31,708 nt of DNA from a virus. The notes under the pieces are model-generated. The model searched no databases and was not told the DNA's origin. It saw only the letters and a list, made by a program, of their open reading frames with translations. The number at the start of each line of letters is the position of its first letter. Within the stretch, counting starts at the first letter, position 1. Of this stretch, positions 1 through 31,708 are shown one piece after another. The stretch spans positions 1 to 31,708 of the IMG/VR virus record IMGVR_UViG_3300035701_000174, one strand, 5' to 3'. A program made the position numbers and the translations under genes.

Positions 1-4
1 TTGA

Positions 5-490
5 TTACTTAGAGAACTTAGCAGCGAGGTCAGCAGGCAGAGCAGAGTAGTCGATCACCTTAACAGTCTTGGTAGCAGCGATCTCACTAACTCTTGCATC
101 GATGTGCTTCTGTACTTCAGCCTTGTCTTGAGGAGTCGTCAGTGTGCTCAACAACGCTCTCATCGCCTTAAGCTGTGGGTCGCCAGTTCCAGCTCGTGAG
201 CCGGGATTCTTGGCGATGTATGTGGTGTTGCCGTTCAGTCGCTTGTCCTTGCGTATCCAGTTGGACTGCAAGCCGCTGACGTATGCCTTCAGCTCGCTGT
301 CTGTGAACTCACGATCCAAGTCGATCGAACCCTCTTTGAACCCGTGGAACAAGATGTTGTTCACCTGAGCTCGTAGCTCGCGCGACATCACCGGACCAAC
401 ATCCATACCCTCAGAGAAGTTGATACCAGACTCGCTCAACACAGAACAGATCGCGGAATAAACCGCTTCTTTTTGATTTACCTTTGTCAT
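5..490 (-). CDS. Hypothetical phage protein, 161 aa
   Basis: A complete minus-strand frame of 161 residues, ending TAA at positions 7-5. It starts at ATG 490-488, directly after a strong ribosome binding site (AAGGGGGAATGA then ATG). The protein is soluble, without signal peptide or membrane segment. It has a basic central stretch around residues 78-100 (WIRKDKRLNG, then KNPGSRAGTGDPQLKA) that looks like a conserved surface or nucleic-acid-binding motif, and a helical Ala/Lys-rich C-terminus. I do not recognise an enzymatic fold. It is probably transcribed with the upstream minus-strand gene at 530-739, whose start region carries nearly the same GGGGGAATGAATGAC sequence. Base composition is visibly more GC-rich than the tail genes downstream. 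That it is a real gene is well supported; function is unknown. Confidence 0.8.
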   Translation of the reverse strand: MTKVNQKEAVYSAICSVLSESGINFSEGMDVGPVMSRELRAQVNNILFHGFKEGSIDLDREFTDSELKAYVSGLQSNWIRKDKRLNGNTTYIAKNPGSRAGTGDPQLKAMRALLSTLTTPQDKAEVQKHIDARVSEIAATKTVKVIDYSALPADLAAKFSK

Positions 491-529
491 TCATTCCCCC
501 TTAGTTATTGGCATTATTGCCTTTAATTA

Positions 530-739
530 TTAAGCAGCTATAGTCAGAGTAACCTTCGCACATCCGCTCGCATACAGTTCCTGCATTATGCCCTTAGTAT
601 CTTCAGGACCTATATCAAACACTCTCTTCAGATTCCATACCAATGACCGTTCGTTCAGTATGTGCAATCTACCCTCAGATGAATCAACATAATACCTAAC
701 ACCCTTCGCACTCATAACACTGTATATGTTCAGAGTCAT
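530..739 (-). CDS. Hypothetical phage protein, 69 aa
   Basis: A complete minus-strand frame of 69 residues beginning MTLNIYSVMSAKG. The start ATG at 739-737 follows a strong GAGGGGGA ribosome binding site, almost a copy of that of the next gene downstream (5-490). The protein looks like a small alpha/beta domain: YYVDSSEGRLHIL, a KRVFDIGPEDTKG turn, then a beta-rich end (CAKVTLTIAA). No catalytic motif or membrane segment is visible. It lies 39 nt upstream of the 161-residue gene and is likely cotranscribed with it. Function unknown. Confidence 0.7.
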   Translation of the reverse strand: MTLNIYSVMSAKGVRYYVDSSEGRLHILNERSLVWNLKRVFDIGPEDTKGIMQELYASGCAKVTLTIAA

Positions 740-951
740 TCATTCCCCCTCGTTAATATGATTCCATTTAGATTCAGTAGGAGATAGTGGTCAATAAAAT
801 CAGGACCCGCTATCCTCAACTTACAAGGGAACCCTAGAGTCAGGAGTGGTACTCGCCGCCAAGTCTTTTTGTACATAAGCTTTTTCCTATAAAACAGGCC
901 CCGCCACCCTCTAACCTAATCCACACACAGGTACCCAGTACTCTCCCCGGG

Positions 952-963
952 TATAAATATAAA
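952..963 (+). promoter_or_regulatory. Putative leaderless promoter -10 box
   Basis: TATAAA at 952-957 is followed by exactly six bases (TATAAA again) and then the ATG at 964. No Shine-Dalgarno sequence lies between. The spacing puts the expected transcription start on the A of the ATG, the same layout as at 1481, 13776 and 21674. The string TATAAATA also resembles a T4 late promoter, but no other gene here shows that exact octamer. Confidence 0.45.
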
Positions 964-1185
964 ATGGCAATTATAATTAATAGTCCTTACTTTCCATCAT
1001 ATGAAAGACGTAATAATCCAATCAACGATTACATCTACGATATTCCTGAAAACAACTACCTTGCCTACCTCCTCAAACGCAAGGCCATCACTACAGGCAA
1101 CCTAATCACAGAACATCACATGCATATCACTCATCGCGACCTCTTCCTATTCCTACATAAACTAGGCGTTCGCCCACCACTATGA
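964..1185 (+). CDS. Micro-ORF A, double FLxxL-type core
   Basis: A 73-residue frame starting MAIIINSPYFPSYERRN. Two short segments resemble the core shared by the micro-proteins downstream: NNYLAYLLKRKAI around residues 30-42 and DLFLFLHKLGV near the C-terminus. The start is fixed by a TATAAA box placed six bases before the ATG, which suggests a leaderless transcript. The stop TGA overlaps the ATG of the next small frame (ATGA at 1182-1185), a translational-coupling arrangement repeated through the cassette. No enzymatic motif, signal peptide or clear membrane helix is visible. Function unknown; it could be an N-terminal duplication of the family or a two-core fusion. Confidence 0.5.
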   Translation: MAIIINSPYFPSYERRNNPINDYIYDIPENNYLAYLLKRKAITTGNLITEHHMHITHRDLFLFLHKLGVRPPL

Positions 1186-1331
1186 CACCAGAACAAATCA
1201 ACATGATAATGATAAATAATCTCTTCATCTTCTTATATAAGCTGAAGATATATAAACCGGTTAACCCTCTCCACCCACCATTTCCATATTCACTCAGTGA
1301 CATCCATCGATACCCACCACCATTGCCCTGA
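1182..1331 (+). CDS. Micro-ORF B, FLxxL-type core
   Basis: A 49-residue frame (MTPEQINMIMINN...) whose ATG overlaps the stop of the preceding micro-ORF by ATGA. Residues about 13-23 read NLFIFLYKLKI, clearly like the NLHSFLTKLKV of the micro-ORF at 2870 and the DLFLFLHKLGV of the preceding gene. The C-terminal half is proline- and histidine-rich (repeated P-P, ending YPPPLP) and shows no family similarity, so this member may be degraded or truncated. No ribosome binding site is visible; translation would depend on coupling. Function unknown. Confidence 0.4.
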   Translation: MTPEQINMIMINNLFIFLYKLKIYKPVNPLHPPFPYSLSDIHRYPPPLP

Positions 1332-1369
1332 TACAATGAGACTACACACTTAACCTCGGGCATGTCACG

Positions 1370-1462
1370 ATGACTACCACAGAACACTCTATATTTATTA
1401 TATTTCTTGTTCTTATTCTCATCATCGGGTGCTTGCCCGCTTCCAAAGAGAAAGGCCCATAA
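1370..1462 (+). CDS. Possible 30-residue lipoprotein-like micro-ORF
   Basis: A 30-codon frame with a short polar start (MTTTEHS), a solid hydrophobic run of about 12 residues (IFIIFLVLILII) and then G-C-L-P-A-S-K. The L-I-I-G-C junction fits a lipobox, with the cysteine at position 21, leaving a ten-residue mature tail. Phages do encode such tiny lipoproteins or membrane peptides (lysis, superinfection exclusion). The ribosome binding site is weak and the frame is very short, so chance is a real alternative. It sits between the micro-ORF pair at 964-1331 and the gene at 1481. Confidence 0.3.
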   Translation: MTTTEHSIFIIFLVLILIIGCLPASKEKGP

Positions 1463-1468
1463 GTGTGA

Positions 1469-1480
1469 TAAAATATTCTC
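1469..1480 (+). promoter_or_regulatory. Putative leaderless promoter -10 box
   Basis: TAAAAT at 1469-1474, preceded by TG-containing GTGTGA, is followed by six bases (ATTCTC) and then ATG 1481. No Shine-Dalgarno sequence is present. This would launch the tightly overlapping operon running from 1481 to 3058. Confidence 0.45.
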
Positions 1481-1804
1481 ATGTCTGGAGAATATTTAAG
1501 TTTTAATAAAGGTAGCCAGTGGACTTTGCACAAGGCAATTGCGGCCCCAGCTGCTGTCATAAAACCAGCCATACCAAAAGAGCCCACCTCTGACTACAAG
1601 CCAACATCTGAAAAATATAAAGTCTTTGGCGGCAACGCAAAAGATGGTGCTCTACATGTAGACAACGGTAGGAAGGGTATGTTGCACGCAACAGGCAGTA
1701 CTGGTAATGTTAAGGCTGGTAAGACAAACTTCAAGAATGTTGGGAAGCCAGCACATACGATGCAGAGCGTCTACAACGAGCGCAACCCCGGCGTCGGTGA
1801 CTAA
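1481..1804 (+). CDS. Hypothetical protein, 107 aa, operon leader gene
   Basis: A 107-residue frame (MSGEYLSFNKGSQW...) that heads a run of eight overlapping small genes. The N-terminal third is Ala/Pro-rich (AIAAPAAVIKPAIPKEP); the rest is polar and glycine-rich with KYKVFGGNAKDGALHVDNG and KAGKTNFKNVGKPAHT, which looks like an extended or disordered tail rather than an enzyme. The start is set by a -10-like TAAAAT box six bases upstream. The TAA stop shares its last A with the ATG of the following micro-ORF (TAATG at 1802-1806). Unlike its neighbours it lacks the FLxxL core. Function unknown. Confidence 0.55.
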   Translation: MSGEYLSFNKGSQWTLHKAIAAPAAVIKPAIPKEPTSDYKPTSEKYKVFGGNAKDGALHVDNGRKGMLHATGSTGNVKAGKTNFKNVGKPAHTMQSVYNERNPGVGD

Positions 1805-1971
1805 TGTACTATCAATTACCGATCGGCAAGCGATACATCGATGCCGACTACAAGATTCATCTGCTGTACTTCTTAAAACAACTTGGCATCATAGAGACTC
1901 TCTTCTCTTACGAGAACCCGCACGGTAGGTACTACAACATAAAGATGACGATAAAAGAACGAGATGTATAA
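1804..1971 (+). CDS. Micro-ORF C, FLxxLGI core
   Basis: A 55-residue frame starting MYYQLPIGKRYI. The core is HLLYFLKQLGII at about residues 19-30, followed by a beta-like tail (LFSYENPHGRYYNIKM). This order, a short amphipathic helix with F-L-x-x-L-x-I/V followed by a strand-turn-strand with aromatic residues, is the best-defined version of the family and is seen again in micro-ORFs D, I and the minus-strand gene at 3027. The start overlaps the upstream stop as TAATG; no ribosome binding site is visible, so coupled translation is likely. Function unknown. Confidence 0.55.
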   Translation: MYYQLPIGKRYIDADYKIHLLYFLKQLGIIETLFSYENPHGRYYNIKMTIKERDV

Positions 1972-2143
1972 TTCATTTATGAAGAGACATAATTTTATAA
2001 TAGTAAAAACAGAGGGTGATTACCACCCCACTATAAGTTTGATAAAGCTATTATGGAGTTTAGGTATTATAAAAGAGTACATATGTTTTTATGCTGCAGA
2101 GAATGAAACACAGATGATACAGGTATGGTGCTATGATAATTAG
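1964..2143 (+). CDS. Micro-ORF D, L-L-x-x-L-G-I-I core
   Basis: A 59-residue frame beginning MYNSFMKRHNFIIVKTEG. It overlaps the end of micro-ORF C by eight bases. The core SLIKLLWSLGIIKEY lies at about residues 25-39 and aligns with HLLYFLKQLGII of C. It is followed by strand-like ICFYAAEN and MIQVWCYDN. The protein therefore looks like strand, helix, strand, strand in about 60 residues. No catalytic residues stand out. Its reality is supported by the frame continuity, the overlap pattern and the shared core rather than by size. Confidence 0.5.
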   Translation: MYNSFMKRHNFIIVKTEGDYHPTISLIKLLWSLGIIKEYICFYAAENETQMIQVWCYDN

Positions 2144-2300
2144 AGACGAAGCAACACACAGCTTAATTATGTTTCTCATTAAACTAAGAGTTGTAAAGAG
2201 TATTAAATACTTTGTAGATGCGAGACCAATACAGTGGACTTATGCAGGACAAAGTTACTCTGTGCATAACTATGTAGTAGAGAATATAGGGAATTTATAA
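2133..2300 (+). CDS. Micro-ORF E, FLxKLRV core
   Basis: A 55-residue frame, MIIRDEATHSLIMFLIKLRV..., overlapping micro-ORF D by eleven bases and ending in TAATG shared with micro-ORF F. The core HSLIMFLIKLRVVKS is at residues 9-23; the remainder (YFVDARPIQW then YSVHNYVVENI) is aromatic and beta-like as in members C, D and I. No signal peptide or enzyme motif. Function unknown. Confidence 0.5.
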   Translation: MIIRDEATHSLIMFLIKLRVVKSIKYFVDARPIQWTYAGQSYSVHNYVVENIGNL

Positions 2301-2530
2301 TGGACCATTTAACAGATTCTCTGAGATATTCATTTAATGGGATCTCTTGGAGCAATGACTCTGATAGTCGCATTGATCTAATTAAGTTTCTAGCTATGCT
2401 TAACGTAAAAGCCGCTCAGACTCAATATAATGCATATAGAGCGGGGGCCCCTTTCAGAATCAACTGGTGCAACAATTACTTGAACGACGACACTGGAAAC
2501 AGTACAATTACTTGGAATATAGATGAATGA
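2300..2530 (+). CDS. Micro-ORF F, FLAMLNV core
   Basis: A 76-residue frame with a longer N-terminus (MDHLTDSLRYSFNGISW) than its neighbours. The core RIDLIKFLAMLNVKAAQ lies around residues 28-44, followed by aromatic beta-like segments (RAGAPFRINWCNN and NSTITWNIDE). It starts in TAATG with micro-ORF E and ends in ATGA with micro-ORF G. Function unknown; same family as the flanking frames by motif and architecture. Confidence 0.55.
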   Translation: MDHLTDSLRYSFNGISWSNDSDSRIDLIKFLAMLNVKAAQTQYNAYRAGAPFRINWCNNYLNDDTGNSTITWNIDE

Positions 2531-2700
2531 GCACACAAGATATTTTGAAATCTTTAGAGATTTCTATGTATAAGGCAGAGAATACAAGAATGGATATTGA
2601 TCGTGGGCACCCAATGGTAGGTCTAGCTCATATGTTTGCACGTGAGGCTCTAATTAATTTTCTAGCAAAATTAGATAAAAGATTCAGGAAGTTTGTATGA
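2527..2700 (+). CDS. Micro-ORF G, FLAKL core at C-terminus
   Basis: A 57-residue frame, MSTQDILKSLEISMYKAEN..., with ATGA overlaps at both ends. The core ALINFLAKLDKRF sits at the very C-terminus, so this member lacks the beta-like tail of the others; the N-terminal 40 residues look helical. It could be a different small protein that carries only the helix, or a shortened relative. Function unknown. Confidence 0.45.
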   Translation: MSTQDILKSLEISMYKAENTRMDIDRGHPMVGLAHMFAREALINFLAKLDKRFRKFV

Positions 2701-2873
2701 GTAGATACAAGCAGAGAAGATACTTGCGCCCAGAGTGTTGTCTGGCCATGTTTATGGGAAGACTATTGGGCGCAAGACGTCATATTGATAGTCACGGAAC
2801 ACATATGTATCTATTTAAGAAGACAGGTCATTTGATAAAAGTATCTCCTCAGTGGATAACGGAATCTACATGA
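2697..2873 (+). CDS. Micro-ORF H, basic small protein
   Basis: A 58-residue, strongly basic frame: MSRYKQRRYLRPECC, then a hydrophobic helix LAMFMGRLLGARRH that aligns only loosely with the family core, then beta-like GTHMYLFKKTGHLIKVSPQW. The Arg/Lys content would suit nucleic-acid binding, but no named fold is recognised. It starts inside ATGA with micro-ORF G and ends overlapping the ATG of micro-ORF I (ATGATGA). Confidence 0.45.
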   Translation: MSRYKQRRYLRPECCLAMFMGRLLGARRHIDSHGTHMYLFKKTGHLIKVSPQWITEST

Positions 2874-3058
2874 TGAGCCAGCAGGAGTTTAAAGATTATC
2901 AAGCACGAGTAAACCTTCACAGCTTCCTTACAAAGCTTAAAGTAACAAAATACAATGTACCTCTTATAGGTATTAAATATATAATAGCAAGTGCATTTAA
3001 TTTAGAAAATGATCACAATGGCGAAACTATTTTGGTACAGAAGTCTTGCGTAAAATAG
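2870..3058 (+). CDS. Micro-ORF I, FLTKLKV core
   Basis: A 62-residue frame (MMSQQEFKDYQARV...). I chose ATG 2870 over the in-frame GTG at 2852 because 2870 gives the tight stop-start overlap used throughout this cassette; ATG 2873 is equally possible. The core VNLHSFLTKLKVTKY lies at residues 14-28, followed by strand-like LIGIKYIIASAFNLE and ETILVQKS. Its last 32 bases overlap the end of a convergent minus-strand gene. It is the last gene of the + strand cassette. Confidence 0.55.
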   Translation: MMSQQEFKDYQARVNLHSFLTKLKVTKYNVPLIGIKYIIASAFNLENDHNGETILVQKSCVK

Positions 3059-3287
3059 CCATATCGCGCGTTATGTGAATAAGACCTCTTTTTCTTTTAT
3101 TTGAATCATAGGACTTAAAGCTCATAGAATATTTATTGTTGCTCTTAGTTACTGAGAATCTTATCTCTCCAATGATGTGCAATAATCGTAAGAAGTTTAT
3201 AAGATGATGCACCGCAGTGACTTGCTCATCTGTTATATCACTAAAACAACTATGAGACATCAGTGACCCCAAGAACTGAGAGTTCAC
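3027..3287 (-). CDS. Minus-strand micro-protein J, FLRLLHII core
   Basis: A minus-strand frame of 86 residues; a second in-frame ATG at 3260-3258 would shorten it to 77 and reduce its overlap with the upstream gene to 11 bases. The core AVHHLINFLRLLHIIGE is followed by strand-like IRFSVTKSNNKYSMSFKSYD, the same helix-then-hairpin order as micro-ORFs C, D and I on the opposite strand. The C-terminus is basic (SNKRKRG). It converges on and overlaps micro-ORF I by 32 bases. This is the strongest sign that the small proteins form one family independent of strand. Function unknown. Confidence 0.55.
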   Translation of the reverse strand: MNSQFLGSLMSHSCFSDITDEQVTAVHHLINFLRLLHIIGEIRFSVTKSNNKYSMSFKSYDSNKRKRGLIHITRDMAILRKTSVPK

Positions 3288-3432
3288 TTACTTTTTCCAT
3301 ATACTCAACAAATGCCGCTACAGAAGCTGGGATAGCAGTCTTGATACCAAGGTCCCTAAGGAAATAGAGAAACTTAAGTTTACACTCAAGCTTAGCTAAT
3401 TCATGTGAATTTGGTGGATTCTCGCCTCTCAT
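3250..3432 (-). CDS. Minus-strand micro-protein K, FLRDLGI core
   Basis: A 60-residue minus-strand frame, MRGENPPNSHELAKLECKL..., containing the core LKFLYFLRDLGIKTAI at about residues 19-34. The C-terminus is predicted helical and acidic (AAFVEYMEKVSELSV) rather than beta-like. Its start overlaps the stop of the preceding minus-strand frame as ATGA at 3432-3429, and its end overlaps gene J. Function unknown; grouped with the micro-protein family by the core. Confidence 0.5.
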   Translation of the reverse strand: MRGENPPNSHELAKLECKLKFLYFLRDLGIKTAIPASVAAFVEYMEKVSELSVLGVTDVS

Positions 3433-3638
3433 CTAGAGGTAGTTATACTCCACGAGTATAGTGAGCATGTAGTAGCTGCTGAAGAAATACCTTCAGTTGT
3501 ATTGAGTAATACATATCCAACATTTCTTGTCTGCTGTTGAAATGAAAATGAACGGGTCTCTTGACTCGCTTTTCCATGGCTACTTCCTTTTATCATTGAT
3601 GGGCGGTTTTGGAGTGATGAAGAATATAAAGTTTTCAC
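3429..3638 (-). CDS. Small hypothetical protein, GTG start, first of minus operon
   Basis: A 69-residue frame starting with GTG at 3638-3636, with AGGCGGA a few bases upstream and a TATAAT box further back at 3682-3677. It ends in an ATGA overlap with micro-protein K, which argues that it is the first gene of a three-gene minus-strand operon. The protein is Ser/Thr/Gln-rich (LYSSSLQNRPS, SFSFQQQTRN, ISSAATTCSLYSW) without the FLxxL core, signal or recognisable domain. The opposite strand also reads plausibly here but lacks a start, so I favour the minus frame with modest confidence. Confidence 0.4.
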   Translation of the reverse strand: MKTLYSSSLQNRPSMIKGSSHGKASQETRSFSFQQQTRNVGYVLLNTTEGISSAATTCSLYSWSITTSR

Positions 3639-3676
3639 TAAGTTCCGCCTATAGATACAGAGTTTCTGTTAGTTAT

Positions 3677-3682
3677 ATTATA
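3677..3682 (-). promoter_or_regulatory. TATAAT -10 box for minus-strand small-gene operon
   Basis: On the minus strand a perfect TATAAT lies about 40 bases before the GTG of the 69-residue gene. A TTGACA occurs further upstream but about 30 bases from the hexamer, too far to be its partner. The inverted repeat at 3685-3703 lies directly upstream, where a -35 region or operator would be. Confidence 0.45.
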
Positions 3683-3684
3683 GC

Positions 3685-3703
3685 AGAGTATTAGTGATAC
3701 TCT
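3685..3703. promoter_or_regulatory. Inverted repeat, candidate operator
   Basis: AGAGTAT, five bases, ATACTCT: a perfect 7-bp inverted repeat with a 5-nt spacer. It lies between the minus-strand TATAAT (3682-3677) and the plus-strand TATAAT (3725-3730), where a dimeric repressor or activator could control both divergent promoters. It has no U-tract, so a terminator is less likely. Confidence 0.4.
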
Positions 3704-3721
3704 CACTCTAATGTCAACCTA

Positions 3722-3730
3722 TGTTATAAT
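3722..3730 (+). promoter_or_regulatory. Extended -10 promoter (TGTTATAAT)
   Basis: TGTTATAAT ends 32 bases before the ATG at 3763, leaving room for a leader carrying the AAGGA ribosome binding site. The same string TGTTATAAT precedes the tail sheath gene. No -35 hexamer is obvious. Confidence 0.5.
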
Positions 3731-3762
3731 GATATGAATACAGATGATTTAAGGAACACACT

Positions 3763-4137
3763 ATGGCTGATACAAATTTTGACATAGATCAAGGCACTAA
3801 TTTTAGACTTGATTGTGAGGTGTTAGACGGCTTAGGTGATCCTATAGATATCACTACAGCGCTTATAATTGGACAAGTAAGAAAGACTGCATCCAATAAG
3901 ACTATAGAGGCTGAATTTGTAGTTGAACCTACAAATCTTTTATTGGGACAGTTTGCAATAACACTCAGCGCTGTAGCTACATCAAAACTAAAATGTAATC
4001 CCTCTAATTCAGCACAACGTATCCCAACACAATTTGCTTACGATGTAGAGATTCACTACACAGACGGAACTGTTAACCGGATTTTATCTGGTGTATTTAA
4101 TGTTTCTCCAGAGGTAACACGCACATGTCAGATATAA
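3763..4137 (+). CDS. Ig-like virion protein, BppU N-terminal-like
   Basis: A 124-residue frame with an AAGGA ribosome binding site seven bases before the ATG. The opening D-I-D-Q-G-T-N-F, followed by a strand, then G-D-P-I-D-I-T-T and a VRKTAS strand, is the pattern seen in short beta-sandwich domains found at the N-terminus of phage baseplate upper proteins and in small structural proteins next to fibres. The second half is also beta-like (YDVEIHYTDGTVNRILSGVF). No enzyme motif. The next gene, a collagen-like fibre, starts 13 bases before this one ends, so the two are translationally coupled and probably assemble together, this protein perhaps joining the fibre to the tail or head. Role inferred from architecture and neighbour. 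Confidence 0.6.
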   Translation: MADTNFDIDQGTNFRLDCEVLDGLGDPIDITTALIIGQVRKTASNKTIEAEFVVEPTNLLLGQFAITLSAVATSKLKCNPSNSAQRIPTQFAYDVEIHYTDGTVNRILSGVFNVSPEVTRTCQI

Positions 4138-5234
4138 AAACTATAGTAATTAATGAAGGTAAGAAGGGTGCTGATGGTGCAGTTGGACCAGCTGGACCAC
4201 CGGGTTCACCAGGCGCCAATGGTGCTGATGGAGCTGATGGTGCAATAATAGCAGTAATGGACGAAGGTTCTACATTAACTTCTGCAGCAACATCAATTAA
4301 TTTTGTTGGTGCAGGTGTAACTGCCACGATGCCAACTGCTGATGAAATTTTAATTACTATTCCTGGAGGAAGCGGCGCAAATACCGCGCTTTCAAACTTA
4401 GATGTGACTACGGCAGTTAGCCAAGATCTGTTAATGGCGACTGGGAAAACTTTAAGACTTCCTCATCAGACTCCTCTTTTAGCAAGAAACTCTGCTGGAA
4501 CAGGAACTATAGAATTACTACAGGTGTATGGGATTGGCAATGCTGTTTTCTTTGGAAATAAAGCTGCATTTTCGTATGTTGCACTGGATACTGGAAATGT
4601 TTCTATCAGCACTAATAATAATTCTGACGGGGATGTTTATTTATCTGCGAACACTCTTACCCTGGGATATGCTGGTGGAGTCTCTGCCCCTAAACTACAA
4701 TTTTCCGATAGAGATGAAAACTTCTATGTGAGTATTAAAGCGCCAGAAACACTTTCAGCAGGGTACACTTTAACTCTACCGCCAGACGACGGCACGGTTG
4801 GGCAAGTTTTAGAAACCGATGGTACTGGGACAACTACATGGGCAACAAAGGCTAGCACAAATTTAGGCAACCTAACTACGACTTCGATTGGAGTCGATTT
4901 ATTATTTAACGCAGCAACATTTAATATTGGCTCAGACACAATTCCAGTCGGCGAAGTAAAAACCTCCTCTGTTTTTTCACCAATAAACGCATTAAATATT
5001 GCTTCTGCATTAGATATTGATTTATTTGCTGGCACAGAGTTTGTAAATTTACGATCTTATAATGGCATAATCGCACCTGCTTTGAAATTTTATGAAGAAA
5101 GCAGTACTTTTTCAGCGGGTATTAAAGCACCCGAAGCATTAGCGGCAAATTACACACTAACACTACCAGTTGATACCGGAATTGCTGGTCAATCACTTAA
5201 AACTGATGGTGCTGGAAATTTATATTGGGGATAA
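4125..5234 (+). CDS. Collagen-like tail or head fibre
   Basis: A 369-residue frame. Residues 12-38 form nine G-X-Y triplets (GKK, GAD, GAV, GPA, GPP and so on), typical of trimeric phage fibres. Next comes a beta-rich region, then two related modules at residues 191-240 and 320-369. Each reads roughly L-x-F, I-K-A-P-E-x-L, Y-T-L-T-L-P, G-Q-x-L-x-T-D-G, ending in T-x-W or Y-W-G. This Y-T-L-T-L-P module is common in virion fibre and appendage proteins of aquatic phages. No chaperone or endosialidase domain follows, and the second module forms the C-terminus. Probably a trimeric appendage exposed on the virion; receptor binding is plausible but not shown. The ATG overlaps the upstream gene. Confidence 0.75.
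   Translation: MSDIKTIVINEGKKGADGAVGPAGPPGSPGANGADGADGAIIAVMDEGSTLTSAATSINFVGAGVTATMPTADEILITIPGGSGANTALSNLDVTTAVSQDLLMATGKTLRLPHQTPLLARNSAGTGTIELLQVYGIGNAVFFGNKAAFSYVALDTGNVSISTNNNSDGDVYLSANTLTLGYAGGVSAPKLQFSDRDENFYVSIKAPETLSAGYTLTLPPDDGTVGQVLETDGTGTTTWATKASTNLGNLTTTSIGVDLLFNAATFNIGSDTIPVGEVKTSSVFSPINALNIASALDIDLFAGTEFVNLRSYNGIIAPALKFYEESSTFSAGIKAPEALAANYTLTLPVDTGIAGQSLKTDGAGNLYWG
4695..5231 (+). repeat. Two-copy Y-T-L-T-L-P module in fibre gene
   Basis: Protein-level repeat: copy one spans about 4695-4844, copy two about 5082-5231. Shared residues include I-K-A-P-E, Y-T-L-T-L-P, G-Q and T-D-G. The DNA copies have diverged, so the duplication is old or was acquired as separate modules. Confidence 0.65.
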
Positions 5235-5363
5235 TTACGAGATCTTTTTATAGATTCGTGGACCAATAAGTTTCATCATAAACATATAGAGAAAATATTT
5301 AGAAAAGTCTTTATTTTGCCTTTCCATTACCTCTTCTATAGAGGTTGCTATTTTTTGTCCCAT
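5235..5363 (-). CDS. Hypothetical 42-residue protein
   Basis: The minus-strand frame can be read from further upstream, but that extension lies antisense to the well-supported gene at 5348-5599. I take ATG 5363-5361, giving MGQKIATSIEEVMERQNKDF and a basic, hydrophobic end (FLYMFMMKLIGPRIYKK). The start overlaps the upstream gene by 16 bases, like the overlap between the two genes before it. A short amphipathic or membrane-associated helix is possible at FLYMFMMKLI. The stop directly abuts the convergent fibre gene. Function unknown. Confidence 0.45.
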   Translation of the reverse strand: MGQKIATSIEEVMERQNKDFSKYFLYMFMMKLIGPRIYKKIS

Positions 5364-5599
5364 CGGTATGTCTCTCGAACATCCTCTATTGTCATCTCTT
5401 CGTCTACAAGAGCATGATGTGTTAAGACATCTAATGCCATTTTTACTCTTTGTTGTTGAGTGGGTGGAATTGGATTTAAGAATTCTGGAAGACACATTGC
5501 TCGAAACGGACATCTTGTACACCTCATTGAATCCATACATTTACCATCTAGATTTACTATCTCATCTAAGGTTGATGCATCTTGTTTACTCAGAGCCAT
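5348..5599 (-). CDS. Cysteine-rich small protein, CxxCPF motif
   Basis: An 83-residue minus-strand protein. The cysteines are arranged as G-K-C, five residues, C-T-R-C-P-F-R-A-M-C, which could bind zinc or an iron-sulfur cluster; the C-P-F/L signature recurs in small phage proteins of unknown role. The C-terminal half is helical and acidic (VDEEMTIEDVRETY). It overlaps the upstream gene by 14 bases and the downstream one by 16. The upstream gene carries a related pattern, so the pair probably arose by duplication. Metal binding is inference. Confidence 0.65.
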   Translation of the reverse strand: MALSKQDASTLDEIVNLDGKCMDSMRCTRCPFRAMCLPEFLNPIPPTQQQRVKMALDVLTHHALVDEEMTIEDVRETYRWDKK

Positions 5600-5846
5600 T
5601 TTTATCTCCGATGATCTCTTCTATGGCTTCTGATAGAAGTATGCGTGATGCTATATCAAGATATTTTGCATCGGCTTCTTCTTCTGATAGGTCTTGTACC
5701 CCAAGTGATTCTATACAAGACATATAACTTCCATTTGGCTTTATTTTTAGCATACTGAGTGGACAGATAGCGCATATATTAGGTCTAGCCCAACAACAAC
5801 TGCCGCCTTCTTCAACAATCTTTTTAACAATATCCATTTTATTCAT
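5586..5846 (-). CDS. Cysteine-rich small protein, C-x-x-CPL motif
   Basis: An 86-residue minus-strand protein beginning MNKMDIVKKIVEEGGSCCWA. Its pattern is G-G-S-C-C, then N-I-C-A-I-C-P-L and a later S-C-I-E, followed by an acidic helical end with EEEADAKYLDIASRIL. It resembles the next gene (G-K-C ... C-x-x-C-P-F). A CAGGA ribosome binding site precedes the ATG and a TATAAT box lies at 5873-5868, so this is the first gene of a three-gene minus-strand operon placed between two virion genes of opposite orientation. Cluster or zinc binding is plausible; function unknown. Confidence 0.7.
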   Translation of the reverse strand: MNKMDIVKKIVEEGGSCCWARPNICAICPLSMLKIKPNGSYMSCIESLGVQDLSEEEADAKYLDIASRILLSEAIEEIIGDKNGSE

Positions 5847-5867
5847 TAATATCAGATTCCTGTTAAT

Positions 5868-5873
5868 ATTATA
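5868..5873 (-). promoter_or_regulatory. TATAAT -10 box, minus-strand cysteine-rich operon
   Basis: A perfect TATAAT on the minus strand, 21 bases before the ATG of the 86-residue gene. It leaves a short leader containing CAGGA. It is divergent from the promoter at 5912-5920. Confidence 0.5.
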
Positions 5874-5911
5874 CAGGAGAATAACCTAGATAGTTTTCAT
5901 AATCGTTAGGA

Positions 5912-5929
5912 TGGTATAATAGGTTCACT
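5912..5929 (+). promoter_or_regulatory. Extended -10 promoter close to start codon
   Basis: TGGTATAAT at 5912-5920 is followed by nine bases and ATG 5930. The only purine-rich bases between are AGG, right after the box, so the transcript would have a leader of about 0-3 nt. Confidence 0.5.
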
Positions 5930-6754
5930 ATGTCTATAACTAAACCTAATCAGCCGTATCCATTGCCGCCAGCGACGTCAACAACGTCAACGCCGTCACC
6001 GATGCCGATATATTTACCTGACCCATCTATCAAAGGAGTCAGCTTTGATCAACTATTGAATCAAAGAGGTATTAGAATGTTACATCACAAAGCTATACCT
6101 TGTATGAACGTAGAATCAACTGACTTTCAAGCTCATGTGCCTGACTGTCAATTCTGCGATGACTCAGGAATTATTTATTATGATGTTAGAGAAATTTGGG
6201 GCGTTTTTAGTGGAAACTCAATTGAGAAAACTTTTGAAGCTCATGGAGTTTGGGAAGTTGGAACAGCAGTTGTAACTTTGCCAACTGAGTATGCAGATGG
6301 TACTCAAGCAGATTTCAATACATACGATAAGTTTGAACTTCCCGATTTCACAGTTCGGCTTTGGGAACTTAAGGGATATGAACCACGTGCTGGCAATAAA
6401 CAAGAACTTAGATATCCTATAGAGAAAATAGAATATGCATCATCTATTACAGATGGAGTTCAAAAGTTCTATACGCTTGGTGTAGATTTCAATATTGGTC
6501 CCGATGGTGAAATAGTATGGATAGCAGGCAAAGAACCTGCATATAATGTTGATAAAGAGCGTGGAGAAGTTGTAGGTTGGGCTTATTTTGCTAAACCAGT
6601 ATATGTTGTAATACAGTCACTTCGTGAACTAAGAATAACACAAGAGTTGATAAATGGTACAAAACAAGCACGAAGACTGCCACAGCAGATACTAGTAAAA
6701 CGTGACTTTATGATGGGTGCTGGCGAGAAAATAGAGAATCCAGTTGTCCCTTAA
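5930..6754 (+). CDS. Virion structural protein, possible neck or connector, zinc-like motif
   Basis: A 274-residue protein. The N-terminal 30 residues are a Pro/Thr/Ser linker. Residues 44-80 hold N-Q-R-G-I-R-M-L-H-H-K-A-I-P-C, H69 and C73-Q-F-C76, a C/H/CxxC arrangement that looks like a structural metal site. From residue 85 on the protein is beta-rich (IWGVFSGN, GTAVVTLPTEYADG, FTVRLWELKGYEPR) and ends in a helical stretch (SLRELRITQELINGTKQARR). It lies at the head of the connector region before the sheath, so a neck or head-tail joining role is likely; other virion positions are not excluded. The transcript is probably near-leaderless. The family assignment is inference. Confidence 0.6.
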   Translation: MSITKPNQPYPLPPATSTTSTPSPMPIYLPDPSIKGVSFDQLLNQRGIRMLHHKAIPCMNVESTDFQAHVPDCQFCDDSGIIYYDVREIWGVFSGNSIEKTFEAHGVWEVGTAVVTLPTEYADGTQADFNTYDKFELPDFTVRLWELKGYEPRAGNKQELRYPIEKIEYASSITDGVQKFYTLGVDFNIGPDGEIVWIAGKEPAYNVDKERGEVVGWAYFAKPVYVVIQSLRELRITQELINGTKQARRLPQQILVKRDFMMGAGEKIENPVVP

Positions 6755-6773
6755 GTTAAGCTTAAATATGAGT

Positions 6774-6779
6774 TATAAT
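6774..6779 (+). promoter_or_regulatory. TATAAT -10 box before HNH gene
   Basis: TATAAT ends 28 bases before GTG 6808. A TTAAGTTAAG tract lies just upstream at 6751-6760, at the stop codon of the preceding gene; similar tracts occur near several other promoters of the window. Confidence 0.45.
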
Positions 6780-6807
6780 GATGTATCTAGTTTAAACAGG
6801 AGTCTAC

Positions 6808-7158
6808 GTGTTGCATTTAGATCAATTCAAGCATATTGAGGTAAGTTTGCACGGAAAGATCCGTAAAAACAAACTATATTTTTGCTCTTGTGATCGTTGC
6901 GGCGCAAATAAAGGGTATAAACCTAAGTCGTATAAAGCTCAATTGTGTAATAGATGCGCTCAATCTAATTTTGAACCATGGATGAATTGGGATAATTATG
7001 GTAAATGGGAAATTGATCACATAATTCCTGACAGTTCTTTTAATTATTCTTCAGTTTATGATGATGCTTTTAAAAAGAGTTGGACATTAGAAAATTTACA
7101 ACCACTTGAAAAGTCTGCTAATGCTAGTAAGGGAGCAAAAATATGCCTCAAAGCGTAA
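6808..7158 (+). CDS. HNH endonuclease
   Basis: A 116-residue protein starting at GTG, with CAGGAG a few bases upstream. Cysteines C26, C28, C31, C47 and C50 form a zinc-ribbon-like site. The catalytic region follows: W-E-I-D70-H71-I-I-P, then L-E-N96-L-Q-P-L and N105-A-S-K-G. This fits the small single-domain HNH nucleases of phages (beta-beta-alpha metal fold), which cut DNA and are often mobile or linked to packaging. It lies alone among virion genes and its last 16 bases overlap the start of the Nudix-containing gene, typical of a free-standing homing nuclease or a gene retained after invasion. Enzyme class is well supported; the biological role is open. Confidence 0.8.
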   Translation: MLHLDQFKHIEVSLHGKIRKNKLYFCSCDRCGANKGYKPKSYKAQLCNRCAQSNFEPWMNWDNYGKWEIDHIIPDSSFNYSSVYDDAFKKSWTLENLQPLEKSANASKGAKICLKA

Positions 7159-8684
7159 GCAGAAAGCAATTTAGAATGATGCAGGCAATATTACACGGAA
7201 AAGCTGATCCATCTAAATCTGGTGGTCGTGGCACTCCGCCTAAATCTATTGCAGCTAAATACTCAGCCCCTAGTAAAGACGCTCCAGAAAATCACGGCGA
7301 AAATCGTGGTGGTACATGGGGTGAAAAACACCATGCCAAAGCTAAAGATAAAGTTAAAGAAGATAGAGCAAAACGCAAGAAACATAAGAAATCAAAAAAA
7401 GAACTTAAGAAGTCTTTTGAGGATTTTTATAAGGGTCATGCGGCAGCTGCTATAGTAATGGATGATAACAATAGAATCCTATTAGGACGTCATAGTTCTG
7501 GTGGATTAGCTTTTGCTGGTGGTCATTGCGATGACGCTGATGGAAGTAAAGATATCACTGCATTAAGAGAACTTAAAGAAGAGTTTGGAATTACCGGAAA
7601 GAATCCTCAAAAGATCTGGTCTGGTAAATTAAACGGCAATGAGTGTGATGTATTTTTAGTTGAATCATTCACTGGTGAACCTAAATCAACAGATGAAATT
7701 AAGAGTCCTCGTTGGGTTGAACCTAGTGATATTCCCTGGGACAAGTTGCGTGACTGCTGTGTTGAACCATTAGAATCTCTAATTAGGGAGAAGATGGGTA
7801 AATCACTTGCTGGCATGCTTGCTATTGAAAAATTAGAGAAAAATATCGTACGTCAGAAAGCAGATGCAGTACTAGAAGTCACACATGGTGATGCACTTCG
7901 TATAGTTGGCAACGGTCTCTTCCGCAAGATACGTGAAGTTGTTAAAGAGATGCAGGATGAAGATTTTAGGGATTTCGATATAGATACTCACAAGATTAGT
8001 ATTCGCAAACATATGAGCGATATTTATTCTGGTCGTGTAACTGATGGACATAAAGTAGTTTATCAGTGGACCAATAAATCACTACCTGAACTAACTGTCG
8101 CTCTCATGAGTGTATTTGAGTGGTACCTACCAGAAGATGAAAAAGATCTAGAACTACTAGACGACAATGCTTTACCTGATGACGCTGTTCACGGCGGCAT
8201 GCAGAACTTAATTGATAATTATAAAAAACACAATATTGCCAATATATATGAAGAGATGGAGACCATTCGAGAACAGATACGAAATGGTATGGCAGTAGAT
8301 CTTCAGCAAGTTGAAGCTCGCATAATGACTCTTTTTGATAAATTAGAAGATGTTGTTCATAACTTAACAGAGAAACATAATCACCTTGCTGGTATGGCTG
8401 GTTCAGAAATTGACGAACTAGAAAGAAAGTTAAAAGAATTACAGAATAAAATTGAAGAAATGGGTAATAGACCTGAGACCGTAGAAGCATTTTCTGTACA
8501 TAGAAAAGATCCTGTACAGATACATGATAATAACTATCCCTATCTACCACGCCCTGAAGTAGAAATATCTCCCAACGGGAAGATTAAAATAACATTTAAT
8601 TCTGGTTGGACAAATTTAGAAAAAGAGAATTTTTTACAGGATTTACGAGCTAAAGTAATAAAGCGCGGTAAGTCAGATGATTAA
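7143..8684 (+). CDS. Virion-type protein with embedded Nudix domain
   Basis: A 513-residue protein with four parts. Residues 1-90 are basic and disordered-looking (SRKQFRMMQAILHGK, GGTWGEKHHAK, KKHKKSKKELKK), a type of N-terminus I associate with prohead or connector proteins of large phages. Residues about 98-215 form a Nudix domain: AAAAIVMDDNNRILLGRH, AGGH and R142-E-L-K-E-E-F-G-I. The second half of the Nudix box is intact, but the usual Glu in the G-x5-E part is replaced around D-G-S, so activity may be altered. Residues 240-350 are an unrecognised alpha/beta region; 375-465 look like a coiled coil (Glu/Lys/Leu heptads), followed by a beta-like tail. It overlaps the HNH gene by 16 bases and the next gene by 8. 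Possible hydrolysis of a nucleoside-diphosphate-linked substrate; a structural role is equally likely. Confidence 0.7.
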   Translation: MPQSVSRKQFRMMQAILHGKADPSKSGGRGTPPKSIAAKYSAPSKDAPENHGENRGGTWGEKHHAKAKDKVKEDRAKRKKHKKSKKELKKSFEDFYKGHAAAAIVMDDNNRILLGRHSSGGLAFAGGHCDDADGSKDITALRELKEEFGITGKNPQKIWSGKLNGNECDVFLVESFTGEPKSTDEIKSPRWVEPSDIPWDKLRDCCVEPLESLIREKMGKSLAGMLAIEKLEKNIVRQKADAVLEVTHGDALRIVGNGLFRKIREVVKEMQDEDFRDFDIDTHKISIRKHMSDIYSGRVTDGHKVVYQWTNKSLPELTVALMSVFEWYLPEDEKDLELLDDNALPDDAVHGGMQNLIDNYKKHNIANIYEEMETIREQIRNGMAVDLQQVEARIMTLFDKLEDVVHNLTEKHNHLAGMAGSEIDELERKLKELQNKIEEMGNRPETVEAFSVHRKDPVQIHDNNYPYLPRPEVEISPNGKIKITFNSGWTNLEKENFLQDLRAKVIKRGKSDD

Positions 8685-9324
8685 TATATTCTTAGAAGTT
8701 GAAAGACTAAAACATACACTGCGTAATAAGGGACTAGATGAGTCTTTAGTAGAAGCTCTAGCTGCCAAGGCAGAGCAAGAGATTGCTTTCTCTCTAAGAG
8801 AAAGATTAGACTCTGCTATGGATATGGCTATTCAATCTGGTGTTGAGAAAGATTCAGCTGATTTTATCAATGCACTTCGTCCTAGACCTGATGCATTCAT
8901 ATTAGAGACAGAGTCTGGTAACACTGACTTCAGTGAACCTCCATATCCTAATCTAGATAATTTATTGTCTGGCGCAAAGCCTATGAAAGATGGAAGCGGT
9001 GTTTATAAAGTTATACCAGTAGGTGAACCAAGTAAGAAACCTAAACCACCTATTCATACAAATATCTTTGATGCTCAAAAAGCAATCTCTGCAGAGAGAT
9101 ATGCCGCTTCATTATCTCAATATAACAAGATGGCTCCAAAAAACTCTAAAGCTAAGACTAAATTTAGAACAGCAACAAGTAAACAAAGTCGCAGTGATCA
9201 GTGGGTTCTTCCAGCAAAAGAGAAAAACTTTACAGAAGACTTGATAGAAATAAATACTATGCTTCAAAGTTCACATGATGATGTAGTGCTAGACGTAATA
9301 CGTAGTTATGAGGAGGGATTCTAA
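8677..9324 (+). CDS. Hypothetical virion or connector protein, 215 aa
   Basis: A 215-residue frame, overlapping the Nudix-containing gene by eight bases and the next gene by one (TAATG). The N-terminus is helical (LEVERLKHTLRNKG, ESLVEALAAKAEQEI), the middle is Pro/Lys-rich and flexible (PVGEPSKKPKPPIH), and the C-terminus contains FRTATSKQSRSDQWVLPA followed by an acidic helix. No enzymatic motif is visible. Its place between connector-type genes and the sheath, and the tight coupling with 9324-10067, suggest a head-tail joining or tail-completion partner. I do not recognise the family with certainty. Confidence 0.55.
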   Translation: MINIFLEVERLKHTLRNKGLDESLVEALAAKAEQEIAFSLRERLDSAMDMAIQSGVEKDSADFINALRPRPDAFILETESGNTDFSEPPYPNLDNLLSGAKPMKDGSGVYKVIPVGEPSKKPKPPIHTNIFDAQKAISAERYAASLSQYNKMAPKNSKAKTKFRTATSKQSRSDQWVLPAKEKNFTEDLIEINTMLQSSHDDVVLDVIRSYEEGF

Positions 9325-10067
9325 TGAGTTGGGTCCTTCCTGAAATTGTAGTTCAAAAAGTTATTGACTATGGCATAAAACAACTACGAGCAAATAAAGC
9401 TGAGTTTTATGATTTATTTTGTCAGTATACTCAAGATGAACTAACAAATGACTATGGTGATAAATACTTAGATGAAGTGTGGAACTGGTTTTCAACCACC
9501 AAAATTCCTGTAGTTAAAGCTTGGGCTTTTAACGCCCAAAAGATACCATCTATTAGTGTACACTTAGCTAATGAGACAGAGGATGAGTCAAAAGCCGCAT
9601 TAAATGATCTAGCTGGCTCATTTGATGATCTTGGTGAAACTGGAACCGGTGTCTTCACTGTTATGGTCGACATTGGCATTCATGCTAATAGAGCTGGTGA
9701 CCATGTACTATGGTTATATTACATAGTCTCTTATGTTCTATTCAAGCATAAGTTAATGGCCCATAGATTAGGACTTAAGTTACATACATTTAGTGCCTCA
9801 GACTACAATAAAGAGGCAGGAAAGATGGGAGAGAATATCTGGACGCGATGGATACGTTTTCGTTGCACCACCCAGAACTTCTGGGATGCCGATAGGTTTG
9901 CAGAGATTGCTGACCTTAACACTGAGCCAAAGGTTGGTTTAGAACCAGCCTCTGATGTATCTGCATCAATGGATGTCAACATAGAAGAAGTTGATACTAC
10001 TGCCAATGATGGTATAAAGGCTAGTAGGGTAGGTGACGATGAAGATGTTGAGGATCTCAACATTTAA
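9324..10067 (+). CDS. Possible tail completion or neck protein
   Basis: A 247-residue frame with a strong ribosome binding site (GAGGAGGG, seven bases before the ATG). The protein starts with a helical segment (IVVQKVIDYGIKQLRANK), then has an alpha/beta core with KIPSISVHLANETEDES, TGVFTVMVDIGIHANRAG and LWLYYIVSYVLFKHK, and ends in an acidic tail (VGDDEDVEDLNI). The pattern of a beta strand reporting I-x-V-x-L followed by a V-D-I-G-I strand and a long helix resembles tail-terminator or neck proteins that process short beta-sandwich modules, but the match is not diagnostic. Position directly upstream of the sheath supports a tail-completion role. Function inferred from context. Confidence 0.55.
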   Translation: MSWVLPEIVVQKVIDYGIKQLRANKAEFYDLFCQYTQDELTNDYGDKYLDEVWNWFSTTKIPVVKAWAFNAQKIPSISVHLANETEDESKAALNDLAGSFDDLGETGTGVFTVMVDIGIHANRAGDHVLWLYYIVSYVLFKHKLMAHRLGLKLHTFSASDYNKEAGKMGENIWTRWIRFRCTTQNFWDADRFAEIADLNTEPKVGLEPASDVSASMDVNIEEVDTTANDGIKASRVGDDEDVEDLNI

Positions 10068-10101
10068 CTAACATATAAGTTAAAGTTAATAGGAGTTATA
10101 G

Positions 10102-10377
10102 ATGAGTGAACAAGAAGATAAATTAGATTCTCAGGATGCAGGCGCTGAGGAAACACTTACTAAAAGTGCACCTAAAAAGATGATCAAAAGTACACCTAAA
10201 AAAGAAGAGTCGACAACTGACTTTGATAGTTGGTATGCTCTACGAAGTAGTAAGATTCCAGCCCATCATCACAAAGAGATCTTAAGGGCTGACTTTAGTG
10301 CCCGTAAGATTAGAGACACTGCTACAATGGAAGAATTCGATAGTGCTTTAAATAAGTATGGCATTAAACTAAACTAG
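10102..10377 (+). CDS. Small acidic-basic hypothetical protein, 91 aa
   Basis: A 91-residue frame with TAGGAG six bases before the ATG. The N-terminal 45 residues are charged and low-complexity, with a near-repeat K-S-A-P-K-K / K-S-T-P-K-K, likely disordered. Residues 46-91 form a probable helical domain (FDSWYALRSSKIPAHHHKEI, FDSALNKYGIKLN) with W and Y spaced as in small helical adaptor proteins. It lies between the connector genes and the sheath, and could be a minor virion or assembly factor. Function unknown. Confidence 0.55.
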   Translation: MSEQEDKLDSQDAGAEETLTKSAPKKMIKSTPKKEESTTDFDSWYALRSSKIPAHHHKEILRADFSARKIRDTATMEEFDSALNKYGIKLN

Positions 10378-10395
10378 ATCCTAACTATACGCTTA

Positions 10396-10404
10396 TGTTA
10401 TAAT
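10396..10404 (+). promoter_or_regulatory. Extended -10 promoter before tail sheath
   Basis: TGTTATAAT at 10396-10404, identical to the promoter before 3763, lies 32 bases upstream of the sheath ATG. A CAGGAG ribosome binding site is located in the leader. A strong separate promoter suits a high-copy structural gene. Confidence 0.55.
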
Positions 10405-10436
10405 TAGGTCATAAGATTTGATTCAGGAGATATAAA

Positions 10437-12236
10437 ATGGCAATAAATGTAAGTTTTAATGGTGCAACGATTTTTAAGCCGGGTGCCTACTCTAAGACGT
10501 CAATCGATCTTGGTGGCGGCTTTCCTCTAAGTCCAACTGGTCTTATTGCACTCTTTGGTGAAGCTGATGCTGGCGAACCTGGAGCTGATGAAACAAATAT
10601 TGCAAACAACGTATTTGGTCCAGATGAACTTCCAGCAATTCGTGCGAAATATCGTAGTGGAAACATTGTTGATGCTTGTAACTTCTTATTTGCTCCTGGA
10701 GCAGATGGTGCAATTCCTGGCGGTGCTCAAGCTGTTTATATTTATAAAACAAATGCATCTATTCGCGCTCAATTAGTACTAGCTGCTTCTTACGGAACAG
10801 TTCGTGCATTAGAGCATGGTGTTGGTGGAAACAGAATTACTGTTAAAATTGTAGGTGCTGGTCTTACACGAACAATTACATTATCTCAAAAAAGAGATAC
10901 ATTGGTTGAAAGTGCAACAGTTGGTGGTAACATAGTAATGACAATTACTCATGCTGGTGCTTCTACTGTAACAATCGACGACACAAAAGTATCCCTGTTT
11001 GATGGTGCAACTACAACTGATCTATTAAAAGCTGGTTACAATAGCGTTGGCGATCTTGCTGCAGATATTGGTCTTCTTAGTGGATGGACTGCAGTGTTAG
11101 GTGCAGGTATCGATTCTCGCTTACCTGTTAGTGTTCTTGATCATGTTACTGCATTGTCAGCGACTGGCGGTGCTGCTGTTAAAATGGATGCATATGAAGT
11201 TCAACAAATGTTTGCACAATCGCAAATTGCATCACTCGTTTCTCCTGCGAATACAGGTCTTCCTGCAGCGTTAGCTGAAACATTTCTTGCTGGTGGAGTT
11301 CTTGGTGCAACATTAACATCAGACATCACTGATGCATTAGCTAAATTTGAAAAAGTACGTGTAAATAGCATTGTCCCTCTCTTCTCTCGTAATGCTACAT
11401 CTGATATTTCTGATAATATGACTGACACTGCTTCTACTTATACTATTGATGGAATTCATCAAGCAGTTAAGACTCACTTAAGTTTAATGTCTACCACTAA
11501 GAAACGTTCTGAGCGACAAGGATATTTATCTGTTAAAGATACATATGCTAACTGTAAAGCAAAAGCAATTGGTATTGCGTTTGCAAGAGCTCAATTGTGT
11601 ATTCAAGATATTAGAAATATTGATGCACAAGGTGTTATCAAGTGGTTTCAACCTTGGGCTGGTTCTGCACTTCTTGCAGGTGCTCGCGGCGGTTCTCCAG
11701 TTGGAAACCCAATGACATTTAAGTACTTTAATATGTCTGGTATTCGTCAAACTGCACAATCTATGTCAACTGCTGAACAAGATATCGTTATTGACTTTGA
11801 TCCAGATACACAATTCGACAATGGTATCCAAGCAGGTATCAGCTTTTGGGAAGCTCCTCAAAGTGGCGGTTTCCGTCTAGTTGTTGATAATACAACTTAT
11901 GGAAAAGATGGCAACTGGGTTTACAATCGCGGTCATGTTATGTATGCAGCCGATGTATTAGCTTATGACTTCCGCACTCAATTAGAGAATATCTATATTG
12001 GATTGAAGAATACTGTTTCTGCTGCTGAGATTAAATCAACTTGCGAAGCTATCTTGTCTACTTATTTGGCACAAGGAATTACTGTTAGTACTTCTGATGC
12101 GAAGAACGGTTTTAAACAACTAGTTGTTCAAATCAATGGGAACACTGTAAACGTTTCTGTTGTAGTTAAGTTAGTAGAAGGTATCGACTTCATCTTGGCT
12201 GATATCACTCTACAAAGAGCTACAGCTACAGCGTAA
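10437..12236 (+). CDS. Contractile tail sheath protein
   Basis: A 599-residue protein, in the usual size range of myovirus sheaths. The N-terminus (VSFNGATIFKPGAYSKT, then GLIALFGEADAGEPG) is the hallmark strand-exchange arm and first domain of sheath subunits. The middle is an inserted beta-rich domain (GGNIVMTITHAGASTVTI). The C-terminal third contains the conserved assembly domain: G-F-R-L-V-V-D-N-T-T-Y, V-M-Y-A-A-D-V-L-A-Y-D-F-R, and a final V-K-L-V-E-G-I-D-F-I-L-A-D-I-T-L strand. The subunits form the outer tube that contracts to drive the inner tube through the host envelope. It has its own promoter and a downstream terminator, fitting high expression. The best-supported assignment in the window. 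Confidence 0.93.
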   Translation: MAINVSFNGATIFKPGAYSKTSIDLGGGFPLSPTGLIALFGEADAGEPGADETNIANNVFGPDELPAIRAKYRSGNIVDACNFLFAPGADGAIPGGAQAVYIYKTNASIRAQLVLAASYGTVRALEHGVGGNRITVKIVGAGLTRTITLSQKRDTLVESATVGGNIVMTITHAGASTVTIDDTKVSLFDGATTTDLLKAGYNSVGDLAADIGLLSGWTAVLGAGIDSRLPVSVLDHVTALSATGGAAVKMDAYEVQQMFAQSQIASLVSPANTGLPAALAETFLAGGVLGATLTSDITDALAKFEKVRVNSIVPLFSRNATSDISDNMTDTASTYTIDGIHQAVKTHLSLMSTTKKRSERQGYLSVKDTYANCKAKAIGIAFARAQLCIQDIRNIDAQGVIKWFQPWAGSALLAGARGGSPVGNPMTFKYFNMSGIRQTAQSMSTAEQDIVIDFDPDTQFDNGIQAGISFWEAPQSGGFRLVVDNTTYGKDGNWVYNRGHVMYAADVLAYDFRTQLENIYIGLKNTVSAAEIKSTCEAILSTYLAQGITVSTSDAKNGFKQLVVQINGNTVNVSVVVKLVEGIDFILADITLQRATATA

Positions 12237-12247
12237 TAATAAAATAT

Positions 12248-12273
12248 AAAAGGGATCATACGGTCCCTTTTTT
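12248..12273 (+). terminator. Rho-independent terminator after tail sheath
   Basis: GGGATC, ATAC loop, GGTCCC (one T-G wobble) flanked by AAAA and TTTTTT. The stem is about ten pairs counting the A/T flank. It lies 11 bases after the sheath stop codon. Confidence 0.8.
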
Positions 12274-12291
12274 AAATAATTAGGTAGGAAC

Positions 12292-12480
12292 ATGAGCATA
12301 GAGAATAAACTGATTAAACTTATTGAAGAGCTTCAAAAAGCCAAAAAAGCTGCACTTCCTCCGCCCCCACCCCCAGAAGATCATCCGCCTAAACTATCTG
12401 AAAAAGAAGCTATGCGTATGGTTAAAAAAGAAATGTGTAAGCTTGACGCTAATGGTCAGTGGAAATTAGATAATAAATAA
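12292..12480 (+). CDS. Small proline-tract protein, 62 aa
   Basis: A 62-residue frame with TAGGTAGGA before the ATG. Residues 1-20 are a Lys/Glu-rich helix (IENKLIKLIEELQKAKK); residues 22-32 contain six consecutive prolines and further P residues (LPPPPPPEDHPP); the rest is a short charged helix (KLSEKEAMRMVKKEM). The stop codon lies eight bases before a set of potentially competing hairpins in front of the tail tube gene, so it may also act as a leader ORF. A poly-proline run would stall ribosomes lacking EF-P. Could be a small assembly factor between sheath and tube; no family recognised. Confidence 0.6.
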   Translation: MSIENKLIKLIEELQKAKKAALPPPPPPEDHPPKLSEKEAMRMVKKEMCKLDANGQWKLDNK

Positions 12481-12488
12481 ATTACCCC

Positions 12489-12541
12489 CTCAGGTGCTTA
12501 GGCTACTGAGTGCAAAGACTACCCAAAAGGTAGCCTTTTGC
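12489..12541 (+). terminator. Terminator with alternative pairing, attenuator-like
   Basis: CTACC (12519-12523) pairs with GGTAG (12529-12533) around CAAAA; outer GCAAA/TTTGC extends the stem, giving a terminator-like hairpin at 12512-12541. An upstream hairpin CTCAG (12489-12493)/CTGAG (12506-12510) also exists. AGGCTAC (12500-12506) is perfectly complementary to GTAGCCT (12530-12536), so a mutually exclusive fold that breaks the terminator is possible. Confidence 0.5.
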
Positions 12542-12556
12542 TTTAACCTAATATAG

Positions 12557-12564
12557 TGTATAGT
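12557..12564 (+). promoter_or_regulatory. Weak promoter candidate before tail tube
   Basis: TGTATAGT, overlapping a perfect ten-base palindrome ATAGTACTAT (12560-12569). It lies 77 bases upstream of the tail tube ATG. The match to TATAAT is imperfect; readthrough from the sheath promoter is an alternative source of transcript. Confidence 0.3.
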
Positions 12565-12641
12565 ACTATTATGAGTTACATAGTGTAATTCATAAAAAAA
12601 CGAATGGTAATGGTCAGCCGCAAGACCAAAAAGGAAGATTT

Positions 12642-13208
12642 ATGGCAGGAAGAAAGCCCTCATTTATTACGGGTGCAAATGCAAAGATTAAGATAGGTGG
12701 AAAGACCTTCGCTTATGCTGCAGATGTATCATATCAAGTAGCAGTAGATACTATCCCTATCGAGACAATGGGTCGCTACGAAACTGTCTCTAACGAACCA
12801 GTAAATTACTCTGTAGCAGGTTCGCTAAGCGTAGTTCGATATACAGCTATAGCTAAAACTAATGGCATGCCTGGAACAAATACAGGCGGTAATGGTCTAG
12901 GTAAAGTTAACTATACAACTGGTGGAAACGCAGCTGATGAAATTAATCCTGGAAATATCTTGTTCTCACAAACATGGGATCTAGCTGTATTTCAAAAAGA
13001 ACAAGTTGCAGCTACTGCAGCTGGTGGATCAGCAACTACAACTGAGTCTGTTGAGTTTATCACTATCAAAGATTGTCGTTTTACTCGCAAGAGCGCTTCA
13101 TTAAATAAGCGTGGAATGTTAGTTGATCAACTATCTTTTGTAGGTATTTTAGCGGATGACGATTCGTTTGATGTTTCATCTTCTGGCGATACAGATCTAT
13201 CATCATAG
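12642..13208 (+). CDS. Major tail tube protein (paralogue 1)
   Basis: A 188-residue protein with AAGGAAG before the ATG, followed by its own terminator. The N-terminus F-I-T-G-A-N-A-K-I-K-I-G-G-K-T-F-A-Y-A, then D-V-S-Y-Q-V, a P-I-E-T-M-G-R-Y-E loop, P-V-N-Y-S-V-A-G-S-L and the C-terminal I-K-D-C-R-F-T-R-K-S-A-S-L form the beta-barrel pattern of myovirus tube subunits, which stack as hexameric rings inside the sheath. The position right after the sheath and the separate transcription unit point to this as the most abundant tube protein. Two further paralogues follow at 13827 and 14438. Confidence 0.85.
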   Translation: MAGRKPSFITGANAKIKIGGKTFAYAADVSYQVAVDTIPIETMGRYETVSNEPVNYSVAGSLSVVRYTAIAKTNGMPGTNTGGNGLGKVNYTTGGNAADEINPGNILFSQTWDLAVFQKEQVAATAAGGSATTTESVEFITIKDCRFTRKSASLNKRGMLVDQLSFVGILADDDSFDVSSSGDTDLSS

Positions 13209-13231
13209 ATATATAATAATATAATGAAGTT

Positions 13232-13256
13232 AAAAAGGGCTTATTGGCCCTTTTTT
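13232..13256. terminator. Bidirectional terminator
   Basis: GGGCT, TATT loop, GGCCC (T-G wobble) with AAAAA on the left and TTTTTT on the right. Because A and T runs flank both sides it can stop the tail tube transcript on + and the convergent gene on minus, whose stop codon is at 13258. Confidence 0.8.
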
Positions 13257-13257
13257 A

Positions 13258-13776
13258 TTATGGCTTAACTATAACTAATGCAACAGAGGCATTAATCGTT
13301 TTGGTTCCTGTTGGAGACTCTACTACTGTAAAGGTTACAACTTCAGAAGTTGTACTGGTAAAACCACCAGGTCTAGCTTTAGACTGTATCGTTGTTGATA
13401 ATACTTTTGTAGCGGCCTCAACATCAGTCTTAAACTGATTATCTGCGACCGTTGATGCAGGAAGGTCCGTATTACTAATATAGTACCCATTAAGTGTAAG
13501 ATAATGATCATCAGCTGGATTAACAGGAGGTGCAACTGTTCTGTTAGGAGATTTAATGGTACTCCATTCGCCAGTTTTAGCCAATTCAGAAGCAATAATG
13601 GAATGAAGTTTCAAAGTATCAGATTCTAAATAATAACCAATGTAACTAAGTAAATTATCATAAAGTACTGCATTAATCGTAGTTGATTGTCTACTGAAGG
13701 TCACTGTAGTGATACCGGCAGTAGATAGAGCTGTATTAATTGCTGTTGCAGTGGCTAGATAGGTTGCGGTAATCAT
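13258..13776 (-). CDS. Minus-strand hypothetical protein inside tail tube cluster
   Basis: A 172-residue minus-strand protein, the only gene opposed to the tail module between 5930 and 31708. The N-terminus is Thr/Ala-rich (MITATYLATATAINTALSTA, then GITTVTFSRQS), the middle has a helical stretch with KLHSIIASELAKTGEW, and the C-terminus is beta-like (EVVTFTVVESPTGTK, VALVIVKP). No signal peptide, enzyme motif or nuclease signature is visible. The start is supported by TGGTACAAT six bases before the ATG with no Shine-Dalgarno sequence, i.e. probably leaderless, and the end by a shared terminator. It splits two tube paralogues, so it may be an insertion after tube duplication (a moron-like gene) or a tail decoration protein. 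Function unknown. Confidence 0.65.
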   Translation of the reverse strand: MITATYLATATAINTALSTAGITTVTFSRQSTTINAVLYDNLLSYIGYYLESDTLKLHSIIASELAKTGEWSTIKSPNRTVAPPVNPADDHYLTLNGYYISNTDLPASTVADNQFKTDVEAATKVLSTTIQSKARPGGFTSTTSEVVTFTVVESPTGTKTINASVALVIVKP

Positions 13777-13791
13777 AATTTTATTGTACCA
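13777..13791 (-). promoter_or_regulatory. Leaderless extended -10 promoter, minus strand
   Basis: Reading the minus strand: TGG, TACAAT (13788-13783), AAAATT, ATG. The hexamer ends exactly six bases before the start codon and no ribosome binding site is present. Confidence 0.55.
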
Positions 13792-13810
13792 AATAATTAA
13801 CTTAACTTAA

Positions 13811-13826
13811 TGTATAATAAAGTGAT
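13811..13826 (+). promoter_or_regulatory. Near-leaderless promoter for tube paralogue 2
   Basis: TATAAT at 13813-13818, directly preceded by TG, then eight bases (AAAGTGAT) and ATG 13827. TTAACTTAAC precedes it at 13797-13806. It is divergent to the minus-strand promoter at 13777-13791. Confidence 0.55.
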
Positions 13827-14429
13827 ATGTCTGGAATTAAACCTTTCTTTATAAGTGGCGGAAATGCAAAGATTAAGCTAAATGATAAAACATTGGCCTT
13901 TTGCACTGATATATCATACTCAGTTCAAGTCTTAACTCAGACTCCTAAAATTCTCGGTATGTACGAAGGTTCTTCAGTAGAGCCACTTGGTTACTCTGTC
14001 TCTGGCAGTTTTACCATAATTAGATATGCAAAAGATGCTAAATCTGGTGTCGGTGGAACTCCTCCTAATGGAGTTGCAGCAAACGATGCTGGTAATGGTG
14101 TCGGTAATTGGGGCGGAGTTTGGGGCGGCAAAGTCGGTGATTTTCTTGCTAGAAACGGTATTGGAAATGATGGTCGAGCAAATGAAGCTCTAGATCCAAG
14201 TAAGTTCTCAAATGGAGTAACTTTTGACATTGAGATATATCAAAAGACTAAAACTAAAACCTCTGCAGACTCAGTTGGTGTAGCTAAAATAAGAAATTGC
14301 AGAATTACAAAGGCAGATTTCTCACTATCTAAGAAAGGTGTTGGTACACAACGATTTGACTTTATAGCACTATATGCCGATGAAGATAGTTTTGTAGCAG
14401 ATTTCTCTGGTCAAGGTCAACACTTCTAA
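13827..14429 (+). CDS. Tail tube-like protein (paralogue 2)
   Basis: A 200-residue protein clearly related to the gene at 12642. The start F-F-I-S-G-G-N-A-K-I-K-L-N-D-K-T matches F-I-T-G-A-N-A-K-I-K-I-G-G-K-T; P-L-G-Y-S-V-S-G-S-F matches P-V-N-Y-S-V-A-G-S-L; and the end I-R-N-C-R-I-T-K-A-D-F-S-L matches I-K-D-C-R-F-T-R-K-S-A-S-L. A Gly/Asn-rich insert lies at residues 73-115 (GVGGTPPNG, GNWGGVWGG), the likely exposed loop. It may form a minority ring (tube initiator or terminator) or a mixed tube. It has its own near-leaderless promoter and is followed after eight bases by paralogue 3. Confidence 0.8.
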   Translation: MSGIKPFFISGGNAKIKLNDKTLAFCTDISYSVQVLTQTPKILGMYEGSSVEPLGYSVSGSFTIIRYAKDAKSGVGGTPPNGVAANDAGNGVGNWGGVWGGKVGDFLARNGIGNDGRANEALDPSKFSNGVTFDIEIYQKTKTKTSADSVGVAKIRNCRITKADFSLSKKGVGTQRFDFIALYADEDSFVADFSGQGQHF

Positions 14430-14437
14430 GGAATAAG

Positions 14438-15055
14438 ATGTCTGGTTTTAACAATCGCCCCTCTAACGGGCAAAGACTTTTAGATAACGTTGCTAGTAAT
14501 GCTAGTGGTGTATTTTCTACTAAGTCCTCTGCCAAATATGCTTCTGGCGCGCGATGTCTATTAAAGATCAATGGAAAACTATCTGCTTTTGCATTTGGTA
14601 TTTCTTGGAGAATTAGCACTCAGGTTACTGAAATTACAACTATAGACGACTATTTTCCTCACGAATTGGCTCCACAAAGAGTCAGTGTTGAGGGATCACT
14701 TTCTGCACTACATATCCCCGGTCAAAGCGCGGGAACTGAACTTTGGCAACCAGATGCTCTTAATTTTCTTTTTCAACAATATATAACTATTGAAGTAAGA
14801 GATTCTGCTTCAGATCAACTATTGTTTTACACTAGTAAGGCTATGATAACCTCTAGATCTGAAGATATTAAAGTTGACTCTTTAGCTAGTGTTCAACTTA
14901 CATGGAAAGCTATTGGTTTCCAAGATGAGCGCCCACCTGAATTAGCTGAACCTAAAGCTAAAGAAACTGCTCAACCAGCAAGTCGAAAAACAAAGTCAAT
15001 TACGTTACCGGCCGACAATGGTCCAAGATTTCCGGGCACTGGAAATATAGCATAA
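14438..15055 (+). CDS. Tail tube-like protein (paralogue 3), divergent
   Basis: A 205-residue protein with AAGGA just before the ATG, eight bases after paralogue 2. An N-terminal extension of about 30 residues (RPSNGQRLLDNVASNASG) precedes a region aligned with the other tube proteins: A-R-C-L-L-K-I-N-G-K-L-S-A-F-A-F-G-I-S-W, P-Q-R-V-S-V-E-G-S-L, and S-L-A-S-V-Q-L-T-W-K-A-I-G-F. The C-terminal 40 residues are a charged linker (PPELAEPKAKETAQPA). Divergence and added ends suggest a specialised ring, for example the tube cap at the baseplate or the end near the neck. Role is inferred from paralogy. Confidence 0.7.
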   Translation: MSGFNNRPSNGQRLLDNVASNASGVFSTKSSAKYASGARCLLKINGKLSAFAFGISWRISTQVTEITTIDDYFPHELAPQRVSVEGSLSALHIPGQSAGTELWQPDALNFLFQQYITIEVRDSASDQLLFYTSKAMITSRSEDIKVDSLASVQLTWKAIGFQDERPPELAEPKAKETAQPASRKTKSITLPADNGPRFPGTGNIA

Positions 15056-15079
15056 TATAGTCTATTAGCTTTTTATGGG

Positions 15080-15085
15080 TATAAT
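15080..15085 (+). promoter_or_regulatory. TATAAT -10 box before chaperone gene
   Basis: TATAAT ends 26 bases before ATG 15112. The leader contains AAGGAG at 15096-15101. Confidence 0.5.
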
Positions 15086-15111
15086 AATACTTGTTAAGGA
15101 GTATATGCTAT

Positions 15112-15504
15112 ATGGATTTACCAAATAAAGAAAGAACATTCGAATTTGAGCATGTTGGCGAAATGATGGAAAAAGAATACAAAGGACGTTTTACTGTCTT
15201 ATGTGTATTAAATATTGGTCAAAAACATGCTCTTTCTCTAGAGAAAACTCGCCTATTAGGTAACTATCCTAATCCAACAGATGACTTAGCTGGTCTAGCA
15301 ATAATTCTTTCTAATCTACGTGCAAAGATAGTAGATGCACCAGAGTGGTGGAAACAAAGCAATGGTGGAACTCTTATTGATGATGAGGATGCCATTGTCG
15401 CCTTATATCGTAAAGTTGAGGAGGCTGAAATCGAATGGAAAGAAGAACTAAAGAAGAAGACAAAGAAGACAGCAGATCCAATACCTCAATCGTCGACGCC
15501 ATAA
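15112..15504 (+). CDS. Tail assembly chaperone, first frame (gpG-like)
   Basis: A 130-residue protein. The frame can be extended to a TTG at 15091, but that codon precedes the AAGGAG at 15096-15101; ATG 15112, ten bases after it, is the better start, giving MDLPNKERTFEFEHVG. The core has an alpha/beta domain (RFTVLCVLNIGQKHALSLEK) followed by helices (LAGLAIILSNLRAKIVDAPE), then an acidic and lysine-rich end. Size, position between tube and tape measure, and a following overlapping frame are those of tail assembly chaperones that hold the tape measure during tube polymerisation. The overlap with the next frame is 70 bases, in the -1 register. Confidence 0.7.
   Translation: MDLPNKERTFEFEHVGEMMEKEYKGRFTVLCVLNIGQKHALSLEKTRLLGNYPNPTDDLAGLAIILSNLRAKIVDAPEWWKQSNGGTLIDDEDAIVALYRKVEEAEIEWKEELKKKTKKTADPIPQSSTP
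15418..15424 (+). promoter_or_regulatory. Strong internal Shine-Dalgarno before second chaperone frame
   Basis: GAGGAGG lies ten bases before ATG 15435, inside the first chaperone gene. It could drive independent initiation of the second frame, or act as an SD-type stimulator of -1 frameshifting, as known for dnaX. Confidence 0.6.
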
Positions 15505-15941
15505 AAAGTATTGCAGCCTATAATGCTAGGTCTGACTTAGATACCGAAGAACAGCTTTTGTTATTTCTCCAGAGTTGGTGGTCTCGTACATATAATCGTC
15601 CATTAAAAGATCCAATATTATTAAGTTATACTTTAGAGGAACTACTCTATGAGTTCTATGATCGTATAGAGCGAATCAAAGCTATTGATGAAAAACTTGA
15701 GTTAGAAGATGATAAGATAGAAATGGAGAAAGAACAGAATCTATTAGACTGGGCTGAACAAGAAGAAAAGAAAGAGTTAGAAGCTCTGAGAGATGAAGTA
15801 ACTAAGTCTGAATTAGAGTCAGTTAAGGATCCTACTAAAGATGAGGCTAATATTGCTTGGATGGAAGAACAGATACAAAAAGCAAAAGAAGTCTACGGTG
15901 AAAGCTTTGGTGAAGACATAGAAGAAGACTTTAATAGGTAG
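15435..15941 (+). CDS. Tail assembly chaperone, second frame (gpT-like)
   Basis: A 168-residue frame in -1 register to 15112-15504, open from the TGA at 15426-15428 on. It begins MERRTKEEDKEDSRSN and is helical and strongly acidic, with a conserved-looking segment (QLLLFLQSWWSRTYNRPLKD) and long Glu/Lys helices later on. In many tailed phages the second chaperone frame is made only as a frameshift fusion with the first. Here no canonical X-XXY-YYZ heptamer is visible in the overlap, whereas a strong SD and ATG are present, so separate translation seems likely. It ends two bases before the tape measure ATG. Confidence 0.65.
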   Translation: MERRTKEEDKEDSRSNTSIVDAIKSIAAYNARSDLDTEEQLLLFLQSWWSRTYNRPLKDPILLSYTLEELLYEFYDRIERIKAIDEKLELEDDKIEMEKEQNLLDWAEQEEKKELEALRDEVTKSELESVKDPTKDEANIAWMEEQIQKAKEVYGESFGEDIEEDFNR

Positions 15942-15943
15942 TT

Positions 15944-18823
15944 ATGGCAGATATGAACAGTTCAGATGATGGTAGTTCACCTAATGGTGTATCAAAAGTT
16001 AGGTTATTAGCAGCAGATATAGCTAGAAACTTAAAGACTCCCACTGCAGAGCAATTAAATGATGCTCGTTCCATCGATCGCTACTCTAGTATTCTCTCTC
16101 TTCCAGAAGAGCTCTTACCTGCTGGCGTAGGTAAACGTATACCATCAGCTATTGCCCTAGATAAAGCAATGCTACGTCAGCGCACTAGATCTGAATCACA
16201 CTTAAATCGTGCCAATACTCAATATGCAAATCAAATTGCCCAAGAATTTTCAAGCACAGCAATGAACAGTTTAGTTGGTGGGCAAATGTACTCTACTGCA
16301 AATATTGCTGCCTCATCAGCATACATGAATGCTCCTGCTGCAGATCTTGTTGCACAACAAAGGCAAATAAGTGAGAGACAATTAGTTTATCAACATCAAG
16401 CTAAAGGTATGGCCGTAGGAACTTTCAGTGGTAGAACCATAAACACTAATCAATTAGGTTCTGAAGCACAACTTAAAAAAATAGAAGATTTACATGGACA
16501 ATTTAGAAGTGATGCAAGTACTTCAGCAGCTATAGCCCTAGAAATGGAGCGTAGAAAATCTTTTGGCATGGATCCAAGATCTCAACAAGAAACTTCTTGG
16601 AAATATCGCTCTCAAGCATTGCAGAATGAAAGAATTCAAGGTTGGCAGAGCACTGGACAAGTTAATATAGCAGATGCTGAAAGTGGCGGATCAAAATCTA
16701 TAAAATTAGGTGATATAACTGCTCAATTAAAAAAAGAAATGGATGCTCTTGCCGAAGACATGAAGAAGTTAGGTGCTGCCACAGATGCAGAAAGAGGAGC
16801 TATAGAATCAAAAGTTAAAGCTAGGACCGATGCAATAGGCACACTTAATGAAGCTCAAGCAGCTAATAATGAAGGAAGAGGTAATCGAATTGCAGGTCTT
16901 AACTCGATTGCTGGAACATTTAATGCATTTGGTGCTGGGGCAACAAATTTATTGGTTAGTCAGCCAATGCAGCAGCGAAGTAATATACTTGGAGCTGCAA
17001 ATCTTGCCAATGATCAATATAACATGTATAAGGCTGCTCGTGGTGGAGACGTCGCCTCTCAATTAGCATTAAGTCAATGGGGCAATGCTGAAAAGTTTGG
17101 TAAACAAGTTAGTCAAGGTGCTAGTATTTCTGTTGGTGCGAATCAAATTGGCGCCGGCATACAAACTGTAGCAGGTATTGATCAGGCTGCTATGGGCATA
17201 GAACAAATGGGAGTACAGGGTGCATCTGGTGGACTTCTTGGATCGGAAGCTGGGACCTTAACGTTAGCAGGTGTAAATAATGCAGTGCAAGGAGGATTGG
17301 GTTATGCATCCTCTACAATGGATGCAGAAAAGAGACTCTCTGCTAATCAGGCAGGAATAGCTGGTGCAAATTTAGATATGCAAGCCAGAATGGCATTGCA
17401 GAAAGTTGGAGCTGAGCAAGCACAAGGGCTTCGTAATTTTTATACAGGCATGGATACAGTTGCCCAAGGCATGGGAACTGGTGCAAACACATTTTTATCA
17501 AATACTACAGCCGATGCTAATTTGACAAGAATGGGTAAAGCAGGTATGAGTCCTGAACAATTTGCTGCTGCAGCTCAACAAGGTGTAAATGATATTGGGT
17601 CGACATTTGATACAGAGCAGATATATGCTTCAAGAAATTTAGAACGAAAAGGTTTTGGCTCTACAGCACAGAATATGCAAAGAATGGCAGCATTGGCTGG
17701 TGCTGGAGCAAATCAACCTAAAGAGGGAATGGAAGCAGTACTTACTGCTGCCGTCACTGCTGGTTTAGATAAATCGAAAGGATTAGACACATTGGTCCAA
17801 TATACAGCTCAAATGGTTCAAGCTAGTAGTGGAGCTGCTGTAGGTATAGATACAACAGCAGCAGCAGCAACTATGCTAGGCGCTGGCATGAACATGGATA
17901 TGGCTAATAAAGAGGCTGCATTACGTCAAGCAGCAACGGCAGCAGAGGTTACAAGATCCCAGACAACGGGCGTTGGTGCAAACTGGAATGATATGTTAGC
18001 TACATCTGGAATTAGAAGAAGGACTGGAGTAAGTCATACAGAAGCAATAATAGCACAACAATTTGGTGATACAGCCACATTAAAGGGACTAACTACTGAA
18101 GCTAGTGCAGCAGCTTATTGGAAAGATAAAGGCGTAACTAGTTATGAAGGCAGTGCATTAGATTTTAATAAAAAAATGCTTAAACAGAATCAGATTGAAC
18201 TTGTAAGAGGTAAAACTGGTTCTGGTCTTCAGACTGAAGATGCTGAAAAATACGTTGATATTATTAATAAAGCAGGAACTGATAAGGGAGCAATTGCAGC
18301 GTTAGAAAAAGCAGGATTACTTCAATCATTCAATCAAACGATGGCAACAAGCGGTCGAACCGGCGGCGGCGAAGGTATAAGAGAAATACTTGGCGTAAGC
18401 AAACCAGTTAATGACGGTGGAGTTGGAAAAGGTCTCACTGGTGATGGAAAAAGTGATAATCTTAAAGAACAACTTGATGCACTAAGAACTAGTGGATTTT
18501 CGCAAGTTGCAGAGGCAGCAGCTTCTGCTGCTACACAACTAGGTGGTTTCAAAACTGCACTAGCAACATTAACTACATTCACGCAACAATATGCAAAAGA
18601 TGGAACAAAGAACGAAGAAAAATACGCTAGTGCTGCTGGAGAAATGGCAAAAGCAATGACAACAGAGTTCAAAGCAGTAGCTGTTCCTTTTCAAGAAGCA
18701 ACTACTAAATATACAGAGGCATCAGCGGAGATGTTAAAAGCTGCAGGGTTAATCAGTAACGGCATGGCTTTGGTTCCAGAAGCTATGACAAGCGTCTTAG
18801 ATAAATTTAAAGGTAAAAAATAA
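15944..18823 (+). CDS. Tape measure protein (candidate)
   Basis: A 959-residue, largely helical protein rich in Ala, Gly, Gln and Met (for example NIAASSAYMNAPAADLVAQQ and AGIQTVAGIDQAAMGIEQMG). Its place directly after the chaperone pair and its being the largest gene before the hub fit a tape measure, which sets tail length and occupies the tube lumen. By the usual 1.5 angstrom per residue rule it would specify a tail of roughly 140 nm. No strongly hydrophobic transmembrane helix and no lytic domain (lysozyme, peptidase) is recognisable, unlike many tape measures. The TAA stop shares an A with the next ATG (TAATG). Assignment rests on context and composition. Confidence 0.7.
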   Translation: MADMNSSDDGSSPNGVSKVRLLAADIARNLKTPTAEQLNDARSIDRYSSILSLPEELLPAGVGKRIPSAIALDKAMLRQRTRSESHLNRANTQYANQIAQEFSSTAMNSLVGGQMYSTANIAASSAYMNAPAADLVAQQRQISERQLVYQHQAKGMAVGTFSGRTINTNQLGSEAQLKKIEDLHGQFRSDASTSAAIALEMERRKSFGMDPRSQQETSWKYRSQALQNERIQGWQSTGQVNIADAESGGSKSIKLGDITAQLKKEMDALAEDMKKLGAATDAERGAIESKVKARTDAIGTLNEAQAANNEGRGNRIAGLNSIAGTFNAFGAGATNLLVSQPMQQRSNILGAANLANDQYNMYKAARGGDVASQLALSQWGNAEKFGKQVSQGASISVGANQIGAGIQTVAGIDQAAMGIEQMGVQGASGGLLGSEAGTLTLAGVNNAVQGGLGYASSTMDAEKRLSANQAGIAGANLDMQARMALQKVGAEQAQGLRNFYTGMDTVAQGMGTGANTFLSNTTADANLTRMGKAGMSPEQFAAAAQQGVNDIGSTFDTEQIYASRNLERKGFGSTAQNMQRMAALAGAGANQPKEGMEAVLTAAVTAGLDKSKGLDTLVQYTAQMVQASSGAAVGIDTTAAAATMLGAGMNMDMANKEAALRQAATAAEVTRSQTTGVGANWNDMLATSGIRRRTGVSHTEAIIAQQFGDTATLKGLTTEASAAAYWKDKGVTSYEGSALDFNKKMLKQNQIELVRGKTGSGLQTEDAEKYVDIINKAGTDKGAIAALEKAGLLQSFNQTMATSGRTGGGEGIREILGVSKPVNDGGVGKGLTGDGKSDNLKEQLDALRTSGFSQVAEAAASAATQLGGFKTALATLTTFTQQYAKDGTKNEEKYASAAGEMAKAMTTEFKAVAVPFQEATTKYTEASAEMLKAAGLISNGMALVPEAMTSVLDKFKGKK

Positions 18824-20637
18824 TGGGGCAGTATAAGATAAAAACCCCACATGCTGCTGTCATAGTATGGAACTATGCTGATCGCATTAGACTTCCTAAT
18901 GGTGAATTCGATGCCACAGGTGTTGATTCGCAAGATGGAATAGAAGAAACAATTATAAGCACACTATCTTGTGTTTCTATTCAGACATCTAAGTCAAAAG
19001 GTAAGCCCGATGGTGAATTTAATCTAGTTTTAGCTCCCTATAGAAATTGGGTTTCATCTCTAACAGCTGGTAGCTGGTGCTGTATCTTGATGTCTAATAA
19101 GCCAATTACAAAAGAAAGCTTAAAAAAGGCAAATAAAGATCATGTAAAGATGATAGGGCGCATAGAGACAGTTAGATGTGAAACTCAAGCTGGCGAAGAC
19201 GGAGAGCGGAGGACATTGTATTATGTTTCTGGGATAGATTGGGGACATATTTTTAACTCTGCACTATATATTGATAATTTAATCTCAGCAGGAGATGTGT
19301 TAGATCAAAGAAATCTTGCAGCATTGGCAATACAAAATATTTTATTTGGAAAAAATGGATCTCCAGTTCCACAAGGTGTTACTTTAAATTTAACTGGACT
19401 TCTTGCTGTGATGGGTAAAGATTTGGGTAAAGGCCTAGAAGAGGCGGGAAAAGAAGTAGGTCGTCTTCCAAGCAGTGTCTATGAGTTTAAGTTACCTGCT
19501 AAAATGTTAGAATTTTTCAATTTTGTTGACCTAAAAGGTAACAAGAAGGCTGATGCCTCTATAAATAGATTATTGAACCTTCAGACTGGAGTTCTTGTAG
19601 ATGAAGACACATATGAAGACTCTAATGAAGCAATAGGTTATGTAAATCCTTTTAGTTTACAAGGTACACATACGCTTTGGCAAATTCTTTTAGAAAATAG
19701 TAATTCAACTCTAAATGAAATGTTTTGTGAGATGAAGTGGGTAGATAAAGGATTACAGTTAGTTTTATTTAATAGAATAAAACCTTTTGCGTATGATCAA
19801 TTTGAAAATATTTCTTTTACAAATACGCCCAATTCAATTAAAAAAGATGCTTCAGTAAAATCGGATTTAAAGTCTATAAGAAAATCCAATGGAGAAATTG
19901 GTGGATTAATTTCTCCATTCCAATGGGTGCAAATACACTCATTAGAAGATGATGAAGTTATCTCAGTGAATGCTGGCACGAACTGGAGAGATAAGTTCAA
20001 CTTCATTGAAATAAAACCTGATTTTCAAGAGTTTGCAATTTTTGAAAATTGTTATAAACAAAAAGCTCAATCATTTGATAGAGAAGCATTTAAGCGTGAA
20101 GGTTTTAGACCTCTAATTTTTAATACTAAGCAGTTTCCATCTAGCGCTTTAAGTAAAAAAAAAGAAACCAATGATATAAAGATTGATTGGGATCAACTAG
20201 AAGTTTGGTCTAAATTATTACGAAAGTGGTACTTTAACACTCACTTAACACTGAATGGTACGATTTCCATCCATGGAACAACAGAGTATATAGCTGTTGG
20301 CAATAATATAAGATTTAGCGCTGGACTATTAAATCCAAATACAAACTTAAATGCCTATAGTAATCAAAAAAAACAAAACGGGTACATTCTTGCTCATGTT
20401 GAGTCAGTGTCTCATGCTTTTAGTGTCGGTCAAGATGGAGCACGTTCATATAGAACTGTGATAAATTTTGTAAGAGGCATCTCTGTTGATAACAATAATA
20501 ATATAAAAGCAACTGAAGGTGGAGCACTTGATCAAACACCTGCTCTTATGGGACATAAGGATGATAGAAATGTTAGAAACGTAAACAGCACATCTGATGT
20601 AAATGACCCTGATAAATTAAAGAATGGCGGGACATAA
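18823..20637 (+). CDS. Baseplate hub protein (gp27/gp44-like)
   Basis: A 604-residue protein. An N-terminal beta-rich region (IISTLSCVSIQTSKSKG, GEFNLVLAPYRNWVSSL, AGSWCCILMSNKP, KMIGRIETVRCETQ) is followed by Y-Y-V-S-G-I-D-W-G-H-I-F, a segment typical of phage hub proteins. The C-terminus has L-N-G-T-I-S-I-H-G-T-T-E-Y-I-A-V-G-N-N-I-R and G-Y-I-L-A-H-V-E-S-V-S-H-A-F, the barrel fold that connects tube to spike. It would form the trimeric hub at the tip of the tail. Start and stop are both coupled (TAATG) to the tape measure candidate and the spike gene. Confidence 0.75.
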   Translation: MGQYKIKTPHAAVIVWNYADRIRLPNGEFDATGVDSQDGIEETIISTLSCVSIQTSKSKGKPDGEFNLVLAPYRNWVSSLTAGSWCCILMSNKPITKESLKKANKDHVKMIGRIETVRCETQAGEDGERRTLYYVSGIDWGHIFNSALYIDNLISAGDVLDQRNLAALAIQNILFGKNGSPVPQGVTLNLTGLLAVMGKDLGKGLEEAGKEVGRLPSSVYEFKLPAKMLEFFNFVDLKGNKKADASINRLLNLQTGVLVDEDTYEDSNEAIGYVNPFSLQGTHTLWQILLENSNSTLNEMFCEMKWVDKGLQLVLFNRIKPFAYDQFENISFTNTPNSIKKDASVKSDLKSIRKSNGEIGGLISPFQWVQIHSLEDDEVISVNAGTNWRDKFNFIEIKPDFQEFAIFENCYKQKAQSFDREAFKREGFRPLIFNTKQFPSSALSKKKETNDIKIDWDQLEVWSKLLRKWYFNTHLTLNGTISIHGTTEYIAVGNNIRFSAGLLNPNTNLNAYSNQKKQNGYILAHVESVSHAFSVGQDGARSYRTVINFVRGISVDNNNNIKATEGGALDQTPALMGHKDDRNVRNVNSTSDVNDPDKLKNGGT

Positions 20638-21644
20638 TGCGCAATCCATTTTCTATAGTTAAAGATAGCTCAATATGGCAAAATTCAAGTGCATTTAGTG
20701 CAGTTGAGCACAAAGATCCTTATTTACGCCTTGCCATTGTTAAAAAAGTTTTTAGAGACACAAGGACATCTGATATACGCTATCTAGTTCAAGTTCGTGA
20801 TAGAAATGATGCCATTGAGCTGAATGCACGCACAATGAGGCGTTTTGGTGGAGCTTTCAACTACGAAGATATAGTTAATCATGGATATAGATTCGATGAT
20901 AAACCTGACACAACTAGTTCATTTGAGGCAAAAGCTGGAGATGTAGTGCTCATAGCATTCCTTAATGGGGAAGCACGAGAAGCCATAATATTAGGTGGAC
21001 TGACACATCCAGCAAGAAAGAGCACTATTGATATTACTAAGGGACCCCAGTATCAATCAGAGTTTAATGGCATTGAAACAGTTATCAATGAGAATGGTGA
21101 ATATAAAGTCACTTTTAAAGCTATTCCTACTAATATTAAAAAATTAGATGAGATTCCTGATAAAAAACTTCCTGCCCCTGAATATGATAAAAAAGTTGGT
21201 GGCTCTTTCTTAATGTTTGATAAAACTGGCAGCTTTGAGATAAATGATAAGGCTGAATCTGATCTACAAAATTTTAGAATAGATAAGCCAAAAGGCACAG
21301 TAGAAATAAACTCTGGGAAGATTAAGCTCACTATGACTAAAAAGGGCGAAAAAGTTGAACTTAAATGCAAGATCCTAAACATCACCTCAGATGATAATAT
21401 AAACGGAAAAACTAAAGAGTTTAAATTAGAGGCATCTAAGTTCGTAAAAATCAATAGTCCTAAGGTTGCTATAGGCAAATCAGGCATTGAGCTATTGGAT
21501 CAATTATCAAAACTAATTGACGCAATGGGTAAAGTAACACCAATATCGCCTGTTGGACCATGTACTCCATTGATGTCTACTCCACAGTGGCCAGGTGTTA
21601 CGGGTGTTCAGTCTAAAATAAAGGAAATAACCGGTTCACTTTAA
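20637..21644 (+). CDS. Baseplate spike / OB-fold protein (gpV/gp5-like)
   Basis: A 335-residue protein. Residues about 28-125 carry an OB-fold pattern: Y-L-R-L-A-I-V-K-K-V-F-R-D, Y-L-V-Q-V-R-D-R-N, and G-D-V-V-L-I-A-F-L-N-G-E-A-R-E-A-I-I-L-G-G-L, the standard signature of phage spike N-terminal domains. Residues 145-290 are short repeated beta strands (FLMFDKTGSFEINDK, GTVEINSGKIKLTM, KFVKINSPKVAIG), consistent with a trimeric beta-helix. It lacks a visible lysozyme domain and PAAR motif; the end is P-V-G-P-C-T-P-L-M. It would be the central spike at the baseplate tip. Confidence 0.8.
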   Translation: MRNPFSIVKDSSIWQNSSAFSAVEHKDPYLRLAIVKKVFRDTRTSDIRYLVQVRDRNDAIELNARTMRRFGGAFNYEDIVNHGYRFDDKPDTTSSFEAKAGDVVLIAFLNGEAREAIILGGLTHPARKSTIDITKGPQYQSEFNGIETVINENGEYKVTFKAIPTNIKKLDEIPDKKLPAPEYDKKVGGSFLMFDKTGSFEINDKAESDLQNFRIDKPKGTVEINSGKIKLTMTKKGEKVELKCKILNITSDDNINGKTKEFKLEASKFVKINSPKVAIGKSGIELLDQLSKLIDAMGKVTPISPVGPCTPLMSTPQWPGVTGVQSKIKEITGSL

Positions 21645-21661
21645 CTTAAGTGAGATCGCTA

Positions 21662-21673
21662 TATAATTGACAT
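21662..21673 (+). promoter_or_regulatory. Leaderless promoter -10 box
   Basis: TATAAT (21662-21667), six bases TGACAT, ATG 21674. No ribosome binding site. TTAACTTAAG is located upstream at 21641-21650. Confidence 0.6.
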
Positions 21674-22645
21674 ATGGCATTTACAATATCAGACCTTACA
21701 GATAGATTTAAAAATCCTAAACCCAGTACATCATCTTTAGGGCGACCTAGTGATGATTTAACCAATAATGGGACCAATTTAGAGGGTTTGTTAAACAATC
21801 CTAATGCTTTAACTTATGCGTTAGAGAGTAAAAACTGGTACACAGCTAAACCTTATGGTTTTAAGGCAACTAGGCGAAATGGTAGTATCATAACCATGTT
21901 TCTTCCCATCTCTCCTAGTAATCTAGCTATATCTACTAATTTTGCAACAAATGCTATATCTACACTTTATGGCACAGTAGAAGAACACTCTGAGGTAAGA
22001 TACTTTGATATATCTATTGAAGGAACTACTGGGATGGCACCTCGCTTTGCTGGTCCTTATGAAGGTGAACCTGCAGAAGCATATCCAAATGTTAAAAAAC
22101 TTGGAAGATCAACTATAGCGATAGCAGATACTATTTCAGCAGGTGGTTTCTTTGCAAAAACTCTTAATGCATATAATCAACTGAAAAAGAAAGCAAGTGA
22201 TCTTGTGAGCGGTGCGCCTAAAGCTAGAATTGGTCTTGCAGAAGAGAATAGTGGATATGTAGCATTTCATAATTTATATAGATTTTTATTACAGTATAAA
22301 AAAGATGCAGCAGGTACAGCGGGTAACACGGGAATTCGTGGTTCGCATCCATTGACATTTTTTAACTATAAAGATAATAATCAATATGATGTAGTAGTTA
22401 GAAACTTTACTATGAAAAGATCTTCCGATAATCCTATGTTATATAATTATTCAATTCAGCTAAGAGGATACAATATACGCTCTATTACTAGTCCTATAGA
22501 TGAAGATCTAAGTCAACGCTTGAAAGATCTTGGGCTTAATGGCATAGATTCATCTTCTATTCTCGGTTCTATTAAATCTTTATCACGCGCTGCAAAATCC
22601 ATCATTGGATCTGCTGTCGGCGGCATAAATCAGTTGGGTAGATAA
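21674..22645 (+). CDS. Baseplate protein, LysM-adaptor family candidate
   Basis: A 323-residue protein. Residues 62-115 contain a beta-rich region: F-K-A-T-R-R-N-G-S-I-I-T-M-F-L-P-I-S-P, N-L-A-I-S-T-N-F-A-T-N-A, then R-Y-F-D-I-S-I-E-G-T-T-G. The order (I-x-P-x-x-L, S-T-x-F-A, F-D-I-S-I-E-G-T-T-G) resembles the tail or baseplate proteins that occur with LysM-containing partners in PBSX-type and other contractile phages. The C-terminal half is less clear (YRFLLQYKKDAAG; YDVVVRNFTMKRSSDN). Its own leaderless promoter is strong; its stop shares the A of the next ATG. The next gene carries a LysM-like segment, consistent with pairing. Confidence 0.6.
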   Translation: MAFTISDLTDRFKNPKPSTSSLGRPSDDLTNNGTNLEGLLNNPNALTYALESKNWYTAKPYGFKATRRNGSIITMFLPISPSNLAISTNFATNAISTLYGTVEEHSEVRYFDISIEGTTGMAPRFAGPYEGEPAEAYPNVKKLGRSTIAIADTISAGGFFAKTLNAYNQLKKKASDLVSGAPKARIGLAEENSGYVAFHNLYRFLLQYKKDAAGTAGNTGIRGSHPLTFFNYKDNNQYDVVVRNFTMKRSSDNPMLYNYSIQLRGYNIRSITSPIDEDLSQRLKDLGLNGIDSSSILGSIKSLSRAAKSIIGSAVGGINQLGR

Positions 22646-24246
22646 TGGCAACACTTGATGAAGCATACTCAAGTATAGCAGATGTAAATTCTTGGCTAAA
22701 GATAAGAGCTGGAGAAAATTTAGTACTATCTGATATACCATCTATTATTCCGCTTAGATGGACATACTTTAAAAATAGTTGGGAATTTATAAAGTCCAAT
22801 ATTTCTAGTAAAATAAAACAAAACCCAAACCCTGATTTTTTAAATGATCAAATAAAAGAGTTTACAAAATTTATAGAATTTCAAAGAAATATATCAAATA
22901 GAATAAATCCATTCTCGGACGGGCAGATATTCCATAGATTTTCTGCTGTTTTTGATATAATTGATATAAATTCAATTAACTTAACAAATGAAGAACAAAA
23001 AATTATTGACAATGAGATAGCTAGAATATCGATATTTTCAAAAAATGATTTCTTATTAGCTAAGAAAAACATAACAGATTATAGAGATAGAATTACTGAT
23101 ATTTATGGTTTAGGTGATCAAGATTATAATGCAGTATTTAATAAGAGTCCAATTGCTGCACAAAGTAATGCAACCATAGTAGATATAAATTACCTACTGA
23201 CACTCCAAGGGTCCTTAAAGACAATTGACTTTATATTAGCTAACTTATTTGCAGTAGATACAGCATTAGATCCGTTTGCCTTAGCAAGAGCAAATGCCAA
23301 TAATCCAGATGTAAATATTGGACAGTATAAATCTGGAAAATTAGTGAGATTAAATTATGGCGAGAGTCTACAAATCCTTGCAAAGCGCCATCTAGGTGAT
23401 CCTGACAAATGGATAGATATAGCTATAGCAAATGGTCTAAAACCACCATATATTGATGAAGTTGGACAGCAAATATCTCTATTATCTAATGGAAATGGAA
23501 ATCAAATAAATATTGCAGGAACCGATTTATCTGGTCAACTAAACATAGGTAAATTATATATAAATCAACCGGTTTTTTTACAATCTAATGTTGAAAGAAC
23601 AGTGGATCAAAGAACTATTATAAACATTAGAGAAGTACCTATCTCTGGAGAGATAATTCTAGAATTAGATGGGGAATTAAATCTTGATATATATAAACTG
23701 ATTGATAGTGCGCATATAAGAGTTTTTCAACCAAATACAGTAAATAGTTCATTTTTTGTACTAATACCTACTACCGATCCACTACCCGATGACAGACAAG
23801 ACGAGGTTCCTTGGTTTTTAGCGAAAAGTCCAGAAGATGAAAAAAGAGCAAAAATTGATCTTTTTATAGATACTAATGGTGAATTGGTATTTACACCGAA
23901 TAGCGATGTTAAGTTAAGTTATGGGCTTGAAAATGCTGTTCAAGCCATAAAACTAAAGATTATAACTGAATTGGGTTCACTTAGGTATCATTCGACTTTT
24001 GGTCTTGTTAATGTACTAGGTACTAAAAACACCAATATTGATGATACAGTAGACCTAATAACTCAGTCCATAGTTGAACAAGTAGGCGCCGATAGCAGGT
24101 TCGATAGAATAGAGAACCTAACTGTTGACTATTTAGTTAATAGTGGCACAAATGAAGGTGTTGCGGCAATAATTATAAATCTTACTGTTAGGTTGGCTGG
24201 CGGAAATCAAGTTATTCCCATAAGCTTTACAGTAAACAACAATTAA
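22645..24246 (+). CDS. LysM-like plus gp25/W-like baseplate wedge fusion
   Basis: A 533-residue protein with at least two recognisable parts. Around residues 228-285 is a LysM-like segment (LVRLNYGESLQILAKRHLG, then W-I-D-I-A-I-A-N-G-L-K-P-P-Y). From residue 389 on it has the gp25/gpW-type wedge pattern: K-I-D-L-F-I-D-T-N-G-E-L-V-F, S-Y-G-L-E-N-A-V-Q-A-I-K-L-K-I, T-E-L-G-S-L-R-Y-H-S-T-F-G, ending with an alternating I-I-I-N-L-T-V-R-L strand. gp25 proteins are normally short and separate, so the fusion is notable. The N-terminal 200 residues are helical and unrecognised. It would link sheath and wedge at the baseplate. Confidence 0.75.
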   Translation: MATLDEAYSSIADVNSWLKIRAGENLVLSDIPSIIPLRWTYFKNSWEFIKSNISSKIKQNPNPDFLNDQIKEFTKFIEFQRNISNRINPFSDGQIFHRFSAVFDIIDINSINLTNEEQKIIDNEIARISIFSKNDFLLAKKNITDYRDRITDIYGLGDQDYNAVFNKSPIAAQSNATIVDINYLLTLQGSLKTIDFILANLFAVDTALDPFALARANANNPDVNIGQYKSGKLVRLNYGESLQILAKRHLGDPDKWIDIAIANGLKPPYIDEVGQQISLLSNGNGNQINIAGTDLSGQLNIGKLYINQPVFLQSNVERTVDQRTIINIREVPISGEIILELDGELNLDIYKLIDSAHIRVFQPNTVNSSFFVLIPTTDPLPDDRQDEVPWFLAKSPEDEKRAKIDLFIDTNGELVFTPNSDVKLSYGLENAVQAIKLKIITELGSLRYHSTFGLVNVLGTKNTNIDDTVDLITQSIVEQVGADSRFDRIENLTVDYLVNSGTNEGVAAIIINLTVRLAGGNQVIPISFTVNNN

Positions 24247-24251
24247 AGTTG

Positions 24252-24257
24252 TATAAT
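24252..24257 (+). promoter_or_regulatory. TATAAT -10 box before baseplate J-like gene
   Basis: TATAAT with an upstream TG (TGTATAAT) ends 25 bases before ATG 24283. GGTTAAGTTAAG and a weak AGGG follow in the leader. Confidence 0.5.
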
Positions 24258-24282
24258 AAGGTTAAGTTAAGTAGGGTAAATA

Positions 24283-27200
24283 ATGGCCATAGAAATCAAG
24301 AGTTTTAATCAGATATTGGGCGACATGGTCCGTAAAATTATTGCGGAAACGCCGCTTAATGACTTAAATGCCGGATCAGTGTTGCTGACACTACTTGAAG
24401 CTGCAGCATCAAATGACTTTGAAAATAATACTGCAATTCTTAATGTTCTAGAGTTACTTAATATTGACGCTGTTAAAAATAATGATCTAGATGCTAAAGC
24501 TGGAGATTTTGGACTTTCTCGAAGAACAGCTATTAAGGCCTCTGGATTAGTTGACATATATAATACCAATATTACAAAACGAAGCACTGGGCTATATGTT
24601 ATTAAACCAGCGCCTATTGCTGGACAAACTAAGATATATGTCAATAATACAACTGGATGGTCGCCTACTGGTAATTTATATATTGGTCGCGGTACTCAAT
24701 CTTTTGAAGGGCCAGTTGCTTATACAAGTATAGTGGCATTTCCAACATACTCAGAGATCACACTTGGTTCAGCTCTTCAAAAAGATCATTTAATATCTGA
24801 TTCTGTTATAGATTCACAGGGTGAACCTGATCGCTCTATATCAGCTGGTACTTTAGTAAAAATTCCAGCTAACAACCAAAATCCTGAAGTTAATTATATA
24901 ACGCTGCGCGATGCAATTATTCCTTCTGGTGAAGATAAAGTATCTGGTGTAGAGGTTATAGCTATTGTAGCAGGATCACTAGGAAATGCTGGGATCAATA
25001 CTATTACTAATTTTGATGCACCTCCATTCTCTGGAGCAGGAGTATCAAACACTTCTGCCTTCTCAAGTGGTCGAGACATAGAGACAGATGTAGAGTTACG
25101 AAACAGACTTAAGTCGTACTCTATCACTTTAGCTAGAGGAACTGCTCCAAGCATAATTTCTGCAGTTATCGGTGTATCTGATCCAGATGATAGTAATCAA
25201 GTGGCCTCTGCGGTCATTACAGAACCAATTAAAGTTGGTGATCCTTCTATTCTATACATTGATGATGGTAGTGGATTTCAACCGTCTTTTACTGGACAAT
25301 CGGTTGATAAATTACTTAATAATGCAATAGGTAGTGAGGAATTTTTGCAACTAGCAAACTATCCTCTACCTCGTCCACAAGTGATAAATGTAGATGAAGG
25401 ACCATTTACAATTGTTGAGGGATCTTTTTTAAGAGTAAGTGTAGATGGTCAAGAAGAGACAATATACTTTGACTCTACTCAGTTCTTAAATATATCTGCA
25501 GCAACTCTGTCTGAGATCATTATAGTAATAAACACAAACTCTACATTATTTAAAGCTAGATTTGCTAATAATTCTACGGGGATATTACTATATCCAGTAG
25601 CACATGATGCAGAGATTATTCAAGTAGCTCCATTAAGAAGTACTGATGACCCTACACTTTATGCAAATACACTCTTAAAATTTCCTACAGATGAGTTCAG
25701 TTATATATCATTATATAAAAACAGTGAACTACTTAGAGAAAAAGCAATAGGTGCTGAATTAGAGACTGCTTCTTTTGCACAATGGAACATCACATCTGTT
25801 GGCAATATCATTATAGCTGTAGACAATACACCAACTCAAGATAGAAACTTTGCCCTAAGTGATTTTCCTGGAGCAGTTTCTTTTGCATCGTTGTCGCTAC
25901 AAGATTGGGTGGATACATTTAATTCAAAATTCGCAGGACTTACTGCTGAGGCTACACCAAGTCAAACTATGATTATTCGCTCTAATAAAATTGGAGCAGA
26001 ATCTTCTATCGTCGTAAGCGGTGGAACACTACTTAATAAATGGTTTCCTAATTTACCTCTAGAGTCGCAAGGACAAACTGCACAGTTTGAGTTAAATAGA
26101 CAGACTGGTAATCTACGCATCCTCGCTGATATTGTTGCTGGAGATAGTATCTCTGCCGGCATAGAAGATGCTAAAGGTTTTGCGGTATCTGCTGCAACAA
26201 CATCTGGCAATTATAATCTTTCATCTGATGGGGTCGGAAGACCAGCTGAGATGGTGATTGTAGTTGATTCTACTTATTGCAATAAAAAGGCTATACCTTT
26301 ACTCATTGGCAGTAATATATCTATACTTGCATCTGGATCAACTATGACTATCACATCTGACAGTGCCGACTCTTTTGCTGCACTAAAGCCAGGTGATTTC
26401 ATATATCTAGTTAAAAGAACTGCTGGTTGGATCAGTGCAGCAAACTCTGGATTATTTAAGATTAAGGCGAAAGGCAATCATACAGCAGCAGGAATAGATA
26501 CTTATGTAGTTGTTGACAATGATGGTGCCGTCACAGAGGGTGGAATTCCTATTGCAGACTCTTTGGATATAAAAGCTTTCGAGACAGATGGTTTTCCACA
26601 GATCTGGCGCGGATCGTATTTAGCTAATCCGCCAGCAGAACCAATAACTGGAGTTCTAAACTCTTTAAATGAAGATGTTGCAGGTGTGTTAGCAACTATT
26701 TTTAGATCAAATTCTATAAAAATCACATCTACTTCTGAAAATAGTGGAAGTTTAGCAATACCTATATCTATAGGTAACGCTTCAGTTTTCTTCACTGAGA
26801 CAGATACTGCTCAGCTTGGTAATCCATCACATATAGCTACAAGAGTCTCTGATAAGACATTAGTATCTCTATTTAAGGCTACAAGCCCAACAGCTACTAA
26901 TGTATTTTTAGATAGACATATCTATGCAGATGTAAAAGGTGCACTATCATCTAATGCTGTACCTGATGTATCTCCTTTTGCTGGCACTTATAGTGAAACA
27001 GTGCAGTCAACTGGAGTACTTACACCGGCTAATGTTGACTTTGATGACTATTTATCTTTTACTAGAGGCAATAATCGAAATCAATTTAGAACTATAAAAG
27101 CTAAGATTGCTGTCGATCAAGTTGGAACCCAACAGTCAACAGCTCGCACAGAATTAGATCACATTGCGTTAAACGAATTTGAACTTGTTAGACCAGTATC

Positions 27201-30200
27201 CATATCATCTGAAGACAGCATAGTCGTGGTGATGGATAAGGATGCGACAATCAATACTGTTGATGTACGCATGTCTAGAACAGGGATAGTCAATTCAGGA
27301 TCAAATCCTGGGGCATTCGTGCCAACAACAACAGAATTCTCTGCAAATGATCAGGACAATGAACCTGGCATCGATTTTAACAACACGAATGTTTGGGGCA
27401 CTATTGTAAATGGTACGGACTTTAGTGACTATGCTGTTTGGTTAAGAGCCCGTAACTGGTATTCTACCGGTGGCGTTGCTGGTTCAGGCGGAAAGATGCT
27501 TGTTCGCTCCGCTCAGTATGGACCAAATGGTGAGAAGATTCGTTTCAATATTGAATATCCTACATCATCTGATCAAGCTGGAACTACTACATTTATTAAT
27601 ACTCCATCTTATAGTTTATATTCATACTATTTTGGATCTGGTCCAGCAAGAGCTACCACTATAGGTGCTGGCGATACTATTGCAGTAAAAGGTCCTTATC
27701 CTGACACTGCTACAAACTTTCCAAATGGTGCAGTATCTGCCGGTGATTATTTTGACTACACATTCTCAGCTGGCACTTTAGCTACTGTATCTGTAGGTGA
27801 TGTACTATCTATTACCGATGGTTCAGGCGTATCTGCATCAAACTCTGGACAATTTAGTGTAACGAACAAGAGCGGATTAACGGTTCGAGTATTTAATCCA
27901 AGTGCAAGTATCACTACTCCTGGTGCCGCTGAAGTAACTACAGTAACAACTGTAGCTGACATTATTGGCACTCCAACAAACTTCACTATTAATACAGTGG
28001 CGGATATTGCTGGATCCTTACATCAAACTTATTTTATTGTTTATGATACACAGGGCTCTGTTGCAGTGTGGTATGACATTGATAACGTTGGTGCTGTTGC
28101 ACCTCCACATGGAGCAAATAGAGCTATTAAAGTAGCAACAGTAGTGACTGGCGATAGTGCCAATGACGTTGCTACTAAGACTGGCCAGGCTATTGCACTT
28201 GACAATGCTTTTAGTGTGGGTGTAATTACAAATCAAATTACTATTACAAACTTAATAAATGGAGCATTAGCAAGTGCTTCTGCAGGTACTTCTGGTTTCA
28301 CACCAGCAACAATTACAGGCACTGCAGATAATTCACTTGATGGAAAATATTTCATACTTCATGATGCAGCAGGTTCTGTTGCAGTATGGTATGACGTAGG
28401 CAATGATGGTACATCTGAACCATTCCATGGAGCAGATCGTTCTATACGAGTATCTGGAGTTAATTATGGTGACTCTGCCACTACAGTTGCAGCAGCCACT
28501 GTTGCAGATGTTAACCCTGATCTATCTTTTATTGCATCAAATTTAGGCAACGTAATCACTATCACTAATGTCTTTAACGGTAATTCAGCAGCAGCGACAG
28601 CTAATACCTCTGGTTTTGGAGTATCATCTGTAAACGGTTCTTTACCTGCAGATGAACTGATCGCTAATGCAAATAACGTCGTAATATTTCCATTGACAGA
28701 GACAGATGTGGCTACCATTGCCGCTACAGTAAATGCAGGACAGATAGTAAAACTTGTAGCTGTTGGAAGTAGTGCCTTAACAATTGAAAAGGCAACTAGA
28801 GAAGATATCTATGTATATGGCGGTAACTCAACAGCGCTAGGATATGGGCATAATCCTACAGTAGCTGCAGATAGAAATCATGTTAAATTATATGATTCTG
28901 TAAATTGGGTCAAGAGCTTTCAAAACTCAAATCCAAACTTTACTTTAAAGACTACTTTTACTCTAAATCTTGTTGCACCATCTGTATATGCCCTAGATAC
29001 TGCTCCAAACGATGATACAGCTAGTCTTGGAGAACAATTTAAACTTATTCCTGTTAGCGTTAAAAATATTCATCACCACTTGACACAAAAAGCACTCTCA
29101 CAGCTTCCAATTATATCTAACGTTAGAATTTCACAAGATCGTAAGAATGTGCAGATAACATCTAAGAGTTTAGGCTCTGATGGTTCTATTGAAGTAATAG
29201 GTGGAAATGCAAATAAAGCTCAAGCATATCTTGTCAGTGAATCTGAAGTATCTTCAGATATAAATGGCAACTTCTTACTAGTTAAAACCCCAGCCTTTCC
29301 TGATACATTTAATGCTGGTGATTTAATTAGCATTCAAAATGATGCAGGTGTTAAGAGATTTTCTAGACTTATAAACACTGACAAAATTACTGTTACTAAT
29401 CCTTCATCTGGGATCATAGAATATAATTACAATCCAAAAGCAATTGGTGTTCTTTCAACAACTGCTTTTACAATCACAGATGTGTCTGGTTCATATGGTA
29501 GACCTGCTGGTTTTGTATGGCGCTGGACACATGATGGATCAGCGACTCTTGCTCAAGTAAGAGAAGGTGATCAAGTATTTGCTTTTGGCCCAAGTCTCTC
29601 TTGGGACCAAGGAAATAAGGTTAAATCTGCTGGTGATGGAGAAGTTGCTGGTTTACCAATTATTGCTGTAAATGATGCTTCTGATTACATTGATGTTATA
29701 AATACATATGGTAAAACAATGCCAGTAGTATTCACTGTCGCTTCAGCAAATGCGACAGCTGGTGCTACATATACTCACGGTGGTCTTACTTTTACTGTCT
29801 TATCTACAATTGCACCTGGTGTATCATTAACTATGTCTGGTCCAGTACCCACTTCACCATCAGGTACATTGACAAAAACAAGTGGGGCCGGTGATGCAAC
29901 AATTACTTTCACATCTTATACTGCCTCTACGATAGGTGTAGGTCTTACCTTTACAGCCAATACTAATTTTGGAACTTTCTTACCAGCAAATATAACGCTA
30001 CCAAGCACTATTACTTTTGCTAATACTTTTACAGCCAATCAACAAGTTAGTTTTAGTTCAACCGGTACATTACCTTCTGGGTTGCAAGCTGGAATTATAT
30101 ATTATGTAGTAAATCCAACAGGTGCAAATTTTCAAGTTTCTAATACTCCAAGTGGAGCAGCTATAAATCTTATAACAATTGGAAGTGGAACACATACAGT

Positions 30201-31708
30201 TGTATCTGCAATGTTGACTGCTGTATCATCTACAGTTGGACTTATCGTTGGTCAATATGTTACTGGAGTAGGTATTCCTACGGGGACTCAAATTACTAAT
30301 ATAGGCACCAGTACTGTAACTATGTCCAATGTGGCCACTACAGCAGGAACAGGTATTACTGTATCGGTACCTAATACTGTTCAAGTTTGTCCTACTCCTA
30401 TTATTAAATGGAATTTAACTCATGCAGCAAAATCTAATATATCTTCAATGTCTAGAATAGCCAACGTAGTCACAGTAGTTTGTGATGGTCCACATATGCT
30501 GCATACTGGCGACAGTGCAGACATTGCAGACAGTAATAATTTAGTAGATGGTAGTTATGGACCAATTACATCGACGTCTACAAATCAATTCACGTTTGCA
30601 TCAGTTGGAGCCAACTTCGCAGAGACAAACGTAGGTTCAACTTCTATTAAAACTGGACTTGTCCCTACACGATATAGATTAGAAAAACTTGGTTTTAACA
30701 GTTTGATTCGCATATCTAGAACAGATGGTGAATCGCCGCGTTTTACGGATTGCGGTGTAGCACTAGATGATTATGTAGTCATTGGTGGCTCAACCTTTAA
30801 ATCAAACAATAACGGACGTTTTAGAGTTCTTGCTGTAGATAACTCATCGATGATATTAATTAATGAATCTGGCTCAGATGAGCTAAATACTACTGTTCCG
30901 TTTAATAATAAAAGTTTGTACGCTACTTGGACTGCAAATACAAATGTAGTTACAGGTGTTGCGGGAACATTTAAGTATTTGAATATAGGCGACTGGGTTA
31001 AGAAACCCGAAGATCCTGATTCACTTTACAGACAAGTTCTAAGCTTTTCTCCTGGTACACCTAGCACAGCAACATCTATAATTTTAGGTGGCAATTACGG
31101 CGGATCAAGTGCTATTGCACCTGGTGTTAGCTATGACATGTTAAATGATTACGACAAGGGCGTTATTCTTCAAGGTATAGACGATATCATTATATATGAA
31201 GGTGATGCAGCTGCTACAGGTGACTCACTTTTTGTTCAAAATATAGTCAACACAAATTGGTTTAGCGTAAATAATATTGGTAATTTTGAGGTCAATGAAG
31301 TAGGTACAAATATAGCTACTTATAAACCTTTTATTCGAATCTCTAATTCTGCAGGTATAGCTGAGTCAAGTAGATTAATGTCTGTTGATACTGCTGGTTT
31401 CTATTTAATAGAGGGACTAGCTAATAAATTCTCGTCTATTCGTAAAATTACACATGCAATATTAGATGATCTAAATGACGAACGACGCTCAATATATTTA
31501 ACTCCAAGCAATAGATCTTATAAGTTTAGTGATGTAAATGCAACAAGTATTACTAATTTAGGTAAACTTGGATATAACACTAATGTCACTACTGGAATAG
31601 ATGGGTACCTATACTATACTGGACTCTTACGAAGAGTTCAACGTATAGTTGATGGTTATGAACCAGATGCAGATAACTTTCCAGGACGCAGAGCAGTTGG
31701 TGGAGCAA
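24283..31708 (+). CDS. Giant baseplate J-like protein, incomplete at window end
   Basis: I read the frame from ATG 24283 to the last base without a stop: at least 2475 codons, with the true C-terminus outside. The N-terminus carries the J-like opening (N-A-G-S-V-L-L-T-L-L-E-A-A-A) and a conserved block at about residues 245-295: A-G-S-L-G-N-A-G-I-N-T-I, P-P-F-S-G-A-G, S-G-R-D-I-E-T-D-V-E-L-R-N-R-L, A-R-G-T-A. The last residues read V-D-G-Y-E-P-D-A-D-N-F-P-G-R-R-A-V-G-G-A, also baseplate-like. Between lie more than 1500 residues of beta-rich modules, including a tandem repeat of about 108 residues (1230-1446) and an adhesin-like Thr/Gly-rich block (about 1814-2033). T4 gp6 and typical J proteins have roughly 300-700 residues. 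Likely a baseplate wedge or arm with surface-exposed insertions. Confidence 0.8.
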   Translation, partial: MAIEIKSFNQILGDMVRKIIAETPLNDLNAGSVLLTLLEAAASNDFENNTAILNVLELLNIDAVKNNDLDAKAGDFGLSRRTAIKASGLVDIYNTNITKRSTGLYVIKPAPIAGQTKIYVNNTTGWSPTGNLYIGRGTQSFEGPVAYTSIVAFPTYSEITLGSALQKDHLISDSVIDSQGEPDRSISAGTLVKIPANNQNPEVNYITLRDAIIPSGEDKVSGVEVIAIVAGSLGNAGINTITNFDAPPFSGAGVSNTSAFSSGRDIETDVELRNRLKSYSITLARGTAPSIISAVIGVSDPDDSNQVASAVITEPIKVGDPSILYIDDGSGFQPSFTGQSVDKLLNNAIGSEEFLQLANYPLPRPQVINVDEGPFTIVEGSFLRVSVDGQEETIYFDSTQFLNISAATLSEIIIVINTNSTLFKARFANNSTGILLYPVAHDAEIIQVAPLRSTDDPTLYANTLLKFPTDEFSYISLYKNSELLREKAIGAELETASFAQWNITSVGNIIIAVDNTPTQDRNFALSDFPGAVSFASLSLQDWVDTFNSKFAGLTAEATPSQTMIIRSNKIGAESSIVVSGGTLLNKWFPNLPLESQGQTAQFELNRQTGNLRILADIVAGDSISAGIEDAKGFAVSAATTSGNYNLSSDGVGRPAEMVIVVDSTYCNKKAIPLLIGSNISILASGSTMTITSDSADSFAALKPGDFIYLVKRTAGWISAANSGLFKIKAKGNHTAAGIDTYVVVDNDGAVTEGGIPIADSLDIKAFETDGFPQIWRGSYLANPPAEPITGVLNSLNEDVAGVLATIFRSNSIKITSTSENSGSLAIPISIGNASVFFTETDTAQLGNPSHIATRVSDKTLVSLFKATSPTATNVFLDRHIYADVKGALSSNAVPDVSPFAGTYSETVQSTGVLTPANVDFDDYLSFTRGNNRNQFRTIKAKIAVDQVGTQQSTARTELDHIALNEFELVRPVSISSEDSIVVVMDKDATINTVDVRMSRTGIVNSGSNPGAFVPTTTEFSANDQDNEPGIDFNNTNVWGTIVNGTDFSDYAVWLRARNWYSTGGVAGSGGKMLVRSAQYGPNGEKIRFNIEYPTSSDQAGTTTFINTPSYSLYSYYFGSGPARATTIGAGDTIAVKGPYPDTATNFPNGAVSAGDYFDYTFSAGTLATVSVGDVLSITDGSGVSASNSGQFSVTNKSGLTVRVFNPSASITTPGAAEVTTVTTVADIIGTPTNFTINTVADIAGSLHQTYFIVYDTQGSVAVWYDIDNVGAVAPPHGANRAIKVATVVTGDSANDVATKTGQAIALDNAFSVGVITNQITITNLINGALASASAGTSGFTPATITGTADNSLDGKYFILHDAAGSVAVWYDVGNDGTSEPFHGADRSIRVSGVNYGDSATTVAAATVADVNPDLSFIASNLGNVITITNVFNGNSAAATANTSGFGVSSVNGSLPADELIANANNVVIFPLTETDVATIAATVNAGQIVKLVAVGSSALTIEKATREDIYVYGGNSTALGYGHNPTVAADRNHVKLYDSVNWVKSFQNSNPNFTLKTTFTLNLVAPSVYALDTAPNDDTASLGEQFKLIPVSVKNIHHHLTQKALSQLPIISNVRISQDRKNVQITSKSLGSDGSIEVIGGNANKAQAYLVSESEVSSDINGNFLLVKTPAFPDTFNAGDLISIQNDAGVKRFSRLINTDKITVTNPSSGIIEYNYNPKAIGVLSTTAFTITDVSGSYGRPAGFVWRWTHDGSATLAQVREGDQVFAFGPSLSWDQGNKVKSAGDGEVAGLPIIAVNDASDYIDVINTYGKTMPVVFTVASANATAGATYTHGGLTFTVLSTIAPGVSLTMSGPVPTSPSGTLTKTSGAGDATITFTSYTASTIGVGLTFTANTNFGTFLPANITLPSTITFANTFTANQQVSFSSTGTLPSGLQAGIIYYVVNPTGANFQVSNTPSGAAINLITIGSGTHTVVSAMLTAVSSTVGLIVGQYVTGVGIPTGTQITNIGTSTVTMSNVATTAGTGITVSVPNTVQVCPTPIIKWNLTHAAKSNISSMSRIANVVTVVCDGPHMLHTGDSADIADSNNLVDGSYGPITSTSTNQFTFASVGANFAETNVGSTSIKTGLVPTRYRLEKLGFNSLIRISRTDGESPRFTDCGVALDDYVVIGGSTFKSNNNGRFRVLAVDNSSMILINESGSDELNTTVPFNNKSLYATWTANTNVVTGVAGTFKYLNIGDWVKKPEDPDSLYRQVLSFSPGTPSTATSIILGGNYGGSSAIAPGVSYDMLNDYDKGVILQGIDDIIIYEGDAAATGDSLFVQNIVNTNWFSVNNIGNFEVNEVGTNIATYKPFIRISNSAGIAESSRLMSVDTAGFYLIEGLANKFSSIRKITHAILDDLNDERRSIYLTPSNRSYKFSDVNATSITNLGKLGYNTNVTTGIDGYLYYTGLLRRVQRIVDGYEPDADNFPGRRAVGGA
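27970..28620 (+). repeat. Tandem protein repeat in baseplate J-like gene
   Basis: Two modules of about 109 (27970-28296) and 107 (28300-28620) residues. Shared blocks: Y-F-I, D, G-S-V-A-V-W-Y-D, P, H-G-A-x-R, I-x-V, G-D-S-A, V-A, I-T-I-T-N, N-G, T-S-G-F. The DNA differs clearly, so the duplication is not recent. Confidence 0.75.

Follow-up and report, generated by a model that had tools for sequence, protein, structure and literature searches.

The locus described here raises the question of why a phage would maintain a row of very small, overlapping genes whose products have one short helix in common and little else. The row lies in a 31,708-nt stretch of viral DNA, analysed at its full length and referred to below as the window, in which about 12 tiled micro-ORFs carrying the shared core span positions 964–3577. 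The members and neighbouring features are as follows.

964–1185, plus strand: micro-gene 1, 73 aa, C-terminal core LFLFLHKLGV
1182–1331, plus strand: micro-gene 2, 49 aa, core LFIFLYKLKI, ATGA overlap with micro-gene 1
1481–1804, plus strand: c133 companion, 107 aa, no core yet part of the tiling, N-terminal 'LSFNKGSQWTLHKA' motif
1804–1971, plus strand: micro-gene, 55 aa, core HLLYFLKQLGI followed by an aromatic beta-like tail, 1-base overlap (TAATG)
1964–2143, plus strand: micro-gene, 59 aa, core SLIKLLWSLGI, 8-base overlap, core-profile match at E=9.4e-5
2133–2300, plus strand: micro-gene, 55 aa, core SLIMFLIKLRV, 11-base overlap
2300–2530, plus strand: micro-gene, 76 aa, core DLIKFLAMLNV, 1-base overlap
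2527–2700, plus strand: micro-gene, 57 aa, core ALINFLAKLDKRFRKFV
2697–2873, plus strand: micro-gene, 58 aa, degenerate core CLAMFMGRLLG, orthologs in relatives L020 and L187
2873–3058, plus strand: micro-gene, 61 aa, core NLHSFLTKLKV, start at ATG 2873 (listed start GTG 2852)
3027–3287, minus strand: micro-gene, 86 aa, core HLINFLRLLHII, conserved ortholog group c139
3250–3432, minus strand: micro-gene, 60 aa, core FLYFLRDLGI, orthologs in relatives L004 and L007
3443–3577, minus strand: micro-gene, 44 aa, core IQLKVFLQQLLHAH, L004 ortholog 47% identical
5235–5540, minus strand: probable degenerate member, 101 aa, LYMFMMKLIG, same-tail homologues in L004 and L007
5930–6754, plus strand: conserved virion structural gene, phrog_1004, the synteny anchor

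Every frame that a sequence-only reading had reported in 964–3432 is present where it was placed. The shared core claimed for these frames is borne out, as L..[FL][LMIW]..L occurs in 12 open frames of 35 codons or more in this interval, whereas 1000 dinucleotide shuffles gave 0.63 such frames on average and never more than 4. In six-frame translation of the whole window, 10 of 16 LxxFLxxL matches fall inside or beside the array. Most of the proposed membership stands, with the exceptions that 1481–1804 has no core and 2697–2873 a merely degenerate one, and the proposed limits miss one further member (3443–3577, minus strand) and a weaker, probable one (5235–5540, minus strand). Micro-genes 1 and 2 overlap by 4 bases, a 149-base gap lies just before 1481, and the plus-strand overlaps from 1481 on measure 1, 8, 11, 1, 4, 4 and 1 bases in order. 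This agrees with the 1–11 bases reported earlier, the last overlap holding only if ATG 2873 rather than GTG 2852 is the start. Such overlaps resemble those of coupled genes.

The core ORFs are under purifying selection and are real genes. In a comparison of the window with its relative L002, those in 964–3577 show 29 synonymous changes over 404 sites and 17 non-synonymous changes over 1582, a pooled pN/pS of about 0.15. The gene at 2697–2873 shows 14 synonymous versus 4 non-synonymous changes, and micro-gene 1, whose L002 ortholog has a different N-terminus, has a pN/pS of 0.47 from few sites. Selection of this kind suggests that the micro-genes are translated. Gene content nevertheless turns over fast, with a gene gained or lost between near-identical phages; L002 cleanly lacks micro-gene 2. 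A leaderless promoter (TATAAT directly before ATG) was considered and dropped because it is not enriched, being found at 13 of 142 micro-ORFs and 63 of 704 large genes; a promoter scan gave no excess and an Rfam search no match.

The sequence-only reading had taken the array for a diversified family of micro-proteins that fits no named family, and both points are supported. The homologue search it proposed recovered 343 core micro-proteins (median 60 aa) from 45 sources, all belonging to one uncultured SPO1-like myophage clade. At 10 bits or more, the core profile matches 189 small ORFs and 0 shuffled ORFs. In the relatives, the arrays recur upstream of the same structural gene as in the window (the phrog_1004 anchor), and below about 57% identity they are rare or absent. 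The array was looked for and not found in SPO1, Mx1, and DAC16; the core profile had no match in the SPO1 record, and tblastn of one micro-protein and one anchor protein against named phages found no micro-protein homologue. Window members have no match in Pfam, PHROGs, PADLOC, or PDB sequences, while the core micro-proteins gave only noise against PHROG (E at least 0.07), so that no Pfam, PHROG, or PADLOC name applies.

What unites the family is confined to the core, an amphipathic helix with the extended form [AS]xxNLLxLLxKLGIKSA; ten c139 orthologs align to a consensus DQVTATY..L..LRRLRVIG. The core may be N-terminal, central, or C-terminal, and outside it the flanks are unalike, so that alignment is limited to the core (mean column identity 20%). 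The AF2 model of window protein 3027–3287 is beta-alpha-beta-beta (pLDDT 73) and that of L017 4229–4498 is all helix. Confidence is moderate or low for both models; the core helix is all they have in common, and neither matched the PDB (for the window model, Foldseek gave nothing at E<=0.001). These two predicted structures indicate no common fold among the core micro-proteins, where the earlier reading had looked to structure prediction for one. Its whole-gene tandem duplication is likewise unsupported, the resemblance in both sequences and models ending at the core helix; a simple tandem-duplicated family, with neither alignable full-length paralogues nor a common fold, was rejected. A large conserved phage protein bearing the core, as its source or partner, was looked for and none was found.

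The variable parts, overlooked in the sequence-only reading, are in relatives of the window often short copies of phage virion proteins. The copied segments comprise three from the capsid protein (residues about 44–74, 133–176, and 231–267), an N-terminal segment of the tail tube, sheath residues 1–20, and the baseplate-wedge N-terminus. The sheath segment corresponds to the N-terminal arm (1–23) of the phage E217 sheath, which helps dictate sheath lattice assembly (PMC10329688). Once the core is masked, payloads score up to 28 bits against virion-protein profiles, where shuffles reach at most 12. Of the 140 clusters on offer, those of virion proteins dominate the matches; the exceptions are the 'EFLARGGKI' motif of c90 and c109, a probable tail protein. 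Core ORFs are 17-fold enriched in virion fragments (Fisher p=6e-10). Individual matches include L187:800-1021 with the window's tube-like protein (58% over 26 aa, E=4e-8) and L187:150-398 with capsid protein (62% over 29 aa, E=4e-10); a tblastn query with a mimic against named phages hit mainly capsid genes. The same segments recur in different phages, diverged copies keep conserved virion residues, and the segments are joined to the core in varying order. Most payloads across the clade are unrecognised, and the likeness to capsid, tube, sheath, and baseplate proteins seen in relatives is absent from the window's own members, for which a search gave no significant virion similarity.

Our tentative preference, somewhat likelier to be wrong than right, is that the array encodes modular decoys, in which a common helix serves as a handle for payloads that mimic virion parts. 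Each micro-protein would join a short payload to the shared amphipathic helix (LLxLLxKLGIKSA), through which it would dock or oligomerise, and the rotating payloads would mimic assembly interfaces. They may thereby tie up host or prophage proteins able to recognise virion subunits not yet assembled, allowing the real subunits to escape detection or blocking. The window's own members, with their unrecognisable payloads, would presumably act as those of the relatives do. Known sensors of virion proteins lend this mechanism, which we infer, support by analogy: DSR2 senses monomeric tube protein and is blocked competitively by DSAD1 (PMC11087589), CapRel senses capsid protein, and Lit is switched on by Gol, a short peptide from the capsid protein of T4 (PMC9712102). 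An anti-defence role, suggested from the outset, is a leading possibility. A wider statement falls somewhat short of an even chance: that a lytic clade keeps a protein-level decoy library, with coupled micro-gene arrays combining a universal docking helix and rotating virion-interface peptides to neutralise immune proteins or rival virions.

Payloads could instead be aimed at virions themselves, as dominant-negative chain terminators acting on co-infecting relatives or part-borrowing satellites, the core helix stopping further addition. They do come from self-assembling proteins, the sheath arm makes inter-subunit contacts, they fit the virion proteins of relatives no less well than those of their own phage, and blocking virion assembly is a known antiviral strategy, as with Tab (PMC10884400). 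Such poisoning is nonetheless unlikely, as own virion proteins are matched equally and self/non-self discrimination is not visible; a poison of this kind should harm its own phage unless expression is timed. The adjoining structural module and the natural clients (capsid, tube, sheath, and baseplate subunits) would also suit proteins that regulate or chaperone assembly of the phage's own virions, with mimics capping conserved arms of abundant subunits until assembly begins. However, payloads show no covariation with the virion sequence of their own phage, whose protein ranks near the median of 88–90 (in 13 tests only, so that a weak own-virion signal could be missed), and conserved-epitope mimicry fits this better than regulation of own assembly. 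Rapid turnover between near-identical phages, and the fact that SPO1 and related phages manage without the array, make such regulators rather improbable.

Runs of small, coupled accessory genes with no assigned function are usual in large phages, and the micro-proteins might be ordinary host-takeover proteins whose core helix binds a single host target (in transcription or proteolysis, for example), virion genes being accidental donors of coding sequence. The many unrecognised payloads and the variable position of the core accord with this, but accident leaves unexplained both the recurrence of a few virion segments across phages and the dominance of virion clusters, and it is distinctly improbable. 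Functionless debris of chance frames and gene fragments could account for the fast turnover and extreme divergence; already disfavoured, it is scarcely credible given the pN/pS of about 0.15, the tight start-stop coupling, a core far above chance, and the virion residues retained in diverged copies.

The array has partial parallels. Truncated structural proteins act as viral restriction factors in Ty1 p22 and Fv1, where pieces of virion proteins are turned against assembly or infection, as may happen here, although these are large fragments in eukaryotic retroelements with neither a common helix nor an array. The host-takeover module of SPO1, from a related myophage lineage, is also a cluster of many small genes, yet the array core was not found there and we know of neither a shared motif nor a virion-derived payload in it. 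Inhibitors of the DSAD1 type, also small and phage-encoded, keep a virion subunit from its defence sensor by competition (PMC11087589), as the decoys may do, whereas DSAD1 is a single protein with no array and no shared-helix fusion, and the micro-proteins carry sequence copies of virion segments. Tab, a prophage tail assembly blocker, resembles them as a small phage-encoded factor acting on virion assembly, an effect that is putative here. In the available part of its report it differs as one constitutively expressed prophage defence protein, neutralised by anti-Tab in the lytic cycle, and that part mentions no array of virion copies (PMC10884400).

Should the decoy reading hold, phages would be using libraries of virion-interface mimics, built around a common scaffold helix, to escape virion-sensing immunity or to attack rivals, and the copied segments would mark virion parts engaged by defences or rivals yet to be found. 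Synthetic genes in laboratory strains offer a direct test of this. As the micro-genes overlap and have 40–110 codons, standard annotation may miss many of them.

Two members have relationships of their own. The 2527–2700 micro-protein, which has no significant virion similarity itself, has a core similar to that of L187:1099-1323, whose payload looks by eye like the baseplate-wedge N-terminus. The c133 companion (pN/pS 0.17) is present in 11 array-bearing sources and in 0 sources without the array, and its N-terminal motif also occurs in larger phage proteins.

The micro-frames that the sequence-only reading had reported between 964 and 3432 are present in the window. A majority of the 16 exact LxxFLxxL matches in six frames lie inside the array, and within 964-3432 the core, a short helix shared by the micro-proteins, occurs in 12 frames against 0.63 expected (maximum of 4 in 1000 shuffles). 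Neighbouring micro-genes are joined by overlaps of 1-11 bases. Against the near-identical phage L002 they show purifying selection (pN/pS ~0.15; 29 synonymous and 17 non-synonymous changes), and L002 lacks exactly one of them, 1182-1331. Given the core excess, the overlap junctions, this selection and the single-gene absence, the micro-frames are most likely real, coupled genes that are gained and lost modularly. No named protein family matches them.

Features of the window at and around the array
5-490 (-): conserved multi-copy protein flanking arrays (QKEAVxxA...NWLRKDxRLNGG...KNPGSRxGxxDxQLKAM); paralogues in all genomes, several divergent or truncated copies each; no Pfam match
1481-1804: companion protein (cluster c133), seen in 11 array-bearing sources
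4125-5234: collagen-like (Gly-x-y) protein, 369 aa, adjoining the array
5348-5599 and 5586-5846 (-): conserved cysteine-cluster pair (C..W...CxxCP; C....C..CPF...C), located in most relatives between array and structural genes; unmatched in Pfam and PHROG; under strong purifying selection (pN/pS 0.04 and 0.12)
5930-6754 (+): conserved virion structural gene (phrog_1004), the synteny anchor
6808-7158: HNH-like small gene, inserted directly ahead of the next
7143-8684: 513-aa structural-module protein with an internal NUDIX-like domain and weak portal similarity (phrog_15528)

The virion genes of this 31.7 kb piece of an uncultured virus point to a distant SPO1-like myophage lineage. PHROG recognises sheath, baseplate and other virion proteins; the phrog_1004-type protein is ~28% identical to that of SPO1, and the clade capsid protein 32%.

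Relatives were retrieved via the anchor gene and the 5-490 protein. At the same site, between the counterparts of these two genes, related contigs carry tiled micro-ORFs with the same core and dissimilar flanks. Pooling 103 cores revealed conserved residues at positions unconstrained by the search pattern, namely K at position 6 (57/103), A/S at -4 and N at -1, with KSA following LGI. The resulting consensus, [AS]xxNLLxLLxKLGIKSA, describes a glycine-capped amphipathic helix. A profile of this core picked up 189 small ORFs scoring at least 10 bits and none in shuffles, and several large genomes each had 12-20 matching places. The family totals 343 core micro-proteins from 45 sources (median 60 aa). 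The array occurs in most clade phages with at least 60% anchor-gene identity; phages at 57% or less have zero or 1-2 core matches, and searches of three named isolates, SPO1, Myxococcus Mx1 and Bacteroides DAC16, did not detect the array. Sister cores exist, hLxFLxKTGNxxA in contig L038 and CSCP...LhxLLHKLLH in several phages.

In the relatives, the variable payloads outside the core resemble pieces of virion proteins. Capsid similarity was first hinted at by a BLAST of one micro-protein against the proteins of its own phage, and systematic tests then masked the core and used shuffled sequences as the control. Against the clusters of eight phage genomes, 12 of 418 masked core-like ORFs matched at 10 bits or more (shuffles 0), three of them being full-length homologues of non-virion families. 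The 343 core micro-proteins compared with 140 clusters matched chiefly capsid (c14), sheath (c2) and tube (c52, c54), the remainder falling to a short c90 motif and to c109, which is probably a tail protein. Shuffled sequences reached at most 14.6 here, against an unrelated cluster, so that lone matches below this value are not individually significant while their recurrence is; iterated-profile scores are inflated for included members, and first-pass scores are the fair ones. Pairwise, L187:800-1021 is 58% identical over 26 aa to the window's own tube-like protein, and L187:150-398 is 62% identical over 29 aa to the capsid protein. The capsid identification (phrog_752, E=2.6e-56) is stronger than that of the tube (phrog_1407, E=0.0023). 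Virion fragments are 17-fold enriched in core ORFs (13/23 vs 332/4802, p=6e-10). Among the ten of these 23 that lack the core, the majority have a sister core.

Virion segments recurring as payloads, by related contig (L) or genome (G)
Capsid residues ~44-74: L187, L038, L127, G014, G004, G013
Capsid residues 133-176: L038; weakly G004, L020, G008
Capsid residues 231-267: L210/L031, L038, L204, G008, G011-G014, L140
Tube N-terminal segment: L187, L038, L210/L031, L221, G008, G011, G012
Sheath 1-20: G011, G012, G013, L204, L025; weakly G008
Baseplate wedge (c16): L038, L140

Payload order relative to the core varies among relatives: the tube segment is N-terminal of the core in L038 and C-terminal in L187, and in G008:124744 the core sits between a weak sheath-like start and the tube segment. 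Because a core micro-protein in G013 (123872-124063, -) carries the 'ESIxEFIARGGKIxKIP' motif of the c90 family (G008 85655-86041), payload sources may extend beyond virion proteins.

No significant virion similarity was found for the window's own micro-proteins, and mimicry is therefore credited by observation to the relatives only. It is a family property there, including in L187, the closest relative after L002 (81% at the anchor gene), and we infer that it extends to the window. The model of 3030-3287 is beta-alpha(core)-beta-beta plus a C-terminal helix (pLDDT 73), with no PDB match at E<=0.001; that of L017:4229-4498 is all helix at low confidence. Apart from the core helix, the two models share no fold.

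The copied segments originate mainly in polymerising proteins. Residues 1-23 of the E217 sheath form an N-terminal arm, one of three moieties dictating subunit assembly (PMC10329688). Known defences sense such subunits unassembled: DSR2 binds tube monomers but not hexamers, and DSAD1 blocks it by competition (PMC11087589), CapRel binds capsid protein, and Lit is activated by a short T4 capsid peptide (PMC9712102). For these two reasons we tentatively favour a reading in which the micro-proteins would be decoys for defences sensing unassembled virion subunits; decoy action, binding partners and helix role are all inferential in it. If they instead regulated the phage's own assembly, their payloads might follow its own virion sequence, yet in 13 tests the own protein ranked 1, 43, 9, 57, 51, 33, 74, 69, 57, 8, 3, 56 and 54 among 88-90, which argues against such regulators. 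The same ranks show no self/non-self discrimination, although a system for poisoning rivals would be expected to need it.

Single proteins offer two precedents: DSAD1, which competes with a virion subunit (PMC11087589), and Tab, which blocks assembly (PMC10884400). A limited open-access literature search turned up no account of micro-protein arrays built from virion segments. A modular library of virion-segment mimics, carried on one shared helix across a clade, appears to be a new kind of system; this novelty rests on anatomy, with the mechanism offered as a hypothesis.

Other sequences also accompany the core. One sub-group joins it to cysteine-rich, zinc-ribbon-like sequences (C..C...C.GC; L032 7461-8324, L035 7882-8148, G011 14619-15083, G013 172058-172363). 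Some core micro-proteins have segments that, by eye, resemble C1q/TNF-type beta-sandwich pieces from tail fibres (VPxSGxYxV...GD.V.I; G014 53238-53540, G009 110109-110438, G008 125038-125436). G008, a 146.7 kb relative binned into a Cytophagales MAG (LNEN01000305), also has a GroEL-like chaperonin gene at 6836-8572, recognised by eye. The companion 1481-1804 bears an N-terminal FNxxGQWxLxK motif that recurs in many larger phage proteins. A short I/LKxxxxGQWxLxK motif is reused, N-terminally or internally, in many otherwise unlike phage proteins (window 1481-1804, G012 53932-54684, L128 1801-2349, L180 8047-8658, L229 17603-18226), some apparently containing ADP-ribosyltransferase-like sequences; this motif might direct injected proteins to the head.
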